Shown here: piece by piece, positions 1-64,000 of the stretch
Position numbering within the stretch: the first letter of the stretch is position 1
Layout of the letters: every line of letters begins with the position of its first letter
NCBI GenBank assembly: GCA_013822735.1
Contig: PNKZ01000021.1
Location: 1-64,000, forward strand
Direction of reading: 5' to 3'
Origin: Pirellula sp.
GTDB lineage: Bacteria; Planctomycetota; Planctomycetia; Pirellulales; PNKZ01
DNA: 64,000 bases
Program-made: the position numbers and the translations under genes
Notes under the pieces: model-generated
What the model saw: only the letters and a program-made list of their open reading frames with translations
Told to the model about the DNA's origin: nothing
Databases searched by the model: none

Positions 1-2
1 TC

Positions 3-536
3 GCCTGGAGGAAAAAAGGGGACTACGACAAGGCGCTTCGCGACTACGACGAGACCCTGCGGCTCGATCCGAAATTCACGACGGCTTACCTCAACCGCGG
101 CATCGTGAAGTTCCTGCAGCGCAACGCGGCCGCAGTTGATGATTTTCAAACTGCGATCGATGTGGAAACCGGAAACGGCAGTCGAACGCCGTATGCGACA
201 ATCGTCGCCCATTTCGCGGCTCGGGCCGCGAAGGATGAAGCCCGTGCGAAGCGTTTTCTGGAGCCGACGTCGGCCACGGAGAAAGCCGATTGGCCGATGC
301 CCGTCGTCGAGTTCCTGCGCGGCAAGCTCGATGCAGCGGCGTTGTTGGCGAAGGCCGACGACGACGACAAGCGGACCGAAGCCCGTATGTGCTTGGGCTT
401 GGACGCATTGCTCCGCGACCGAACGACCGAGGCCCGTGACCATTTCCAATGGGTTGCGAAGAACGGGAAACACACCTCTACCGGATACGACATTTCCATT
501 GCAGAGTTGAAACGCCTTGACGCCGCCGGCCGCTGA
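3..536 (+). CDS. TPR-containing protein, C-terminal part (5' end outside window)
   Basis: The open frame runs from the first bases of the window to TGA at 534-536, so the start lies upstream. The first ~40 visible residues read as a tetratricopeptide helix pair (GDYDKALRDYDETLRLDP followed by AYLNRG), the classic TPR pattern used in protein-protein scaffolding. The remaining ~135 residues are less regular helical sequence, perhaps degenerate TPRs. An internal GTG at 105 could be mistaken for a start, but coding-like TPR sequence continues upstream of it. The partner and process are unknown. Confidence is good for the TPR call and low for any specific role. Confidence 0.75.
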   Translation, partial: AWRKKGDYDKALRDYDETLRLDPKFTTAYLNRGIVKFLQRNAAAVDDFQTAIDVETGNGSRTPYATIVAHFAARAAKDEARAKRFLEPTSATEKADWPMPVVEFLRGKLDAAALLAKADDDDKRTEARMCLGLDALLRDRTTEARDHFQWVAKNGKHTSTGYDISIAELKRLDAAGR

Positions 537-891
537 GCAAGAGGCACGCGTATTCCCTTCGCAGGGTGGCAAGGACAACTGTCCGTGCGCCGGAGGCGTT
601 GGAGAAATTTCGGGACAACGATCCATCGCGACGGAGCGACTACCGTAAGCATCTTATCGCTGCGTGTCTGGTAACGTCTTAGTCCCGGGCGAGTCGTCCG
701 GGGCGTTTGTTGACGTTTGCTCTATGCAGATCGCCCGCCGCATCGCCCCCGGCGGCTCGCCGGGGGCTAAGACGTGCGATGACGTTTCACCTCATCGGGC
801 GCACGCGGGCGTTTGGTGAGCCGGTGAAATAGGAGTTGCAGTTGCTCGACGTCGACTCAAAGTGAGCGCTCCTTGCTCAAGGATCGGCGAA
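537..891. other. Intergenic region with repeat copy A1
   Basis: This 355-base gap lies between the TPR gene and the convergent 60-residue gene. Its only clear structure is the double-hairpin element at about 677-780, annotated separately. The rest shows no convincing reading frame. Confidence 0.6.
677..780 (+). repeat. Double-hairpin intergenic repeat, family A copy 1
   Basis: Two GC-rich palindromes lie about 40 bases apart. The first is CCCGGGCGA/TCGTCCGGGG around 684-704, one base off perfect. The second at 745-767 is a perfect 10-bp stem (GCCCCCGGCG with its complement) and a GCT loop, followed by TAAGACG. The same two palindromes in the same order occur at 1221-1320, and in reverse orientation at 52021-52148. 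It looks like a dispersed intergenic element. A transcription-terminator role is possible, but there is no T-tract. Confidence 0.8.
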
Positions 892-1074
892 CTACTTCTT
901 CTTATCCGTTTTGAACGTCTTGGGCGTCTGACCTACGATGCCTCCCCGTCCTCCTTGGCGCGCGTGCTCGCCTTTTCCCGTGAAGCCCCCCATGCGATGC
1001 TTGGGATCGTGTTCGGCGCCGGGCTCGCCCTTCGCGGAACTCTGACCTTTGCCGGTGGTTTTCTTTTTAGCCAT
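892..1074 (-). CDS. Small basic Lys/Gly-rich protein, 60 aa
   Basis: ATG at 1074 is preceded by a GGGAG ribosome binding site at normal spacing, which favours this start over an upstream in-frame extension. The product begins MAKKKTTGKG, has a GGFTGKGEHARQGGRGG segment and ends in TDKKK. It is highly charged and probably disordered. The glycine-rich middle is loosely reminiscent of KGG-type stress proteins, but I would not assign it to that family. It stands alone between two copies of the double-hairpin repeat. A nucleic-acid-binding or histone-tail-like role would suit the composition, but this is inference only. Confidence 0.6.
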   Translation of the reverse strand: MAKKKTTGKGQSSAKGEPGAEHDPKHRMGGFTGKGEHARQGGRGGIVGQTPKTFKTDKKK

Positions 1075-1375
1075 TGCTGAACTCCCGCTGAAATGTGTGA
1101 AGAGAGCGCAAGCCCAGATGCACTTGATGTGCCGAACGTCCGGCAACCCCGGCATGCGCATGGCGCTCGTGCACGATGGAGCGGCCGGCGAACGCACGTT
1201 GTCGTTGCGTGCCGGTGGACGTCTTAGCCCCGGGCGAGTCGCCCGGGGCGATTGTCGACGTGTGCTCGATAAAGATCGCCGGCCGTATTGCCCCCGGCGG
1301 CTCGCCGGGGGCTAACGACGCGCGCAGCGGAGTTACGACGTGCGAAGATGTTGCAACGCGCCGGCCGGCGGGTCG
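1075..1375. other. Intergenic region with repeat copy A2
   Basis: This 301-base gap separates the basic-protein gene (its upstream side) from the 3' end of the dehydrogenase at 1376-2107. It contains double-hairpin copy A2 and the promoter region of the small gene. No other gene was seen. Confidence 0.6.
1221..1320 (+). repeat. Double-hairpin intergenic repeat, family A copy 2
   Basis: Hairpin one at 1227-1249 is a perfect palindrome (GCCCCGGGCGA and its complement). Hairpin two at 1290-1312 has the 10-bp stem GCCCCCGGCG/CGCCGGGGGC. The linker (GACGTGTGCTCGAT, then AGATCGCC) resembles that of copy 1. Orientation is the same as copy 1, 540 bases away, with the 60-residue gene between them. 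Confidence 0.85.
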
Positions 1376-2107
1376 TTACACGTACACTTGCCAAGTCGGC
1401 TTGATGGTGAGTTCGGGTACGTGAGCTCTTGGCGGGAGGTTGGCGATCATCAGGACCGCGGCGCCGACGTCTTCCGGCTTCAGGATCTTCGCGCGGTGTT
1501 CGTCGCTTACTTTCGTCGGGCGCTTTTCTAGGATCGGCGTGTCGACTTCGCCGGGATACACGTTCGTGACGCGAATGCCGAACTCGGCCGCTTCTTGGGC
1601 CGCCGTGATGCCGAGGCCGGTCACGGCGAACTTCGACGCGTTGTAGCCGATGCCGCCGAGCATGCCGGCCCGCAAGCCGGAGATGCTGTTGATGTTGACG
1701 ATCAGGCCGTCGCGGCGTTCGGCCATCTTCGGCAGCGCGGCCCGCAGGCAGTAGAACGAGCCGTAGCAATTGATCTTCATCATCGCATCCCAATCTTCCA
1801 CCGAGAGCTCGGCGAGCCGACGACGGGCCGTATTGGTGCCGGCGCTATTGACGAGGATGTCGAGCGGACCGAATTCCTGGTGCACCTCGGCGAAGAGCCC
1901 TTCGACGCTCGACCAATCGCCGACGTCGACCGTGCGCGAAGTCATCGGCACGGCCGACTTGGTCGCCTCGCACGCTTGCTTCAGCACTTCGGCGCGCCGG
2001 CCGGCGAGGATCACGCGACAACCGGCCGCCGCGAACGCTTGCGCGATGCCCAGGCCGATGCCCGTGCCGCCGCCGGTGATGAGAGCCGTCTTGCCGGAGA
2101 GAGACAT
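1376..2107 (-). CDS. Short-chain dehydrogenase/reductase (SDR)
   Basis: The 243-residue protein begins MSLSGKTALITGG at ATG 2107. An in-frame extension to 2233 runs through repeat-like DNA and is rejected. It carries the classical SDR NAD(P)-binding motif GGGTGIG (~residues 11-17), the NSAG motif (~90), a catalytic serine region and the YNASK active site (~155-160), then PGEVDTP. It is a complete cytoplasmic NAD(P)-dependent oxidoreductase, substrate unknown. The C terminus is short and lacks the usual TG.x.DGG ending seen in the SDRs at 14642 and 15506, so it belongs to a different SDR subgroup. It appears to be a single-gene unit. Confidence 0.9.
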   Translation of the reverse strand: MSLSGKTALITGGGTGIGLGIAQAFAAAGCRVILAGRRAEVLKQACEATKSAVPMTSRTVDVGDWSSVEGLFAEVHQEFGPLDILVNSAGTNTARRRLAELSVEDWDAMMKINCYGSFYCLRAALPKMAERRDGLIVNINSISGLRAGMLGGIGYNASKFAVTGLGITAAQEAAEFGIRVTNVYPGEVDTPILEKRPTKVSDEHRAKILKPEDVGAAVLMIANLPPRAHVPELTIKPTWQVYV

Positions 2108-2112
2108 AGCGT

Positions 2113-2154
2113 GAATCCCGAATGCTGAATGTGGAATGCGGAGTGCTGAATGAG
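2113..2154 (+). repeat. Heptanucleotide tandem repeat (GAATGCT type)
   Basis: There are six consecutive 7-bp units: GAATCCC, GAATGCT, GAATGTG, GAATGCG, GAGTGCT and GAATGAG. All keep the GAxT core in strict 7-base phase. It lies immediately upstream of the SDR start at 2107. Confidence 0.85.
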
Positions 2155-2220
2155 GAGAAAAGCTTAGCCGCGCCGGACGTGGTGCGACAAGGGGCGCGCC
2201 TGCTCGCGGAGCGAGTAGAC

Positions 2221-2262
2221 CGGGAGACGACAAGACTCGGAGAGGGGAGACCGGAGACGGGA
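2221..2262 (+). repeat. Heptanucleotide tandem repeat (GACCGGA type)
   Basis: Six 7-bp units are in phase: CGGGAGA, CGACAAG, ACTCGGA, GAGGGGA, GACCGGA and GACGGGA. The sequence is degenerate but the period is constant. It belongs to the same class as the arrays at 2113, 2324, 2393, 41242, 43568 and 49655. Confidence 0.65.
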
Positions 2263-2323
2263 GCAGGTTAGCCGCGATGCGCAGCAGAGCGTGAAGGCGG
2301 CATCGCGATACGTTTATGAATTA

Positions 2324-2434
2324 TTGCAAATTGGTAATTGCAAATCGCAAATTGCAAATTCGCGCAAGCGAGTCGCGACGTCTGCTCCCTTTCCCAATTT
2401 GCAATTTGCGATTCTCGATTTGCAATTTGCAATC
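2324..2434. repeat. Pair of inverted heptanucleotide arrays (TTGCAAA type)
   Basis: The left arm at 2324-2365 is TTGCAAA, TTGGTAA, TTGCAAA, TCGCAAA, TTGCAAA, TTCGCGC. The right arm at 2393-2434 is CCCAATT, TGCAATT, TGCGATT, CTCGATT, TGCAATT, TGCAATC. The right arm is largely the reverse complement of the left, so the 27-base middle could sit in the loop of a long imperfect hairpin. The AT-rich composition stands out from the GC-rich surroundings. No gene is present in the 2108-2525 gap. Confidence 0.85.
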
Positions 2435-2525
2435 CGGGATCGCCGCCCGAAAAAAGGAAAATCGCGAGTCCAGACACGTCGGGCTGACGCCTCGACGAAG
2501 CGCCGCCGGCGAGACAAGACTCGGA

Positions 2526-3980
2526 CTACGCGAAGAGGCCCGGGATGACGCGGCCTTCGGGGAGGACGAAGTGCGGGCGGTTTTCGCGGTCGCGGAGGCG
2601 CTGCGTTTGGTCGATGCCCAGCGCGCGGTAGATCGATGCGGCCACGTCGCCCGGCGTGTTGGCTTCGCTCGTCGGGTACGCGCCGTTGCGATCGGTGGCG
2701 CCGATCACGGTGCCGGCCTGCGTGCCGCCGCCGGCGAAGAAGATGGAACCGGCGGGGCCCCAATGGTCGCGGCCGCCGTTCTTATTGATGCGCGGCGTCC
2801 GGCCGAACTCCGTGACGAATACGACGAGCGTGCGGGCCAGCAGGCCGCGCTGATCGAGATCGCCCAGCAATGCGGCGAAGGCCCGATCCATGCCGGCGAC
2901 GTGATACGGCCGCTTGGCCATTTCGCACAGCACCGGATGATTTTGGCTCGTCGCGTTGTGGTTGTCCCAGAGGTTGCCGTAGTCGGGATCGTAGCCGTAG
3001 TCGACCATGACGAACCGCGCGCCGGCCTCGACCAAGCGGCGCGCCATCAGGCAACGGCCGCCGATCTTCGTGCGCCCGTAGGCTTCGCGCGTCGCCGCGG
3101 ATTCGGCGGCGACGTCGAAGGCGGTGCGCACTTGCGACGAGGCGAGCATTTGGAACGCGTTGCGATAGTGGGCGTCCATGTCGACGTAGGCGGTTTCTTG
3201 CGTGGCCCGCTTGGGCGCGACGCTGCTTGCTTCGAGATGGCGGAGCTTGCCTTCGAGCAGCGTGCGCAGCTCGGCGCGGGCCGCGAGGCGATCGTAGTTC
3301 AACTCTTTGGGCAGCTCGATCGCGGCGGGTTCGAGTTGTTCGTCGATCGTGGCGTTGGGCTCGGCGTAGAGCGCACCTTTGGTGAAGTCGGGCTCTTCCG
3401 GTTCGCGGGCCGCGCAGAACGGCGCGTTCTCGCGGCCGAGCCAACCGCCGACGAAGAGATCGGTCGGCGGAGGTCCGGGACGCGTGAAGCCGGGCACCGC
3501 GATGTAGCCCGGCAGGTTGTTGCGCGGGCCTTGCAGATAGGAGACGATGGAGCCGATGTTCGGCTCTTTTTGAATGGCCGCGAGCGAGACCGGCCGGCCG
3601 CTGAGGGCATAGGCCTGGCTCATGAAGTGGTCGTTATTCGTATGCGAATAACTGCGGACGAGCGCGAACTTGCGGGCGATCTTGGCGAGGTTCGGACAGA
3701 CCTCGGCGAAGTGGACGCCGGGGAGGCTCGTGGCGATGGGGCTCAGCGTGCCGCGCACGTCTTCGGGAGCGTCGGGCTTGGGATCGAACGACTCGTGATG
3801 GGTGACGCCCCCCATCATGTTCAGGAAGATCACGCTATCGGCGGAATGCGGCAGGGCCGCGGCCTTCGCATCCCCCGCGGCTTGCGCCGTTTGCGCGGTT
3901 ACCCAAGGCGCCACGGTTGCAGCGGCCGTGAGCGACCCGACTTTCAGGGCATCCCGACGGTGAAGGAACCGATTCCACAT
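2526..3980 (-). CDS. DUF1501 family secreted protein
   Basis: The 484-residue protein has a twin-arginine-like N terminus (HRRDALKVG at ~8-16), a hydrophobic stretch and an AQAA cleavage-like site, so it is probably exported folded. The body has the DUF1501 hallmarks: NMMGGVTHHESFDPKPD (~55-71), which resembles the metal-site region of the alkaline-phosphatase/sulfatase fold, and TEFGRTP with GRDHW near residues 391-406. DUF1501 proteins are abundant in planctomycetes and usually sit beside DUF1549/1553 proteins. Their biochemical role is not established. The gene lies 77 bases downstream of another DUF1501 gene on the same strand and is probably co-transcribed with it. Confidence 0.9.
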   Translation of the reverse strand: MWNRFLHRRDALKVGSLTAAATVAPWVTAQTAQAAGDAKAAALPHSADSVIFLNMMGGVTHHESFDPKPDAPEDVRGTLSPIATSLPGVHFAEVCPNLAKIARKFALVRSYSHTNNDHFMSQAYALSGRPVSLAAIQKEPNIGSIVSYLQGPRNNLPGYIAVPGFTRPGPPPTDLFVGGWLGRENAPFCAAREPEEPDFTKGALYAEPNATIDEQLEPAAIELPKELNYDRLAARAELRTLLEGKLRHLEASSVAPKRATQETAYVDMDAHYRNAFQMLASSQVRTAFDVAAESAATREAYGRTKIGGRCLMARRLVEAGARFVMVDYGYDPDYGNLWDNHNATSQNHPVLCEMAKRPYHVAGMDRAFAALLGDLDQRGLLARTLVVFVTEFGRTPRINKNGGRDHWGPAGSIFFAGGGTQAGTVIGATDRNGAYPTSEANTPGDVAASIYRALGIDQTQRLRDRENRPHFVLPEGRVIPGLFA

Positions 3981-4057
3981 AGCCGCCTCGCTACTGGCTG
4001 ACGCATATCAGGATACAAGGAGGATGGGAGCGAGCGGTTGCCGCGCTCTCGCTCGCA

Positions 4058-5383
4058 CTACATCCATTCGCGAATGACGCGGCCTTCGTTGAGAGCCACG
4101 GGACGGCCGTCGCTCGAGTGGAGCATCGTGTGCGGATCGATGCCGATCTTCGTGAAGAGCGTGGCGGCGATGTCTTCGGAGTAGTATTCGTCGTTGACGA
4201 CGTAGCCGCCTTCTTCGTCGGTGCGGCCGATCACGGAACCGCCCGGGATGCCCGCGCCCGCCATGATGGCGAAGCCCGAGGTCGACCAATGGTCGCGGCC
4301 GGAGGCGGAGTTGATCTTCGGCGTGCGGCCGAAGTCGCTGAGCCAGAGAACCAGCGTATTTTCGAGCAGGCCGCGCTGTTCGAGGTCGATGAGGAGCTCG
4401 GGCAACGCTTGGTCGACCGGCGGAATGAGCCGGGTCTTTAGCGAAGTGAAGTTATTGGCGTGGGTGTCCCAGCCGCCGTCGGTGACCGTAACGAAGCGGA
4501 CGCCGGATTCGATGAGGCGGCGGGCCAAGAGCATGCGCTGACCGAACGGCGTGCGGCCGTAACCGTCGCGCGTTTTGTCGGATTCTTTCTCGATTTGGAA
4601 GGCCTGCTGGGTTTCCTTGGCCGTGATCATATTGAGCGCGGCCTTGTAATGTTCGTCGAGCGCCTCGTAGGCGGCCGGCTGCAGATCGACCGTGCGTTGC
4701 AGCGCGTCGATGGTGCCGAGCATCGTGCGGCGTCGCGAAATGCGGTCCATATCCACGCCGGGCGGGGGCGTGATGTCGCGCACCGTGAACTGCTTGGCGT
4801 TCGGGTCGGCGGGCATTTCGAATGCGCCATGTTCCAAACCGAGGAAGCCCGGCATGCCGCCGCCGAAGCGCCGATCGACGTTGGTGCCGAGCTGCACGAA
4901 CGGAGGCATCGCGGTCTTGAAGCCCTTGAGGCTGCTGACCACGGAGCCGAACGTCGGGTAATGCACGGCCGGATTGAACTTGTGGCCGGTCATCACATAT
5001 TGGTCGGCCGTGCCGTGCGAACCGTTGCGAGGATTCCAGCCCCGGAGCAGGCCGAAGCGTTTGGCTTCCTTGGCCATGCGCGGCATGATTTCGGTGAACT
5101 TCACGCCGGGCAAGGCCGTGTCGATGGCCTTGAACTCGCCGCGCACGCTGACCGCGGCGTCGGGCTTCGGATCGAAGGTGTCGTGATGGCTCACGCCTCC
5201 CTGCGACCAGATGAGAATGACGTTGGTGTCTTTCGCCTTCACGCCGGCCTTAGCAGCCTGAGCGCGACGGGCCAGGAACGTCGGCAGCGAAAGCCCGAGC
5301 CCTGCCAAGCCGCCCACTTGCAAAAAGCTCCGACGACTCACTCCTTCGCAATCGCGCGTAAGGTGCGGTTGAAGATTGAGCAT
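4058..5383 (-). CDS. DUF1501 family secreted protein
   Basis: ATG at 5383 was chosen because AGGAG lies 6 bases upstream; a longer frame to 5419 lacks such a site. The 441-residue product has a Tat-like segment (SRRSFLQVGG, ~17-26) and hydrophobic core ending ARRAQAA. It shows SQGGVSHHDTFDPKPD (~56-71), and SDFGRTP plus GRDHW in the C-terminal third. It is the first gene of a two-gene minus-strand unit with 2526-3980 and is divergent from the DUF1549/1553 module at 5898, suggesting a shared regulatory region. Function is probably surface or periplasmic and otherwise unknown. Confidence 0.9.
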   Translation of the reverse strand: MLNLQPHLTRDCEGVSRRSFLQVGGLAGLGLSLPTFLARRAQAAKAGVKAKDTNVILIWSQGGVSHHDTFDPKPDAAVSVRGEFKAIDTALPGVKFTEIMPRMAKEAKRFGLLRGWNPRNGSHGTADQYVMTGHKFNPAVHYPTFGSVVSSLKGFKTAMPPFVQLGTNVDRRFGGGMPGFLGLEHGAFEMPADPNAKQFTVRDITPPPGVDMDRISRRRTMLGTIDALQRTVDLQPAAYEALDEHYKAALNMITAKETQQAFQIEKESDKTRDGYGRTPFGQRMLLARRLIESGVRFVTVTDGGWDTHANNFTSLKTRLIPPVDQALPELLIDLEQRGLLENTLVLWLSDFGRTPKINSASGRDHWSTSGFAIMAGAGIPGGSVIGRTDEEGGYVVNDEYYSEDIAATLFTKIGIDPHTMLHSSDGRPVALNEGRVIREWM

Positions 5384-5897
5384 GGCATTCTCCTGTGCTA
5401 GGCGAGAGGTGGAGTTCACGCATCCTCGACGGACGCGGAATCACCGTAAACGGCAGGAAGTTCAGGCGGGTGCAAATCGGGCGGGGCGAGCACTACAGGA
5501 ACGAGCGGTCGGCCGCATTCAAGGCCGGCTTTTCGTCCCAGCCGGCATTCTAGACCGGTCCCATGGGGGTCGCAAGATAAATTAGCGTTCGCCGATGGGT
5601 TCTCTTGGTGTCTTCGACCGAGTTTCGATAGCGCGTGAATCGAAAGTCGGACGCTACGGATTGTAGGGAGAGCCTCGAGTGATTCGCTCGGCGCGATTTG
5701 ATGTAATCCGACAACTCGGTGAACCGCTCACGCGCCGGTACCTAAATCGCGGCGCAGATTTGGGGAAGTCTCTTGGCAATGCTCGTCAAGTTCGACCATA
5801 ATAACGAGCGGCTTATACGTAAGCTCCCCGCCTGATGTTTGCTCCCGCCTCGCCGCTTCCCCACCTGATCGCTTATTGCCGCCTGGAGGCAATCTCT
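5384..5897. other. Divergent intergenic region
   Basis: These 514 bases separate the minus-strand DUF1501 pair from the plus-strand DUF1549/1553 run, so promoters for both must lie here. I found no repeat array and no promoter hexamers strong enough to annotate. Confidence 0.5.
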
Positions 5898-8417
5898 ATG
5901 GAGTTCGTGCGCCACTATATTCGTTTTGGTGCCTACCTTGCGATTGCCGCCGCATTCACGGCCGCCGGCTCGCCGGCGTATGGCGCGGATTCCGGCAAGC
6001 CGGCGATTATTGCCGCGGCTGATGAACCGTTCGTCGTCGCCCCCACGGAAGTGAAGCTTGTCGGCAAGTTGGCCCGAGCGCAACTTTTGGCCACGCAAAC
6101 TTCCGCCGACGGCAGAACGAGCGAGCGTTCCCACGATCTCACTCACGCGGCCATTTACAGTTCTGATGCGCCGGGCGTCGTGCAGGTAACGAGCCAAGGA
6201 CAATTGCTCGCGCAGGGCAACGGCCGAGCAACCATCACGGTGCGCGTCGGCAAACGGGCGCAGACCATGAAGGTGGAAGTAGTCGAGGCCGACACAGCGA
6301 AGGTCGGCTTTGTGCACGACGTCGCGCCGGTCTTGAGCAAGCTCGGTTGCAATTCCGCCTCGTGTCACGCCAGCCAACACGGCAAAGGCGGGTTCAAACT
6401 CTCCGTGTTCGGCTACGCGCCCGACGAAGACTTCCGCGCCATGGTGCGCGAGTGGCAAGGGCGCCGCAGCGACTTGCTCGAACCGGAAAAGAGCCTAATC
6501 CTCTTGAAGCCGCTCGCCACGGTGCCGCACGGCGGCAACAAACGCCTGGAGAAAGGGTCGGTCGAGTACCGCACGCTGCTGTCTTGGCTTTCGAGCGGCG
6601 CGCCCGCTCCGACGTTGAAAGAATCTAAGATTACCCGCATCGAAGTCACTCCGCGAGCCCGTGTGGGCAAACTCGGATTCACCCAGCAATTGCGCGTAAC
6701 GGCCACCTATGAAGACGGCGCCGTGCGCGACGTCACGGCGCTCGCCAAGTACGACAGTATGGACGAAGGCTTCGTCAGCGTGACGTCGTCCGGTATGGCT
6801 CGTGCTATCGGTAAGGGACAAGCCCCGATCGTCGTTCGCTATGAAGGACACGCCGAAGCGACGATCCTCACGGTCCCTTACTCCGATAAGATCGAGCTCA
6901 AGGGATGGAAGAACAACAACTTCATCGATGAGCTGGCTGAAGCGAAGTTTCGCGAAGTCGGCATCGAACCATCGGAACTTTGTGACGATGCGACGTTCGT
7001 TCGTCGCGCGTACCTCGACGCCGTCGGAACGTTGCCGACCGTAAGTCAGGTGCAGGCTTTCATCGACTCGAAATCGCCGAACAAGCGGGCAGAGCTGATC
7101 GACGCTCTGCTCGGGCTCACCGGCGACCCGGCGAAGGACATTCACAACAACGCGTATGCGGCGTACTGGAGCCTGAAGTGGGCCGACTTGATTCGCTCGT
7201 CTAGCGACAATGTCGGCGAGCAAGGAATGTGGGCCTTGCACAATTGGATCCAAGATTCGTTTCGGCAGAACAAGCCGTACGACAAGTTCGTGCGCGAGCT
7301 CGTGCTTGCCAAGGGCTCCATCTACATGGACGGGCCGTCGAACTTTTATCGCATCGCGGCCAATCCGCCGGATATGGCCGAGACCACGGCGCAGCTGTTC
7401 CTCGGCGTGCGTTTGCAATGCGCCAAGTGCCACCATCATCCGATGGAGAACTACGGCCAAGAAGACTACTACAGCTTTGCCGCGTTCTTTGCTCGCGTCG
7501 GCACGAAGAACAGCATGGAGTTCGGGCTATTCGGACGCGAGCAAGTGGTGATGGTGAAGAACACGGGTGACGTGCGTCATCCGAAGACGGGGGCCATCAT
7601 GCCGCCGACGCCGCTCGAAGGAAAGCCGGTCGCCGAATCTCTCGACCGCCGGCAGCCGCTGGCCGATTGGCTCGCTTCGGCCGACAACGAGTACTTCGCG
7701 CGAAACTTGGTCAACCGCTACATGGGCTACCTCATGGGGCGCGGGCTCGTCGAGCCGATCGACGACTTGCGCGCCACGAATCCGGCTTCCAATCCTTTGT
7801 TGCTCGACGCCTTGGCCGAGCAATTTGCGAAATCCGGCTTCGACGTCAAGCAACTGCTGCGGACGATCATGACCTCACGGCTCTATCAGCTCGACTCGCA
7901 ACCGACGGCCGCCAACGCCGCCGACGATCGGTTCTACAGCCACTACGAAGTGAAGCGAATGGGGGCAGAGACGCTGCTCGACGCAATCGACGTCGTGACC
8001 GGTTCGCAGACCAAGTTTAAGAACATGCCGCTGGGAACCCGAGCGATCGAGCTGCCCGACTCGAACTATCCCGACTATTTCTTGGCGACGTTCGGCAAAC
8101 CGCGGCGCGTGAGCGTGTGCGAGTGTGAACGTGTGGCGGATGAAAACCTCGCACAAGCTCTGCATACGTTGAACGGCGACATTCTCGCAGGCAAAATCGC
8201 CGACAAGAAGGGCCGTATCGCGAACTTGGTGGCGGCGAAGAAGCCGTATGCGGAAACGATGACCGATCTCTACATGGCTGCGCTGGCCCGCAAGCCGTCG
8301 CCGCAAGAACTCGCTGCACTCGAGAAGCTCTACAAGGATACAAAGGACCCCAAGATGTTCTACGAAGACGTCTTGTGGTCGCTGTGCAATTCGAAGCAGT
8401 TTTTGTTCGTGCACTAA
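5898..8417 (+). CDS. Ig-like / DUF1549-DUF1553 planctomycete protein
   Basis: Start ATG 5898 has GGAGG 8 bases upstream; the longer frame from 5835 does not. The 839 residues begin with a signal peptide ending near AYGAD. Two bacterial Ig-like stretches (~30-120 and ~243-330) flank a CNSASCH segment (~151) of the kind found in this family, where the two cysteines are four residues apart rather than the two of a standard haem-c site. DUF1549 (~338-560) contains CAKCHHHP (~508), a true CxxCH motif. DUF1553 follows (~577-800). It is a complete exported protein, first of a co-directional set with 8481, 10686 and 13168. The role is unknown; extracellular redox or polymer processing is a common guess. 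Confidence 0.88.
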   Translation: MEFVRHYIRFGAYLAIAAAFTAAGSPAYGADSGKPAIIAAADEPFVVAPTEVKLVGKLARAQLLATQTSADGRTSERSHDLTHAAIYSSDAPGVVQVTSQGQLLAQGNGRATITVRVGKRAQTMKVEVVEADTAKVGFVHDVAPVLSKLGCNSASCHASQHGKGGFKLSVFGYAPDEDFRAMVREWQGRRSDLLEPEKSLILLKPLATVPHGGNKRLEKGSVEYRTLLSWLSSGAPAPTLKESKITRIEVTPRARVGKLGFTQQLRVTATYEDGAVRDVTALAKYDSMDEGFVSVTSSGMARAIGKGQAPIVVRYEGHAEATILTVPYSDKIELKGWKNNNFIDELAEAKFREVGIEPSELCDDATFVRRAYLDAVGTLPTVSQVQAFIDSKSPNKRAELIDALLGLTGDPAKDIHNNAYAAYWSLKWADLIRSSSDNVGEQGMWALHNWIQDSFRQNKPYDKFVRELVLAKGSIYMDGPSNFYRIAANPPDMAETTAQLFLGVRLQCAKCHHHPMENYGQEDYYSFAAFFARVGTKNSMEFGLFGREQVVMVKNTGDVRHPKTGAIMPPTPLEGKPVAESLDRRQPLADWLASADNEYFARNLVNRYMGYLMGRGLVEPIDDLRATNPASNPLLLDALAEQFAKSGFDVKQLLRTIMTSRLYQLDSQPTAANAADDRFYSHYEVKRMGAETLLDAIDVVTGSQTKFKNMPLGTRAIELPDSNYPDYFLATFGKPRRVSVCECERVADENLAQALHTLNGDILAGKIADKKGRIANLVAAKKPYAETMTDLYMAALARKPSPQELAALEKLYKDTKDPKMFYEDVLWSLCNSKQFLFVH

Positions 8418-8480
8418 ATGTGCGATGCATGATTTCACCGGCCGGCTGACGCCGACCGCTCGCCTTGGGGATACTGCCTG

Positions 8481-10631
8481 ATGAGTCGTGCTTCGCTCTT
8501 GTTCGTTTTCCTCGTGCTTCCGGCTACTTCGGCTCGCGCGCAGTCGTCTTATCCCATGCTCATGGACGTGTCGCCGCTGGCCGTGCAGGCCGGCGCGAGC
8601 GCAGAGCATCTCGTAAGTGCGCGTTACAACCTGTTCGGCACCTATCAAGTCATCGTCGATGGAGAGGGAGTCGCCGGCGAACCGCTTGCGGAACCTAAGA
8701 AAGAAGAGCCGAAAAAGTCGGACGCGAAGCAGGACGACAAAGCCGCGTCCGCGAAAGACGCCAAGCCCGCGGAACCCGCTAAGAAACCCGAGCAACCGAA
8801 GCACAAGATTCGCTTCACCGCGAAGGCGGGAGCCGAGCCCGGCGTGCGCGAGTTTCGCTTGGTCACGCCGCAAGGGCTTTCGACCGTCGGGCAGTTGCTC
8901 ATCGTGCGCGATCCGGTCGTCGCGGAAACGGCGAAGAACAATACGGCCGCAGAGGCCACGCCGGTGAAATTACCCGCGGCCGTTTGCGGCGCCGTCGAGG
9001 CGAACGAAGACGTCGACTATTTCAAGTTCACCGTCGAGGCCGGCAAGACGCTCGTGTTCCACGTTCGTTCGGCGCGCTGCGAAGACAAGATTCACGACCT
9101 GCAAACGCACGTCGATCCGATTATCGCATTGAAGAATTCGGCGGGAGTCGTGCTGGCCGCCAACGACAACTACTTTTTCGGCGATCCGCTCCTCAGCTAC
9201 ACGTTCAAGACCGCCGGCGACTACTACCTCGAAGTGCGCGACGTGCGCTACCAGGGAAACATCTTCTGGCAGTACTGTGTCGAGATCAACGATCGCCCGC
9301 TGGTTACCACGGTGATGCCGGCCGTCGTAGAAGCGGGAAAGAAGACCGCGGTGGAGTTAGTGGGAGTCAACCTCCCTGCGGGAGCCCGAGGCGAGATCGA
9401 AGTTCCGGCCGACGCAAAGGCGGGGCCGCTATGGCTCGCGCCGAAATTCGGCAAGGAAACGCTGAATCCGACGCCGATCATCGTGAGCCGTACCCCGGTG
9501 TCAGCGGAGAGCACCGCCGCGAAGGCAAGCCCCGAGGCGGCGCAGGACGTCGCGGTCCCCTCGACCATCGCGGGCCGAATTGATTCGCCGGGCGAGGCCG
9601 ATCGGTACGCCTTCGCCGCCAAGAAGGGAGATGCGTTCACGTTCGAAGTTTGCGCACGCCGCGCGCAGTCGAATCTTGATTCGATCCTCTCGATCTACAA
9701 CGAAAAAGGGGTGCGTCAGGTCGAAAGCGACGACGTACAAATCCATCGCTGGCTCACGGCCGACTCCATCCTCGAAGGATGGGTCGCGCCGGCCGACGGA
9801 AAGTACGTCGTCGAAGTGCGCGATCTGCATCTGCGCGGCGGCAGCGAGTTCACTTACGCGCTCAAGCTTTCGCGGGCCGAACCGTACTTCCTTCTGCACG
9901 CCGACATGGACAAAGTGCTGCTGCCCGGCAAGGTCGGCGGCGAGGTCTTCGTAAAGGCGATCCGCAAGAACGGCTTCACGGGCGAAATTCAACTCAAGGT
10001 GGAAGGTCTTCCGAAAGGCGTACGAGCCGAGTGCGGTCGCATTCTCGCCGACGGCCAAGACGGAATTATCCTTTTCTACGCCGAGCCCGGCACCAAGCCT
10101 TTTGCCGCCGAAGCGCAGATCGTCGGCACGGCCGTCCACAAAGCGGCGGACGGCAAAGAAGCGAAGCTCTCCGCAACGGCGCTCCCGTGGCAGGAGATCT
10201 ATCAGCCCGGCGGCGGACGGGGGCACTTTCCGGTCGATCGCTTTTTCGTCAACGTCTGCGAACCGCTCGACGTCGTTTCCGTGAAGGTGTCGCCGACGGA
10301 GATCACGCTCAAGCCGGGCGAGTCGCAGAAGTTTGAAATTACCGTCGAACGCGGCGCCGGCTTCGAGAAAAACCTGACGCTCGACCTGATCTATCGCCAC
10401 TTGGCGAGCCCTTTCGGTAACAGCTTGCCGAAGGGTGTGACGATCGACGACAAGAAGAGCAAGACGCTGCTGACCGCCAAAGAAACGACGGGTTACATCA
10501 CGCTCACTGCCGCGAAGGATGCCCCGCCGGCCGAAAAGCAATTGGTGCCCGTCATGGCGCAGGCGTCGATTAACTTCGTCATGAAAATGAGCTACTGCGG
10601 CGAACCGTTGCGCGTAACGGTCAAGCAGTAA
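8481..10631 (+). CDS. Exported PPC-domain (prepeptidase C-terminal-like) protein
   Basis: The 716-residue protein has a signal peptide (MSRASLLFVFLVLPATSARA). A Lys/Glu/Ala/Pro-rich low-complexity segment (~residues 70-112) interrupts the first beta domain. Two beta-rich modules with NEDVDYFKF (~172) and GEADRYAFAAKKGD (~366) patterns match PPC-type domains common on secreted enzymes. No catalytic motif is visible. It sits between two DUF1549/1553 genes (63 bases after the first, 54 before the second), so it probably works with them at the cell surface. The ATG at 8481 directly precedes the signal peptide. Confidence 0.8.
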   Translation: MSRASLLFVFLVLPATSARAQSSYPMLMDVSPLAVQAGASAEHLVSARYNLFGTYQVIVDGEGVAGEPLAEPKKEEPKKSDAKQDDKAASAKDAKPAEPAKKPEQPKHKIRFTAKAGAEPGVREFRLVTPQGLSTVGQLLIVRDPVVAETAKNNTAAEATPVKLPAAVCGAVEANEDVDYFKFTVEAGKTLVFHVRSARCEDKIHDLQTHVDPIIALKNSAGVVLAANDNYFFGDPLLSYTFKTAGDYYLEVRDVRYQGNIFWQYCVEINDRPLVTTVMPAVVEAGKKTAVELVGVNLPAGARGEIEVPADAKAGPLWLAPKFGKETLNPTPIIVSRTPVSAESTAAKASPEAAQDVAVPSTIAGRIDSPGEADRYAFAAKKGDAFTFEVCARRAQSNLDSILSIYNEKGVRQVESDDVQIHRWLTADSILEGWVAPADGKYVVEVRDLHLRGGSEFTYALKLSRAEPYFLLHADMDKVLLPGKVGGEVFVKAIRKNGFTGEIQLKVEGLPKGVRAECGRILADGQDGIILFYAEPGTKPFAAEAQIVGTAVHKAADGKEAKLSATALPWQEIYQPGGGRGHFPVDRFFVNVCEPLDVVSVKVSPTEITLKPGESQKFEITVERGAGFEKNLTLDLIYRHLASPFGNSLPKGVTIDDKKSKTLLTAKETTGYITLTAAKDAPPAEKQLVPVMAQASINFVMKMSYCGEPLRVTVKQ

Positions 10632-10685
10632 GCCCTGCGGCTTCGGCGAACCAATTCTTCTCGAATGCAAATTGAGCGAGGCACG

Positions 10686-13139
10686 ATGAGGCAACGATTC
10701 CGTCTCTCCGGCAGACTGCTCGCCTCATTGGTCGTCGCGCTCATCGTCTTCGTACGAACCGATCATTCCTTTGCCGCAGCGAAGGAAGACAAGGCCGGCG
10801 TCGAATTTTTCGAGAAGAAGATTCGGCCCGTATTGGCGCGGCAGTGCTACGAATGCCACTCCGAAAAGTCCAAGATCGTTCAGGCAAACCTATATCTCGA
10901 CACGCGCGACGGCGTCCGTCGCGGCGGCGATTCCGGTCCGGCGATCGTGCCGGGAGATAGCCGCGCAAGCATGCTCATGGAAGCGCTTCGTTTCGAAACT
11001 CTTGAAATGCCGCCGAAGGGAAAGTTGCCCGACGACGTCATCGCCGACTTCGCGGCCTGGATCGATCATGGTGCGATCGATCCGCGCGACGGCAAAGCGC
11101 CCGTGGCCGCCGGCATCGACATGGAGGCTGGACGCAAACACTGGGCGTTTCAACCGCCGCGCATCGTGCCGCCGGCCGCGGTAAAGGACCATGCGTGGCC
11201 GCTCAATCAAATCGATCGCTACCTGCTGGCTCGGCTCGAAGCCGAAGGATTGGCTCCCGCCGGCGACGCCGACCGCAATACGCTGTTACGACGCTTAACC
11301 CTGGAACTTACCGGTCTGCCGCCGACGCCTGATGAACTCTCGGCTTTCGCCGCCGACCAATCGCCCCAGGCGGTGGAGCATGTAGTGGATCGCTTGCTCG
11401 CGAGCCCGCACTTTGGCGAGCGCTGGGGACGGCACTGGCTCGACATTGCCCGCTACGCCGAGTCGTCCGGAAAAGAACGAAACGTTCCTTATCGTATGGC
11501 GTGGCGCTATCGCGACTATGTGATCGACGCTTTCAATGCCGACCTACCGTACGATCAATTCCTGCGTGAGCAAATCGCAGGCGACCTTCTCCCGACCTCG
11601 ACCGACGAAACCGCCGCCGAGCGAAACCGTCGCCGGATCGCAACCGGGTTTTTGACGATCGGGCCCAAGTCGCTCACCGAGCGCAAACCCGAACAATTCG
11701 CCCTCGACGTGGCCGATGATCAACTCGACACCGTGTGCCGCGCCATGTTGGCCAGCACGGCGGGCTGTGCGCGCTGCCACGATCACAAGTTTGATCCCAT
11801 CCCGCAGACCGATTACTACGCATTGATCGGCATCTTTCAGAGCACGGAGAATCTTCCCGGCGTGAGGCCGCTCTTTCGCTCGTTTGCTTACTCCGACGCC
11901 GCGGTTCTCGAAGGGCCGGCGGCCGAACGGAGCCGTGAATTGCAGAAGCTGATTAGCGACGCGGAGCAACAGGCCTCGGAAGCAGAATCGCTGAATCGAA
12001 CGGCCAATAGGAAGAAAGACCCTGCGCTGAAAGCTGCGGCGGCTCAGGCGATCAAGCTGGCGGCGGAAAATCTTGCCGCACTGCGAGCCGAAGCCGAGGA
12101 CGACGCACACGGCCCGCGATTCGCAATGACCGTTCGAGACGGAAAGCCCGCTGATTACGCGCTGCGCATTCGCGGCGAGGTCGACGCGCTCGGGCCGGTC
12201 GTCCCGCGCGGCTTCTTGTCAGTTCTCACCGATGAGCATTCGCCGAAGATCGCCTCGCACGAAAGCGGTAGGCTGCAGTTGGCCCGTTGGATTGCATCGC
12301 GAGAGAATCCGCTGACCGCGCGTGTAATGGTTAACCGGCTCTGGCAACACCTCTTCGGGCGCGGACTCGTCGAGTCGACCGACAACTTCGGCCTACTGGG
12401 GGACAAACCAACGCATCCCGAGCTGCTCGACTATTTGGCCGTGCGCTTCATGGACGAAGGTTGGAGCGTCAAACGGATGTTGCGTGAAATGGTATTGAAC
12501 CGCGCCTATCAGATGTCGAGCCGCGCGGAGCCGGCCGCCTATGCCCAAGACCCCGACAATCGCCTGCTCTGGCGCTATGCGCCGCAACGCTTGGAAGCGG
12601 AGGCCTTGCGCGACGCGTTGCTATTCGCATCCGGCACATTGGAAACGGCACGGCCGCAAGGTTCGACGACGCTTACGATCAACAACCTGGAACTCGGCTC
12701 GAGCGCCAAGATCCTCGCCGCGGATGAGTCGTATCGCTTCCGCAGCGTCTATCTGCCGATGCTGCGCGGCAACGTGCCGGAAACGCTCGCACTGTTCGAT
12801 ATGGCAGATCCAAGCTTGGTGACGGGCCGACGCGAAGTGACGATCGTCGCCCCGCAGGCGTTGTTCCTAATGAATAGTCGCTTCGTCTCCGATCAGGCTC
12901 GGCTTTTCGCGGAACGACTCTTGCAGAAATCCGGTATCACCGATGAGCAACGTTTGGATTGGGCGTACCAATTGACGATGTCCCGTACGCCGCGACCTGA
13001 GGAAGGGCGTCAGGCGCTGGAGTATCTCGTACTGCGCAAAGCGGAAGTCGGCGGCGGCGTGATGACGGCCGGCCGTGAGGCTTGGATATCTTTGTGCCAA
13101 GCGTTGTTCAGCGCCGGAGAGTTTCGCTATATCCGCTAG
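10686..13139 (+). CDS. Planctomycete cytochrome-c / DUF1549 / DUF1553 protein
   Basis: ATG 10686 is preceded by GAGG at good spacing; an upstream ATG at 10665 is possible. After a signal peptide comes a cytochrome-c-like module with CYECH (~54-58), a textbook CxxCH haem-c site, and EMPPKG further on, where a methionine could be the sixth ligand. DUF1549 follows (~170-390) with a second CxxCH, CARCH (~361-365). DUF1553 lies from ~518 to the end. This three-domain order is standard for the family. The 817-residue protein appears intact. Together with 5898, 8481 and 13168 it forms a module that probably acts outside the cytoplasmic membrane. Confidence 0.9.
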   Translation: MRQRFRLSGRLLASLVVALIVFVRTDHSFAAAKEDKAGVEFFEKKIRPVLARQCYECHSEKSKIVQANLYLDTRDGVRRGGDSGPAIVPGDSRASMLMEALRFETLEMPPKGKLPDDVIADFAAWIDHGAIDPRDGKAPVAAGIDMEAGRKHWAFQPPRIVPPAAVKDHAWPLNQIDRYLLARLEAEGLAPAGDADRNTLLRRLTLELTGLPPTPDELSAFAADQSPQAVEHVVDRLLASPHFGERWGRHWLDIARYAESSGKERNVPYRMAWRYRDYVIDAFNADLPYDQFLREQIAGDLLPTSTDETAAERNRRRIATGFLTIGPKSLTERKPEQFALDVADDQLDTVCRAMLASTAGCARCHDHKFDPIPQTDYYALIGIFQSTENLPGVRPLFRSFAYSDAAVLEGPAAERSRELQKLISDAEQQASEAESLNRTANRKKDPALKAAAAQAIKLAAENLAALRAEAEDDAHGPRFAMTVRDGKPADYALRIRGEVDALGPVVPRGFLSVLTDEHSPKIASHESGRLQLARWIASRENPLTARVMVNRLWQHLFGRGLVESTDNFGLLGDKPTHPELLDYLAVRFMDEGWSVKRMLREMVLNRAYQMSSRAEPAAYAQDPDNRLLWRYAPQRLEAEALRDALLFASGTLETARPQGSTTLTINNLELGSSAKILAADESYRFRSVYLPMLRGNVPETLALFDMADPSLVTGRREVTIVAPQALFLMNSRFVSDQARLFAERLLQKSGITDEQRLDWAYQLTMSRTPRPEEGRQALEYLVLRKAEVGGGVMTAGREAWISLCQALFSAGEFRYIR

Positions 13140-13167
13140 TCGTCGCCGTTCTTCGTGAGACCATCCC

Positions 13168-14595
13168 ATGACGCATACTCCCATTTCGCACGATTGCAAT
13201 CGACGCGATGCGCTCAAATCGCTGGCCGCGGGCTTCGGCTACACGGCACTCGCCGGGCTTTGTGCTATGGAGCACGGCGCCCGGCACGCGCAGGCCGCCG
13301 GGGACGCCAATCCGCTGATCGCCAGGCCGCCGCACTATAAAGCCCGTGCCCAACGCGTGATCTTCATGTTCATGCAGGGAGGGCCGTCGCAGGTCGATAC
13401 GTTCGACCACAAACCGCAACTCACCAAGGACGACGGCAAACCGGCGCCGCGGCAGGACGTCGGCGGCGACCGCGTCTGGCTGAAGTCGCCTTGGAAGTTC
13501 GCGCAACACGGCGAGTCGGGCCACTGGATTTCTGAGTTGTTTCCCCATCTGGCGAAACAGGCCGATCAGCTTTGCTTGCTAAACGGGATGCACGCCGACA
13601 CGCCGAACCACGCGCCTGCCACGGTGCAATGGCACACGGGGAGCACGAATTTCGTGCGTCCTTCCGTCGGCGCCTGGGTGCTCTACGGTCTCGGATCCGA
13701 GAACCAAGAGATGCCGGGATTTATCACGGTAAACCCGAGCAACTCGTTCGGCGGCGCACAGAACTACGGCAGCGCCTTTTTGCCCGCACCGTATCAAGGA
13801 ACGCGAATCGGCGGCTCCGGCGCGTCGATGGCCAAAGTCTCATTGTCGCACATCGCCAACAAGCGCTGGTCGGCCGACGTACAACGCCGGCAGCTCGATC
13901 TGGTACAGGCCATGAACAAGGGCTGGCTCGCCGCGGAGCCGATCAACCCCGAACTGGAAGGAATCATCGAGTCGTACGAATTAGCCTTCCGCATGCAAGG
14001 CGCCGCTCCGCGACTGATGGATATCTCCGACGAAACGCAAGCGACGCTCAACGAATACGGCATCGGCGACGGCAAACCGACCGATAGCTTCGGAAGGCAA
14101 TGCTTGCTGGCGCGGCGTTTTGTGGAAGCCGGCGTGCGATTTGTCGAGATCACGAAAGACAACTGGGATCAGCACGAGAGTCTCCGCAAGCTGCATTCGG
14201 AGAACGCGAAGGCCACGGACAAGCCGATGGGCGCCCTCATCGCCGACTTGGCTCGCCGCGGTTTGCTCGACGACACGCTCTTGGTCTGGGGCGGAGAGTT
14301 CGGCCGCACGCCGGGCACGACGAACTCCCGCAGCGTTGCCGACGGCCGCGACCATAACGCCGACGGCTTCACCATGTGGATGGCCGGCGGGGGCGTGAAA
14401 GGAGGCATCCGCTATGGAGCCACCGACGAACATGGTTTCGCCGCCGTCGAAAATAAGATGCACATTCACGACCTGCACGCGACAATCCTGCACCTGCTTG
14501 GCCTAGATCACGAGAAGTTGACGTATCGGTACGCCGGCCGCGATTTCCGGCTCACCGACGTCCACGGCCGCGTTGTAAAAGACATTCTCGCCTAA
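13168..14595 (+). CDS. DUF1501 family secreted protein
   Basis: The 475-residue protein starts 29 bases after the preceding gene. It has a Tat-like NRRDALKSLAAG segment (~12-23) and a hydrophobic stretch ending HAQAAGD. It shows FMQGGPSQVDTFDHKP (~69-84), GGEFGRTPG (~375-383) and GRDHN in place of the usual GRDHW. A cytochrome/DUF1549/1553 gene followed by a DUF1501 gene is the recurrent planctomycete pairing. It is the last gene of the module before the unrelated dehydrogenase at 14642. Confidence 0.92.
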   Translation: MTHTPISHDCNRRDALKSLAAGFGYTALAGLCAMEHGARHAQAAGDANPLIARPPHYKARAQRVIFMFMQGGPSQVDTFDHKPQLTKDDGKPAPRQDVGGDRVWLKSPWKFAQHGESGHWISELFPHLAKQADQLCLLNGMHADTPNHAPATVQWHTGSTNFVRPSVGAWVLYGLGSENQEMPGFITVNPSNSFGGAQNYGSAFLPAPYQGTRIGGSGASMAKVSLSHIANKRWSADVQRRQLDLVQAMNKGWLAAEPINPELEGIIESYELAFRMQGAAPRLMDISDETQATLNEYGIGDGKPTDSFGRQCLLARRFVEAGVRFVEITKDNWDQHESLRKLHSENAKATDKPMGALIADLARRGLLDDTLLVWGGEFGRTPGTTNSRSVADGRDHNADGFTMWMAGGGVKGGIRYGATDEHGFAAVENKMHIHDLHATILHLLGLDHEKLTYRYAGRDFRLTDVHGRVVKDILA

Positions 14596-14641
14596 CTTTG
14601 TTCACGCCCGCCGCAGTCTATCATCGAGAGAATTTCGCAAC

Positions 14642-15433
14642 ATGAAACTTTCCGGCAAGACCGCGCTTGTGACAGGTGCGGGGCGCGGCATCGGGCTCGG
14701 TTGCGCCTTGGAACTGGCTCGCGCGGGGGCCTGTATCGTTATCAATGACCGTCCCGGCAGCCCAGACTTAGTGGATGCCCAGCGCCAAATCGAAGCGCTC
14801 GGCGTGCGCTGCCTCGCCATCGGCGCCGATGCCCACTCGCGCGCCGGTTGCGAACAACTCTTGGCCGCCGCACTCGAATTCGCGCCGCGGATCGATATCC
14901 TTGTGAGCAACCCGGCGCGGAGCAAACGCAATGCGTTCCTGGAGTACGATCCGGCCGATTTCGATATGGTAATCAACGGCACGCTCACCGCGGGCTTCCA
15001 TATGGCCCAACTCACGGCGCGGCACATGGTCGACGTTTCACGCCTGCCGCGCGACGCCTGCCAAGGAAAAATGGTGTTCATCTCCAGCGTACACGCCGAG
15101 ATGCCGTATGGGCGAAGTGTCGCGTATAACGCGGCTAAGGCGGGGTTGAATCACATGGCGCTCACAATCTCCGCCGAGCTGAACAAGCACCATATTAACG
15201 TCAACATCATCGAGCCGGGCTGGATCGACACCCCGGGCGAGCGCGAAGCATTCGGCGTCGAGAAAATGAAAGAAGCCGCGGCCAAGCTCCCTTGGGGCCG
15301 GCTCGGCCAACCGGAAGACATCGGCCGGGCCGCAACCTTCCTCTGTTCCGACGACGCCGACTACGTGACCGGCACGGTGCTTCGCGTCGACGGCGGCTTC
15401 GTGCTTAAAGAATGCCGCGGCGACTCGGTGTGA
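14642..15433 (+). CDS. Short-chain dehydrogenase/reductase
   Basis: The 263-residue SDR has TGAGRGIG (~12-19), a SNPA segment in the position of NNAG (~93), a serine in FISSVH and the YNAAK catalytic motif (~162-166). It ends with a TGTVLRVDGGF segment characteristic of the classical 3-oxoacyl-reductase-like/glucose-dehydrogenase-like branch. It is a cytoplasmic NAD(P)H oxidoreductase with unknown substrate. It follows the DUF1501 gene by 46 bases and could share its transcript, but a functional link is not evident. It is convergent with another SDR at 15506. Confidence 0.9.
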   Translation: MKLSGKTALVTGAGRGIGLGCALELARAGACIVINDRPGSPDLVDAQRQIEALGVRCLAIGADAHSRAGCEQLLAAALEFAPRIDILVSNPARSKRNAFLEYDPADFDMVINGTLTAGFHMAQLTARHMVDVSRLPRDACQGKMVFISSVHAEMPYGRSVAYNAAKAGLNHMALTISAELNKHHINVNIIEPGWIDTPGEREAFGVEKMKEAAAKLPWGRLGQPEDIGRAATFLCSDDADYVTGTVLRVDGGFVLKECRGDSV

Positions 15434-15505
15434 GACGACTGCAGAATACGAAAAGCGGACGGTGCGCCGCCGTTCCGCACTCCGCAGTCGACTCGCCGCA
15501 TTCTC

Positions 15506-16240
15506 TTAGACTTGCCCCGACCCGCCGTCCACGAAGATTTCGGTCCCCGTGATGTAGCTCGCATCATCGGAGGCGAGGAAGAGCGCTGCATTGGCAACTT
15601 CTTCGGCGCGGCCGATGCGGCCCATCGGCACTTGGGCGATAAACCCGGCGACCGCCTCCTTCGGGATCGGTTCCAAGATCGGCGTGTCGATCGGGCCGGG
15701 GCTTACGACGTTCACCCGAATCTTGCGATCTTTTAGGTCGGAAGTCCAGGTGCGAGCAAACGAACGAACCGCCGCCTTGGTCGCGCTATAAACGCTGAAG
15801 CTTGCATTGCCGCGTATACCTGCGACCGATCCGGTGAGCACCACAGAGCCGCCATCGGGCATCAAGGCGAGCGCCTTCTGCACGGTGAACAGGAGACCGC
15901 GCACGTTTACGCCGAAGATTTTCTCGTAGTGCTCCGGCGTAACGGCTTCGAGCGGCATGAGTTCGCCGATGCCCGCGTTGGCAAAAACGACATCGACTCG
16001 CCCCTTCTCCTTCTTCACTTGGGCGTAGAGACGATCGAGATCCTCTCCTTTGGCGACGTCTCCTTGGACGGCAGTGATGTTCTTGCCGACGTCCTTCACG
16101 GCAGCGTCGAGTTCGGCTTGGCGGCGACCCGTGATGTAGACATAGGCTCCTTCCGCGACGAAGAGCTTCGCCGCCGCCAGCCCAATACCCGTGCTGCCGC
16201 CGGTGATCACCGCCACTTTGCCTGCAAGTTTCTGCGACAT
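15506..16240 (-). CDS. Short-chain dehydrogenase/reductase
   Basis: The 244-residue SDR starts MSQKLAGKVAVITGGS at ATG 16240. Motifs are GGSTGIG (~14-20), NAGIG (~89), SVAGIRG, YSATK (~154-158) and the C-terminal TGTEIFVDGGSGQV. All catalytic residues of a classical SDR are present. It resembles the large family of bacterial SDRs annotated as glucose dehydrogenase or 3-oxoacyl reductase; the substrate cannot be read from sequence. It is convergent with the SDR at 14642, and the two are clearly different sequences rather than a recent duplication. Confidence 0.9.
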   Translation of the reverse strand: MSQKLAGKVAVITGGSTGIGLAAAKLFVAEGAYVYITGRRQAELDAAVKDVGKNITAVQGDVAKGEDLDRLYAQVKKEKGRVDVVFANAGIGELMPLEAVTPEHYEKIFGVNVRGLLFTVQKALALMPDGGSVVLTGSVAGIRGNASFSVYSATKAAVRSFARTWTSDLKDRKIRVNVVSPGPIDTPILEPIPKEAVAGFIAQVPMGRIGRAEEVANAALFLASDDASYITGTEIFVDGGSGQV

Positions 16241-16426
16241 TTGCGACTTCCTCGATAATGGAAACGTTTGAACGGCAACTTGCCTGTTACCACGCCACGA
16301 CGCGGCTAACGGGAAATACCGCGCCGGGGCCGGAGTCTTACACGAATTCCCGAGGGCCGCCGAAAGCTTTACGACGGGGAAGCTTACGTCAACTTCGCTG
16401 CCAAACTGGCCCCTCGCTGCTAGTTA

Positions 16427-17581
16427 CTAGTAGCGGTACTTCTCGATAAACGGCCGCCAGCGCGTACTCACCGCCTCACGATCGGCATCACTCAGCACGT
16501 AGCGGTTCGTTTGATAGTCGGAATTCTGCGCCAAATACGATTCCACCGCGGGGCGGACCGCTTCGTAGTCGCCAAGTTCGAGTTGCCGGTAAAGCTCGGC
16601 CATTCGGGCCGGAGCGTCGGCCACCAGATCCTCGTAGCGCACTTCATATAAGCGGCCTGGCGGAATCAGCGCCCGATCGGCTTCGAAACTTTCGAAGATG
16701 CGCATAAAGGTTGTAAGCACATGCTCCTCGAGCCCTTGGAAGTTCGGCACTTGCAGGCCGTGTGTTTCGTAGAGCCGCTTCCAAAGATGCACGGTCGACG
16801 GAAACAATACGAACGGATCGCGCACCAAATAGACGAACCGCGCTTCGGGAAACAGTTCCAACAATGTGCGGACGCGTGCCGTATGCGGAGGCGATTTGAT
16901 AATAAGCCGCTTCCGATGAACGAACGTCACCTTTTGCAGAAAGTGGCGCAGCGAGTTCTTCCATTGCGTACGTGCCGCCTCATCGACGTTTTTCAACGTG
17001 AGAAACTCTTCAAACGCCGGCGGTTGATTGGGGAACGCAATCGTGAGATATGGCGACGGCGTACCGACGTTACACAGCGCGAACTCGTCTTCTTGCGGGC
17101 GGTCCCAACCCATCGGCATGTTGTCCATGGGCCGGCGCGAAGGGAGCAACCAAAAGAAAAGTCGCGTCACCCACCATTTCGAGATTGTGAAATGATTGGG
17201 GGCCATCGCCTGATAGGTGCTCGGCGACGTGAACTGCGGATCCAGGCCGAGCAGTTCGTGTAACCATGTAGTGCCGCTACGCCAGTGGCCGAGCACGATC
17301 AACGGGCGCGGATCGATCTTCGTCCGACGAATGGCCCAACCAAGCATGATCCATTCCAGCAACCACATGCCGGAATTTAGCAAACTCACAATCGTGATCA
17401 GCACGGCCTTATAGGCCAGATTCGGGCTGACGCGAAACCTGTTGCGGATGAGAAAGGCCATCCATGTGCCGAAGCACATGCCGATCCACATGCGCGGCAT
17501 CCACTTCCGCTCTTTCTTGGCGGACGCCTGCTTACCGGCGGGACGAGGAGTCACAATCGGCGAAGGGGAAGACGAGGACAT
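16427..17581 (-). CDS. Sulfotransferase family protein with N-terminal membrane segment(s)
   Basis: The 384-residue protein has a proline/lysine-rich start, one or two hydrophobic segments (~31-50 and ~58-82), then GHWRSGTTWLHEL (~98-110), the 5'-phosphosulfate-binding loop of PAPS-dependent sulfotransferases. A later RFVYLVRDPF stretch fits the 3'-phosphate-binding region. It would transfer sulfate from PAPS to an unknown acceptor at the membrane. Carbohydrate-type sulfotransferases are common in planctomycetes, which also carry many sulfatases (one is at 30618). It appears monocistronic. Confidence 0.85.
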   Translation of the reverse strand: MSSSSPSPIVTPRPAGKQASAKKERKWMPRMWIGMCFGTWMAFLIRNRFRVSPNLAYKAVLITIVSLLNSGMWLLEWIMLGWAIRRTKIDPRPLIVLGHWRSGTTWLHELLGLDPQFTSPSTYQAMAPNHFTISKWWVTRLFFWLLPSRRPMDNMPMGWDRPQEDEFALCNVGTPSPYLTIAFPNQPPAFEEFLTLKNVDEAARTQWKNSLRHFLQKVTFVHRKRLIIKSPPHTARVRTLLELFPEARFVYLVRDPFVLFPSTVHLWKRLYETHGLQVPNFQGLEEHVLTTFMRIFESFEADRALIPPGRLYEVRYEDLVADAPARMAELYRQLELGDYEAVRPAVESYLAQNSDYQTNRYVLSDADREAVSTRWRPFIEKYRY

Positions 17582-17662
17582 GGCGACGATAGCAAAGGCA
17601 TGCGGGCGACGTAGGATGCCCGCTATCGTACCCGCGCTTGCCCGTCCGCGAAACCGGCCCCG

Positions 17663-18223
17663 CTAGCGTTGAATCGTGCCTGCGGTGGCGGGAAAGCGAT
17701 TGGCCACGGCCGTGAGGGCCGCCGACATTTCGAGGGCGACGTCGCGCGACGCTTGCAAACCGGTGAGGCGCTGGAGCACGACGCCGCCGGGTGCGGCTAA
17801 AATCAACGTCGGGTAGGCCCTGACGCGGTACTCCTCACAAAGCTTTGGCGCCGCATCGACGTCGAGCCGGACGCAGACAAAGTCGCCGGCAAGCTTCGCC
17901 ACGACGGGATCCGCCGGCAGTTCTCCGACCATCCGCTGCGTATGCGTGCACCATTGCGCTCCAAAGAAGAGGAACAGCGGCTTCCCTTCTTGACGGGCCG
18001 TAGTAAGGGCGGCGTCGTAATCCGTGAGAAACGTGATGCCGGCGGGAACTGAAGGAGCCGGGGCGATCGCGACGGGTGCAGTCGCGGATGCCGACGGCAG
18101 AATAACTTCGCGAACCAACGCACGCGACGATGCCGTGTCGCTTGACGCCTGACCGCAACCGGTCGACGCAACGAGTACAAGCATCGTGAATGACGCGAAC
18201 CGTCGGAACATGATCGAAGGCAA
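17663..18223 (-). CDS. Thioredoxin-like putative lipoprotein with CxxT active site
   Basis: The 186-residue protein has a basic start, a hydrophobic core and STGC (Cys23), an imperfect lipobox. A thioredoxin-fold domain fills the C-terminal half: FLFFGAQWCTHT (~85-95), RLDVDA and YRVRAYPT with the cis-proline. The usual second catalytic cysteine is Thr95 (CTHT instead of CxxC), so ordinary two-cysteine disulfide exchange is not expected. A monothiol or chaperone-like role is possible. It is divergent from flhA across a 306-base gap, with no evident operon partner. Confidence 0.75.
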   Translation of the reverse strand: MPSIMFRRFASFTMLVLVASTGCGQASSDTASSRALVREVILPSASATAPVAIAPAPSVPAGITFLTDYDAALTTARQEGKPLFLFFGAQWCTHTQRMVGELPADPVVAKLAGDFVCVRLDVDAAPKLCEEYRVRAYPTLILAAPGGVVLQRLTGLQASRDVALEMSAALTAVANRFPATAGTIQR

Positions 18224-18529
18224 TACCTAAGAAGCCAAGCGACTCGAAACCGGCGAACGACAAAGCGTCGCCGCGCGGTTGATCGTCTTGCGGCGTCGGG
18301 CAACTTAAAACAAATCGATTTGGGTCGGGGAAGAGGAACTGGGGTAGCCCGACGGCTGCATGCTGCCGGCAGAAGGCATGCTGCATCGCTTTCAGAAAGG
18401 GATGCCGGCACGACGCGCCGGCGTGGCGGAAGAGTTTGACCTGGACACTTGCCGGCGGTTGAAGTACTTTCCCGACCCACTTCGCGTCCGCATTTCTCGC
18501 AATTCCAACCGCTCGCTTCCGAGGCAGGG
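18224..18529. other. Divergent promoter region upstream of flhA
   Basis: This 306-base gap lies between the minus-strand thioredoxin-like gene and flhA. I saw no convincing sigma-28 or sigma-54 promoter. A TGGACACTTGCC string near 18440 superficially recalls sigma-54 elements, but the spacing is wrong. No gene was seen. Confidence 0.5.
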
Positions 18530-20623
18530 ATGCCACCCCCCGTTCCCGCTGCCGGCACACGTTCGCCGTCGGCGCGGGCTCTCGATTTAGTGCTTCCGAT
18601 CGGCCTGATCGCCGCCATTTTGGTGATCATGGTCCCGTTGCCCCCTGCGCTTTTGGACGTGCTGCTCGCGGTGAACATCAGTACTGCCGTGATCATGCTG
18701 CTCACGACCATCTACGTGCGCACGCCGTTGGAATTCAGCGTCTTTCCTTCGCTCTTGCTCGCGACGACGCTCGGTCGGCTGGTGCTTAACGTCGCCACGA
18801 CGCGCTTGATTCTGACGCGCGGCGCATCGCATGGGCTCGACGCCGCGGGCGAAGTCGTACGGACGTTCGGAGAGTTCGTCGCCGGAGATAAAGTCGTCGT
18901 CGGCATTATCATTTTCGTGATCATCGTCTTGATTCAGTTCATCGTGATTACGAAAGGTGCGACGCGCATCAGCGAAGTCGCCGCACGCTTCGCGTTAGAC
19001 GGTATGCCCGGCAAGCAAATGGCGATCGATGCCGACTTGAATGCCGGAGTGATCGACGAGCGCGAAGCAAAACGACGTCGCGAAGAAATCACGGCCCAAG
19101 CCGACTTTTTCGGGGCTATGGACGGTGCTAGTAAGTTCGTGCGCGGCGACGCCATCGCGGGCATCGTCATCACGATCGTAAACATCGTCGGCGGACTCTT
19201 CATCGGCATGTTCGAAAGCGGTATGACGCTCGGTGAAGCGGCTCATATTTTTACCAAGCTCACGATCGGCGACGGTCTCGTCAGCCAGGTGCCCGCCTTC
19301 TTGATCTCGTTGGCGGCCGGTTTGCTGACCACGCGCAGCAGCACCGACTCCAACTTGCCCGCGCAATTTGTCGGCCAATTGTTGGCCCGTCCGCAAGCGC
19401 TGTTCGTCACCGGCGGCTTCTTGGGAATGCTCGTTTTCACGAGCCTTCCCAAGGTGCCGCTGCTCACGATCGCCGTCGGCTGCATCGGCTTTGCACTCAC
19501 GCTGACACGAAAAGCGGAGTCTACGAAAAAGGCCGAAGAAACTGCGCAGACGGCGGCCGACAAGAAGCCGAAGGAAGAGAAGATCGAAGACCTGTTGAAC
19601 GTCGACCCGATGGAAGTGGAGATCGGCGTCGGATTGATTCGCTTGGCCGATCCGAACCGCGGCGGCGATTTGCTCGATCGCGTGCAGCGCGTTCGGCAAA
19701 ACGTGGCAATGGAAATGGGCATCGTCATGCCCAAAGTACGCATTCGCGACAACATGCGGCTCGAGCAGAACAGCTATCGAATCAAGATCGCCGACGCCGG
19801 CGTCGCGGAAGGCACCGTTTACGCGGGCATGCTCCTTGCAATCGACTCGGGCGCCGTCACCGGAAAAATCCAAGGGCTCGAAACGCGCGAACCGGCCTTC
19901 GGCACCAGGGCGCTCTGGATCGAAGCGTCGATACGCGAACAGGCGGAAATGAAGGGGTACACCGTCGTCGAGCCGGTGAGCGTGCTGGCGACGCATCTTA
20001 CGGAAACGGTCCGACGCTACGGCGATGAAATCCTCACTCGCGACGCCACGAAGCATCTCATCAATCAGCTCAAGACGACTTCCCCCGCCGTCGTCGACGA
20101 ACTTGTACCGGGCATGATGAAACTATCGGACGTGCAGCAGGTGCTTCAGACGTTGCTCCGCGAACAAGTACCGATTCGCCAACTTGCCAAGATTCTCGAA
20201 ACGCTCGGCGATCACGCCGGTCGTATTAAAGACCCGCAACTGCTGACGGAATTCGTGCGCCACAAGTTGGCCCGCACCATTTGCACTCGCTACCGCGACG
20301 CCGAAAAGCGGTTGTTCGTCGTCACGCTCGACCCCGCCTTGGAAGATCGTATTCGCGCCGGTTTCGAGCAGACCGAGCGCGGCATGTTCATTCGCATGTC
20401 GCCGCAAGCAATCGAGATTACTTGCAAGCTGATTGCGAAAGAGTTGGAAAAACTTACGACGCACAATCGTCAACCGATCGTGTTGGTGAGCCCGCAGATT
20501 CGCGCGGCGCTGAAGCAGATGTCGACGTCGCATCTGCCTCAGTTGGTAGTGCTGAGCTACAACGAAGTGACGCGTGATACGGCGATCGAATCCGTGGCGA
20601 TGGTGTCGGACGCAGGGAAGTAA
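18530..20623 (+). CDS. flhA: Flagellar biosynthesis protein FlhA
   Basis: The 697 residues match the usual FlhA length. Export-gate FlhA has an N-terminal membrane half (here ~residues 18-330, starting DLVLPIGLIAA) and a cytoplasmic half that docks export substrates and chaperones. The sequence shows TPLEFSVFPSLLL, TRGASHGLDAAGEV, the conserved FHIPEP-region equivalent (DAGVIDEREAKRRREE near 180) and the late VLSYNEV. ATG 18530 was chosen over an in-frame upstream ATG because FlhA homology starts just after it. It is first in a run flhA-flhF-flhG-orf-fliA, the standard flagellar regulation order. Confidence 0.97.
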   Translation: MPPPVPAAGTRSPSARALDLVLPIGLIAAILVIMVPLPPALLDVLLAVNISTAVIMLLTTIYVRTPLEFSVFPSLLLATTLGRLVLNVATTRLILTRGASHGLDAAGEVVRTFGEFVAGDKVVVGIIIFVIIVLIQFIVITKGATRISEVAARFALDGMPGKQMAIDADLNAGVIDEREAKRRREEITAQADFFGAMDGASKFVRGDAIAGIVITIVNIVGGLFIGMFESGMTLGEAAHIFTKLTIGDGLVSQVPAFLISLAAGLLTTRSSTDSNLPAQFVGQLLARPQALFVTGGFLGMLVFTSLPKVPLLTIAVGCIGFALTLTRKAESTKKAEETAQTAADKKPKEEKIEDLLNVDPMEVEIGVGLIRLADPNRGGDLLDRVQRVRQNVAMEMGIVMPKVRIRDNMRLEQNSYRIKIADAGVAEGTVYAGMLLAIDSGAVTGKIQGLETREPAFGTRALWIEASIREQAEMKGYTVVEPVSVLATHLTETVRRYGDEILTRDATKHLINQLKTTSPAVVDELVPGMMKLSDVQQVLQTLLREQVPIRQLAKILETLGDHAGRIKDPQLLTEFVRHKLARTICTRYRDAEKRLFVVTLDPALEDRIRAGFEQTERGMFIRMSPQAIEITCKLIAKELEKLTTHNRQPIVLVSPQIRAALKQMSTSHLPQLVVLSYNEVTRDTAIESVAMVSDAGK

Positions 20624-20659
20624 CCAGGTTGTTCGTCTGTTTCAGGGGAGAGGTATCGC

Positions 20660-21934
20660 ATGGAAGTGAAAACCTACCGAGCTGCAACGATGCAGGAAGC
20701 TTTGGCCATGGTGCGAAGCGACCTCGGGCCGACGGCCGCCGTGTTGCACACGCGCGAAATCGGCACGAGCGGGCTACTCAAGTGGCTTCCGGGCATGCGA
20801 CGCATCGAGGTGACTGCCGCCCTAGAAGTGAACGTGCCGAGCCGCTTTGCGAACCGCAAGACAAGCGATCAGGGCCTCGATTTGACGACTCCCCATGCGC
20901 GCAAGGCCGCCGAGCCGCAGCCGTCTCCACGTCGTGCAGCCGTCGCGGAAGTCGGCGGCGTCACGTATGAATCATCGGCAAGCGCTCCTCCGCGATCACA
21001 CGTCCCCCATCAAGCCGCCGAGGAAGTAAAAACACAAATCAGCGAACTCCAGGCTCTGGTGGCCGATCTTTGCCGGCGAACGCGCGGGACGGGCCATCAG
21101 GAACTGCCGGAATCGTTGTTCCGGCTCTACACCGACTTGATTGAAGCGGAAGTAAGCGACGGCGTAGCTCGCGATTTGGTAGAGCGTTTGCGCCGTGAAA
21201 CCACGGAAGGCGAACGCGAAGATACGATCATGCTCCGTTCACGACTCGCGCGCATGATCGAAGCGGATATTGCCGTAAGCGGACCCATTCGCGTGGAGTC
21301 GGGTCGTCGACGATTGGTGGCTTTGGTCGGACCGACCGGCGTCGGCAAGACGACGACCATTGCCAAATTGGCGGCAAATTTCCGGCTTCGCGAAAAGAAG
21401 CGAGTCGGCTTGATCACTGTGGATACGTATCGGATCGCCGCCGTCGAACAACTTCGCACCTATGCCGACATTATCGATCTGCCGATGCATGTCGTCAGCA
21501 CACCGCGCGAAATGCGTGATGCGGTCAACAGTTTGTCGTCGATGGATCTGGTGCTGTTGGATACGGCCGGTCGTAGCCCTCACGACGACGTCAAAATTCA
21601 GGAATTGAAGAGCTTCCTGCTGGAGGCGGCGGCGGACGAAGTGCATTTGGTGCTCAGCGCTACGGCCGGTGCGGCGTCGCTCGAGAAAACGGCAAAGCAG
21701 TTCTCGGCGGTCGGCACGACGCATTTGCTGCTTACGAAACTCGACGAAGCGGCGGGACTCGGACACTTACTGCCGTTGCTAAGTACGCGGAAATTGCCGC
21801 TGAGTTATCTGACTGACGGCCAAAGCGTGCCCGATGATATCGCTCCTGCCGATGCCGTGCGATTGGCCTGCGGCGTCTTGGGACTCGACCTTCCGACGAG
21901 CGGCCGCAGTTCGGTGGCGAACGCGCTACGCTAA
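20660..21934 (+). CDS. flhF: Flagellar SRP-type GTPase FlhF
   Basis: The 424-residue protein belongs to the SRP54/FtsY/FlhF GTPase family and controls flagellar placement and number. ATG 20660 follows a GGGGAGAGG ribosome site. The N-terminal MKVKTY-like start (MEVKTYRAATMQEAL) is typical of FlhF. A variable linker (~60-120) follows, then the NG domain: P-loop GPTGVGKT (224-231), DTYRIAAVEQLRTYA, DTAGR and TKLDEA. FlhF works with FlhG, encoded 61 bases downstream. The protein appears complete. Confidence 0.97.
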   Translation: MEVKTYRAATMQEALAMVRSDLGPTAAVLHTREIGTSGLLKWLPGMRRIEVTAALEVNVPSRFANRKTSDQGLDLTTPHARKAAEPQPSPRRAAVAEVGGVTYESSASAPPRSHVPHQAAEEVKTQISELQALVADLCRRTRGTGHQELPESLFRLYTDLIEAEVSDGVARDLVERLRRETTEGEREDTIMLRSRLARMIEADIAVSGPIRVESGRRRLVALVGPTGVGKTTTIAKLAANFRLREKKRVGLITVDTYRIAAVEQLRTYADIIDLPMHVVSTPREMRDAVNSLSSMDLVLLDTAGRSPHDDVKIQELKSFLLEAAADEVHLVLSATAGAASLEKTAKQFSAVGTTHLLLTKLDEAAGLGHLLPLLSTRKLPLSYLTDGQSVPDDIAPADAVRLACGVLGLDLPTSGRSSVANALR

Positions 21935-21995
21935 TGCGGAAGAGATTACGAACAAACGGCGGGATCGAAGTTCTGATTATCGAAGCGGTGCGGCC

Positions 21996-22871
21996 ATGAT
22001 GCCTGACCAAGCAAATGATTTGAGAAAACTCGTGCTACAAAGCGGGCGAGGTGGGCTCCACGATGCGCCGCCGCCAAAGCTTATCGTAGTTGCCGGCGGC
22101 AAGGGGGGCGTCGGTACGACGACCGTCGCCGTGAACCTGGCCGTCGCTTTAGCGCGCGACGGGCGCCGCACCGTGCTAGTCGATGCCGATTTCGCCGGAC
22201 CGGATTGTGCGAGCCTTTGTAGGATCGACGAACGTTACGGAGCCGCCGATGTTTTGGCGGGCCGACGCACGGTGCACGAAGTTTTACAGCTCGGTCCCGG
22301 CGGAATTCAGGTGCTGCCTGCAACGCGCGGCCTCACCGACCCGGCGGATTGCACGCCGCAAGCGCAAGAGCGGATGCTCACTCAGTTAGAAGCGTTGGGT
22401 CCCCACGCAGACGTCGTCTTGCTCGATGCCGGCAGCGGCAGCGGCCGCGTCATGCGAGCTTTCTGGGAAGCGGCCGATTTGGTCCTTTTGGTGACGCATC
22501 CCGACACGGTCGCCGTGATGGACGCCTACGCGGCTGTGAAGTTGATCTGCCAAGACCAAACGCCGCGTGCGCCGATCTACTGCATTGCAAATTGCGCTCC
22601 CGACGAAATCGCCGCGGCCGACGTGCACGAACGGCTCGACCGAGCTTGCCGGCGATTTCTTGGGATGCAGCTTTCGTCGGCCGGCTTCCTACCTTTTGAT
22701 CCGTGCGTTCCGCGCGCCGCCGCCGAACAGCAACCCTTCCTCATTAATGCGCCTGAAGGGGCGGCGTCGATCGGAATTGACCGCTTGGCGACCGAGGTTG
22801 CGCGATTGCTCGACGCGGAATCGCCGCTTCATATTCACTTCGATCCGCGAGCTTTGACGCCGCGCGAGTAA
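21996..22871 (+). CDS. flhG: MinD/ParA-like ATPase FlhG
   Basis: Two consecutive ATGs (21996, 21999) are possible starts; a longer frame to 21834 overlaps flhF and is rejected. The 291-residue product has the deviant Walker A GGKGGVGTT (34-42), VDADFAGPD (~67) and a LLDAGSGSG switch-like motif. It is most similar to FlhG/YlxH, the numerical regulator of flagella that stimulates FlhF GTPase activity. It lacks obvious N-terminal DQAxxLR repeats beyond DQANDLRKL (~4-12), which is exactly the short FlhF-activating helix motif known in this family. Confidence 0.93.
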   Translation: MMPDQANDLRKLVLQSGRGGLHDAPPPKLIVVAGGKGGVGTTTVAVNLAVALARDGRRTVLVDADFAGPDCASLCRIDERYGAADVLAGRRTVHEVLQLGPGGIQVLPATRGLTDPADCTPQAQERMLTQLEALGPHADVVLLDAGSGSGRVMRAFWEAADLVLLVTHPDTVAVMDAYAAVKLICQDQTPRAPIYCIANCAPDEIAAADVHERLDRACRRFLGMQLSSAGFLPFDPCVPRAAAEQQPFLINAPEGAASIGIDRLATEVARLLDAESPLHIHFDPRALTPRE

Positions 22872-23071
22872 TCTCGGCGCATCCTCCGGCCTGACTTAAT
22901 TTCCTAACTTCTTCGAAATCATCGGTTTTCACTAATCACTCAGACCTGCGATGTCGATACACAGACACACCGCCGATAGCCAAACTCGCGAAACCGCCGG
23001 CAAACTTTGCCGGTTGCATAATTTGCGACCGGCGGCCGAACGAAAGTTCAGGACGGACGGAGTAGTCGACG

Positions 23072-23305
23072 GTGCATCGCCAGTTCGCCGGAATTCTGGG
23101 CTCCATCGCTTTCACGATCACCGTGATGCGCGGATGGGCCGTGGGAGGAGACGCGACGAACGTTTTACCGCGAGCCGTTGCGAGCTTGATCTTGTTTGCA
23201 GTTTTGGGTGCAGTCGCGGGACGAATCGGCTTGTGGATGGTGGAAGAGGGAGTCGCGGCGCGATTCAAAGATCAGATGGCCGCCACGAAGAAGCCGGGCA
23301 AGTAA
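23072..23305 (+). CDS. Small membrane protein in flagellar operon, 77 aa
   Basis: The product starts at GTG 23072, with GGAG about 9 bases upstream. It has two hydrophobic segments (~6-25 and ~33-56) separated by a short polar turn, then a charged tail ending KKPGK. It lies 200 bases after flhG and about 190 before fliA on the same strand. I do not recognise the family. The position suggests a membrane-associated accessory of flagellar assembly, or simply a passenger gene. Coding support is the clean amphipathic/hydrophobic pattern and the ribosome site. Confidence 0.6.
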   Translation: MHRQFAGILGSIAFTITVMRGWAVGGDATNVLPRAVASLILFAVLGAVAGRIGLWMVEEGVAARFKDQMAATKKPGK

Positions 23306-23498
23306 CGACGAAACGAAGAATCAACCGATTTGGTTGAAACAATACACAGCATGTTCACACGGCCCTTGGGTCTTGCGGACTGCTCGATGCTAGTGATGGT
23401 GATAGGAAGTTGAGAGCTGCTCGTCGGAGCGGCACTCGCGGTGCGAGCAGGAAGCTCGTCCGAAAAGTTTGGATTCAGCGGCATTCACGGAGGATTGC

Positions 23499-24278
23499 AT
23501 GGCCACGGTCGCCTTAGACGATATTGCGCAAGTTTGGGAAGCATTTAAAGCCGACCAAGAGAACCAGGACTATCGCAACCGGTTGGTTGAGCAATATCTG
23601 CCGCTCGTCAAATACAACGGTGAGCGCATTTGGGCCCGACTTCCGGAAGGGGTCGAGCTCGACGACTTAATCTCGGCCGGCGTTTTCGGACTGATGGACG
23701 CCATCGACGCGTTCGATATGACGCGCGGCGTGAAGTTTGAAACTTACTGCGTTCCGCGTATTCGCGGCGCCATGCTCGACGAACTCCGGACGATGGATTG
23801 GGTACCGCGCCTCGTCCGCTCGAAGGCCAGCAAGCTCAACGAAGCGCTGAAGACGCTCGAAGCGAAACTCGGCCGCACGCCAACGGAAATCGAACTCTCG
23901 CAACGCCTCGAAATCAGCGTCGGGGAACTTGAGAAGATGATGGTCGAGGCCAACGCCGTCGGCCTGATCTCGCTCGACAAGAAGTGGTACGAGACCGACA
24001 GCTACAAGGACGTCCGCGAGATCGACATTCTCGAAGACAAGAAGGGCGAAGACCCGACGCGTCGCATTCAAAAGAGCGACCTGATGCGGCTGGTCACGAA
24101 GGGGCTCAACCGTAACGAACGGCTCATCATCATCCTCTACTACTATGAGGAATTGACGATGAAGGAAATCGGAGCCACGCTCGATCTTTCCGAAAGCCGC
24201 GTCAGCCAAATGCACAGTTCGATCGTGCAACGGCTGCAAAGCCAACTCGAACGCCGCCGCGGCGAGTTCGGCGGATAA
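23499..24278 (+). CDS. fliA: RNA polymerase sigma factor FliA (sigma-28/WhiG family)
   Basis: ATG 23499 has GGAGG 6 bases upstream; the longer frame from 23469 is rejected. The 259-residue sigma factor has region 2 (LVKYNGERIWARLPEGVELDDL, ISAGVFGLMDAIDAFD, FETYCVPRIRGAMLDELR), region 3 with LGRTPTEIE, and region 4 (LTMKEIGATLDLSESRVSQMHSS). GVKFETY...RGAMLDELR is diagnostic of FliA/WhiG. It directs transcription of late flagellar genes. It closes the flagellar cluster; the anti-sigma FlgM was not found in the window. Confidence 0.96.
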   Translation: MATVALDDIAQVWEAFKADQENQDYRNRLVEQYLPLVKYNGERIWARLPEGVELDDLISAGVFGLMDAIDAFDMTRGVKFETYCVPRIRGAMLDELRTMDWVPRLVRSKASKLNEALKTLEAKLGRTPTEIELSQRLEISVGELEKMMVEANAVGLISLDKKWYETDSYKDVREIDILEDKKGEDPTRRIQKSDLMRLVTKGLNRNERLIIILYYYEELTMKEIGATLDLSESRVSQMHSSIVQRLQSQLERRRGEFGG

Positions 24279-24296
24279 CGTCCTACCTGAGCCAAG

Positions 24297-25490
24297 CTAT
24301 TTCAACAACACGACGTGCGGCGAGCTCACGAGAGCTCCCCGCTCGTCGGTGATGTTGAGATACATCACCAGCGGTCGAGCCGCCGGTATCGTCGCTCGCA
24401 CCGTGCCGCGCCCCAAGATGGCCGGCACGCTCTTCCAAACGCGATGTTGCCACGGCCCGCTCGCCACGGCGTAGTTCAATTCCGCCTGTTTGATCGATGC
24501 CGGGCCGCCGGTCGATGCCGAGACGTTCCCTTCAACGATTTCCATCGGCCCAATGCGCGGCAGCGGCGAACTCTTCTTGAGGACGCTGTCGACGAACATC
24601 CCGATCTCTTCCGGCAGCCATCCGGAAGAATGGCCGTGCGGCATCTTCACGCGGATGCAGAGCGTCACCGCCCCTTGCGGCAAGTTGTACGACTTCTGAT
24701 AGCTATCCAACGGATAAGCGAAGTCGTTCGTGCCGTTCACAAAGAGCATCGGGCAGGTCGCGCCCGGCAGATAGCGCGAAGGGTCGAACTCTTCAAGCCA
24801 GAGCTTGCGACACTCCGGCGTCATCTTCGAGAACCGGCCGAGCCAGGCGCTGTTGTCGCCGAGAAAGCCGCAACCGTAAACCGGCACGGCGACCTTCAGC
24901 CGCTCGTCGATTCCCGCGACGATACAGGTGAGATAGCCGCCCCACGAGATGCCGGTGATGCCGATGCGGTTCTTATCCACTTCCGGTAGCGACGCGAGCA
25001 GCGAATGGCCGCGCACGACAGCCGCCACTGCGTGATAGCTCCACATGTCGCGCACGCCGTCGCGTGTAAACTCGCCGAACTTGCCGTCATCGTCCTGGTC
25101 GGGTCCGGCGTCGGCATGGGGCTTGCCGTCCGGCCCCTTACCGGCGAGATCCATGGCCAGCGCCACGTAGCCCCGTTTGGCCCAAAGCCGCGCCCACTCG
25201 GCGAACGCCTTACCACCCCCGCCATGCACGCAGAGCATCGCCGGGAACGGGCCTTCTCCTTCGGCGGGCTTCGCGTAATACGCAAACACGCGCGTCGGTT
25301 TCCCCTTCAGCGGCACGTTGTCGTAATACACTTCCTGCACGCCGGTGCTTTCCTTGCCGAACTCGGCGGTAGGCGTCGGCGTGAGCTCCGCGATGTTCCA
25401 CGGGCCGGTGTTGCGCGGCCCTGCGGCAAACGCATTCGCGCACATCGTCCAACCAACCACCAGCGCGATCGCAAACTTTGATAACTTCAT
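24297..25490 (-). CDS. Exported alpha/beta hydrolase (dienelactone hydrolase / acetyl xylan esterase-like)
   Basis: Start ATG 25490 gives a signal peptide (MKLSKFAIALVVG...NAFAAG). The 397-residue product has CVHGGGGKAFAEWARLW, the oxyanion-hole region of alpha/beta hydrolases, and the nucleophile elbow GISWGG (~200). A late HGHSSGW could supply the catalytic histidine. An additional C-terminal beta domain of ~90 residues follows. It is probably a secreted esterase acting on polysaccharide side groups. The neighbouring beta-helix protein at 25525, same strand and 34 bases upstream, suggests a small polysaccharide-related unit. Confidence 0.85.
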   Translation of the reverse strand: MKLSKFAIALVVGWTMCANAFAAGPRNTGPWNIAELTPTPTAEFGKESTGVQEVYYDNVPLKGKPTRVFAYYAKPAEGEGPFPAMLCVHGGGGKAFAEWARLWAKRGYVALAMDLAGKGPDGKPHADAGPDQDDDGKFGEFTRDGVRDMWSYHAVAAVVRGHSLLASLPEVDKNRIGITGISWGGYLTCIVAGIDERLKVAVPVYGCGFLGDNSAWLGRFSKMTPECRKLWLEEFDPSRYLPGATCPMLFVNGTNDFAYPLDSYQKSYNLPQGAVTLCIRVKMPHGHSSGWLPEEIGMFVDSVLKKSSPLPRIGPMEIVEGNVSASTGGPASIKQAELNYAVASGPWQHRVWKSVPAILGRGTVRATIPAARPLVMYLNITDERGALVSSPHVVLLK

Positions 25491-25524
25491 GGCGTAGCTA
25501 CCCGGTATCCTGATATGTATCAGC

Positions 25525-26709
25525 CTATTCTTTCTTGGCGGCCTTTTTCGGGCCGTTGTCGACATCAATATTCAACTCGACGACGATGTTCTCGCCCGTT
25601 TCCGGTTGTTGCACGGCGTCGACCGACAGTCCGGTGAACGTATTGGCGACCGCCGTAACGTCACGGGCCCCTTCAATTACGAGACCGCCGGCGGGATCAT
25701 CGAGCACCGGTCGCTTGGTTTGGGCCGTGCCGATGTACGAATCGCTAAACGCGTTGCCCACCACCGGAATCCGGCCGCTTTGCTTGCCGATGACCACGGC
25801 ACGCTTGTGCACCAATGGGAAGCTGTTGCCCGTGACGGCGCAGCCGTGAGCGTCGCGCAGGTCGATGCCGCACTTCATTTCATGCGCGATCACGTTTGCG
25901 CTGAGCGTGATGCCGTAGCAGTCGCGGTCGAGGATGATGCCGGTGTCTTGGCATTCTTCGATCATGTTACCGCTGACGACGGAGCCGTACGTGTTCTCGA
26001 TCACCACGCCATGCCGCAAGTGGTCGTCCACATTGTTGCCGGTCATGCACAAGTTGTAGGCGTCGATACAGCGCACGGCGTCGAGATTCTCTTCGAAATG
26101 GTTGCCGCACACGACGATATCGTGACAGCCGATGATTTCGAGTCCCGTCGCTTTGTTGTACGTGATGAGGCAGTCGCTCACGCGAGGGTCTTCGTAACAA
26201 TAATCGAGGTAGATACCGTGCTTACCGTGGTTGCTCACGGTCACGCCGTGAATGAAGATTTCTTGCACGTAATTGGCTTCGATCCCGTGTCCGCTCTTCT
26301 CGTTGCCGGTGATCCGCAGGTCGGCAATTTGCACGCGCCAATTGCGGAACTTGCCTTCCTTTTTCTCCGGAAACTCCGGATGCCGCACGACGAGCGCCGA
26401 TTCACCGGCTTCGTTCTTGTTGACGATATGGGTCGCCGCGCCGCTGCCGCGAATCAATGTATCGCCGCGCAGAACTTCAAGTGGCTCCGTGATCTCAAAC
26501 GTTCCCGGCGGGAGTTCGACGACGCCCCCTTCCACGGGCACCGCGTCGAGAGCCGCTTGCAACGTCGGGTACTTTGCGGCATCGATCATCGCTCGCGCTC
26601 CGGGAAGGCCGGTCGGCGCGACAGGCTTCTCGGGCTGCAGAGCGGCATGAAGTGCGAAGCCGAACATGCCGACGAAGCCGGCGGCGAGCAAGGCGACGGA
26701 GATGCGCAT
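25525..26709 (-). CDS. Right-handed parallel beta-helix repeat protein, exported
   Basis: The 394-residue protein has an N-terminal signal (MRISVALLAAGFVGMFGFALHAA). It then shows the polysaccharide-lyase-like start KYPTLQAALDAVP...GGVVELPPGTFEI and many short coils of the type VCGNHFEENLDAV, MTGNNVDDHLRHG and VSGNMIEECQDTG. This is the parallel beta-helix signature with asparagine ladders (~residues 120-330). Such folds are found in pectate lyases, epimerases and surface adhesins. No lyase catalytic residues can be assigned. It is probably the first gene of a two-gene unit with the esterase at 24297. Confidence 0.88.
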   Translation of the reverse strand: MRISVALLAAGFVGMFGFALHAALQPEKPVAPTGLPGARAMIDAAKYPTLQAALDAVPVEGGVVELPPGTFEITEPLEVLRGDTLIRGSGAATHIVNKNEAGESALVVRHPEFPEKKEGKFRNWRVQIADLRITGNEKSGHGIEANYVQEIFIHGVTVSNHGKHGIYLDYCYEDPRVSDCLITYNKATGLEIIGCHDIVVCGNHFEENLDAVRCIDAYNLCMTGNNVDDHLRHGVVIENTYGSVVSGNMIEECQDTGIILDRDCYGITLSANVIAHEMKCGIDLRDAHGCAVTGNSFPLVHKRAVVIGKQSGRIPVVGNAFSDSYIGTAQTKRPVLDDPAGGLVIEGARDVTAVANTFTGLSVDAVQQPETGENIVVELNIDVDNGPKKAAKKE

Positions 26710-26845
26710 TGTCGGAACTCCGATAAACCGGGCGGGAGTGTAGGCGGGAGAACGGCCAACTTAACACGCCGCGCGGCAGTATGGTAGAACTTTTTACGTC
26801 CCTCAGAATGACCGATGCGAATCTACGTTTGAAGCACCGATCGCC

Positions 26846-27802
26846 ATGACGCTCCTCTATTCCGACGCACGCTTTTTGAATCACGAGACCGGCCGGCATC
26901 CGGAGTGCCCGGCCCGACTGAAGTCGATCGTCAAGCGTTTGGCCGACGACGGACTCGACGCGCGCTGCACAAAACGCGATTGCACGCCGGCCACGCTCGC
27001 ACAACTCGAGCGCTGCCACGGACGCGACTACGTCCGTCAACTCCGTGAATCGATCGTCGCCGGCAAGCTCGGCTCCATCGAGCAAGACACCATCGTCTCC
27101 GCCGGTTCCTACGATGCCGCAATACTCGCGAGCGGAACAGTCTGCGACGCCGTAGCGCGCGTGATGAAGGGCGAAGATAAATCGGCGCTCTGCCTTGTGC
27201 GTCCGCCGGGCCATCATGCTTTGAAGAACGCGCCGATGGGGTTTTGCTTGTTTAACAATATCGCCGTCGGGGCGCGCGCGGCACTCGTCGAACAGCGCCT
27301 CGACCGCGTGCTGGTCATCGATTGGGACGTGCATCACGGCAACGGCACGCAGGACGAATTCTACGAAGATGAGCAGGTCGGCTTCCTGTCGATCCATCGC
27401 TATCCGTTCTATCCCGGCAGCGGCGCAGCCGATGAAACGGGGCGAGGCAAAGGGCTCGGCACGACCGTGAACGTGCCGGTCGAGTACGGAACCTCGCGGG
27501 CCAAATACTTCGACGCCTTCCGCTCGGGGCTCGAACGAATCGCCGAGCGAATGAAGCCGCAGCTGGTGCTCGTCAGCGCGGGTTTTGATGCACACAAGGA
27601 CGACCCGATCGGCTCGCTCGACCTCGAGACCGACGACTTCATCGAGCTCACCAAGCTCGTGCAGGGGGTCGCCGACACGCATGCGGGCGGGCGCATCGTC
27701 AGCGTGCTGGAAGGGGGCTACAACCTCGACGCGCTGGCCGCAAGCGTCGCCGTGCACCTACGCACGCTCCTCGACCACGGGGCGGCCGGCGTTAAGCAGT
27801 AG
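26846..27802 (+). CDS. Histone deacetylase / acetylpolyamine amidohydrolase superfamily protein
   Basis: The 318-residue protein carries all zinc-hydrolase signatures of the HDAC/AcuC/acetylpolyamine amidohydrolase superfamily. These are HPECPARL near the start, RPPGHHA (~125-131) with the catalytic histidine pair, DWDVHHGNGTQ (~156-166) with zinc ligands, SIHRYPFYPGSG, and SAGFDAHKDDP (~245-255) with the second zinc aspartate, ending EGGYNL. In bacteria these act on acetylated small molecules or proteins. Length and motifs indicate a complete cytoplasmic enzyme. It is divergent from the beta-helix gene and apparently monocistronic. Confidence 0.95.
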   Translation: MTLLYSDARFLNHETGRHPECPARLKSIVKRLADDGLDARCTKRDCTPATLAQLERCHGRDYVRQLRESIVAGKLGSIEQDTIVSAGSYDAAILASGTVCDAVARVMKGEDKSALCLVRPPGHHALKNAPMGFCLFNNIAVGARAALVEQRLDRVLVIDWDVHHGNGTQDEFYEDEQVGFLSIHRYPFYPGSGAADETGRGKGLGTTVNVPVEYGTSRAKYFDAFRSGLERIAERMKPQLVLVSAGFDAHKDDPIGSLDLETDDFIELTKLVQGVADTHAGGRIVSVLEGGYNLDALAASVAVHLRTLLDHGAAGVKQ

Positions 27803-27977
27803 CGTCGAGTGCCCCGCCGGCGAAACCTTCGACCGGCTGCGGGGTAGCATACTGTGCGGCTGTGCGACCGCAGGCTGGTTTCAACCCACCGGTTGACCTA
27901 AACTGGATGCATCTTCACGGCGCAAGCCCTCGGGCATTTGCCATCGCCACGTCACCACCGAAAGTACGGGTACGTTT

Positions 27978-28658
27978 TTGTCTGTCGGCGAATCGTCGGC
28001 CCAAAGTTACGAGCTGCGCGACCCCGACGTGCGGTTGATGCTCGAAGTGCGCGACGACAACGCCGCCTCGTTCGAGAAGCTGATGCTGCGCTATCAAAGT
28101 CGGCTCGTCACGGTGCTCGAGCATCTGACGGGGCGTCGCGATGCGGCCGAAGACCTGGCCCAAGAAGTCTTCTTGCGAATCTACCGCTCGCGCAAACGCT
28201 ATGTGCCGGGCTCCAAGTTCTCCACGTGGCTGTTCACCATCGCCAACAACGTCGCCTCCAACGCCCGACGGAGCAGGGCACGGCGCAAGGAACGAAACGT
28301 TACGCCGAGCGCGGGAGACGAGACCGGGGCCTGGAGCCAGCCGTCGCTCGACCAAATGGCTCAAGCCAAGAGCGCCTTCCTGCCGACGCGCCAATTAGAC
28401 AAGGCCGAAATGCGCGACGTCGTGCAACTCGCGCTCGAAACGCTCAACGAACGGCAACGCTTGGCCGTGCTGCTCTGTAAGTTTGAAAGCATGAGCTACA
28501 TCGAAATCGGCGAGACCATGGGAATGTCGCCGCAAGCGGTCAAGTCGCTTCTTTCGCGCGCGCGCGACAATCTCCGCGACGTGCTCGAAGCCTACATGGA
28601 ACGGGGAGAACTCCCGACGCGCACGGCCGAACCGGAAACCGCGGAGGAGGCGTCATGA
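27978..28658 (+). CDS. ECF-type RNA polymerase sigma factor
   Basis: The only plausible start is TTG 27978, giving 226 residues. Region 2 reads FEKLMLRYQSRLVTVLEHLTG, then DLAQEVFLRIYRSRKRY and FSTWLFTIANNVASNARR. Region 4 reads LNERQRLAVLLCKFESMSYIEI...MSPQAVKSLLSRARDNLRD. These are standard sigma-70 family ECF features. An insert of ~35 residues between regions 2 and 4 is longer than usual. The stop overlaps the next ATG (ATGA), indicating translational coupling with its presumed anti-sigma factor. Confidence 0.92.
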   Translation: MSVGESSAQSYELRDPDVRLMLEVRDDNAASFEKLMLRYQSRLVTVLEHLTGRRDAAEDLAQEVFLRIYRSRKRYVPGSKFSTWLFTIANNVASNARRSRARRKERNVTPSAGDETGAWSQPSLDQMAQAKSAFLPTRQLDKAEMRDVVQLALETLNERQRLAVLLCKFESMSYIEIGETMGMSPQAVKSLLSRARDNLRDVLEAYMERGELPTRTAEPETAEEAS

Positions 28659-29173
28659 ACGATGACATCGCCGCGACGCGCGCCGACGAATTTGGCGACT
28701 TGCATGCCTACCTCGACGGGGAACTCGCGCCCGAAGAGCGCGGACGCTTCGAACAACGGCTCTCCGCCGACGCACAACTTCAAGCCGAACTACATCGCCA
28801 ACAGCGCGCCTGGGACTTGCTCGATGCGCTCCCGCGATCGGACGTCGGCGCGAAGTTCACGCAATCGACCGTGGAGATGATCACGCTCGACGCCGCGGCC
28901 GCATTGACGACGGCCGAAACGCAGCCGCGACACCGGTGGTTCGACTTGGCCCTCCTGAGCGGCGGCGTTCTGGCGGCGGCGCTCGGCGGATTTCTCGCCG
29001 TCGACGCACTACGCCCGCACGCCGATGATGCCCTGCTCAAAGATCTCCCCGTGATCATGCACCTCGACGACTACGGGCGCACGGAACCGGGCGAAACAGG
29101 CGAATTCTTCCGCAGCTTGCGCGACGCAAAGCTGACTTTGCCGGAAAGGGGCGACGATGAACGGCGACCCTAG
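28655..29173 (+). CDS. Putative anti-sigma factor, membrane-anchored
   Basis: The 172-residue protein overlaps the sigma gene by 4 bases. The N terminus (DLHAYLDGELAPEERGRFEQRLSADAQLQAEL in two helices, ~9-42) matches the anti-sigma domain fold. However, the HxxxCxxC zinc motif of ZAS proteins is absent: there is a histidine but no cysteines. A single transmembrane helix (~92-112, LLSGGVLAAALGGFLAV) follows, then a ~60-residue outer tail. It would hold the sigma factor at the membrane until a signal releases it. The family assignment rests mainly on context and the N-terminal pattern. Confidence 0.85.
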   Translation: MNDDIAATRADEFGDLHAYLDGELAPEERGRFEQRLSADAQLQAELHRQQRAWDLLDALPRSDVGAKFTQSTVEMITLDAAAALTTAETQPRHRWFDLALLSGGVLAAALGGFLAVDALRPHADDALLKDLPVIMHLDDYGRTEPGETGEFFRSLRDAKLTLPERGDDERRP

Positions 29174-30470
29174 CAAAACCACGCACGAAGACGTCGGCCT
29201 GACGTCGCTCAACAAAAGCTTTAGCGAGTTGCCGCCTCCGCGCGCCCAAGCGGCCGGCACAGGGGATGATGCTCAGCTTGAGTTCGCCGCGCCCGCCGCA
29301 AAAGGGGGCACCAAGCGCCGCATCGCGGCAGCCGCGGTCATTCTCGCGATTCTCGCCGGCGAGGCGGCCTGGGCCTATTCCCGGGCGCAATCTCCGGCCG
29401 ACGGTCGAGCTACGTTGGCTGCGCTTCCCGCGGGCGACAAGGCGGCGTTGGCGGCAAAGTACGAACGCTACCAAAAGCTGCCGAAGTCCGAACGCGATCG
29501 CGTGCGCGCGCTGGCGATCGAGTTTGCCGATAGCGGCGACGAAGCGGGGCTACTCGCGACCATGCGCGACTATCTCCGCTGGAAGTCGAAGCTCGTGCCG
29601 CAGCAAAGCGCGATGTTCGTCGGCCTCGATGCCGCGGCGCGGCTCCAGCGTGTGCAAACGATCGTCTCCGAACAACAGGCGGCATCGGCCCAAGTGTTCA
29701 GCGACGCCGATTCCAAAGTCGTCATGGGTTGGCTCGAAGCGCAGGTGCGCGCCCATCAAGACAAGCTCCTGGAGAATCTCCCCGCCATCGTGCGCGAGCG
29801 GTTTGAGGCGATGGGCTCGCGTGAGCGGACCTGGGCCCTCATGTACTACGTGATTTCGCAAAAGGGAGGGCCGGGGCCGTCGCGGTTCGACGTCGTCGGG
29901 ACGCAAGCCTTGGCCGAATTGCGCAGCAAGCTCTCGCCGCAGGCGCAAGCTCGCTGGGCCGCCGCCGAGAAAGAGCGCGACGGCGACGATCCTAAAACCT
30001 TGCTCTCCGAATGGATCCGCATTTCGATCGAACGGTCCGTCGGCTATCGCGGAGAAGGGGCCGCGACCATGGCGCGGATCGACGACAATGATCTCCGCAA
30101 GTTCTTCGAGAAGGAACTCTCGGAAGGAGAACGGCAGCGACTGCTGGCTTTATCTCCGGCCGATATGCAGAGCCAGTTGCGACGTGAGTACTTGCGCAGC
30201 CGCGGCCTTTGGAAAGAGCCCGCGGCGGGACGCTTCGGACCGTTTCCGCGCACGTTCGGTTCGGGCGATCCCCGCAGCGGTCCGCCGTCGTTTCGCAATC
30301 AGCCGGACGGTAAGATGCCCGACGGCCGGTTTCCCGACGGCAAGTTTCCCGGAAACGGCGGCGGCTCCGGCTTTAAGCCGCAGCCGGGCGGAAGAGGTCC
30401 CGACGATCGCAAGCAGCCCGCACCTCCGCCCCCTGGGAAGCCGAAACCTGTTGAGCCGACGGTGAGCTAG
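29157..30470 (+). CDS. Third protein of sigma/anti-sigma operon, membrane-anchored, Gly/Pro-rich tail
   Basis: The 437-residue protein begins 17 bases inside the anti-sigma gene, so the three genes form a tight operon. A polar N terminus (~1-50) precedes one transmembrane helix (~55-75). A long charged helical region (~80-360) follows, with repeated phrases such as LPKSERDRVRALAIEF, FFEKEL and LLALSPADMQ that recall planctomycete DUF3106-like helical repeats. The tail has PDGKMPDGRFPDGKFPG-type repeats and ends in a proline-rich run. No enzyme motif was seen. It may be a sensor or scaffold for the sigma system. Confidence 0.8.
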   Translation: MNGDPSKTTHEDVGLTSLNKSFSELPPPRAQAAGTGDDAQLEFAAPAAKGGTKRRIAAAAVILAILAGEAAWAYSRAQSPADGRATLAALPAGDKAALAAKYERYQKLPKSERDRVRALAIEFADSGDEAGLLATMRDYLRWKSKLVPQQSAMFVGLDAAARLQRVQTIVSEQQAASAQVFSDADSKVVMGWLEAQVRAHQDKLLENLPAIVRERFEAMGSRERTWALMYYVISQKGGPGPSRFDVVGTQALAELRSKLSPQAQARWAAAEKERDGDDPKTLLSEWIRISIERSVGYRGEGAATMARIDDNDLRKFFEKELSEGERQRLLALSPADMQSQLRREYLRSRGLWKEPAAGRFGPFPRTFGSGDPRSGPPSFRNQPDGKMPDGRFPDGKFPGNGGGSGFKPQPGGRGPDDRKQPAPPPPGKPKPVEPTVS

Positions 30471-30495
30471 AGGTTCTCTTCAAAATTGTGTCGTC

Positions 30496-30589
30496 GGGGG
30501 GCTGCGGCAAAACAAAGTGATGCCCCAGTCGACTGGAATGTCCCAGTAAACCGGGGCTTCGCCTTCGGCTCCAGCCCCAGCCGCCCACC
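30496..30589. repeat. Nested-stem intergenic repeat, family B copy 1
   Basis: This element contains GCGGCAAAACAAAGTGATGC, CCCAGT and GGGGCTTCGCC, ending CAGCCCCAGCCGCCC. It is a clear relative of 60994-61065, with an added ~18-base insertion in the inner loop. It lies between the sigma operon's end and the sulfatase's 3' end, so it may mark a convergent termination zone. Confidence 0.75.
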
Positions 30590-30617
30590 ATGCATTATTG
30601 AAACACGTGAGGCGGTG

Positions 30618-32282
30618 CTATTGTGCCGCCTTTGCCCGCGGCTTTTTCTTCGCGCCGCGCTGTTGCTTTTCCGCCGATGGCGGGTCGGTAAACGGCGACT
30701 TCTCAAACGTGTCGCCGGGCGGAACCACGCGCGGGTCGCCGGCGTCCGTGAGCGTTTTCATTAGGCGCGCCGCGAGTTCCTGTTTTTGCGACGTGTAAGC
30801 CGGATCGTCCGCGACGTTGCGCACTTGGTCCGGGTCTTTGCGCAAGTCGTACAGTTCTTCGCCCGGATGCTTCGCAAAGGCGTAGTCGTAATACTTCTTC
30901 CCCTGCGCATCGTTGCGGTGCGCGACGAGCCAAGCCTTGGTCGGGCTCGCATCCATATCCGGAAACGCCGCATAGGTTTCGTTTTCCAAAGCATCAGCCG
31001 ACGGCGCGTACGTGTCGGTAATGTCGCGCGGGTTTCCCATGGGCCAACGCTCCGGATGGAAATTGCGAATGTACAGGAAGTCGGGCGTTCGCAACGCGCG
31101 ATGCGGATAGGTGAGGTTTTCGTCCCGTGCATGGCCGACATGGCGTTCGCGGCCGGTGACCACCCAAGTGCGAGCCGGATCGACCTGCCCCGCCTGATCG
31201 GAAGTGAGAACGTTGAGCAGGCTCTTCCCCGTCATCACGGCTGGAGGCGTGACGCCGCCGACTTCGCAAAACGTCGGCGCCAAGTCCATGAGGTTGACGA
31301 AGTCGTCGATCACGCGGCCCGGCTTGGAGCCCGGCATCCGCGTGACGAGCGACACGCCCGTACCGAAATCGTAGAGGTTGCACTTGCCGTGCGTGAAGCC
31401 CGGCGCGCCGTGGTCGCCGCTAATCACGATGAGCGTGTTTTCCAACTCCCCGGCCGCTTCCAACTGCTTGAGCAGCACGCCGATGCCTGCGTCCCAACCT
31501 TGAATCTCACCGAGATAGTCGGCGAAGTCCTCGCGAATTTCCGGCACGTCGGGAAGAAACTCCGGCAGCTTCCCTTGCAGGCTTTCCGGATCGATTCCCC
31601 AGAGCGCCTTACCGGAGCCCTTCACCCATTTGCGATGGACGAGCGTCGGGCCGAACCAATAAAGCCAGGGCTTGTCCCCTTCGCGACTCTTGAGGAAGGC
31701 GTCGAAGTTGCCTTGCACCTCGGCCAGCATTTGTTCGCGAGCTTGTTCAAACGTCTTGCCGTCGGCGACCATCTTTGTCGCGTTCTCGGAGAAATTGTTG
31801 TAACTGCCGCCGGCGCTTTCGAAGGCATTCTTCCCGGCGCCAAACGGCGCGTCGTTCGGTGTGCCCGGACTCCAGACTTTGTAAGTTTCGCCGATGTGAT
31901 AACCGGCGTCGCGCATCAAATGCGGGAACGACGGAATGCTCGCGTCCCAAATGGCGCCATGCAACATCGCACCACGACCGGTGCGGAAGAAATACTGACC
32001 GGAGAGCAGGGCACTGCGACAGGGCGTGCAACTCGGCGCGTTGACGAAGGCGTTCTTGAACAGAGCTCCTTCGCGCGCCACGCGATCGATATTCGGCGTC
32101 TTGACGACTTGATTGGGCGACGGTCGCGTTTCTACCGAGGCATAGGCGCTCGCATAGCGGCCCCAATCGTCGGCGAAGCAGAAGAGAATGTTCGGCCGCT
32201 TCGCCGGTGCGGCGGCTTCCGCGGCGGAAAGATTCGTGCAAGCCGCGGCCAGGAGAACTAAAGCGAATAGGCGACGCACCAT
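30618..32282 (-). CDS. Sulfatase (formylglycine-dependent), exported
   Basis: ATG 32282 begins [20 protein letters not shown], a signal peptide; a longer frame to 32318 is rejected. The 554-residue enzyme has [11 protein letters not shown] (~31-41), metal-binding DD, and SCTPCRSA with Cys85 as the residue converted to formylglycine (C-x-P-x-R). [13 protein letters not shown] is a further metal-site region, and a C-terminal [10 protein letters not shown] follows. It should hydrolyse sulfate esters, probably on sulfated polysaccharides outside the cytoplasm. It is monocistronic and appears intact. Planctomycetes typically carry many such enzymes. Confidence 0.95.
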
Positions 32283-32424
32283 CGTCGGGCACCTTCGTGT
32301 GGAAGACTCATTCAACAAACAGGACTACGTGCGGAGCATCATACTACGCGCGATCGCCGGATGCACGATTCAAGGCGATACATGCGGCACGCCTTGAACA
32401 TCGCCTTCGTAGGGAAGGCGCCGG

Positions 32425-33243
32425 TTAAGAAGGGGCCAGGCCGGGGATCGGCACCGGCGCCTCGTCGGGAACTTCGGGCGGTTGTGGTTTGGTCGTCGGG
32501 GCTACGACAGCCGCACTGCTGCAGCAGAGATCTTCCTGCCCGATCCACTCGTGTTCGATCTCGCGCATGAGCAGCGCATTGTCGAGGTGGATCGTGCCGG
32601 GCGGAAAAAGCGACGGGTCGTCAAAATAGCTGCTACGCACTTCGTCGACGGCCAACGATTCCGCATGCCACGACTTGCAGCACAATTCCAGCCCCTGAAA
32701 CGTCGCGGGCTCCGAAGTCGCCGAGTAGCCCAAGGATCCGGCCGCGAAGAACTGCGACGCCTCGTCGCAGGTGGCGAAAACCGAATCGGCCGGCCATGCT
32801 TGCGTCAGACGAGCTTCCACGTGCACGCGCGTTTCACCGTCGTCGGCGGCAACGTCGATCATGAGCCGATCCGCCGTCTCGTCGGTCTCAAACTTCGCGT
32901 GGTAATGCACGCCGGGAAATAGTCGGCCGCCGGCCAGCGCGTTGAGTCGCGAATCGGTGTCGCGACGGCGAATGTAGACCCCTTCGCGTCGCAACCCCTG
33001 AGCGTCGGTCCAAACCACGGCGGCGCGATGGGCCGCGTTCTCGCTCCGTATGCCAAGAGCTTCCGGGACGAATCGCGGTCGGATGCCGCGCAAGCGAATC
33101 AAACAGATGCCGACCAAAGCCTTGCCGTTCTGCAGCTTCGGTTCGAACGGCGCGGGCAATTGCCGAGCGAGCACGTCCGGCTCGACGCGATAGTTGACGA
33201 GCATCCGCCGCTCGATCACACCACGTATAAGAGGAAGTCGCAT
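32425..33243 (-). CDS. DUF2071 family protein (YqjF-like)
   Basis: The 272-residue protein begins MRLPLIRGVIERRMLVNYRV and continues PDVLARQLPAPFEP, the standard opening of the DUF2071/YqjF family. The central GVYIRRRDTDSRLNALAGGRLFPGVHY also fits that family, whose members share an acetoacetate-decarboxylase-like fold. The C-terminal ~35 residues are proline-rich and hydrophilic, beyond the usual family end. Biochemical function is unknown. The gene stands between the sulfatase and an aminopeptidase on the same strand with no clear operon link. Confidence 0.85.
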   Translation of the reverse strand: MRLPLIRGVIERRMLVNYRVEPDVLARQLPAPFEPKLQNGKALVGICLIRLRGIRPRFVPEALGIRSENAAHRAAVVWTDAQGLRREGVYIRRRDTDSRLNALAGGRLFPGVHYHAKFETDETADRLMIDVAADDGETRVHVEARLTQAWPADSVFATCDEASQFFAAGSLGYSATSEPATFQGLELCCKSWHAESLAVDEVRSSYFDDPSLFPPGTIHLDNALLMREIEHEWIGQEDLCCSSAAVVAPTTKPQPPEVPDEAPVPIPGLAPS

Positions 33244-33285
33244 GGCACGGATACTCGCTGCATCGTCGGCAAGGCCCTGCTTATA

Positions 33286-34401
33286 TTATAGCCCGACGTT
33301 CAACCCCTGGAGATCGTCCGGCAGGAAGCGACCGTTTTGGCGGACCAGTACGTCGTCGAAATAGATCTGGCCGCCGCCGTATTCCGGCGTTTGAATGAGC
33401 ACTAAATCCCAGTGGACCCGGCTGCGGTTGCCGTTGTCGCATTCGTCGTAGGCGTTCCCCGGCGTGAGATGGATGCTTCCGCCGATCTTTTCGTCGAAGA
33501 GCGTATCGAGCATCGGCTTGCGAATGTGATTGTTACAGCCGATCGACCATTCGCCGATATAACGAGCACCGTCGTCGGAATCGAGAATCTTGTTCAATGC
33601 GTCCGGCGCGTTCGCACACGTGGCTCGCACAATCTTGCCGGCCTGAAACTCGAACTCGACCTGCTGAAACACCGTCCCCTGATAGCGCGACGCGGCGTTG
33701 TAGCGAATGACGCCGTTGACGCTGTCGCGAATCGGCGCGGTGAACACTTCGCCGTCGGGGATGTTGCGCTGGCCGTGGCAGGGACGAACGTTCATTCCCC
33801 GAATCGAAAACGTGAGATCGGTGCCGGGTGCCACGAGGCGCACTTTATCGGCGTCCCACATGCGGCGCACGAGCGGCTCCTGATCGCGGGCCATTTGTGC
33901 GTAGTCGGCCGTGCACACATTGAAGTAGAAGTCCTCAAATGCGGCCGTGCTCATATCGGCCCCTTGCGCCATCGACGGCGTCGGGTAGCGCAGCACCACC
34001 CACTTCGTCTCCGGCACGCGCACTTCGCTGTGTACCGGATGCCACCAATGTTTCTGGTAGAGGTCCATCCGCTCGTGCGGCACATCGGCAAACTGACTGC
34101 TGTTGCTGGAGCCGCGAATGCCGATGTAGGCGTGCATTCGCTGCATGCGCATCCGTTCGAGTTCGCCGGCCGTGCCGAGGTTTACTTCCGTGCCCGTGCG
34201 ATACAGGCTGCGCAAGATTTCCTGATTCTTCCAGGTAACGAACGGATGAGCCCCGCGTGCGGCCGCCATTTCGATGAGCCGACAGACCAGCGTCGGCTCC
34301 GGCAAATCGATCGCCTCGATCAAGACGTTTTCGCCGGGCGCGACGCGACAACTGTGATCGAGCAACGTTTCGGCGAGGCGCGTGAGGCGAGGATCGTTCA
34401 T
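33286..34401 (-). CDS. M29 family aminopeptidase
   Basis: The 371-residue protein begins with LAETLLDHSCRVAPGENVLI, typical of M29 (AmpS/PepS/aminopeptidase T). It has IEAIDLPEP, an internal VAPGTDLTFSIRG, PDGEVFTAP (~225) containing one metal-ligand glutamate, GEWSIGCN with another glutamate, and HLTPGNAY...RVHWDLVL with the metal histidines and aspartate. It is a dinuclear-metal cytoplasmic aminopeptidase with broad N-terminal specificity, and looks complete. Its start lies in the divergent region shared with the dehydrogenase at 34525. Confidence 0.92.
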   Translation of the reverse strand: MNDPRLTRLAETLLDHSCRVAPGENVLIEAIDLPEPTLVCRLIEMAAARGAHPFVTWKNQEILRSLYRTGTEVNLGTAGELERMRMQRMHAYIGIRGSSNSSQFADVPHERMDLYQKHWWHPVHSEVRVPETKWVVLRYPTPSMAQGADMSTAAFEDFYFNVCTADYAQMARDQEPLVRRMWDADKVRLVAPGTDLTFSIRGMNVRPCHGQRNIPDGEVFTAPIRDSVNGVIRYNAASRYQGTVFQQVEFEFQAGKIVRATCANAPDALNKILDSDDGARYIGEWSIGCNNHIRKPMLDTLFDEKIGGSIHLTPGNAYDECDNGNRSRVHWDLVLIQTPEYGGGQIYFDDVLVRQNGRFLPDDLQGLNVGL

Positions 34402-34524
34402 AGCAAAGCAACTTCCGTGAGGCGGACTAGGCGGTGGAATGCGACGAGTTAGATGTTAGGATATGCCGCTCACTCGGACAATTCCGAGCGGACATTACTC
34501 GCGTTCTCTTGGGAAAACAGCACC

Positions 34525-35493
34525 GTGCCGAAGTTTAAAGTCCTGCTGACTGATTATGCCTGGCCCGACCTGGATATCGAACGCAAGACCCTCGGTGACG
34601 GGGATTGCGAGCTGATCGTGGCCGACAAGGCAAAGACCGACGCGGAATCGTTGGCGAAGCTCGCCGGGCCTTGCGACGCCATCATGACGAATTGGGCCAA
34701 GGTCCCGGGCTCGGTGATCGGCGCTGCACCCAACTGCAGGATCGTTTCGCGGCTCGGCATCGGGCTAGACAATATTGATGTTGAGTATTGCACGGCGCAC
34801 AAGATTGTCGTAACCAACGTGCCGGACTACTGCCTGATTGAAGTTGCCGAACATGCGCTCGCCTCGATTTTTGCGCTGGGGCGCAAAATCGGCTTTTATC
34901 ATCAAGCGACAAAGGAAGGGCGTTACGAGCTGCAGGCCGGCCCGAAGCTGCGGCGTATGGAAGGTCAGACCGTCGGCATCGTCGGCTTCGGCGCCATCGG
35001 GCGATGCTTGGCGAAGAAGCTGCAAGGGCTCGGGATGAAGGTCATTGCGTACAATCGCTCACGTAAGAATCCGCTGCCGGGCGTCGAGTGGCGCGAGTTG
35101 CCGGAGCTGCTGCAGGAAAGCGACTATGTGACGCTACACCTTCCCGCCACGCCGCAAACCAAGCACATCATGGGCGCCGAGCAATTCAAGCTGATGAAGC
35201 CGTCGGCGTATTTGATCAACACGGCGCGCGGGGCCGTGGTGGACGAAGGGGCGCTGGCCGCGGCGCTGGCCGCTGGAGAACTCGCGGGCGCCGCGCTCGA
35301 CGTTCAGCAGCAAGAGCCGTGCGACCTCTCGAAGGCGCCGTTTAACGATCCGCGCGTGATCGTCACACCGCACGCGGCCTTTGTTTCCGAGGAAAGTTTG
35401 GCAAACCTGCGTTCGCGCACGGCCCGGCAAGTCGTCGACCGCTTACATGGTCGAGTGCCGGAGAATGTGCGCAACCCCGAAGTGCTGGGATAG
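34525..35493 (+). CDS. D-isomer-specific 2-hydroxyacid dehydrogenase (C-terminal-binding-protein-like)
   Basis: The start is likely GTG 34525 (then PKFKVLL), giving 322 residues; the frame is open further upstream to 34453 but that stretch looks non-coding. It has the NAD-binding GFGAIG (~158-163), NTARGAVVDEGAL with the catalytic arginine (~236), QEP (glutamate) and TPHAAF (histidine, ~288). These are the Arg-Glu-His triad of D-lactate/phosphoglycerate dehydrogenases. The substrate is unknown, possibly a hydroxypyruvate- or phosphoglycerate-like acid. The acetyltransferase gene follows 3 bases later, so the two are co-transcribed. Confidence 0.92.
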   Translation: MPKFKVLLTDYAWPDLDIERKTLGDGDCELIVADKAKTDAESLAKLAGPCDAIMTNWAKVPGSVIGAAPNCRIVSRLGIGLDNIDVEYCTAHKIVVTNVPDYCLIEVAEHALASIFALGRKIGFYHQATKEGRYELQAGPKLRRMEGQTVGIVGFGAIGRCLAKKLQGLGMKVIAYNRSRKNPLPGVEWRELPELLQESDYVTLHLPATPQTKHIMGAEQFKLMKPSAYLINTARGAVVDEGALAAALAAGELAGAALDVQQQEPCDLSKAPFNDPRVIVTPHAAFVSEESLANLRSRTARQVVDRLHGRVPENVRNPEVLG

Positions 35494-35496
35494 TCG

Positions 35497-36018
35497 ATGC
35501 TCATCCGCAGTGAGCAACCCGGCGACGTCGATGCAATCCACGAGCTCGTCGCTTCGGCGTTTCCGACCGACGCCGAGGCGCGGCTGATTGATAAGTTGCG
35601 GGAAGCGGATCGGCTGACGATTTCGCTCGTGGCCGTGTTGTCAAATCGCATCATCGGCCATATCGGCTTTAGTCCCGTTACGGTCGCCGCGTCGCAGCTC
35701 GTGCGCCGCGGTTTAGGTCTCGCGCCGCTGGCAGTCGCAGAGGACTGCAGGCGGCAGGGCATTGGCACGGCCCTGGTTCAGGCCGGCATTGAGCAGTGCC
35801 GAAATGCGGGCATTGACTACGTGGTGGTGCTGGGCGACCCCTTCTTCTACGGGAGATTCGGCTTCCAGCCTGGGTCGCGATATGACGTGTGTAGCGAATA
35901 TTGCGACGGTCCGGAGTTTCAGGTGCTGGAACTCGCCGACGGCGGCTCTCCGCGCGGGGGCGGGTTGTTACGCTACGCCCCGGAGTTTGCAATGTTCGAC
36001 GGCGGCGATGCCCATTAG
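35497..36018 (+). CDS. GNAT family N-acetyltransferase
   Basis: The 173-residue protein has the GNAT layout. IGHIGFSPVTV is beta strands 2-4. GLGLAPLAVAEDCRRQGIGTALVQ (~69-92) contains the acetyl-CoA pyrophosphate loop (RRQGIG, the R/Q-x-x-G-x-G/A motif). YVVVLGDPFFYGRFGFQP (~108-125) is characteristic of the YhbS subfamily. The acceptor substrate is unknown. It starts 3 bases after the dehydrogenase stop. The coiled-coil gene follows after 153 bases. Confidence 0.93.
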   Translation: MLIRSEQPGDVDAIHELVASAFPTDAEARLIDKLREADRLTISLVAVLSNRIIGHIGFSPVTVAASQLVRRGLGLAPLAVAEDCRRQGIGTALVQAGIEQCRNAGIDYVVVLGDPFFYGRFGFQPGSRYDVCSEYCDGPEFQVLELADGGSPRGGGLLRYAPEFAMFDGGDAH

Positions 36019-36171
36019 AGGTCGGCCGCAGTCTTCTGTCGGCGGAATATTTTGCTCGCGGGCGATTTCCGAACTATGGTTGCCATCGGGGGACAAGTTT
36101 CTCCCGCCTGCCTATCGCTCGCCGCATTGCCCACCTGCCGCTCGCACCGAGTCGTCGCGTTGCCCAACTCC

Positions 36172-37803
36172 ATGGACGATCTTCGTCAATCCTCACCGGT
36201 AGAAGCACGACGTGAAACATCGTCGGCCCTGCCGTTTGCCGAGCAGCGGGAACAAATCCGCCGGTTTCTCGGCGAATTGACGGAGTCGACCGCTTCGGCC
36301 GAAGCGGAAATCGCGGGCGTCGTGAAACGTTTGCTCGACGACACGGCCGCTCACCGCGGTGGCGCCTCGAACAAGGAACATACGGCCCGGGAGGCGCAGC
36401 TCAATGCGCGTTCCGCGCAGCTTCTCGAACAACAGAAGCAACTGGAAGATCGTCGGGCCGAGATCGAACAACTTCTGAAAAGCGCCGGATCACGGGGCAC
36501 GGAAGCAGTCGAAGCCGAGCAGCGGGCCCAAATCGCCTTGCAAGAAGTGACGGCCCGCGAGCGACAACTCGCAAGCGCGCAAGAAGAAATTACCGAACTT
36601 CGCCGGCGTTTGGAAGACAAGCTGCGGCGGCACGAAGCCCAAGAAGTAGAGCTGGAAGCGGAACAAGCTCGCTCGAAGGTCCAGCGACGACGCATCGCGG
36701 CCGAGTTGCGCGAGCAACGCGAAGCCGCGCGCCGCGAACACGATCTGCGCGAGGAAGAGCTTCAAGGCCGACGCGAAGAATTGGAGCGCCGTGAGCGACA
36801 ACTCCAATCGCGAGCCGCCGAACTCGAACGGCAAGCCACGGAGCTTGCCGAGGTTCTGGTTTCTCGGAACGACGATTCGGAAAACCGCGAAGAGCTCGTT
36901 CGCCTGCAGCAAACACTTGCCGAACGCTCGAAGGCGCTCGTCGCCGCCGAAGCATCCGTCGGCGAGCTCCGCGCCGAGATTCAAGCCGCGCAAGATCGAT
37001 GGAACGCCGCCGAACAGAAGTTCGCCGAGATCGACGCCATGCGGCGTAGGCTCGACGAGGCGGAAGCCGAAGCCGGTGAACTGCGCGAGCTGCTCGCCGA
37101 AGCAAAAGCTCGGGCCTCGGAATCGTCCGACCTGCAAGAAACCGCGGCGGACTTTGCCGACCTACAACGGGCCTTCGCCATCGCACAAGAAGACTTGCGC
37201 GATCTGCGGCAGCGCAACGCCATGCTGGAGCGAACGCAAGCCGCGGCGGCGGCGGGCGGCACTGCGCATGCGGGCGACTCGCTGCCGATGGATTGGGAAT
37301 CGCAAAAGCGGCGACTCTTGGCATCGCTCGAGTCCGACTTCGACGCCGCGAATGCGGCCCAGCGGTCGGAGCGACTCACCATCGAAGGTACGATTCAAAT
37401 CACCGACAGCATCGTCGCCGATCGCGAGCGCGAAATCGCCGATCTGAAGCGCGTGCTGGAAGAGCAGCGTTGTAACGTAGGCGAAGTGACCGTCGGTGCG
37501 GCAGCGTTGCATGCCGCGCTCGACGACGACGAACTCATTCGCGAACACCGCAGCCAGATTGAAGATCTCAAACGACAGTGGGAAGAGAAGCTTCGCTCCG
37601 CTGAAATCGAAACTTCGATCGAACGTGCCAAGCTCGCTCGCGAGAAGGCGGAACTCGCGGAGCGCCAAGCCGACTTGGAAGCTAAGCTCGCGCAGGCGGG
37701 ACTCAACCCGAGGCCCGGGATTGTGGAAACCGCCGATCCGAAAAAGGCCGGCGGCGGCCGCTGGCTGGCCCGACTCGGACTTCGCGACGGCGACAACGGC
37801 TAG
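36172..37803 (+). CDS. Long coiled-coil protein
   Basis: ATG 36172 (MDDLRQSSPVEARRET) was chosen; the upstream frame to 36052 is open but has no helical pattern. The 543 residues are almost entirely Glu/Arg/Ala/Leu/Gln-rich with heptad character from ~40 to 510 (for example REEELERRERQLQ-like stretches), indicating a long alpha-helical coiled coil. There is no signal peptide or membrane segment. A short C-terminal tail follows (GRWLARLGLRDGDNG). Such proteins in planctomycetes may act as cytoskeletal or cell-shape scaffolds. No family is recognised. It converges with the ABC ATPase at 37821. Confidence 0.8.
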   Translation: MDDLRQSSPVEARRETSSALPFAEQREQIRRFLGELTESTASAEAEIAGVVKRLLDDTAAHRGGASNKEHTAREAQLNARSAQLLEQQKQLEDRRAEIEQLLKSAGSRGTEAVEAEQRAQIALQEVTARERQLASAQEEITELRRRLEDKLRRHEAQEVELEAEQARSKVQRRRIAAELREQREAARREHDLREEELQGRREELERRERQLQSRAAELERQATELAEVLVSRNDDSENREELVRLQQTLAERSKALVAAEASVGELRAEIQAAQDRWNAAEQKFAEIDAMRRRLDEAEAEAGELRELLAEAKARASESSDLQETAADFADLQRAFAIAQEDLRDLRQRNAMLERTQAAAAAGGTAHAGDSLPMDWESQKRRLLASLESDFDAANAAQRSERLTIEGTIQITDSIVADREREIADLKRVLEEQRCNVGEVTVGAAALHAALDDDELIREHRSQIEDLKRQWEEKLRSAEIETSIERAKLAREKAELAERQADLEAKLAQAGLNPRPGIVETADPKKAGGGRWLARLGLRDGDNG

Positions 37804-37820
37804 CGACGCCAGGCCGAGGC

Positions 37821-38582
37821 TTACGCGGCGTCGCGATTGTCGGAGTCGAGCGGCTGCCCGATATCCATCGAATCGCCGAAGTAGTATTTCTTCGCTTCAG
37901 GATTCTGCAGCACTTCTTGCGGCCGCCCGTGGCAGAGCACTTTGCCGCCGCGAATGACGTAACTGCGATCGGTGATCTGCAACGTTTCGCGCACGTGGTG
38001 GTCGGTGATGAGAATCGACATGCCGGCCGCCTTCAGGTCGCGCACGATTTCCTGAATGCCGGCGACGGTCACCGGATCGATGCCGGTGAACGGCTCATCG
38101 AGCAAAATGAGCTTCGGATTCGAAACGAGGCAGCGAGCAATCTCGAGTCGGCGACGCTCGCCGCCGGAAAGCGACATCGCCAGGCTCTTGCGAATGTGCC
38201 CGATGTGAAACTGCTCGATGAGTTCGGCGGCGCGCAGCTTGCGCGTCTTCCGATCGATGCCGATCATTTCCATGACGCCGAGCAGGTTCTTCTCGACGGA
38301 GAGCTTGCGAAAGACGCTCGACTCTTGTGCGAGGTACCCCATGCCTCCTTCTTTGGCCCGACGATACATGGGCCAATTCGTGACGTCGGTCCCTTGCAGA
38401 AATACGGTGCCCGCGTTCGGCTCGATCATGCCGCAAGCCATGCGAAAGCTCGTGGTCTTGCCGGCGCCGTTGGGACCGAGCAGTCCGACGATTTCCCCTT
38501 CGCCGACGTCGAAATCGACGCCGTCGACGACGCGTCGGCGTCCGTAAATCTTCACCAAGCCTTTGACTTCGAGCATCGACAT
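37821..38582 (-). CDS. lptB: ABC transporter ATP-binding protein, LptB-like
   Basis: ATG 38582 has GGAG at good spacing; the longer frame to 38741 is rejected. The 253 residues contain Walker A GPNGAGKTTS (~39-48), Q-loop YLAQESSVFRKLSVEKNLL, signature LSGGERRR (~140), Walker B LILLDEPFTGIDP and the H-loop TDHHV. The AQ.SSVFRKL.V..N and C-terminal LCHGRPQEVL...KKYYFG pattern are diagnostic of LptB, the ATPase that powers lipopolysaccharide transport to the outer membrane. No LptF/G/C is visible nearby. It is divergent in function from, but adjacent to, the signal peptidases. Confidence 0.9.
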   Translation of the reverse strand: MSMLEVKGLVKIYGRRRVVDGVDFDVGEGEIVGLLGPNGAGKTTSFRMACGMIEPNAGTVFLQGTDVTNWPMYRRAKEGGMGYLAQESSVFRKLSVEKNLLGVMEMIGIDRKTRKLRAAELIEQFHIGHIRKSLAMSLSGGERRRLEIARCLVSNPKLILLDEPFTGIDPVTVAGIQEIVRDLKAAGMSILITDHHVRETLQITDRSYVIRGGKVLCHGRPQEVLQNPEAKKYYFGDSMDIGQPLDSDNRDAA

Positions 38583-38629
38583 GAGGACTCCGTTCCTCCG
38601 TAGGACAACCGCAAACGCGAACCGACCGT

Positions 38630-40492
38630 TCAGCGAATCAATCGCATATCGCCGAAATTCGGCCAATATGCATTGCCGAGCACCGGCAACGTCGGCAATG
38701 CCACGGACGTTCCGCCGACATGCGTGAGACCGTGCGGCCAATAAACGAACAACGCCTTACCGATCAGCAGCTCACGTTTCACAAAGTGCTCGGGCGACTC
38801 CCACAGGCGACCGTCGGAACTATGGGCGCTGTTGTCGCCGAGCATAAAGAACTGATCGCCGCCGAGCTTAAACGACACTGCCCGTACTTCGCGAAAGCGA
38901 TCGGGATCGACGTCGACGTTGCTCATGAACGAGTGCAACAAGCCTTCTTGCGTCAGCTTGGGCGAGAGAGACGTCAAGGCAAACGGCCCGAAGACGTCGG
39001 ATGCGTAGTCGGAAACGACGAGCGTACGCTGCTGAGCGCCGACGAGGTTGAACGCCCCTTCGTTGTATTTGCTATTCGCAATGTAGTAGACGTCGCGAAG
39101 CACGCGCAGATGGGCCAATTCGACGCCGACGCCGCGGCTGGCAATGCCGACGGGAGAGCGAAGGTCGAATTCCTTAGGTACGTCGGTGTCGAGCACCGGC
39201 ACTTGCGTGTCGCCGTCGAGCGGGACGCTTTCCGGTTGACGCCCGTCGCCAAGCGGACGGTTGTCGAGCGGCGCCACGTTGGTAGCGAGAAAATTCGTGG
39301 ACGCGTCGAACTTCAGCGGCTTATCGTTTACCCAAACGACGAGATGGTCGTCAACGTTGGCGAACCGCAATCGATGCGGACCGGCCCCGACGACGGCCCC
39401 CTTGGCGCGCGGATGAAACGATTCGACGCGCGCGATGCGCAGTTCCACATCGCCCGTGGCGGCATGAATGCGGCATTGGAAGGCGCGGCCCCCTTCGATG
39501 AGTTCGAGCACCACCTCGGCCTGATCGTCGGACCGATCCAGCAATTTCAATTCGCATTCGAGGATGAGATCACTCACCCAATGCAGCCCCAAGGCCGGCA
39601 CGTCGACGGCCTGATTGTCGCCGCCGAACGTATTGTACTCGCAGAAATCAGTGATCAGTTGCGGCTCGGCGACGCCGGGCGCCACGGCGCCTTGTTGCAG
39701 CTGACGCCAGTCTTCCGTCGTCGGCACGACGTGCTGATAGCGCAGCCAGGCCTCTTCCGCGAACTTGCCGCTCGTGCGAAACGACTTCAAGTCTTCGGAC
39801 GTTTGCCACTGTTCGGCTTGCCCGCCTTCGGCAGGCTTGGAAACCCAGCGCTTCGGCCAACCCCGTTCGATGATCTTCGGCAAGACGTAATCGTTGTCGT
39901 AAACGATCTGCATGACCGACGTGATCTTCTCCGGAGCTTTACGCTGAATCCGGAAGTCTTTCTCTTTTTCGGAGCGCGCGTAGATGTCGCCGCGATAGAT
40001 CAGCAGTTCTTCGTTGGGCAATCCGACGAGGCGCTTGATGTAGTTCTGATTGGCCTCGCCCGGGTTCTTGAACACCGCGACGTCAAATCGTTGCGGTTCG
40101 CTGAACTCGTAGGAATACTTCGTGACGAGAATCCGATCGCCGTTGTAGGTCGGCGGCGGCGCATCCGGGTAATGTGCCGTAAAGCGGCAATTCGGGCAGG
40201 TCGACGACGTGGTAAAACGCGGAGCGTCGCGCGTCAGGTCTTCCGGGTTTTCGCCGCTGGCACCGGCCTTGTACTTGATGCCGCACTGGGGGCACTCGAG
40301 CTCTTTGTGGGCCCCCATCAGCGTGAGCGCCATCGAGCCGGTGGGAATGACGAACGCCTCAGCTTCGAACGTGCGAAACAGAAACGCCAAAATGAAAGCG
40401 ATCGCGATCGAATCAAACGTCTCGCGGACGCTTTCAAAGGCCGTCGGCTTACGGGCGTGATCCGCGTCGGGCTTGGTATCGGTTTTTTTCAT
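38630..40492 (-). CDS. lepB: Signal peptidase I, large form with inserted zinc ribbon and extra domain
   Basis: The 620-residue protein is about twice the usual length. An N-terminal transmembrane helix (~28-42) is followed by VIPTGSMALTL with catalytic Ser53. Two CxxC pairs (C67/C70 and C99/C102) form a probable zinc ribbon between box B and the next box. YIKRLVGLP has the general-base Lys153. An extra ~280-residue domain (~195-480) separates this from the final GGDQFFMLGDNSAHSSDGR box. It cleaves signal peptides from exported proteins. It is upstream of lptB and downstream of a second signal peptidase, all on the minus strand. Confidence 0.93.
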   Translation of the reverse strand: MKKTDTKPDADHARKPTAFESVRETFDSIAIAFILAFLFRTFEAEAFVIPTGSMALTLMGAHKELECPQCGIKYKAGASGENPEDLTRDAPRFTTSSTCPNCRFTAHYPDAPPPTYNGDRILVTKYSYEFSEPQRFDVAVFKNPGEANQNYIKRLVGLPNEELLIYRGDIYARSEKEKDFRIQRKAPEKITSVMQIVYDNDYVLPKIIERGWPKRWVSKPAEGGQAEQWQTSEDLKSFRTSGKFAEEAWLRYQHVVPTTEDWRQLQQGAVAPGVAEPQLITDFCEYNTFGGDNQAVDVPALGLHWVSDLILECELKLLDRSDDQAEVVLELIEGGRAFQCRIHAATGDVELRIARVESFHPRAKGAVVGAGPHRLRFANVDDHLVVWVNDKPLKFDASTNFLATNVAPLDNRPLGDGRQPESVPLDGDTQVPVLDTDVPKEFDLRSPVGIASRGVGVELAHLRVLRDVYYIANSKYNEGAFNLVGAQQRTLVVSDYASDVFGPFALTSLSPKLTQEGLLHSFMSNVDVDPDRFREVRAVSFKLGGDQFFMLGDNSAHSSDGRLWESPEHFVKRELLIGKALFVYWPHGLTHVGGTSVALPTLPVLGNAYWPNFGDMRLIR

Positions 40493-40523
40493 GCTCTAAC
40501 AACGTAAGTAGGCGGGCGTTAGG

Positions 40524-41234
40524 TCAGCGAATATAGCGGATTGCGGCAAGATCAGGAACGTGAACCGGTCTGCCGTACCATGATGCGGTGCGTGACGGGA
40601 AATGAACGATAAACGGTTTCCCCACGATGAGTTGCGACGGCACGCCGGCACCAAACGTCCAGTAACGACTGTCGTCGGAAATCTGCGGGTTGTCTCCCAA
40701 TACAAAGTATTCGTCGGCCGCGAGTTTCCATTGGGTCGGTTGGGGAAAACCGGGGATATTGTCGTAACGAATCTTGGCGACGGCCGACGGTTTCGGTGCG
40801 AGCCGGCCGTCGATATAAACCTCGCCGTCGCGAAGCTCCACGGTTTCGCCGGGGAGGCCGATGATGCGTTTTACGGCGATGCGCGAGGCGGACTCCGGCA
40901 TGCGAAACGCTACCACCTCCCACCGACGCGGCTCCCGAAATAAGAGCGTCGTGTAATCGACGAGCATGCGATCGCCCGGCACGATGGGGAGCAGATCGAG
41001 TTGCGGGCCCGTCGCACCACAGGTCTTGCACGCGGGGCGGAAACCGGACATGGTGGGGACTTCGATCGCACTTACGTTGCGAGCGCCGCAGCGAGCGCAA
41101 TCAAAAGCCCGATGCGGCCCGAGCAAGGTCGGCGTCATGGAGCCGCTGACGACGGCAAACGGAGCCGTGAGCCAAGCCCCGACGACGATCAGGGCCAGAG
41201 CAAGACCAACGAGCGTATCGGCGAACTTGCGCAT
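40524..41234 (-). CDS. lepB: Signal peptidase I, second copy, with zinc ribbon
   Basis: The 236-residue protein has one N-terminal transmembrane helix (~8-29), VVSGSMTPTL with catalytic Ser32, and two CxxC pairs (C46/C49, C69/C72) forming a probable zinc ribbon. PGDRMLV and VKRIIGLPGE with catalytic Lys122 follow. The last box is LGDNPQISDDSRYW. All catalytic elements are present in a compact form. It lies 31 bases upstream of the large paralogue, in tandem. The two share the unusual ribbon but not the extra domain, pointing to an old duplication followed by domain gain. Confidence 0.93.
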   Translation of the reverse strand: MRKFADTLVGLALALIVVGAWLTAPFAVVSGSMTPTLLGPHRAFDCARCGARNVSAIEVPTMSGFRPACKTCGATGPQLDLLPIVPGDRMLVDYTTLLFREPRRWEVVAFRMPESASRIAVKRIIGLPGETVELRDGEVYIDGRLAPKPSAVAKIRYDNIPGFPQPTQWKLAADEYFVLGDNPQISDDSRYWTFGAGVPSQLIVGKPFIVHFPSRTASWYGRPVHVPDLAAIRYIR

Positions 41235-41241
41235 TTAGGCT

Positions 41242-41276
41242 GACTGGGAGAGGGAGAAAGCGGGAGACTCGGAGAG
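41242..41276 (+). repeat. Heptanucleotide tandem repeat, left arm
   Basis: Five in-phase units: GACTGGG, AGAGGGA, GAAAGCG, GGAGACT, CGGAGAG. The first 13 bases (41242-41254) are exactly the reverse complement of 41724-41736 on the other side of the S23-like gene. Confidence 0.85.
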
Positions 41277-41283
41277 TACGCTT

Positions 41284-41709
41284 TCAGAGCGTCCATTTTT
41301 GAGGTGCGCGAATCATGCTCACCAGCATCGCCACGATTTCGTCATACTCGCGATAAACCTCACTTGCGACCTCACTCGATAAGTAATTGCAGCGGACTGC
41401 GAACTCAATCCAGACTTGCGTTTCGGCTGCTTCGCTTTCTGAATCGCTAAGCTTACTTACGAACGCAGCCGGGTATCGGCGCTTGCGCCAAGCCTCGGCA
41501 AGGTTCGCACATACAGAGCGCGATGACCGACGAACTTGATCTGTTAAGGAGTATTGCTCTTTGGCAGGAAATGCATCACTGAGTCGGAACAGCAACATTG
41601 CTGCCTCAAATGCTCGGCGATAGACGTCAAGTTCGGTATGCTTGCGAATCCTGCGAACACGAGCAGGTGCGCCCGATGGTTCTTCGGCAGCGTCCTTCAT
41701 GGGCTCCAT
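41284..41709 (-). CDS. Four-helix-bundle protein of the S23 / 23S-rRNA-intervening-sequence family
   Basis: ATG 41709 has GGAGG about 9 bases upstream. The 141-residue product has the family core: HTELDVYRRAFEAAMLLF, FPAKEQYSLTDQVRRSSRSVCANLAEAWRKR (the conserved RR.S.S...N.AEG.-type block, here AEAWRKR), then SESEAAETQVWIEFA and the final helix YDEIVAMLVSMI. The family folds as a four-helix bundle and forms pentamers. It was first seen in intervening sequences of 23S rRNA genes, but no rRNA is near here. Role unknown. The gene is bracketed by inverted heptanucleotide arrays. Confidence 0.9.
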   Translation of the reverse strand: MEPMKDAAEEPSGAPARVRRIRKHTELDVYRRAFEAAMLLFRLSDAFPAKEQYSLTDQVRRSSRSVCANLAEAWRKRRYPAAFVSKLSDSESEAAETQVWIEFAVRCNYLSSEVASEVYREYDEIVAMLVSMIRAPQKWTL

Positions 41710-41719
41710 CGACGCTCAC

Positions 41720-41747
41720 CTCCCCCTCTCCCAGTCTCCAAGTCGCT
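41720..41747 (-). repeat. Heptanucleotide tandem repeat, right arm
   Basis: In-phase units CTCCCCC, TCTCCCA, GTCTCCA, AGTCGCT. This is the reverse-complement partner of 41242-41276, with 13 identical bases. Together the two arms enclose the S23-like gene in an inverted-repeat cassette of about 500 bases. Confidence 0.85.
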
Positions 41748-41754
41748 CACTCGA

Positions 41755-43566
41755 TCATTTGTCGTCGGCGCCCGTTTCTAGCACGGCGAGAAACGCCTTC
41801 TGGGGAATGTCGACGCTGCCGATCGACTTCATCCGCTTCTTGCCTTCCTTTTGCTTGGCGAGCAATTTCCGCTTACGCGTAATGTCGCCGCCGTAGCACT
41901 TCGCCGTCACGTTTTTGCGTAGCGCGGAAATCGATTCGCGCGCGATAATCCGGCTACCGAGGGCCGCCTGGATGGCGACTTCGAACTGATGACGATCAAT
42001 CTCGCCGCGCAACTTTTTCACGATCGCGCGCCCGCGACGATCGGCGTCGCGCCGGTCGCAAATCACGCTCAACGCATCGACGCGGTTGCCGCCGACGAGA
42101 ATGTCCATGCGCACCAAGTCGGCCTCGACGTAGCCGATGAGCTCGTAGTCCATGGTGCCGTAGCCCTTGGTGAAGCTCTTCAACTTGTCGTGCATGTCGT
42201 AAATGACTTCGGCCAGCGGCAGGTCGTAGACCAACACGGCGCGCTGCGGGGAGAGATACTCCGTCTTGACGTACACGCCGCGCTTGTCGTTGCACAATTG
42301 CATGATCGGACCGATGTCGCTCGACGGCAGAATGAAGCTGACCCGCACGATCGGTTGGCGGAACTCTTCGATATCGCCGGCTTCCGGAACTTTCTGCGGA
42401 TTGTAAATTCGCAGCGTTTCTCCCTGCTTATTCACAATTTCGTAGGTCACGTTCGGCGCGGTTTGCACGAGGTCGATGTCGGCCTCTTGCTCGAGGCGCT
42501 GCTGCACGATTTCCATATGCAACAGACCGAGGAAGCCGCAGCGGAAGCCGAAGCCGAGGGCGTCGCTCGTTTCCGGTTCGAACTCAAAGCTCGGGTCGTT
42601 GATGGCGAGCTTCGTCAGCGCATCGCGAAGTTCTTCGAAGTCTTGGCCGTCGGAAGGATAGAGACCGCAGAAGACCATCCGCTTCGGCTCTTGGTAACCG
42701 GGCAACGCTTCCGCCGGCTCGTCGCCGGGAACGCTGACGGTATCGCCGATGTGGACTTGGCGAACGTCTTTGATGTTGCAAATCAGGTAACCGACTTGGC
42801 CCGCTTGGAGCGAGTCGCACGCCTTGCGCTCCGGTACAAACTGGCCGACTTCCAATACTTCAAAAGTGAAGCCGGTCTTTAGGAAGCGGATTTTCTGGCC
42901 GCGCGTCACCTTGCCGTTCATCAAGCGGATGTAGGTAATGGCGCCGCGAAAAACGTCGTAATGCGAATCGAACACCATCGCTTGCAGCACGGCGTCGGGA
43001 TCGCCCGTCGGGCCGGGGATGCGTTCGATGATCGCGTGCAAAAGGTCGAAAACTCCCTCGCCGGTCTTGCCGCTGCAGCGCAGCACTTCAAACGGATCGA
43101 TACCGAGCGTTTGCTCCATTTCGCCGATCACGTCGTCGGGCCGGGCGTTGACCATATCGATCTTGTTCAGGGCCGGCACGATCGTCAGACCGGCGTTGAT
43201 GGCCGCGAAGGCGTTGGCCATCGTTTGCGCTTCCACGCCTTGCGAGGCGTCGACCAACAACAAGGCGCCTTCACAACATGCCAAGCTGCGCGAGACTTCG
43301 TAATGGAAGTCGACGTGTCCCGGCGTATCGATCAGGTTGAGTTCGTAGCTCTCGCCGTTATGGTCGAAGCGCATCGAAACGCTGCGAGCCTTGATGGTGA
43401 TGCCGCGCTGCCGCTCGAGGTCCATGTCGTCGAGCATCTGGTCGCGCATCTCGCGCTTTTGCACGGTGCCGGTCGTTTCTAGAATCCGGTCGGCCAACGT
43501 GCTCTTGCCGTGGTCGATATGGGCGACGATGCAGAAATTGCGGATATGCGAACAGTCGACGGGCAT
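41755..43566 (-). CDS. lepA: Elongation factor 4 (LepA), ribosome-associated GTPase
   Basis: The 603-residue protein has the expected LepA length. G1 is AHIDHGKST (~15-23), G3 DTPGHVDF (~80) and G4 NKID (~135). It continues with the LepA-specific C-terminal region, including GFRCGFLGLLHMEI, YVKTEYLSPQRAVLVYDLPLAE and RKKLLAKQKEGKKRMK-type terminal helix elements. EF4 is a translational GTPase acting on stalled or stressed ribosomes. The start MPVDCSHIRNFCIVAHIDHGK is canonical. It is the upstream gene of the minus-strand core block. Confidence 0.98.
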   Translation of the reverse strand: MPVDCSHIRNFCIVAHIDHGKSTLADRILETTGTVQKREMRDQMLDDMDLERQRGITIKARSVSMRFDHNGESYELNLIDTPGHVDFHYEVSRSLACCEGALLLVDASQGVEAQTMANAFAAINAGLTIVPALNKIDMVNARPDDVIGEMEQTLGIDPFEVLRCSGKTGEGVFDLLHAIIERIPGPTGDPDAVLQAMVFDSHYDVFRGAITYIRLMNGKVTRGQKIRFLKTGFTFEVLEVGQFVPERKACDSLQAGQVGYLICNIKDVRQVHIGDTVSVPGDEPAEALPGYQEPKRMVFCGLYPSDGQDFEELRDALTKLAINDPSFEFEPETSDALGFGFRCGFLGLLHMEIVQQRLEQEADIDLVQTAPNVTYEIVNKQGETLRIYNPQKVPEAGDIEEFRQPIVRVSFILPSSDIGPIMQLCNDKRGVYVKTEYLSPQRAVLVYDLPLAEVIYDMHDKLKSFTKGYGTMDYELIGYVEADLVRMDILVGGNRVDALSVICDRRDADRRGRAIVKKLRGEIDRHQFEVAIQAALGSRIIARESISALRKNVTAKCYGGDITRKRKLLAKQKEGKKRMKSIGSVDIPQKAFLAVLETGADDK

Positions 43567-43567
43567 G

Positions 43568-43691
43568 GTTACAGAGGGGTCAGGGGACAGGGGTGAGGGG
43601 TCAGCTTTCAGGGATCAACGACAACTTCAGGGCACTTCGGGACGAAGGTTCGCAGGTCTTACCGATCCCTGATCCCTCGCACCTGACCCCA
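43568..43691. repeat. Pair of inverted heptanucleotide arrays (AGGGGTC type)
   Basis: The left array at 43568-43616 is GTTACAG, AGGGGTC, AGGGGAC, AGGGGTG, AGGGGTC, AGCTTTC, AGGGATC. The right array at 43664-43691 is GATCCCT, GATCCCT, CGCACCT, GACCCCA, the complementary sense. They fill the gap between lepA (whose start is at 43566) and the ROK gene, so the array sits directly upstream of the lepA start codon. Confidence 0.9.
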
Positions 43692-43702
43692 CGCTTAAGC
43701 TT

Positions 43703-44743
43703 TTACATTCTATGCCGGCGACGATGTTCTAAGCGGGCCAATCCCGCGGCTCCGATAAAGCCGGCATCGCCGCCCAGGCGGGCGTATTCGATCGAGGTCT
43801 GCGCCGCGAGCACCGGAAATGCCCGACGTCGGACCTCGGCGCGTACTTCTGCGAGGAACTTTCGGCCGAGCGGCGTGTCATTGCCGCCGAACGTCATGGC
43901 GCCGCCGATCACGACCCCTTCCGGGTCGATCACGTGCATGAGGCTCGTGACGCCGACGCCGAAGTAGTGCGCCGTCTCGACGATGATCTCGTCCGCCAAC
44001 GGGTCGCCGGCCTCGGCTTCCTCGGCCAGCAAGACCGTCGTGAGCGCGGAACCATCAGCTAGGCGTCGACGCAGACTCGTCGGTCGCCCTTGGGCCAAGG
44101 CTTCCTCCGTCCGTTTCAACACGGCCGTCGCCGAACAATAGGCTTCCAAATGCCCCGGCTGTCCGCAAGGGCAAAGCCGGGCTTGGGGGCTAATGTCGAT
44201 AATTATGTGGCCGCACTCCGAGCCGGTGCTGTGGTGACCGTCGACGGATAGATCGCCGATGATTATCCCCCCGCCGACGCCCGTTCCCAACGTGAAGAGG
44301 ACCATGCTCGTGAGCTTTTGACCAGAGCCGACCCAGTATTCGCCGTAGGCGGCGGCATTCGCATCATTGGCCAAGGTAACCTCATGGCCGCAATGCACTT
44401 CGAGTCGGGCACGAATGGGAAAATTCTCCCAGCCGACCAAGTTGGGCGGTTCGAGCAACATTCCCGTCGGAATGTCCATCGTGCCGGGTGAACCCAGACC
44501 AACGCGCGCAATGTGCGCGGCTTGCAGGCCGGCATCGATCGTGGCTTGCTTCACGGCCAATCCCATCCGACGGACGGCATCTTCCGGCCCTGCCGACGAA
44601 TTTGTGGGCAACGTCAGCCACGACATCGGGCGACCCAGGTCGTCTACAACGCCTGCTTTGACATTGGTTCCACCTAAGTCGACCCCGACGAAGAACGGCT
44701 CCTGCGCAGCATGGCGGGCGACAAACTTGCGCAACTCAGCCAT
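43703..44743 (-). CDS. ROK family sugar kinase (glucokinase-like)
   Basis: ATG 44743 (MAELRKFVARH) is chosen; GTG 44752 is an alternative. The 346-residue enzyme has the ATP-binding GVDLGGTNVKAGVVD (~20-34), LGSPGTMD, the sugar-binding/catalytic DANAAAYGEYWVG (~137-149), GTGVGGGII, SECGHIII, and the ROK zinc motif CPCGQPGHLEAYCS (~188-201). It phosphorylates glucose or a related hexose in the cytoplasm. The full motif set supports kinase rather than ROK repressor function, and there is no N-terminal DNA-binding domain. Confidence 0.94.
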   Translation of the reverse strand: MAELRKFVARHAAQEPFFVGVDLGGTNVKAGVVDDLGRPMSWLTLPTNSSAGPEDAVRRMGLAVKQATIDAGLQAAHIARVGLGSPGTMDIPTGMLLEPPNLVGWENFPIRARLEVHCGHEVTLANDANAAAYGEYWVGSGQKLTSMVLFTLGTGVGGGIIIGDLSVDGHHSTGSECGHIIIDISPQARLCPCGQPGHLEAYCSATAVLKRTEEALAQGRPTSLRRRLADGSALTTVLLAEEAEAGDPLADEIIVETAHYFGVGVTSLMHVIDPEGVVIGGAMTFGGNDTPLGRKFLAEVRAEVRRRAFPVLAAQTSIEYARLGGDAGFIGAAGLARLEHRRRHRM

Positions 44744-44888
44744 GAACGTCACGACCTACGAGGAAAACCGCCACCGGAAAAGAGCCGAAAGTATAAGGGG
44801 CGTAGGCACTAACGGCAATTGGCGCGCCGCAACGCGCGCGGATCAGCGCTTTGATGCCGGACATGGCCGGGGCACCGTCGGAGGGCCC

Positions 44889-45245
44889 TTATCTCTTTCG
44901 ATCCCAAGCGAAGCAGCGGACTTGGTTGCCGTCGGGGTCGCTCGTGAGGATCTCCCGATAGCCTTCGGGGTGCAGCTTGGGCGAAGTGCACTTCGTGCCG
45001 CCGGCGACGATGCGGGCATAGAGGCCGTCGAGGTCGTCGACTTCGAGCACCAGGTTCCAACGGGGCGACGGAGGTCCGGCATCGGTGCGGCCCAAGATCG
45101 CCAAGGTGCCGGCCCGATTACCGGAAAGCAGGGCGTACTTCTCAGACGTCATGCGCACGACGGAGCGCAGGCGAACGACGTCGCGATACCAGGCAACCAA
45201 GCGGGGCCAATCGGTGGTGCGAAGTTCGATGCCGAAGATTTCCAT
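44889..45245 (-). CDS. VOC family protein (glyoxalase/bleomycin-resistance-like)
   Basis: The 118-residue protein starts MEIFGIELRTTDWPRLVAWYRDVV, the hallmark N-terminal beta-alpha of the vicinal oxygen chelate fold. NLVLEVDDLDGLYARIVAGG and SDPDGNQVRCFAW, which carries metal-ligand-like residues in the C-terminal module, follow. It is a small cytoplasmic enzyme or binding protein of unknown substrate, and is complete. It is divergent from the GT9 gene at 45405. Confidence 0.87.
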   Translation of the reverse strand: MEIFGIELRTTDWPRLVAWYRDVVRLRSVVRMTSEKYALLSGNRAGTLAILGRTDAGPPSPRWNLVLEVDDLDGLYARIVAGGTKCTSPKLHPEGYREILTSDPDGNQVRCFAWDRKR

Positions 45246-45404
45246 GCGGGCACTTTATCCGCCGGCCGGCGTTGCCGGCAAGGCGAGTTCGGCGCTCGCT
45301 CGCCAAGGCGGCTGCTATCGGTGCGTCGAACCAACGTCGCTACAATCCCGCCGCCGACAGAGTCGCCGCATAAATGCATTTTCCACCGTGCTTCCGAGGT
45401 TTCG

Positions 45405-46553
45405 GTGCCCCAGCGCATCCTCATCGTCAAACTCAGTTCCTTGGGCGACGTCATCCATACGCTGCCCGCTGCGCAAGCGCTGCGCCGCAAGTTCCCCGAT
45501 GCGCATCTGGCCTGGGCCGTCGAACGTGCGCACGCCGGCGTTTTGCGCGACCAACCTTGTATCGATGAAGTGATTGAGTGGAACCGCGGCACTTGGCGCA
45601 GCTTCGCGAGTTTCATCGGCCGACTGCGCAGCCAAGCTTGGGACCTTGCGATTGATTTCCAGGGACTCTTTCGCAGCGGGTTCGTCACACGCGCCTCGGG
45701 CGCTAAGCGACGCATCGGGTACGCCCCCACGCGCGAACGGGCTCACTGGTTATACAACGAACGAATCGAGCTACCTGCGGAGCCGCTGCATGCCGTGGAG
45801 AAATCGCTGCGACTGATCGCGCCGCTTGGTGCGACGTTGCCGGGGTTGCCGCTAGTGCGCGGCTATCTCAAGAGTTCTCTATTGAAGATCGACCTTGATC
45901 GCGCAACGTTGCGGCGAGGAGCTCACGACGCCGCAGGGAACCTGCTCTTTCCACTCTCGATTCATAACGCGGAACGTTCCGCAGTGGAGGGCTGGCTCGG
46001 AGCCCATCGCTTTGATGCCTCACGAAATCGGCTGGTCATTCTCAATCCGCATTGCCGCAAGCCTGCAAATATTTGGCCCGCCGAGCGCTATACGCAACTT
46101 GCCGCACGATTGCTCGAGCAACCGGGAGTGCGCGTCGCGGTGTCCGGCGGACCGATAGCCCGAGAACTATGCGACGAAATTGCCGCGCCGCTCGGCGACC
46201 GACTCTGGCGAGCCGACGGCATGTTCTCGCTCTTAGGCTCGGCCGAGCTCATTCGCCGCGCGAGCCTGTTCGTCACCGGCGATACCGGCCCGATGCACAT
46301 CGCGGCCGCGGTCGGCGCGCCGATCGTCGCACTATTCGGCCCGGCCGATCCTTTGAAAACGGGGCCCTACACGACCGACGCCGTCGTGCTCAGCAAGCAG
46401 CTTCCTTGCGCACCTTGCTTCGCCAAACAGTGCCCGCTCGGACACCGCCCGGCAAAGTGCATGACCGACATTTCGGTAGATGATGCGTATGCCGCGGCCC
46501 TGGGCGTTCTGCAAGCCGAAGCCCCTGCACGTCCCCAAAGGATTTCTGCATGA
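45405..46553 (+). CDS. Glycosyltransferase family 9 (heptosyltransferase-like)
   Basis: GTG 45405 with GAGG upstream was selected; the frame is open far upstream (to 44367) but crosses two genes on the opposite strand and is rejected. The 382 residues begin RILIVKLSSLGDVIHTLPAAQALRRK, the GT9 ADP-heptose-binding opening. SGGPIARELCDEI and TGDTGPMHIAAAVGAPIVALFGPADP (~286-311) are the nucleotide-sugar-binding C-terminal signature. It transfers a heptose or similar sugar to lipopolysaccharide core. The next gene overlaps its stop by 4 bases. Confidence 0.95.
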   Translation: MPQRILIVKLSSLGDVIHTLPAAQALRRKFPDAHLAWAVERAHAGVLRDQPCIDEVIEWNRGTWRSFASFIGRLRSQAWDLAIDFQGLFRSGFVTRASGAKRRIGYAPTRERAHWLYNERIELPAEPLHAVEKSLRLIAPLGATLPGLPLVRGYLKSSLLKIDLDRATLRRGAHDAAGNLLFPLSIHNAERSAVEGWLGAHRFDASRNRLVILNPHCRKPANIWPAERYTQLAARLLEQPGVRVAVSGGPIARELCDEIAAPLGDRLWRADGMFSLLGSAELIRRASLFVTGDTGPMHIAAAVGAPIVALFGPADPLKTGPYTTDAVVLSKQLPCAPCFAKQCPLGHRPAKCMTDISVDDAYAAALGVLQAEAPARPQRISA

Positions 46554-47497
46554 GCGACACGACGCGAAAGCTGCGCAAGGACGTCGGCGCGCGGAGATTG
46601 TCCGTCGGCACGCCGGCGAGCGGTGCCGCGACGACCTTGAAGACATCGCGTAAGCCCGTGTCTTCGGCACGCCTCCGATTGGCGATGGTGCTCGCCCTGG
46701 CGGCCGGCGCTTTCGCGTACGAAGGGCAGTTGCGGCGCCCGATCGGTCCTTCGGCAGGCTCGCTCGACGTGCGCATCGTCGCCTCGAAGGTGCCGGCCGA
46801 TCAGCCTGCTCGCGTGAAGATCGGCACGTACAACATTCACATGGGCAAGGGAACCGACGGCCGTCGCGATCTCCCGCGCATCGCAAGTATGCTCGGCGGT
46901 ATCGATTTCGTCGGCCTCAACGAACTGCTCGGCCCGGGACTCTTTGAACACGAAGATCAAGCCGCCGTACTCGGCCGCGAGCTGCGCATGACCGGTCTGT
47001 TTACACCCACGGAAGAACGTTGGTGGCATGCTCGTTTCGGTAACGGCCTCCTATCCAAGCTCGATGTCACGAGTTGGCAAGTCATCCCCATGGCCCGCAA
47101 CTACGGCAAGAGCTTTCGCAACATCCTGCACGTGAGAGCCCGCGCCCCCAACGGTAGTCCGCTGAATATCGTCGTTACGCACATCGATCGGAGCGACGAC
47201 CGCGAGCGGCACGATCAGCTTCGAACTGCCGCCGACTACTTCCTCGCCCTCGCCAAGCCGGCAATCTTGCTAGGCGACATGAATAGCGACGCTTCCGATC
47301 CGGAGATCGTGCGGTTGTTGGCGATGCCTGAAGTCGTCGACCCGCTCGGCCAAGTGAAGGGCTTTCAAACACCGCGGCACATCGATTGGATCTTCACGCG
47401 CGGCGTCGACGTGCTGGACGCGGGAATCACCCCTGCGGGACCTTCGGACCATCCGCACGTTTGGGCCGAACTCACCGTGCCCCCCGCTGCGAAGTAG
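46550..47497 (+). CDS. Endonuclease/exonuclease/phosphatase (EEP) superfamily protein, membrane-anchored
   Basis: The 315-residue protein has ATGA overlap with the GT9 gene. A basic N terminus and one hydrophobic segment (~41-58) suggest membrane anchoring or export. The EEP core follows: KIGTYNIHMGKG (~88-99), VGLNELLG with metal glutamate, VTHIDRSDD, LGDMNSDASD (~240), HIDWIFTRG and the final SDHPHVWAEL (Asp-His pair). EEP enzymes cleave phosphodiesters or phosphate esters. Coupling to a GT9 enzyme suggests a role in envelope lipid or glycolipid phosphate handling (inference). Confidence 0.9.
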   Translation: MSDTTRKLRKDVGARRLSVGTPASGAATTLKTSRKPVSSARLRLAMVLALAAGAFAYEGQLRRPIGPSAGSLDVRIVASKVPADQPARVKIGTYNIHMGKGTDGRRDLPRIASMLGGIDFVGLNELLGPGLFEHEDQAAVLGRELRMTGLFTPTEERWWHARFGNGLLSKLDVTSWQVIPMARNYGKSFRNILHVRARAPNGSPLNIVVTHIDRSDDRERHDQLRTAADYFLALAKPAILLGDMNSDASDPEIVRLLAMPEVVDPLGQVKGFQTPRHIDWIFTRGVDVLDAGITPAGPSDHPHVWAELTVPPAAK

Positions 47498-47506
47498 CGC
47501 CGCAAG

Positions 47507-47896
47507 CTACGCCGGGTACTTGCCCACTTCGATGTGAAACCCGTCCGGATCTTGGAAGAAGAGCTGCTTCACGCCCGGGTTGCGGGCTTGGAAGTTTTCC
47601 TTGTACTCAATGCCGTGGGCCACGAGCGCTCGCTCCACAGCGTCAATGTCGTCCGTCGCAAAGGCAATGTGGTTCGAGCGGCTGTTGATCGTCTCTTCTG
47701 CGCCGCCGCCGGTCGATTTGTCGATCAGGTGAATCTGCAGTCCGTAGTTGAAGAGCCAAGCTCCTCGGAAGTCGAAGTTCGGACGCGGAATCTCCGCAAA
47801 GCCGAGCACGTCGCGATAAAACGCGACGGCTTGTTCCAACCGCGTGGTAACGCGCGAAACGTGGTGCAATTTCACGAGCGGCAACGGCGTCGACAT
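47507..47896 (-). CDS. VOC family protein (glyoxalase I-like)
   Basis: ATG 47896 (MSTPLPLVKLHHVSRV) is the plausible start; the frame is open to 47968 without coding character. The 129-residue product has LHHVSRVTTRLEQAVAFYRDVLGF, the second-module NHIAFATDDIDAVERAL, and PGVKQLFFQDPDGFHIEVG with the C-terminal glutamate metal ligand. Histidines at ~10 and ~79 plus the glutamate fit the VOC metal site. Substrate unknown. It converges with the EEP gene, 9 bases apart. Confidence 0.9.
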   Translation of the reverse strand: MSTPLPLVKLHHVSRVTTRLEQAVAFYRDVLGFAEIPRPNFDFRGAWLFNYGLQIHLIDKSTGGGAEETINSRSNHIAFATDDIDAVERALVAHGIEYKENFQARNPGVKQLFFQDPDGFHIEVGKYPA

Positions 47897-48168
47897 CGTC
47901 GAATCCCCCAATCCATTGATCAGCCTTCCCGCCGCAGCGACGCGGCGCCGCACGGCTGCCGGCGGCAACCCACCGGGCTAAGCATACTCAAGCCCTCTTC
48001 CGATTGCTCCCATGCCGGCATCCGAGTTTGACGATCGTAACGATTTTCTCGATTTTGCCGGGCCCGCTGTCGATGGATTCCTCTAGGGGGAAGTCGTGTG
48101 CGATCCTGTCGCTCGCGGCATGTTCCCTCGTGTCATGCGTTTGTGCCATGCGTCAGGGGGACCTTTCG

Positions 48169-48714
48169 ATGATTCGTTTCACCGCCGTCGGCGGATTGCT
48201 GTTGCTCGCGCTGTTCCAAACCGGCTGCTGCTGTATGACTTGCAGCCAAGGCTGCGGTCGCACCTATTGGGGCGCCTACTGCGAAGATCCGCCACGTTGC
48301 GAACCGTGCGACAACTGCGGTAATTTCACCGGTCCGTGCGGCGGCGGCTCCGGCTGTAAAGTCAGCTTCCCGTGGGACCGTTGCCGGGCCCAAGGTCGCA
48401 GCCTGTTCTCGACGTTGCTCGGCGGCCGCGGCTGCTGCGGCAGCGACTCCTGCTCGACCGGCTGCTCGGAACCCACCTGCGAACCGACCTGTGCCCCCAC
48501 GTGCGAGGCCACCTGCGCCCCGTCGTGTGAGCCTGCCTGCGGCGAACCAGGTTGCGGCGTCTCCGGCTGCACCAGCTGCGGCGGACACACCTCGATGATG
48601 GAAGCCGCCATGACGCCTCCTTGGCGCTCCTCGACGCCCGTCTCCAACGTCAGCTACCGTCGCTCGCCGGCTCCCGTCACGCACTCCGCCGGCTGCAACT
48701 GCAACAAGCACTAA
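48169..48714 (+). CDS. Cysteine-rich putative lipoprotein
   Basis: ATG 48169 has GGGGGA 8 bases upstream; ATG 48148 is an alternative. The 181-residue product begins MIRFTAVGGLLLLALFQTGC, a lipoprotein-like signal. About 30 cysteines follow, spaced as CEP/CDNC, GCCGSDSC and a run of TCEPTCAPTCEATCAPSCEP. This spacing suggests metal binding or a disulfide-rich cell-wall/surface protein. Planctomycetes are known for cysteine-rich walls and surface proteins, but I do not recognise a family. A strong hairpin follows the stop. No partner gene is evident. Confidence 0.75.
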   Translation: MIRFTAVGGLLLLALFQTGCCCMTCSQGCGRTYWGAYCEDPPRCEPCDNCGNFTGPCGGGSGCKVSFPWDRCRAQGRSLFSTLLGGRGCCGSDSCSTGCSEPTCEPTCAPTCEATCAPSCEPACGEPGCGVSGCTSCGGHTSMMEAAMTPPWRSSTPVSNVSYRRSPAPVTHSAGCNCNKH

Positions 48715-48726
48715 TTCGCCGGCCCT

Positions 48727-48754
48727 CACGTCGGGCCGCTCGCGGCCCGACGTG
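48727..48754. terminator. Strong hairpin downstream of Cys-rich gene
   Basis: A perfect 13-bp inverted repeat (CACGTCGGGCCGC with its complement) and a 2-base centre begins 12 bases after the Cys-rich gene stop. No T-tract follows, so intrinsic termination is uncertain; it could instead stabilise the transcript end. Confidence 0.55.
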
Positions 48755-48998
48755 CCACAAAGCCAAACTTCCGAAGCCGTCGGGTCTTATGATCCGGCGG
48801 CTTCGCTCGTTTTCCTGGCCAACAAATCCGGCGAACCTGATATGCGTCAGCTCGGCGATTCCCCGGTTCCGACCTAGACCCGGAGCCCGGCATGGGATAG
48901 AAATCCCCAATAAGACATTACTGTTTCGTAAGCTTCAGGCGGCACATACCCCGCATCGCGCCAACCCCCTCGTTTACCTCCGTCCCAGGCGGCCCGCC

Positions 48999-49658
48999 AT
49001 GAAATCCATCGTTCAAGGCGTCCGGCGGTTCCGCACCGAGGTCTTTGCCGAGCAACGCGAGTACTTCAAGAAGCTCGCCGCCGGCCAACATCCGCAGGCC
49101 CTCTTCATCACCTGCTCCGATTCCCGCGTCGTCCCGAACATCATCACGCAGACCGCCCCGGGCGAACTCTTCGTCCTACGCAACGCCGGCAATATCGTTC
49201 CTCCGCCTGGCATGGCGTCCGGGGGCGAAGCCGCCACCATCGAGTTCGCCGTCCAACATCTCAACGTCGAACACATCATCGTCTGCGGCCATACGCAATG
49301 CGGCGCGATGCAGGCGCTCGTCAACCCGGCGATCGCCGACGGCATGCCGACCGTGCGCGATTGGCTGAAGTACGCCGAATCGACGCGCCGCATTCTCCAA
49401 GACAACTACCAAGACTATACCGGCGACGCGCTCGTCAACATCGCCGCGCAAGAGCACGTGCTCATGCAGCTCGAAATCTTGCAGACGCATCCGGTCGTCG
49501 CCTCGCGCCTAGTGCAAGGGAAGCTCACGCTCCACGGTTGGATCTTCAAGATCGAAGCCGGCGAAGTCTTCGCCTACGACGAAGCCGACGGCCGCTTCCA
49601 ACCCCTGGCCGGTGAAAGCACGGAAGAAACAAAGCTAGAAACCGTCGCGAAGGTGTGA
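48999..49658 (+). CDS. Beta-class carbonic anhydrase
   Basis: ATG 48999 starts MKSIVQGVRRF; a frame open from 48552 overlaps the Cys-rich gene in another frame and is rejected. The 219-residue enzyme has zinc ligands Cys39 in CSDSR (with the Asp41/Arg43 dyad), His98 and Cys101 in CGHTQCGA. It interconverts CO2 and bicarbonate. A SulP family transporter begins 105 bases later on the same strand, a pairing expected for bicarbonate or anion uptake coupled to hydration. The gap between them is filled by inverted heptanucleotide arrays. Confidence 0.96.
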   Translation: MKSIVQGVRRFRTEVFAEQREYFKKLAAGQHPQALFITCSDSRVVPNIITQTAPGELFVLRNAGNIVPPPGMASGGEAATIEFAVQHLNVEHIIVCGHTQCGAMQALVNPAIADGMPTVRDWLKYAESTRRILQDNYQDYTGDALVNIAAQEHVLMQLEILQTHPVVASRLVQGKLTLHGWIFKIEAGEVFAYDEADGRFQPLAGESTEETKLETVAKV

Positions 49659-49762
49659 CGAGTGGCGAGTGGTGAGTGACGGGCACTTGCCCACAGCCAA
49701 CTCCCCGCAGACAACAAATCTCTCGCCCCTCGCCACCCATCACTCGCCACGTCCCCACGTCC
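49655..49762. repeat. Pair of inverted heptanucleotide arrays between carbonic anhydrase and SulP genes
   Basis: The left array at 49655-49682 is GTGACGA, GTGGCGA, GTGGTGA, GTGACGG, and overlaps the carbonic anhydrase stop codon. The right array at 49721-49762 is TCTCGCC, CCTCGCC, ACCCATC, ACTCGCC, ACGTCCC, CACGTCC, and ends at the base before the SulP ATG. The arms are imperfect reverse complements of each other (about 17 of 20 bases over the best stretch). Confidence 0.88.
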
Positions 49763-51760
49763 ATGCCCAAACTTCCCCCCACCATCGCACCCGCCTTCGC
49801 CGCCTGGCGACAAGACCTGCCGGCGTCGCTGATCGTGTTCCTCGTTTCGTTGCCCCTTTCCATGGCCGTGGCCGTCGCGGCGGGCGCGCCCGTTTCGGCG
49901 GGTCTCATGGCCGGCATCGTCGGCGGACTCGTCGTCGGCGCCCTCAGCGGCGCACCATTGCAAATCACCGGCCCCTCGGTCGGACTCACCGTCCTCATCT
50001 ATCAGGCCTGGCAAGAGTTCGGCATCGAAAGTCTCGGCGTACTCGTGCTCGCCTGCGGCGTGTTGCAGATTCTCTTTGCCTTCTTTCGGCTCGGCGTTTG
50101 GTATCGCGCCGTCTCGCCGGCCGTGCTGCAAGGAATGCTCGCCGGCATCGGCGCACTCATCTTCACTTCGCAGTTCCACGTCATGGTCGACGAGCGCCCG
50201 CAATCCTCGGGCATCGCCAACCTGCTCACCATCCCCGACGCACTCGCCAAAGGCTTTCCGCCGCCGACGCTCGAAACCGCCGAACAACGGGCCGCCGTCC
50301 GCGCGACGATGCAGCGCCTCAGCGGACTGCACCAAGATCAAACCGAACTCCTCGAAGAAGTGCATCACATTCTCGCCGGCGGCTCGACCTGGAGTGATGA
50401 ACTCGGCAAAGCCGACGGCGCGAACGACGCAAACAATCGCGCCATCGCCGAAATGCTCGACGACATCGAACTGGAGACGCAGCTTCAGGCCCTCGCGCCC
50501 CGGCAGCAAGCCCTGGTCGACGAACTCGCCGGCCTCCGCGGCGACGGCGCCGCCGAACCATTGGCCGCCGCCCTCGCCGGCACGCGCCGCGCGCTCGACG
50601 ACCTCCAAGCCGGCGACGTCGGCTCGGCCCGCGCTTCCCAAGATCAAGCGGAGCAACTGCTGCTCCGGGCTCGCGACACCACGAAGCATCATCGTTGGGC
50701 CGCCACGATCGGCATCCTCACCATCACGTTGCTCGTCGGTTGGCAAGCGCTCGTCGCGCGTCGATTCAACTATCTCCCCGGCGCATTCGTCGCCGTCGCA
50801 CTCGTCACGGCCGCGGCCACCATCTGGCAACTTCCGCTCTCGTTCGTCGAACTCCCCGAAAGCATGTTCGGCGAATCGTTCTTTCCGAACCTCGGCGAAC
50901 TCGCGACGCTCACGCGCCCGCGGATGATGATCCTCGCGCTCGAGTTCGCGTTAGTCGCGAGCGTCGAAACGTTGCTCTGCACGGCCCGCGCCGAACGCCA
51001 CCATGCCCACCCTCAGGCTCATTACAATCGCGAACTCTTGGCGCAAGGCATCGGCAACGTTTGCTGCGGCCTGCTCCGCGCGCTTCCCGTCGCCGGCTCG
51101 CTCGTCGGCACTTCCGTCAATGCCGACGCTGGAGCCCGTAGCCGTTGGGCCGGCGTCGCGCAAGGGCTCTGGCTCTTGCTGCTCGTCGTCACGGCCCTCA
51201 CGTGGCTGCAAGCGGTGCCGACCGCGGCGCTCGCGGCCGTGCTCGTCTACACCGGCTTCCGTCTCATCGACCATCCGGCGGCGATCCGCCTCTGGCGCGA
51301 CAACCGCGTCGAGGCCGGCATCTACACCGCCACGGCGCTCACAGTTTTCTGCGTCGGACTGCTGCCGGGCCTCATCGCCGGCGTGGCCCTCTCGCTCGGC
51401 CGGCTCATTTGGGAATTCTCGCGATTGGAAATCGAACGCCGCCCCGACCCTGAGCATGGCCGCTACGAACTAATGCTCCGCGGCAACGCCACGTTTCTCC
51501 GCCTGCCGTATTTGGCCGACGCCTTGGCCGAAGTGCCGCCCGACGCCGAGTTGCATCTCAACGTCGAAGGTCTCGACGTGATCGATCGAGCCTGTCTGGA
51601 TCTCCTGCACGATTGGCAACGGGAAAACGAACCGTACGGCGGCCGGCTCGCGCTCAATCAAGAATCGCTGGCCGCCAGATTCTGGCGCCGCCCCCGCCGC
51701 CGCACCGAAGAAAACGGCACAGCCCAAAAACCCCGCCGCGAACGCCAAGTGCCGATCTGA
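49763..51760 (+). CDS. SulP family anion transporter with STAS domain and unusual central insertion
   Basis: The 665-residue protein begins with a short cytoplasmic segment, then transmembrane helices from ~18 (ASLIVFLVSLPLSMAVAVAAG). It has the SulP signature around GLMAGIVGGLVVGALSGAPLQITGPSVGLT. A ~150-residue hydrophilic, helix-rich insertion (~155-310) lies between early and later membrane helices. The transporter core resumes at TIGILTITLLVG. A C-terminal STAS-like domain (~565-640, LHLNVEGLDVIDRACLDLL) ends it. With the adjacent carbonic anhydrase the likely substrate is bicarbonate or sulfate (inference). Confidence 0.9.
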   Translation: MPKLPPTIAPAFAAWRQDLPASLIVFLVSLPLSMAVAVAAGAPVSAGLMAGIVGGLVVGALSGAPLQITGPSVGLTVLIYQAWQEFGIESLGVLVLACGVLQILFAFFRLGVWYRAVSPAVLQGMLAGIGALIFTSQFHVMVDERPQSSGIANLLTIPDALAKGFPPPTLETAEQRAAVRATMQRLSGLHQDQTELLEEVHHILAGGSTWSDELGKADGANDANNRAIAEMLDDIELETQLQALAPRQQALVDELAGLRGDGAAEPLAAALAGTRRALDDLQAGDVGSARASQDQAEQLLLRARDTTKHHRWAATIGILTITLLVGWQALVARRFNYLPGAFVAVALVTAAATIWQLPLSFVELPESMFGESFFPNLGELATLTRPRMMILALEFALVASVETLLCTARAERHHAHPQAHYNRELLAQGIGNVCCGLLRALPVAGSLVGTSVNADAGARSRWAGVAQGLWLLLLVVTALTWLQAVPTAALAAVLVYTGFRLIDHPAAIRLWRDNRVEAGIYTATALTVFCVGLLPGLIAGVALSLGRLIWEFSRLEIERRPDPEHGRYELMLRGNATFLRLPYLADALAEVPPDAELHLNVEGLDVIDRACLDLLHDWQRENEPYGGRLALNQESLAARFWRRPRRRTEENGTAQKPRRERQVPI

Positions 51761-51938
51761 GGCGTGGCGAGTGACGAGAGCTGTCTGTAGGGAACGCCCT
51801 CCGTGGCGTTCCGTCTCGGGCGTCCGCTCTTCGAACCTTCCGTCTCGGGCGTCCGTCTTCACGACGCCAGTCCATGTCCCACTGCCGGCTCCCCGGGCAG
51901 GTCTCCCCATCTCCGAGTCTCCCCGTCTCGCCGCTCCG

Positions 51939-51997
51939 CGCCTCCCCTCGCCCCTTGCGGGAGAGGGTGGCTCGGCGAAGCCGAGTCGGGTGAGAGG
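51939..51997 (+). repeat. 59-bp repeat, family C copy 1
   Basis: The element reads CGCCTCCCCTCGCCCCTTGC at its left and contains CTCGGCGAAGCCGAG, a short hairpin. The copy at 55341-55399 is in the same orientation and differs at three positions. The two copies bracket the integron cassette cluster. Confidence 0.85.
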
Positions 51998-52020
51998 TCG
52001 CATCGCACAACGTACAACTA

Positions 52021-52148
52021 CGCCATTAGCCCCCGGCGAGCCGCCGGGGGCAAACGACGTGACGACGCCGTTGGACGCCGCAGTTGCCACGACACACCGA
52101 TCGAGATCGCCGCGCGCATTGCCCCGGGCGACTCGCCCGGGGCTAAGA
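52021..52148 (-). repeat. Double-hairpin intergenic repeat, family A copy 3 (reverse orientation)
   Basis: Hairpin GCCCCCGGCG/CGCCGGGGGC (loop AGC) is at 52029-52051, and GCCCCGGGCGA with its complement is at 52121-52143, followed by TAAGAC. Order and sequence are those of copies 1 and 2 reversed. The linker is ~30 bases longer. Confidence 0.85.
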
Positions 52149-52221
52149 CGAAACGATTCACCGCACCGCGCGCAGCCCTGAAAGGGCACGATCCGAACCG
52201 TCGCCGCGCGTTATCCGGAAA

Positions 52222-52340
52222 CAGCCTATCACGCACGCTGAAGCGTGAAAAACGAGCAAGCATTTGATACGATTGAACTTAGACGGAAAACTGTCTTGCG
52301 TGATAGGCTGCGAAGGAGCGGTCTACAGCGTGATAGGCTG
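52222..52340. repeat. 14-bp inverted repeat with third direct copy, at left edge of cassette cluster
   Basis: CAGCCTATCACGCA at 52222-52235 is the exact reverse complement of 52297-52310, and GCGTGATAGGCTG recurs at 52328-52340. Together they flank a ~60-base AT-richer middle. The position just before the first core site is suggestive of an integration or recombination region, but the function is unknown. Confidence 0.75.
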
Positions 52341-52371
52341 ATCCGTCTAACAACATAGTTAGCTGTCAGCG

Positions 52372-52773
52372 ATGCACCTCACCCAGAATCCAAGCGATGA
52401 GGAGATTCTACACGTCGTTGAGGCGTGGCTTGACGATCTCGCGGGAGGCGACTACGAGGCAGCGTTTCGTCGCACTGAGCATGACCCTTACTATCAGTGG
52501 ACGCCTGACATCATGCGCTCGGTCGTGCAGGGCTACGGATTACCAGAGCCACACCGCAGCGGCACTGTATTCACCGTCACGCCGCGAGCGTCCGCACTTG
52601 GCGGTCCGCCACAGCGCATTGTTGACCGCGATGCCGTTCGTCCACATTCTTTGGCAGAGGTTTTGTATGACCTGCCACTCAATGGTGAGTGGTCAGACCT
52701 CACAGCGACATTCCGAGTCGAGCTGCGAGGTGAAGGTTCAGCGGTCGTGTTGCAGGAGATTCATGTGTTTTGA
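52372..52773 (+). CDS. Cassette 1 gene, small cytoplasmic protein of unknown function
   Basis: The 133-residue product starts at ATG 52372, 14 bases after the G of the first core site, without an obvious Shine-Dalgarno site. It has an acidic helical start (DEEILHVVEAWLDDLAGGDYEAAFRRT), then a mixed alpha/beta body with VLYDLPLNGEWSDLTATFRVE and a hydrophobic end (VVLQEIHVF). The overall look is of an NTF2-like or DUF7668-like domain; I am not certain of the family. Its stop lies 12 bases before the inverse core of attC1. No partner and no signal peptide. Confidence 0.72.
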   Translation: MHLTQNPSDEEILHVVEAWLDDLAGGDYEAAFRRTEHDPYYQWTPDIMRSVVQGYGLPEPHRSGTVFTVTPRASALGGPPQRIVDRDAVRPHSLAEVLYDLPLNGEWSDLTATFRVELRGEGSAVVLQEIHVF

Positions 52774-52785
52774 CGAGGCCATGAC

Positions 52786-52909
52786 GGCTAACCATTCGCT
52801 GCAGTTGGCCCGCAAGCCCTCGGCAAATTGGCTCTTTGACTTCGAGTGCGTTAGGATGATTCGCAAACCCGCTCAACTTCGGGCGGGCAACTGATCAATG
52901 GCGTTAGGG
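52786..52909 (+). other. attC site 1 (integron recombination site)
   Basis: The 124-base element has R'' GGCTAAC (52786), a 9-base spacer, then CAGTTG-G-CCCGC. The right side is GCGGGCAACTG, a 9-base spacer and R' GTTAGGG (52903-52909). The left L box matches the complement of the right one except for one extra G, the extrahelical base that sets attC bottom-strand polarity. The middle resembles attC3 closely. Confidence 0.88.
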
Positions 52910-52914
52910 GCACC

Positions 52915-53205
52915 ATGCCATTGTTTGCTCAGATGGCCGACATGGATATCGACGGCGTCGTCTTGTATGTCGGTATCTTGGCTTTGCTTAGTCCCCTGCT
53001 CGGATTACTTCTCAACTTGGCAATTTATCGCAGCCAGTTTCAGCCGAGGACTTGGAAGTACGTTTTTGCATACTATGGGCTCGGTGCAATTGCTCTAATT
53101 CTCCTGCCAGATGGCCCGCTGTTCTTCTTCGTGTTGCTCGGCATGTGTGCCGTGGGCCCAATTCTGGGGCTCGTCTTGTGCCTACACGAAAACAATAGTG
53201 CCTAA
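52915..53205 (+). CDS. Cassette 2 gene, small three-helix membrane protein
   Basis: The 96-residue product starts at ATG 52915. AGGGG of the core site itself is well placed to serve as ribosome binding site. It is strongly hydrophobic with three likely transmembrane helices (~15-37, ~48-64, ~68-90) and a charged end (CLHENNSA). No family recognised. Its stop codon TAA lies inside the inverse core (GCCTAAC) of attC2, a packing typical of integron cassettes. The coding sequence is visibly less GC-rich than neighbouring chromosome genes. Confidence 0.75.
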   Translation: MPLFAQMADMDIDGVVLYVGILALLSPLLGLLLNLAIYRSQFQPRTWKYVFAYYGLGAIALILLPDGPLFFFVLLGMCAVGPILGLVLCLHENNSA

Positions 53206-53324
53206 CAATCTGCTGCAGTTGACCCTTGCGGCACACCGCGAGTTTGGCTCGTTCGCTTCGGCCGAGTTACAATCAGCTAATGGCCCACTCACTCCGGGCG
53301 GGCAACTGACCAATACCGTTAGGC
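53200..53324 (+). other. attC site 2 (integron recombination site)
   Basis: The 125-base element starts with R'' GCCTAAC (53200-53206), then a 9-base spacer and CAGTTG-A-CCC. The right side is GGGCAACTG, a 9-base spacer and R' GTTAGGC (53318-53324). There is one extra A in the left L box. R'' and R' are perfectly complementary. Confidence 0.9.
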
Positions 53325-53328
53325 CCTT

Positions 53329-53577
53329 ATGTCCGTTACGATTCAGAATTGCGGTTGGGCGGTCAAGTTCCAATGCCCGCACCATTGGGATGCCTTACAG
53401 GCAACCGACGATCCGTACGTTCGCGATTGCGGCACCTGCTTGAAGCAGGTCTACCGCTGCGATTCTGATGCGGAAGTTCGGTTCCACGCCACGCAGGGGC
53501 ATTGCGTCGCCATTCTCGTTCCCGACATTTCAGATGCCGAGGCGGGCGACTTCATTGGTGAAGTTAGTGAGGCCTAA
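53329..53577 (+). CDS. Cassette 3 gene, small Cys-rich protein
   Basis: The 82-residue product starts at ATG 53329, 4 bases after the core site, with no Shine-Dalgarno. It has CPHHWDALQATDDPYVRDCG followed by CLKQVYRC and GHC, i.e. several cysteines and histidines suggestive of a metal-binding or redox fold. Similar short proteins with a DP.VR.C..C...V..C pattern occur in planctomycetes and myxobacteria, to my knowledge without a known function. The stop TAA is within the inverse core GCCTAAC of attC3. It appears complete. Confidence 0.75.
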   Translation: MSVTIQNCGWAVKFQCPHHWDALQATDDPYVRDCGTCLKQVYRCDSDAEVRFHATQGHCVAILVPDISDAEAGDFIGEVSEA

Positions 53578-53695
53578 CCATTTGCTTCAGTTGTCCCGCA
53601 ACTTCCCAGCAATTTGGCTCGATGGCTTCGAGTGCGTTACGATAATTCGCAGGCTTGCTCAACTTCGGGCGGGCAACTGAGCAACACCGTTATGC
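53572..53695 (+). other. attC site 3 (integron recombination site)
   Basis: The 124-base element has R'' GCCTAAC (53572-53578), a 9-base spacer and CAGTTG-T-CCCGC. The right side is GCGGGCAACTG, a 9-base spacer and R' GTTATGC (53689-53695). The extrahelical base is T. The centre shares long identical stretches with attC1 (for example CTTCGAGTGCGTTA), showing a common origin. Confidence 0.9.
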
Positions 53696-53705
53696 GGGAG
53701 CTTTC

Positions 53706-54413
53706 GTGGCCGAGCGCTGGGAGATTAATTTCGGGAAACCTGGACCGCCGAGTGAGCGACTAGGGAGCAAGTTTGGCGGGCAACCCGATTGGATCGAGTC
53801 GCCGGCGTGGCCGATGGGACGCACGTTGGGCGAGCCTATGCGATTCCTAGCACAGATCGAGTTGCCCGCGCCGCTACGAGTGGGTGGGCACCGCATGGCT
53901 TACCTGTTCCTCTCGGACCACGACTCGGACCGAGGGAACGCACCGTACCTCGACGACAGCGGGGACAACGCGGTGATCCTGCAAGGCGGGGTCGCCTTCA
54001 CAGCGAACGTAGAGACGATCGTAACGACTAAGGGCCCCACCCTGCGCCGTGGCATACAGTCGCGATTCGGCGGCAGCCGGATCGAGGACGACCCTGCTTC
54101 ACCGGAGGTGCAAGTGCCCGTCGACCTGAGAGCGACGATGGAGCCTGCGCCGCTCTCGGAAAGTGAGATCGCCGACCTGTACGCGCAGGACGAGCGTGCG
54201 TACCTCGCTTACTCATCGACGATGTCTCCGTCGAAGGTCGGAGGGAACCCTTATTGGCTTCAGGGGCCCGAAACACCGCTCGGCGGGCCGTGGCGTCTGC
54301 TAGCTCAGCTGGACGTCGCGCACGTTCCCTGCTGGGTTCCGTTTGATGGCTGGCTGTATGCCTTCGTCGCCACCGACGGGAGCGGCGCGCGGATGCTATA
54401 CCAGATCACGTGA
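53706..54413 (+). CDS. Cassette 4 gene, DUF1963/YwqG-like protein
   Basis: The start is probably GTG 53706, 17 bases after the core site, with CGGGAG 6 bases upstream. A TTG start further back would lie inside attC3. The 235-residue product has two repeats of the YwqG-like pattern: GGQPDWIESPAWPMG...MRFLAQIELP (~24-56) and GGNPYWLQGPETPLGGPWRLLAQLDV (~178-203). This matches the DUF1963 family, described in SMI1-type immunity contexts. It is the largest cassette gene and looks intact. Function is uncertain. Confidence 0.78.
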   Translation: MAERWEINFGKPGPPSERLGSKFGGQPDWIESPAWPMGRTLGEPMRFLAQIELPAPLRVGGHRMAYLFLSDHDSDRGNAPYLDDSGDNAVILQGGVAFTANVETIVTTKGPTLRRGIQSRFGGSRIEDDPASPEVQVPVDLRATMEPAPLSESEIADLYAQDERAYLAYSSTMSPSKVGGNPYWLQGPETPLGGPWRLLAQLDVAHVPCWVPFDGWLYAFVATDGSGARMLYQIT

Positions 54414-54445
54414 CGAATGACCGTTGCTTCACACGTACAACGACG

Positions 54446-54536
54446 GCATTACAAGGCGGTCAACCGGAGCGGCGGGCTGAGCGTTTTCACAAATCAAAGG
54501 TCACTGTCCGCCGCCCGGTTACCTTGGTCGTTAGGC
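54446..54536 (+). other. attC site 4 (integron recombination site)
   Basis: The 91-base element has R' GTTAGGC (54530-54536), a 9-base spacer, and paired L boxes AACCGG-A-GCGGCGG (left) and CCGCCGCCCGGTT (right), again with exactly one extra base (A) in the left arm. The R'' box (GCATTAC, 54446-54452) sits exactly 9 bases before the left L box but pairs poorly with R'. It belongs to a different sequence lineage from attC1-3. Confidence 0.8.
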
Positions 54537-54551
54537 TTCCGAGGATGTTCG

Positions 54552-54932
54552 ATGGCGGATCGCATCGACGAGTTGCATGGTGCCGGTTACGTGCGACTGC
54601 AGGCCGCCGACTGGGCCACGGCGCTCGGGTTGTTTGACGCTGCCCTCGCGATTCTTCCGCCCGACGACCCTATCGGCCCGGGTGAGCTGTTGAACTTAAA
54701 AGGTTGCGCGCTGGCGGGGCTCGGTCGCCACGCCGAGGCGCTGGCGGCCCAGCAGGCGGCGATCGCGGCCGGGCCACGGTGCCCTGAGTTCCTTACCGAC
54801 CTCGGCGACGCCCTCGCCGCAGTCGGCCAGCGGCAACAGGCCATCGCCGCATACGAGGAGGCGCTATCCAATGTGCTGCCCGGTGAGGACATCCTCGACC
54901 GGATTTACACCGGCCTCGATGCCCTCAGGTGA
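54552..54932 (+). CDS. Cassette 5 gene, TPR-like protein
   Basis: The 126-residue product starts at ATG 54552 with GAGG 7 bases upstream, 22 bases after the core site. It reads as a helical repeat protein: DWATALGLFDAALAILP, LLNLKGCALAGLGRHAEALAAQQAAIAAGP and LTDLGDALAAVGQRQQAIAAYEEAL. These are three TPR units with the A-x3-G-x3-A spacing. It is cytoplasmic with no signal peptide. TPR proteins on mobile cassettes probably mediate protein interactions, but the partner is unknown. attC5 begins 8 bases after its stop. Confidence 0.82.
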   Translation: MADRIDELHGAGYVRLQAADWATALGLFDAALAILPPDDPIGPGELLNLKGCALAGLGRHAEALAAQQAAIAAGPRCPEFLTDLGDALAAVGQRQQAIAAYEEALSNVLPGEDILDRIYTGLDALR

Positions 54933-54939
54933 CCGAGCG

Positions 54940-55034
54940 GCCGAACCATTCACTACACCTGACGCGGCGGCATATACTCGATTCAAATTCAATATATCGC
55001 CTGCCGCCGCGCAGGTGACCTCAAATCGTTAGGC
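54940..55034 (+). other. attC site 5 (integron recombination site)
   Basis: The 95-base element has R'' GCCGAAC (54940-54946), a 9-base spacer and CACCTG-A-CGCGGCGGCA. The right side is TGCCGCCGCGCAGGTG, a 10-base spacer and R' GTTAGGC (55028-55034). A 16-bp L stem with a single extra A is the clearest attC fold in the array. Confidence 0.9.
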
Positions 55035-55047
55035 TTACAAAAAGCAC

Positions 55048-55227
55048 GTGTCAAAAACGGACGAGTGTCATTCGACCGCGAGATGCCCGCAATGTGCCAA
55101 GCTTGGCCGCTTGATGCTTGAGCAGGTACGAATGCCTATCGAAGAGGTGCAACGTTCGAGGCAGTACTGCTTCTACGAGTGCGACTGCGGCGTCATCTTC
55201 AAAATCATGAGACGACTGAAAAAGTAA
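55048..55227 (+). CDS. Cassette 6 gene, 59-aa zinc-ribbon-like protein
   Basis: This short frame starts at GTG 55048, 20 bases after the core site, and ends TAA 55225-55227. The product MSKTDECHSTARCPQC... has CPQC (~13-16) and a second cysteine group CFYECDC (~41-47), compatible with a small zinc ribbon, then a basic tail ending RRLKK. No attC follows it, so it is the array's last cassette or a truncated one. The coding call rests on position, the clean frame and the paired cysteines. Confidence 0.6.
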   Translation: MSKTDECHSTARCPQCAKLGRLMLEQVRMPIEEVQRSRQYCFYECDCGVIFKIMRRLKK

Positions 55228-55251
55228 TCGGCCCCGCCAATCGCTCCGCCT

Positions 55252-55323
55252 GGACGACGAAAAGGCAACTGAACGAAAAGGCGCCTGGGACTACGTAAAG
55301 GCACCTGAACGAAAAGAGGCCTG
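55252..55323 (+). repeat. Two tandem 36-bp repeats
   Basis: Units at 55252-55287 and 55288-55323 share most positions (GGCACTGAACGAAAAG core, ending GCCTG), with about 5 differences. They lie immediately after the last cassette gene. Confidence 0.8.
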
Positions 55324-55340
55324 GAACCTTTCTCCGGTTC

Positions 55341-55399
55341 CGCCTCCCCTCGCCCCTTGCGCGAGAGGGTGGCTCGGCGAAGCCGAGACGGGTGAGGGG
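55341..55399 (+). repeat. 59-bp repeat, family C copy 2
   Basis: It is in direct orientation relative to 51939-51997, with 56 of 59 positions identical. It contains the CTCGGCGAAGCCGAG hairpin. It is the right bracket of the cassette cluster region. No gene lies in 55228-55605. Confidence 0.85.
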
Positions 55400-55605
55400 T
55401 GGATGGCGGGCCGGAACTGTTTCCTGAATAACCTGCAAGCTTGACGCCCCGCCCGGCCGGCAATTTCCGCAGACTATGCCGATGTTTCCTCGCACTTTCC
55501 GGGTGCCGGCGGCCGCGCTCACGGATTCCTAACAATACGCTCGTCGAGGCGTGACAATTTCTGAATAGGTTGATTGCGGTTTCATTCATAACCCGTCAAG
55601 GTTTG

Positions 55606-56709
55606 ATGAGTCGCATGAGCGCTATTCGCAACGTCGACCGTCGGCTGTTGGTCGCCGGTTTGGCTTTCGTCACGGTTTCCATCGGCACGGCGTCGCTCGC
55701 CGGTACGGCCACGTCAGCCGAACCGAACGCCGCCGCGTCGAATACCGCTGCGCCGAATCCCGTCGCTCCGACCATGCCGAAATTGGTCCTGCCGAAATCG
55801 GCCGACGTGCGCTTGCTCGATGTCGACGGGAAAGCCGGCGTGCTCCCCGTCGGGCTGGTGCTCGGCGTGTTGAAGGTGCGCGGCGATTTTTATGACGTCG
55901 GCCGGGGCGAACTGCTCGCCGAAGACGTCGTCGCCGTCGACGAAGCGGTCGATTTCTTCACGCGTGAAATCGCTCGCACGCCGACGCCGTTCGCTTACGT
56001 TTCGCGGGCCAGGGCGCTCGTGCAACGAGGAGCTCATCCAGAGGCGGTGCAAAGTTGCCGGCAAGCGCTCGCGCTCGCGCCCGACTACGCGCCGGCCCAT
56101 TGCGTTTTGGGCCGCGCACTGACCAAGCTGCAGCAATTCTACGACGCCTTGGACGCGCTCGACCGGGCCGCGGCGTTGGACGGCGCATCGGGCTTTATCT
56201 ATTGCACGCGAGCGCAGACCCATCGGGCCATGAACAACCCGGCCGCGGCGTTGGCCGACTTCGAACGTGCCATCAAGCTCGATGATCGGTTGGTCAGCGC
56301 CTATTTCGGCCGAGGTTCGGTGCTCGCCGAGTTCGGCGACGATGACGCGGCGCTACGTGATTTCGCGACCGTCGTCAGCATGTATCCTGCGTACTACTAC
56401 GCCCTCAATGAACGGGCGAATATTTGGCTGCGCCGCGAAGCATGGCAGCAGGCCTGCGACGACTACACCGCGGCGCTGCAGTTCAGCAATCGCGCGGAGT
56501 TGCGAGTGAACCGTGCGACCGCGCTGCGCGGCTTGGGGCGATATGTCGAGGCGGTCGCCGAGTGCGACGCGGCCATCCAACTCGATCCGCAGCTGAAAGC
56601 GGCCCATCGCCTTCGCGCCTTGTTGCTCACCGAGATCGGCAAAGCGGAAGAAGCACAGCCGAGCTTGGACCAAACCGTGCAGCTGCCGGCGGTCGACATC
56701 CGCGCCTAA
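55606..56709 (+). CDS. Exported TPR repeat protein
   Basis: ATG 55606 has AAGG 7 bases upstream; ATG 55615 is an alternative. The 367 residues start with a signal-like segment (RRLLVAGLAFVTVSIGTASLAG, ~10-30) and an Ala/Asn/Pro-rich stretch. A small beta-rich domain (~60-100, VRLLDVDGKAGVLPVGLVLG) follows, then at least six TPR units (~110-360, such as YVSRARALVQRGAHPEAVQSC and AHRLRALLLTEIGKAEEA). It is probably a periplasmic or secreted scaffold. The layout is common in planctomycetes. Partner unknown; monocistronic. Confidence 0.88.
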   Translation: MSRMSAIRNVDRRLLVAGLAFVTVSIGTASLAGTATSAEPNAAASNTAAPNPVAPTMPKLVLPKSADVRLLDVDGKAGVLPVGLVLGVLKVRGDFYDVGRGELLAEDVVAVDEAVDFFTREIARTPTPFAYVSRARALVQRGAHPEAVQSCRQALALAPDYAPAHCVLGRALTKLQQFYDALDALDRAAALDGASGFIYCTRAQTHRAMNNPAAALADFERAIKLDDRLVSAYFGRGSVLAEFGDDDAALRDFATVVSMYPAYYYALNERANIWLRREAWQQACDDYTAALQFSNRAELRVNRATALRGLGRYVEAVAECDAAIQLDPQLKAAHRLRALLLTEIGKAEEAQPSLDQTVQLPAVDIRA

Positions 56710-57085
56710 GGCCCGGACGGAAGCGTCGCGACAAGCTTAGGCTCGGCGTTGATTGGCTGCGCGTTTGTTTGGGCACGGGGTTGTTTTGGAACGGCGGCCG
56801 GCTTAGCCACGGCGCTTTGCAAGTGCCCCTACTTACGCCGGCGTCGCTTGCCGGCAGCATGCCTTACGAATTCGCAAGCTCGCCGCGGCACGCCCCCGTC
56901 GCGATCTGCCGGCATTCGTCGAGGCGTCGACCTCTCACACTTCAACGGCGATTCATCGATCGCCAATTTGCCCATTCTGCAATTTTTACGAAGGGCCCGG
57001 CATTGGCTTTACCGAAAATGTTAGCGTATGGTTAGAATTGAGTTGGTATTGTGTTTTCCATCGCAGGTTTAGATCGAGGTGCCCT
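56710..57085. other. Intergenic region without recognised features
   Basis: This 376-base gap lies between the TPR gene and the small membrane protein. I found no reading frame with coding character, no strong hairpin and no repeat family here. Confidence 0.5.
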
Positions 57086-57496
57086 ATGACAGTCGAACAG
57101 CGGCTCGAAGCACTGGAACAAAACGTTCGCGACGGTGCTCGACAAGCACGACGCTGGCGAAACATTGCGTTCGGATCGTGTGCGTTGCTGGTAGGCGTCT
57201 GCGCGTTGGGAGCCGACCAAGCGACGGATCACATCCCGCAGATCATCCGCGCGCGAACCTTCGAGGTCGTCGGACCCAACGGCGTCGTCATGGCCCGCCT
57301 CGGGCAGGCGCGCGGCGATGGAACGTTGGCTCTCTACGGACCGGACGGCCGTCCCGACTTTCAAGTCGGCATGACTTCGACGGGCACAAAGATTTCCTTG
57401 GCGAATGAAAGCCGCCGGCTGTTTCACGTGGCGACGGAAGAAGCCAGCCCGTGGGCCGGCCTCACGTTGCCGGATCGCGGCGACACGCCTGATTAG
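57086..57496 (+). CDS. Small single-pass membrane protein with beta-rich C-terminal region
   Basis: ATG 57086 has GAGG 7 bases upstream; the frame to 57038 is rejected. The 136-residue product has a helical basic start (EQRLEALEQNVRDGARQARRW) and one hydrophobic segment (~25-43). A beta-rich outer domain with VVGPNGVVMARLGQARGDGTLALYGPDGRPDF follows, a pattern of short PNG/PDG turns repeated in many planctomycete surface proteins. Function unknown. A strong terminator 41 bases after the stop marks the transcript end. Confidence 0.8.
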   Translation: MTVEQRLEALEQNVRDGARQARRWRNIAFGSCALLVGVCALGADQATDHIPQIIRARTFEVVGPNGVVMARLGQARGDGTLALYGPDGRPDFQVGMTSTGTKISLANESRRLFHVATEEASPWAGLTLPDRGDTPD

Positions 57497-57536
57497 TGCG
57501 ACGAAGTCGGCGCACGCGCATGCGATGGAACATTCA

Positions 57537-57571
57537 GGCCGTGCTCCCGTCACGCGGAGCGCGGCCTTTTT
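57537..57571 (+). terminator. Rho-independent terminator
   Basis: An 11-bp stem, GGCCGTGCTCC paired with GGAGCGCGGCC (one G-U pair), and an 8-base loop are followed by TTTTT. It is the best intrinsic terminator seen in the window, closing the small membrane protein gene. Confidence 0.9.
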
Positions 57572-57672
57572 CTTTGCATGCGTGCGTCATGGCTCGACGC
57601 GGGATGTGCCGTGTCGTAGTTTACCGGGCTACTGAAGAGTGAATCCGCCAGCCCGACCCGTGAGTGCTTCCC

Positions 57673-59367
57673 ATGCCGCGCATGACCGGTAGCCGTGCCT
57701 TCTTGCAGCTCTTGGCCGAGGCGGGAGTCACGCGCTTGTTCGGTAATCCGGGCACGACCGAATTACCGCTGGTCGACGCCTTGGCCGATGATCGGCGGAT
57801 CGGGTACGTGCTCGGCCTGCAAGAAGTGCCGGTCATGGCGATGGCCGACGGCTACGCGATGGCCTCCGGCGGCTTGGGCGTGGTCAACTTGCACGTGTCG
57901 TGCGGCCTCGGCAACGCGATGGGGATGCTCTACAACGCGTTTCGCGAAGGGACGCCGCTCTTGGTGACGGCCGGCCAGAGCGACCGGCGGATCTTGTTTG
58001 AAGAGCCGATTCTCGCGAGCGACATGGTCGCCGTGGCTCGGCCATGGACGAAGTGGGCCGCGCAGGTCGAGCGCGTTGAAGATTTGCCGGCCGCGGTGCG
58101 CAGGGCCGTGCAAGCCGCGCTGACGCCGCCGACCGGACCGGTGTTTCTCTCGCTGCCGATGGATGTGCAACTCGCCGATGCCGAGCTCGACCTGACGCCG
58201 CCGCGCGTGCCCGACCGGCGCGTGCGGCCGCCGATCGACGCGCTGCGCCGGGCCGCGGAACTTTTAGGCCATGCGCGCCGGCCGGGCATTGTAGCCGGGA
58301 GCCGCATCGTGGAAGCCGGGGCGGTCGAGGCGCTGGTCGCCGTCGCCGAGCGGCTCGGTGCGCCCGTGTTTAGCGAGAGCGCGACGTCGCACGGTCGGCT
58401 GCCGTTTCCGGCTGCGCATCCGCTGTATGGTCAGCAGCTGCCGCTTTGGGCGCCCGACGTCAGCAAGAAGCTCGCCGAGTTCGACGTGCTCTTGGCCGTC
58501 GGGCTGGATCTCTTGCGGATGTATGTTCACCACGAGCCGCCGCAAGCCGTGCCGAGCAGCTGCCGGATGGTGCACCTGGATGAAAACCCTTGGCAGATCG
58601 GCAAGAACTATTCCGCGGAGGTCGGCCTCATCGGCGATGTGCGCTCGGGCCTGGAAGAGTTGGCGACGCTGCTCGCCGGCTCGATGAACGACGAGCAGAA
58701 GTTGCAGGCCCGCTCGCGCGCGAAGCAACTCGGCGCGGCACACGACCAAACGCGCACATCGCTCCGGGCGCAAATCGCCGGCGAGCGCAACGTGCGGCCC
58801 ATGCTGCCGACGACGCTCATGGAAACCGTGGCGAGCGTGCTGCCCGCGAACGTCGCCGTGGTGGAAGAAGCGGTGACGACGACCGAGCATCTGCTCGAAC
58901 GGCTCGGCGCGCTGCAGAATACCGACGGCTATTTCGCGCACCGCGGTTGGGCCTTGGGGTGGGGGCTGGGTTGCGCGATCGGCGTGAAGCTCGCGTGGCC
59001 CGAGCGGCCGGTGCTCGCGCTGCTCGGCGAAGGCTCCGCCATGTACGGCATTCAAGGGCTCTGGAGCGCGGCGAAGTATCGCGTGCCGGTGACGTTCGTC
59101 ATCTGCAACAACGGGCAGTATCAAATCTTGAAAGACGGCGCTCGGATGCTCGGGCTGCCCGCCGCGCGCGAGGGACGCTTTCTCGGCATGGACTTGGCCG
59201 AACCGACGATCGACTTCGTGCAACTGGCGCAAGCGCTCGGCGTGGAAGCGTGCCGCGTGAATGAGCCGGACGAACTGGGCGAATTGCTCAAGACGTCGCT
59301 TGCCGGCGACGGTCCGCGATTGATCGACGTGCCGATCCAAAAAACGCGGGCCTCGCAATTCGGATAG
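57673..59367 (+). CDS. Thiamine diphosphate-dependent enzyme (benzoylformate decarboxylase / acetolactate synthase-like)
   Basis: The 564-residue protein starts at ATG 57673. It has the N-terminal ThDP domain with GNPGTTELPLVDAL and the activating glutamate in LQEVPV (~51). A central domain (LLGHARRPGIVAG) follows, then the cofactor loop GEGSAMYGIQ...FVICNN (~451-478), where the usual GDG is GEG. The layout is closest to benzoylformate decarboxylase or related 2-keto acid decarboxylases rather than a true acetolactate synthase, which would need a regulatory subunit. It converges with an SLC13 carrier gene. Confidence 0.9.
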   Translation: MPRMTGSRAFLQLLAEAGVTRLFGNPGTTELPLVDALADDRRIGYVLGLQEVPVMAMADGYAMASGGLGVVNLHVSCGLGNAMGMLYNAFREGTPLLVTAGQSDRRILFEEPILASDMVAVARPWTKWAAQVERVEDLPAAVRRAVQAALTPPTGPVFLSLPMDVQLADAELDLTPPRVPDRRVRPPIDALRRAAELLGHARRPGIVAGSRIVEAGAVEALVAVAERLGAPVFSESATSHGRLPFPAAHPLYGQQLPLWAPDVSKKLAEFDVLLAVGLDLLRMYVHHEPPQAVPSSCRMVHLDENPWQIGKNYSAEVGLIGDVRSGLEELATLLAGSMNDEQKLQARSRAKQLGAAHDQTRTSLRAQIAGERNVRPMLPTTLMETVASVLPANVAVVEEAVTTTEHLLERLGALQNTDGYFAHRGWALGWGLGCAIGVKLAWPERPVLALLGEGSAMYGIQGLWSAAKYRVPVTFVICNNGQYQILKDGARMLGLPAAREGRFLGMDLAEPTIDFVQLAQALGVEACRVNEPDELGELLKTSLAGDGPRLIDVPIQKTRASQFG

Positions 59368-59379
59368 TTCGCCGAATAT

Positions 59380-60930
59380 CTACAGCAGATACGGCGTCAG
59401 GAACTTCAGCACGCCGATCACGACGACGATCCCCGCCAAGTCGAGCAGAATGCCGTAGCGAATCATCCGTGTAATCGGAATGAAGCCGGAGCCGTAGACG
59501 ATGGCGTTGCACGGCGTGCTCACCGGAAGCATAAAGCCAAGGCTTGCGCCAAACGTCGCCCCGAGCGCCGGAATCACCGGGTCGATATCGGCAGCCCGGG
59601 CCGTGGCGATGACGATCGGTACGATGATCTGCGCGCTGGCGGTGTTCGACGTCGCTTCGCTCACCAGCACGGCCATCACGGTGCCGAACACGAGCATGGA
59701 AAACGCCGTGTCGAGCGGCAGCAGCGACTCGAGCCCTTGTCCGAGCGCGGCGGCCAGCCCGGTCTTATCGGCCAGCGAGCCGAGCGCGAAGCCGCCGCCG
59801 TAGAGCAGCACGATGCCCCAATCGATCTCCTTCGCTTCGTCCCAATTGATGGCCCGGCCATCGCGATCGCCGGGTAAGAGAAAGAGCAAAATCGCGCCGA
59901 CGATCGCCACCACTCCTTCGTTGAGCGGATTCTTGAGCGCCTTGTAGAAGGCGTGCTCCTGACCGACGACGAGATACACGATGCCGGGCAGGATCCACAG
60001 GAACACGGTAATGCCGAAGGCGACGAGCGTCGACTTCTGGCTGGTCGTCCAAGGGCCGAGCTCGCGGCGGCGCGTTTGCAGCATTTCACTGCCGCCGCGG
60101 ATTTCGGTCACGCCGGCGGGGCAGAAATAGTTCAAGTACACGAACATGAACAGAAACAACAGCACGACGATCGGCGTGCCGAGCACCATCCATTGAAAGA
60201 ACGAAAACTCCACGCCGAGCTCGTTGCGTAGGAGCCCGATGCCGATCATGTTCGGCGGCGTGCCGATCGGCGTCGCCAGCCCGCCGATGCTCGCCGCAAA
60301 CGAAGTGATGAGCATCAAGGCCGTGGCGTAGCGTCGATCAAGCGGCCGATCTTTTGCTTGCTCCCGAAAAAACACCGCCAAGATGCTCATGCCGATGGCG
60401 AACATCATGGCGGTCGTCGCCGTGTTGGAAATCCAGGCCGATAAGAATGCCGTGACCGCCCCGAAGCCGAACAAAATGCGGCTCGGTCGGGCGCCGATCC
60501 ACGGCAGCGCGAGAATGCTATACGCAAAACGTTTATTGAGCCCATGCACGAACACGGCCCGTGCTAGAATGAACGAGCCGATGAAGAGAAACATGATGTA
60601 GTTGGCGAACGGCGCAAACACTTCTTCCGGCGTGCCGACGCGGAGCATGATGCAGGCCGCCGCGGCGCCGAGGGCCGAGATCGTCAACGGAACCGATTCG
60701 CAAATCCAGAGCACGGCCGTCGTGGCCATGATGGCCGCCAAGTGATGGGCCGCGTCGTTATGCACGAGCGAGCCGTCGGCGGCCTTCTTCGTCATGCCGG
60801 AAAGTGGGGCGAACCACAGGCTCAGGAATACGATCGGCGCCAGCACGAACCCGGCCTGCTTGCGCAATTGCTCGAAGCGCGCTTCCGCCGGACTTATTTT
60901 TTCCAAACCGATCTCGTCGATCGTCGCCAT
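59380..60930 (-). CDS. SLC13 family sodium/anion symporter (DASS)
   Basis: The 516-residue protein has about 12 hydrophobic helices. Signature regions are GTPPNMIGIGLL (~232-243) and SEATSNTASAQIIVPI (~430), the SNT-type substrate/sodium sites of the divalent anion/sodium symporter family. A shorter LGATFGASLGFMLPVSTPCNAIVYGSG is the paired site. It carries dicarboxylates such as succinate, or sulfate, with sodium. It ends 12 bases from the convergent ThDP enzyme gene, which could act on imported acids (inference). Confidence 0.93.
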   Translation of the reverse strand: MATIDEIGLEKISPAEARFEQLRKQAGFVLAPIVFLSLWFAPLSGMTKKAADGSLVHNDAAHHLAAIMATTAVLWICESVPLTISALGAAAACIMLRVGTPEEVFAPFANYIMFLFIGSFILARAVFVHGLNKRFAYSILALPWIGARPSRILFGFGAVTAFLSAWISNTATTAMMFAIGMSILAVFFREQAKDRPLDRRYATALMLITSFAASIGGLATPIGTPPNMIGIGLLRNELGVEFSFFQWMVLGTPIVVLLFLFMFVYLNYFCPAGVTEIRGGSEMLQTRRRELGPWTTSQKSTLVAFGITVFLWILPGIVYLVVGQEHAFYKALKNPLNEGVVAIVGAILLFLLPGDRDGRAINWDEAKEIDWGIVLLYGGGFALGSLADKTGLAAALGQGLESLLPLDTAFSMLVFGTVMAVLVSEATSNTASAQIIVPIVIATARAADIDPVIPALGATFGASLGFMLPVSTPCNAIVYGSGFIPITRMIRYGILLDLAGIVVVIGVLKFLTPYLL

Positions 60931-60993
60931 GCGTGAGTCTTTCGAGGGCGTGCGGACTGTCGGACTTAGGAGACGTTTTCAAAACACTCTATA

Positions 60994-61065
60994 GGGTGGC
61001 TGGGGCAGAACGAAGTGATGCCCCAGTTTTCTGGGGCTTCGCCTGCGGCTCAGCCCCAGCCACCC
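60994..61065. repeat. Nested-stem intergenic repeat, family B copy 2
   Basis: The outer stem GGGTGGCTGGGG/CCCCAGCCACCC is a perfect 12 bp. An inner hairpin at 61020-61037 (GCCCCAG, TTTT loop, CTGGGGC) makes a nested structure. A related copy lies at 30496-30589. It sits upstream of the SLC13 gene and downstream of the esterase. Confidence 0.88.
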
Positions 61066-61091
61066 GACGCGACAAGCATCGAAAACTCCGT

Positions 61092-62540
<1,449 letters not shown>

Positions 62541-63887
62541 ATGCTCACCATTCACGGCGAGAAGAAGCGCTTGTGCGACGGTATCGCGCGCCGCGATTTT
62601 TTGAAGATCGGCGCGCTCGGCGTCGGCGGCCTATCGTTGGCCAACCTGTTGGCGGCGGAAGCGGCCGCAGGCACCGTCGGCAAATCGCACAAAGCGGTGA
62701 TCATGGTCTACATGTGCGGCGCGCCGTCGCACCAAGATATGTATGACCTGAAGATGAACGCTCCGGCGGAAATCCGCGGCGAGTTCAAGCCGATCGATAC
62801 CGCGGTGCCCGGCATTCAGATCTGCGAGCACCTGCCGCTGCTGGCGCGGAACATGGATAAGCTGATTCCGATTCGCAGCATGGTCGGCTCGCCGAACGGC
62901 AATCACGATTCGTTCATTTGCTATACGGGCCGGAGCGCGAACAACCAGCCCCCCGGCGGTTGGCCGGCGCTCGGCTCGGTCACGGCTAAGCTGCTCGGCA
63001 CGACCGATCCTTCGGTGCCGGCGTTTGTCGGCCTCTCCCCTAAGGCCGGCCATCCGCCCTACGGCTCGCCGGGGTTGCCGGGCTTTCTCGGCCCCGCGCT
63101 TTCGGCGTTTCGTCCGTCGGGCGAAGGCAAGGCCGACATGACGCTCGAAGGTATTTCGCACGAGCGCTTGAACGATCGCCGTTCGCTCTTGGGTTCGCTC
63201 GATCGCATTCGCCGCGACATGGACGGATCGGGCCTAATGACCGGGCTCGACTCGTTTCAACAGCAGGCCTTCGGGCTGTTGACGTCGAGCCGCATCGTCG
63301 ATGCGTTGGACCTGAGCAAGGAAGATCCGAAACTCCGTGCTCGCTACGGCCAAGGAGACTCGAAGAACTTCGGCGACGGCGCCCCGCGCAATCTCGAACA
63401 CTTCTTGATGGCCCGTCGCTTGGTGGAAGCCGGCTGTCGCGTGGTGACGTTGAACTTCGGCCGCTGGGATTTCCACAGCGACAACTTCAACGGCTTGAAG
63501 ACCACGCACCTCCCGCAATTTGATCAAGGGCTCTCGGCGCTCGTGGAAGACTTGCACGAGCGCGGCTTAGATAAAGATGTCGCCGTGGTGGCGTGGGGCG
63601 AGTTTGGACGCACGCCGACGATCAACAAAGACGCCGGACGCGACCATTGGCCGCAAGTCGGCGGGGCGCTCTTGGCCGGCGGCGGCTGGCGACGAGGCCA
63701 AGTCATCGGGGCGACCGATCGCTTGGGAGGGGTCGCGACCGATCGTCCGGTGCACTTCGGCGAAGTGCTCGCGTCGCTCTACCGGCACTTGGGCATCGAA
63801 GTGGAGAACGTCAAGCTCCACGATTTGACCGGGCGGCCGCAGTATTTGGTCGACGGCGGGCATCGGCCGCTGCCGGAACTGGGATAG
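62541..63887 (+). CDS. DUF1501 family secreted protein
   Basis: ATG 62541 begins MLTIHGEKKRLCDGIARRDFLKIGALGVGG with a Tat motif (RRDFLKIGA). The long upstream open frame overlaps the esterase on the opposite strand and is rejected. The 448-residue protein has CGAPSHQDMYDLK (~58-70) where other family members have GGxxH.dTFD, and GEFGRTPTINKDAGRDHW (~355-372). It is intact. Another DUF1501 gene begins 28 bases after its stop, so the two probably form one transcript, as do the pair at 2526-5383. Confidence 0.92.
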   Translation: MLTIHGEKKRLCDGIARRDFLKIGALGVGGLSLANLLAAEAAAGTVGKSHKAVIMVYMCGAPSHQDMYDLKMNAPAEIRGEFKPIDTAVPGIQICEHLPLLARNMDKLIPIRSMVGSPNGNHDSFICYTGRSANNQPPGGWPALGSVTAKLLGTTDPSVPAFVGLSPKAGHPPYGSPGLPGFLGPALSAFRPSGEGKADMTLEGISHERLNDRRSLLGSLDRIRRDMDGSGLMTGLDSFQQQAFGLLTSSRIVDALDLSKEDPKLRARYGQGDSKNFGDGAPRNLEHFLMARRLVEAGCRVVTLNFGRWDFHSDNFNGLKTTHLPQFDQGLSALVEDLHERGLDKDVAVVAWGEFGRTPTINKDAGRDHWPQVGGALLAGGGWRRGQVIGATDRLGGVATDRPVHFGEVLASLYRHLGIEVENVKLHDLTGRPQYLVDGGHRPLPELG

Positions 63888-63915
63888 ACGGGGCACTCGA
63901 ACAGGACGAAACATC

Positions 63916-64000
63916 ATGCAACACGGCCGGCTCAACTGCCCAGGACCCGTCACACGGCGCACGGCTCTGAAACTCGGCTCGCTGGCCATCGGCAGTTGGG
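63916..64000 (+). CDS. DUF1501 family protein, N-terminal fragment (cut by window end)
   Basis: ATG 63916 with AGGA upstream opens a frame to the window end. The 28 visible residues include CPGPVTRRTALKLGSLAIGS, a twin-arginine signal of the kind that starts DUF1501 proteins. It follows the previous DUF1501 gene by 28 bases. Only the signal region is visible, so the family call is inferred from the motif and neighbour. Confidence 0.6.
   Translation, partial: MQHGRLNCPGPVTRRTALKLGSLAIGSW

Follow-up and report, generated by a model that had tools for sequence, protein, structure and literature searches.

The three double-hairpin copies present in the window, a 64,000-nucleotide stretch of Pirellula sp. 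DNA (contig C21:1-64000 of genome G000; 6.88 Mb, 38 contigs), are REP dimers with a TTAG tag, as identified by their structure, spacing and placement. We estimate the probability at about 75% that they have been spread as single-stranded DNA by a TnpA_REP-like Y1 transposase working in trans; within the same genome, the strongest candidate is encoded at C1:502730. This reading draws on direct observation of the motif, of the pairing and inward orientation of the hairpins, of their intergenic placement, of their presence or absence between species and of the link of one transposase group to TTAG-tagged hairpins.

Structure of the double-hairpin copies

All six hairpins of the window fit the single motif TTAGCCCC[C/G]GGCGAG[C/T]CGCC[C/G]GGGGC, which forms a 10-bp stem and a 3-base loop. 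The two forms, Y (GGG...CCC) and Z (CGG...CCG), are variants of the same REP hairpin, set apart by a single compensated change of a stem pair. The E. coli BIMEs are built of Y and Z units, two slightly different REP forms standing head to head, and the copies described here likewise pair two slightly different forms head to head; the labels Y and Z are borrowed from there, with no relation in sequence implied. An earlier note on this DNA had reported two different palindromes: two forms do exist, but both represent one motif in opposite orientations. Each copy (679-770, 1224-1315 and 52026-52146) consists of two inward-facing hairpins with the TTAG tags outward. Their parts, in window coordinates, are:

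629-675, plus strand: Y-side arm of copy 1, 47 nt, 31/47 identical to 1174-1220
679-704, plus strand: Y hairpin and TTAG tag of copy 1, motif with 2 mismatches
705-744, no strand: linker between the hairpins of copy 1
745-770, minus strand: Z hairpin and TTAG tag of copy 1, exact motif
895-1074, minus strand: basic 60-aa ORF with copies 1 and 2 on either side, outside the repeat unit
1174-1220, plus strand: Y-side arm of copy 2, 47 nt, matching the arm of copy 1
1224-1249, plus strand: Y hairpin and TTAG tag of copy 2, exact motif
1250-1289, no strand: linker between the hairpins of copy 2
1290-1315, minus strand: Z hairpin and TTAG tag of copy 2, exact motif
52026-52051, plus strand: Z hairpin and TTAG tag of copy 3, exact motif
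52052-52120, no strand: linker of copy 3, longer than the other two, with a same-strand alignment of its right part to copy 1
52121-52146, minus strand: Y hairpin and TTAG tag of copy 3, exact motif

Copy 3 has 71 nt between its two 25-base motifs, compared with 42 nt in each of the other two copies. Copies 1 and 2 form a direct repeat in which 84 of 98 bases are identical (676-773 compared with 1221-1318) and identity over 142 nt is 81%; beyond the copies and the Y-side arm the similarity ends (10/47 identities on the Z side, 13/48 further left). Scanning the window with up to 3 mismatches gave 9 matches at 6 places, as palindromes match twice, and none in 100 dinucleotide shuffles. These results confirm the claim of a double-hairpin repeat with two direct copies bracketing the 60-aa ORF and a third at 52026-52146. 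Copy 3, also described as inverted, is so in its hairpin types alone, for its right half (positions 52104-52174) matches that of copy 1 on the same strand at 76%. Since the types are exchanged in copy 3 and its right half retains the strand of copy 1, linker orientation does not follow hairpin type.

The 60-aa ORF matched no Pfam family and has one weak relative, in the same-genus genome G001 (44%, E 1.3e-4). Elsewhere in the window, an AT-rich inverted repeat of 38 nt, made of ATTGCAAATT units and 87% complementary, lies at 2323-2433 between the SDR and DUF1501-like genes. To the right of copy 3, at about 52340-53340, inspection by eye revealed repeated stretches with CTAAC/GTTAG ends and short ORFs, which look like an integron-type cassette array.

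Distribution and pairing of the repeat and its occurrence among relatives

The motif scan of G000 gave 49 matches, reduced to 40 sites after 9 palindromic double matches were dropped, and none with a reversed-pattern control. The tag of these sites is mostly TTAG, with the variants TGAG, GTAG (once) and TGTG, and its G is able to pair with the last C of the motif. According to a home-made hexamer gene finder, 37 of the 40 sites fall outside predicted genes, where coding sequence makes up 82-84% of the DNA, and 3 overlap a predicted ORF. The gene gaps holding them are tandem in 19 cases, convergent in 9 and divergent in 1, a neighbour being missing in 8 others. Ten pairs were found within 150 bp, all with the tags outside; the three window copies are the only Y+Z pairs among them and the other seven are Z+Z. 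Three dimers whose partner is degenerate or of another loop type (C2:1252, C31:43030 and C7:135756) were excluded from this count. In the dimer at C7:135756 a Z hairpin is joined to a hairpin with a CCCCCGGTCGGCGACCGGGGG body, the same body that flanks the G000 transposase gene at C1:502730.

The repeat is more abundant in G001, where the matches listed comprise 92 sites (100 of 105 matches listed, minus 8 double matches). Among these sites, 21 pairs lie within 200 bp, all with the tags outside, and 19 of them are Y+Z and 2 Z+Z. Shuffling the types 200,000 times gave so high a share of Y+Z in 53 cases, a figure that is no strict probability as the copies share descent. With regard to the proposal that the palindromes occur as pairs, the outcome is mixed: close pairs account for 20 of the 40 own-genome sites and 42 of the 92 listed in G001, the rest being single or having a degenerate or different partner. 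It should be noted that this proportion, at least half of the sites outside close pairs, counts against the preferred reading. In 9 of the 92 listed G001 hairpins a stem pair has been replaced by a compensated T-A pair.

Eight G001 dimers were compared base by base (8 of 9 examined Y+Z dimers, out of 19 in all; L171, of another subtype, was omitted). The two hairpins average 98% and 96% identity, the linker 51% and the 40-nt outer flanks 33% and 27%, and three of the eight have the Y-side arm in common. From this alignment the common unit would extend about from GTC-TTAG to CTAA-GAC, some copies adding the Y-side arm.

The occurrence among relatives is patchy. With up to 2 mismatches the motif was found in 8 of 57 relatives, G000 counted, and the same-genus genome G002 gave no match at this threshold; with up to 1 mismatch it occurs in 12 out of 396 genomes from the order, in 7 of 144 genera. 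A looser pattern allowing any loop of 2-20 bases was detected in 15 of 24 genomes, of which 12 had been preselected for the motif, and a control pattern gave 1 match overall. A dimer present at G001:C56 is absent from the flank-matched place of G000, and G001:C177 and G003:C117 have one dimer in common by position where G000 has other repeats. Neither of two G000 places without the G001 dimer offers a clean empty site, other DNA and repeats being present instead. For copies 1 and 2 no empty site could be made out: G001, G003 and G002 keep the SDR gene, but the DNA past it is unrelated in all three.

Two further G001 loci differ from the rest. At L226 (G001:C111) the two flanks of the element map to contig C1 of G000 in opposite orientations, separated by about 13 kb, so that this locus is a rearrangement break near a REP. 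At L231 (G001:C159) a GAGCCGGGAGCGTCAGCGACCGGAGTC hairpin apparently takes the place of Z, and a similar one stands beside a Y1 gene on contig C15 of the own genome; L231 is possibly a hybrid of two REP families.

TTAG hairpins beside Y1 transposase genes

A Y1-type gene on contig C188 of genome G039 has a TTAG dimer upstream and an exact 25-mer of the Y/Z family about 10 nt past its stop codon. Among the 24 genomes searched, its closest relatives were G000 C1:502730-503209 (54%, E 7e-59), G003:C304 (50%) and G004:C751 (54%), the first of which, a protein of 167 aa, is the own-genome candidate. TTAG-tagged hairpins stand on both sides of all four group members inspected (G039, G000, G003 and G004), as established for three members by screen and for G004:C751 (L296) by direct reading; as background, the wider tag pattern occurred in 18 of 4000 random 265-nt windows. 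The bodies of these flanking hairpins are CGAGTCG and TCAATGA in G039 and TTCTTCAAA in G003; those of G000 and G004 are GC bodies of other kinds. Each dimer next to the G003 gene is made of two equal hairpins. At G004:C751, near position 1680 of L296, a shortened transposase gene ends at a stop codon supplied by the TAG of a REP tag.

The physical tie of the Y/Z repeat to a Y1 gene is the exact 25-mer in G039. The G000 candidate is flanked by the tag on hairpins of another body, and its nearest Y/Z site lies 128 kb off (C1:631640). In G001, the genome richest in the repeat, there is only a relative of 32% identity.

The assignment of these proteins was examined with curated and custom profiles. 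Against PF01797 (cut-off 23) the G039 protein scored 14.1 bits and the G000 and G003 members gave no match, while L306 and L298, aligned relatives at a greater distance, scored 28. Against the RAYT model NF047646 (cut-off 80) the G039 protein scored 12.6 bits, again with no match of the G000 and G003 members. The own-genome candidate matched no model of either Pfam or NCBIfam. A profile built from nine relatives and compared with solved structures placed TnpA_REP (4er8) first, with E 5.4e-4, and the residues H86 and H88 (HxH) and Y141 are invariant in nine aligned sequences. Judged from sequence, the TTAG-linked group belongs to the HUH Y1 transposase superfamily, and the candidate enzyme is TnpA_REP-like and lies outside the curated models.

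The tag is not confined to one transposase group, as L312 (G039:C150), a member of another group, likewise has TTAG hairpins. In the transposase tree, from which row L296 was disregarded because of a wrong-frame reading, L293, L294 and L295 cluster with supports of 100/98, and the TTAG label overall is unclustered (3 changes; shuffled mean 3.2). Two genes of the own genome whose motifs resemble class 3 are neighbours of the TTAG-linked group in this tree, but separate from it. At the level of genomes, a transposase match below 1e-9 was found in 10 of 15 tag-positive and 0 of 9 tag-negative genomes, with one weak match in G012 (Fisher 0.002). This correlation is weak evidence, since half of the genomes (12 of 24) had been selected by the 25-mer, no more than 4 of the 10 matches reach 50% identity, and the genomes are related.

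In the REPIN/RAYT system, reportedly described by Bertels and Rainey in 2011 and by Nunvar et al. in 2010, two inverted REPs with their spacer are said to form the dispersed unit. The TTAG family has the same kind of dispersed unit; it differs in being unlinked to any of the eight PF01797 matches of the own genome. RAYT-type genes, for which the earlier note asked, do exist in this genome, but none is near the Y/Z repeat: no TTAG-type hairpin was found within 260 nt of any of the eight, and the nearest Y/Z site on the same contig is 28.6 kb away (C9), so that they were rejected as partners. One of them, C9:188361 (L156, G000 C9:188205-189058), has GTAG-tagged GTAGTCCGCCRCTCCGYGGCGGA REP dimers on both sides. 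This GTAG family gave 59 matches in G000 and none with the control, many of them in pairs 79-82 nt apart, and together with C9:188361 it is a classic REP/RAYT set. Pairs of the same family also occur at C21:90481-90583, past the end of the window. On contig C12 (L153), several tandem copies of TGACTGACACCTTTTTT directly follow the 3' end of a RAYT-like Y1 gene.

A second G039 gene, on contig C120, was rejected as the linked transposase: its Y1 domain lies in frame inside a methylase ORF and has another hairpin type on both sides. This ORF (L239:235-4443), of the Eco57I type, encodes 1402 aa, and a TTAG 25-mer lies just upstream. At about 940-1010 of L251 (G039:C54), a TTAG dimer adjoins sequence that, on inspection by eye, reads like a methylase motif (GFDAVIGNPPY). 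The surroundings resemble those at C120, and one type of target may have been struck twice.

Probable mode of spread and relation to known REP families

Taken together, these observations uphold the suggestion that the copies belong to a REP/BIME-like mobile unit: 37 of 40 sites are intergenic, all close pairs face inward (10/10 in G000 and 21/21 in G001), presence and absence vary between species at matching gene neighbourhoods, and Y1 genes have TTAG-tagged hairpins on both sides in relatives and in the own genome. The dimer would be a small non-autonomous mobile repeat of the REPIN/BIME type, with a spacer between its hairpins, spreading as single-stranded DNA that a Y1 (HUH) enzyme would cut and join beside the tag in trans. 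TnpA_REP enzymes are described in the passages cited as cutting single-stranded REP DNA at CT, or at CA in one system, with the tag as guide (PMC8266576). By analogy, TTAG may guide cleavage, which would take place at the CT across the C-TTAG junction or at the CA ahead of the tag in CA-TTAG copies. We infer that the enzyme encoded at C1:502730, or a lost relative of it, acts on the Y/Z repeat.

A serious alternative, to which we give well under an even chance, is that the dimers are orphans, their own transposase having gone from G000 and G001, that they persist by descent, drift or selection, and that the C1:502730 enzyme serves its own hairpin type only. The 128 kb without a Y/Z site around C1:502730, the other bodies of its flanking hairpins, the 92 listed G001 sites in a genome with a 32% relative only, and the dimer common by position to G001:C177 and G003:C117 are all in keeping with such orphans. 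Orphan dimers fit less easily with the exact 25-mer directly 3' of the G039:C188 gene, with the C7 dimer of G000 that combines a Z hairpin and the hairpin body of the candidate, and with hairpins still 96-98% identical between diverged linkers.

It is unlikely that the hairpins have been kept as RNA or DNA signals (protection of mRNA 3' ends, termination or a protein binding site), with mobility secondary or long past, although the preponderance of tandem and convergent gaps (19 and 9, versus 1 divergent) and the compensated T-A pair of 9/92 G001 hairpins would suit a retained signal. A motif that just 12 out of 396 genomes from the order contain at up to 1 mismatch, with 0 matches at up to 2 mismatches in same-genus G002, argues against this, as do the lack of a T run after the hairpins in the copies inspected and of any Rfam match at threshold in the window. 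The RNA element that the earlier note offered as an alternative consequently gains no positive support; within window positions 500-1500 Rfam gave six sub-threshold matches, five of them over copy 2, which look like reflections of the GC-hairpin shape. It is very improbable that the unit as a whole represents the terminal inverted repeats of a MITE derived from a double-strand (DDE) transposon: both ends do make up one inverted repeat (pair I3), but each half forms a hairpin of its own and carries a fixed tag, single halves are common, the tag-bracketed genes found are Y1-type, and no obvious target duplication was seen by eye in the copies inspected.

Under the preferred reading of a REP dimer moved in trans, the long hairpin expected of equal halves would be weaker where the partners are unlike, which may explain why such pairs persist. 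With DNA parameters, the best fold was more stable than the two local folds by a mean of 5.7 kcal/mol in 12 Y+Z dimers, and by 13.8 kcal/mol in computed Y+Y or Z+Z versions. This gap fits the proposal, made in section 14 of PMC3733652, that heterodimers escape removal. The preference for Y+Z is a tendency and no rule, given the Z+Z majority in G000 (7/10) and the homodimers beside the G003 gene.

In the sections cited of Di Nocera et al. (2013, PMC3733652), REP families are sorted under two tags, GTAG and CGTC, planctomycetes are among the hosts, the CGTC class is given as having no known transposase, and the reason why dimers often combine unlike partners is stated as an open question. The Y/Z repeat resembles the families described there in its short, end-tagged GC hairpins, in its dimers with tags outside and 20-100 bp apart, in lying mainly between tandem or convergent genes and in forming both homodimers and heterodimers. 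It differs from the GTAG families, as described in the same source, in its TTAG tag, which is rarely GTAG (once in 40 sites) or TGAG, and from the CGTC families (stems of 8-9 bp, A and T first) in its 10-bp stem with GC first; CGTC precedes TTAG in many, not all, Y/Z copies. By these published descriptions its tag class is neither GTAG nor CGTC, though one of the R. baltica families shown in Figure 1 of that paper could be the same as the TTAG family. Within open-licence papers, no literature on TTAG-tagged REPs was recognised.

Similarly, the TTAG-linked enzymes share with TnpA_REP and class 3 TnpA_Y1, as characterised in the parts cited of PMC6006769 and PMC8266576, the HxH motif with a single Tyr and genes flanked by 5'-tagged hairpins. 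Class 3, which according to these passages comes mainly from Planctomycetes, is marked by a CnGA foot and Y----Q, whereas the TTAG-linked group reads YVE[RQ]HN.

A broader proposal, which we advance tentatively and regard as rather doubtful, is that the TTAG REPs of the order, of the form TTAGCCCC[S]GG-loop-CC[S]GGGG, constitute a third REP superfamily with many loop types and a co-evolving TnpA_REP-like group missed by curated models. Its dimers would tend to unlike hairpins, so that each could fold on itself as a substrate instead of forming one long hairpin that the cell removes.

The TTAG family offers a third tag and a candidate enzyme group beside the two tags in print, and it illustrates that a single protein-family model can overlook a candidate transposase partner. 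With 19 of the 21 listed close dimers of G001 pairing Y with Z, the question of heterodimers becomes testable through the swap of one base pair.

Follow-up and report, generated by a model that had tools for sequence, protein, structure and literature searches.

CALINs are among the commonest remains of integrons, and it is unsettled whether they are integrons that decayed or cassettes that were scattered. The term denotes a cluster of attC sites lacking an integron-integrase (IntegronFinder; PMC9024848). About a third of intI genes are pseudogenes (PMC2426708), and attI sites outside class 1 are poorly described (PMC9024848). In the sedentary chromosomal integron of the Treponema type, intI is transcribed toward attI (PMC3607928). 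Integrons have been documented in Planctomycetes (PMC2426708 and a survey cited there), and planctomycete attC sites have been used to train taxonomic models (PMC8352920).

Here we describe an array in a planctomycete genome, G000 (6.88 Mb, 38 contigs, 99% complete), within a 64-kb window, the whole stretch of contig C21 that was analysed. On sequence comparison, the locus is very probably a chromosomal integron of the atypical type in which intI, attI and cassettes follow in that order, which has lost intI and retained attI and its promoter. What remains would be an attI core with a promoter reading into the array, five one-gene cassettes each with an attC site, and a sixth gene without one. 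The preliminary description called the array a CALIN, and operationally this stands, since it has five attC sites, where at least two are needed, and no neighbouring intI (PMC9024848). It is not a bare cluster, however: a conserved attI/promoter head lies at 52206-52364, and IntegronFinder seeks attI in class 1 only. The Treponema type is matched in the relative G016, where intI, head and cassettes run in one direction, and in G047, G036, G034 and G042, where intI fossils keep the same order; the differences are that the window has no intI and that there are many heads per genome rather than one platform. As in the pseudo-integrons described earlier (PMC2426708), decayed intI lies beside attI and cassettes at C5 and C6 of G000, except that here, across many loci of the one genome, intI is gone or cut to the end facing attI. 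Scattered cassettes not confined to one platform also recall insertion at attG sites (Loot 2024, cited in PMC12901181), but most of the scattered G000 arrays start at an attI head and not at an arbitrary genomic site.

The array comprises six small co-directional genes and five sites with the attC layout, all on the + strand: S1 (52786-52909), S2 (53200-53324), S3 (53572-53695), S4 (54446-54536) and S5 (54940-55034). Each was recovered by a structural scan and placed in an alignment of 35 sites, drawn from the window's genome and relatives, that was analysed for covariation. The scan scored R''/R' complementarity and L''/L' pairing around one extra base on both strands, and S1-S5 were the sole matches above threshold in the 64 kb. 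Shuffled controls gave 1 match at the scan threshold in 10 windows; second-order Markov controls gave 0.07 matches scoring 13.5 or more per 64 kb, against 5 observed with scores of 14.6-16.3. The scan was written after the sites were known, so that independent support counts for more.

Across the 35 sites, a two-bulge structure pairs 89.7% of cells, compared with 18-35% when one strand is slid. Double changes number 76, where shuffles predict 28, and 11 pairs show compensatory change. The R boxes have complementary AAC/GTT ends, their positions 5-7 being paired in 34/35, 35/35 and 35/35 sites, and a 3-bp step (columns 13-15 with 115-117) is paired in 32/35, 22/35 and 34/35, with four pair types at its middle pair. 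Two extrahelical positions stand at fixed places both in the alignment and in folds of the bottom strands; read on the top strand, C predominates at the first and A at the second, which gives G and T, respectively, once the bottom strand is folded. The bottom-strand folding with extrahelical bases that had been proposed as a check was thus found in folds and covariation alike, and some details of the first account had to be revised. Where it gave exactly one extra base in the L pairing there are two, as in canonical attC sites, and its spacers of 9-10 bases are in fact 5-6 nt plus the partly paired 3-position step and the first extrahelical base. Complementary R boxes are perfect in S2 but imperfect in the others, R'' of S4 being degenerate (GCATTAC).

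A 60-nt query of the catB3/aadA type, which we take to be the attC of aadA-type cassettes, is present in 699 plasmids and lies at catB3 among the matches listed. Its register (7 + 9 + 6 bp + bulge / 6 + 9 + 7) is identical to that of the window sites, so the 9-nt spacers, at one point considered an unusual feature, are no longer counted as such. In relatives with true intI genes, sites of identical register adjoin intI. Scan, covariation, the catB3/aadA comparison and these intI-adjacent sites all agree with the reported layout, and at the level of sequence S1-S5 are confirmed as canonical attC sites by layout, base pairing and covariation. Rfam gave no match in the window at gathering thresholds, nor in 52000-55600 at permissive ones. 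That this is an ordinary gene cluster whose REP-like intergenic hairpins mimic attC is hardly credible: the genome does carry many REP-like repeats, some of them inside arrays, but mimicry is contradicted by the two extrahelical bases with their covariation, the R boxes, the stops in the inverse core and the intI-adjacent homologues, and it is refuted by the covariation taken together with the intI-adjacent head in G016.

All six genes lie on the + strand. Gene 1 (52372-52773, 133 aa) has a weak match to DUF7668 (E 1e-4, below cut-off). Genes 2 (52915-53205, 96 aa, apparently membrane-spanning) and 3 (53329-53577, 82 aa, cysteine-rich) belong to no family, and their stop codons (53203-53205 and 53575-53577) lie inside the inverse cores of S2 and S3, as had been noticed at the outset. 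Gene 4 (53706-54413, about 235 aa from a GTG after the S3 core) encodes a DUF1963 protein (PF09234, 51.2 bits, cut-off 23), gene 5 (54552-54932, about 126 aa) a TPR protein, and gene 6 (55048-55227, 59 aa) a CxxC-type protein that, like those of genes 2 and 3, matched no family above cut-off; no attC comes after it. Searches of the cassette genes with NCBIfam yielded nothing above cut-off, and PADLOC recognised none of them. The families suggested by these matches (DUF1963, TPR, weak DUF7668) point to no function of the array. The attC sites and the head recur at other G000 loci but the bodies of genes 1-5 do not, a combination that is the signature of past cassette exchange. A 137-nt segment covering the end of S5 and gene 6 is repeated, at 82% identity, following the lone attC at C5:272383.

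Adjoining cassette 1 on the 5' side is the head (52206-52364, + strand), about 160 nt of conserved noncoding sequence that we designate type 2. It ends in an inverted simple site, GTCTAAC-AACATA-GTTAGCT (52345-52364, + strand), which is conserved in aligned heads and whose GTT begins cassette 1; from its sequence we identify this site as the attI crossover core, with the putative exchange point G|TT at 52358/52359. The direct repeat GTGATAGGCT (52300-52309 and 52330-52339, + strand) may provide accessory IntI-binding boxes, by resemblance to the direct repeats of attI sites. A candidate promoter, Pc, consists of GTGAAA (52245-52250) and TACGAT (52268-52273) on the + strand, 17 nt apart and in the same columns of the aligned heads. 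These hexamers are weak relative to consensus and were missed by a consensus promoter scan; the exact 17-nt spacer is present in 13/13 aligned heads, and relatives have TTGACA-like and TACAAT-like hexamers, so that a cassette promoter reading into the array is plausible. A repeat search also revealed an inverted repeat with 14-bp arms (52222-52235 / 52297-52310; 52222-52310 overall, no strand assigned), with compensatory changes in alignments of 7 and of 13 heads. It could be either a DNA element bound by IntI or another protein, or a leader RNA.

An attI site has two inverted boxes with accessory repeats, matched in the window head by the simple site and the direct repeat, and it adjoins intI and receives the first cassette. 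The window head abuts cassette 1 without an intI, and adjacency to intI is seen in its homologues, where intI is co-directional with the cassettes. In G016 the head comes immediately after an intI gene that points the same way, and in G047, G036, G034 and G042 it is preceded by C-terminal IntI fossils, for example TTMIYTHVLNRGGRGIRSPVD in G047, that end 15-34 nt before it. Because intI or its C-terminal fossils directly precede the head in these genomes, it is identified, by homology, as an attI belonging to an integron of the co-directional kind. One might instead propose that an IntI acting in trans inserted the cassettes at an ordinary attG-like chromosomal site, with no attI at the locus. 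This fits the absence of intI here, the attG insertions described (Loot 2024, cited in PMC12901181) and the attC loci of G000 without a recognised head, e.g. C5:272383, C12 and C11; but the window array begins precisely where a head ends (at its 3' side) that serves as attI in relatives with intI, which makes such an origin quite improbable. It is thus disfavoured for the window and possible at the headless loci. Separately, the co-directional intI of G016 (C330, L031), directly upstream of its head, has a frameshift just before the C-terminus in the assembly.

Under the preferred reading, a chromosomal integron that lost its integrase gene, cassettes would have been added one by one at 52358/52359 while IntI was present, and the array would now be fixed unless IntI were supplied from elsewhere. 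Pc would drive the first cassettes, a possible reason for heads to persist after intI loss.

As first reported, the window contains no IntI: nothing in it matched the IntI profile, and the same search found at the locus no intact IntI with the integron-specific domain of a complete integron. The whole 38-contig draft of G000 likewise gave no integron-integrase profile match over the cut-off; the two best-matching genes, on C10 and C9, proved to be XerC/XerD-like and to lack the integron domain. Fossils of intI are present, all N-terminal: at C6:182739-182903, 62% identical to the IntI of the congener G003, and, each with a stop, at C2:420306-420416 and C5:168330-168464. Those at C5 and C6 are divergent and lie beside attI and cassettes. 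G003 itself, an assembly flagged as 8% contaminated, encodes an intact IntI (TIGR02249, 373 bits, cut-off 265), and the region next to it matches the attI/promoter region at C5 and C6, which defines a type-1 attI. This type-1 attI is kept in G000 without intI and adjoins intact intI in G003. Its 20-nt core occurs exactly at C5, C6 and C9 and with one mismatch at a second place on C5, making four type-1 copies in G000.

In every fossil found, what survives is the end of intI closest to attI: the N-terminal part where intI is divergent, the C-terminal part where it is co-directional. This fits in-place loss of intI and retention of the attI/promoter region. Directly upstream of the window head no intI remnant is detectable, so for this locus itself the loss is inferred from the relatives. 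It may be objected that, G000 being a draft of 38 contigs, an IntI could sit in a gap; the pattern is repeated, though, in G029 and G012, whose genomes are closed.

The comparison covered 57 genomes, G000 and relatives within its order, mostly drafts, with G001 and G003 from the same genus. A first covariance model of attC (R1), whose automatically derived structure was poor, gave way to R2, in which the two-bulge structure was set by hand; both were trained partly on window sites, and their E-values are rough. With R2, G000 has 33 attC sites, and with R1 matches included about 17 loci, so that the array is not isolated but one of many. The preliminary description called such arrays rarely described for this phylum; planctomycete integrons are documented, and attC matches occur in 28/57 genomes searched, with IntI over the cut-off in 9/57. 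The closed chromosome of G029 has 8 attC sites at about six separate places and no detected IntI, and the dispersal is therefore not an assembly artefact; two closed chromosomes within the order (G029 and G012) repeat the pattern.

Listed together, the left ends of the G000 arrays are not random. Random chromosomal insertion of cassettes, an earlier working idea, was rejected when these ends proved conserved. Profile and covariance searches found 8 type-2 heads in G000, 6 in closed G029 and 4 in closed G012; the type is present in 18/57 genomes of the order set and in just 3/149 in a phylum-wide sample, counting the window's own genome. Of the eight in G000, six are followed, 280-420 nt further on, by an attC of the same orientation. 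Copies of the window head in G000 include C1:1052182 (86% identical), C35:27835 (79%) and one on C17, and others are found in congeners. In a tree of heads the window groups with C1 (support 0.988) and then C35 (0.941), with the copies of G001 and G003 falling outside this group; heads have therefore also multiplied within the lineage, several of them presumably by duplication. The sharp left edge of the head had been considered as evidence of transposition and was dropped, being equally explained as the edge of constrained sequence. A third left-end type occurs at two C2 loci, at 418 kb and 550 kb (L073:8122-10450, L074:4400-4490), with promoter-like TTGACT and TATGCT or TAAGCT; one locus lies 1.6 kb from an intI N-terminal fossil. 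The search for an empty site gave no clean one: synteny with G001 extends no further than the SulP gene (51760), and the TPR gene of the right flank is unmatched in six relatives.

None of the heads in G000, G029 and G012 has an intact IntI, duplication occurred within the lineage, one congener (G003) has an intact IntI, and the cassette at the C9 head has an attC of a different type, short and catB3-like. These observations would suit a system in which intI-less promoter-attI heads are maintained and multiplied as satellites, served in trans by a transient IntI of the population. We regard this as tentative and on balance unlikely, since several heads or arrays are damaged, fitting decay: the C17 head has lost its core, and repeats interrupt the arrays at C1:571755 and C5. 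It and the decay of integrons in place are not mutually exclusive. A related proposal, about equally doubtful, is a dispersed system in which many intI-less heads are selected as landing sites and promoters for one IntI acting in trans; if true, it would contradict the picture of the chromosomal integron as one platform with one attI. If IntI acted on the heads in trans, a single integrase could supply many sites of expression.

In the open papers we found no description of many integrase-less attI/promoter heads per genome, or of this attI type, and the arrangement appears to be a new variant of the integron. Decay and scatter can here be read locus by locus, with attI heads marking former integrons and intI fossils lying on the attI side. 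Through the head model, attI can be approached beyond class 1, and former platforms are seen to be overlooked when only intI or only attC is counted.

Several repeats were observed around the arrays. A 60-nt direct repeat, 95% identical, flanks the window array at 51939-51998 and 55341-55400, and a third copy (84%) lies upstream of the C9 attI head; it may belong to a REP-like family, or it could allow recombination to delete the whole array. In several G000 arrays, short palindromic repeats (AAAAGGGGACATTCT ... AGAATGTCCCCTTTT) are positioned at attC sites or the intI fossil, or interrupt them (L067:5165-5240, L075:5111-5190, L189 near 5290, L078:5741-5787 and L072:7311), as if they often landed in integron hairpins. 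Finally, the single cassette of the C9 type-1 head is followed by a short, 56-nt catB3-like attC (CAAGCCGACGCC...GGCTTAA; C9:153420-153475, L134:2072-2127), which is unlike the local 95-nt and 124-nt attC families and looks imported.
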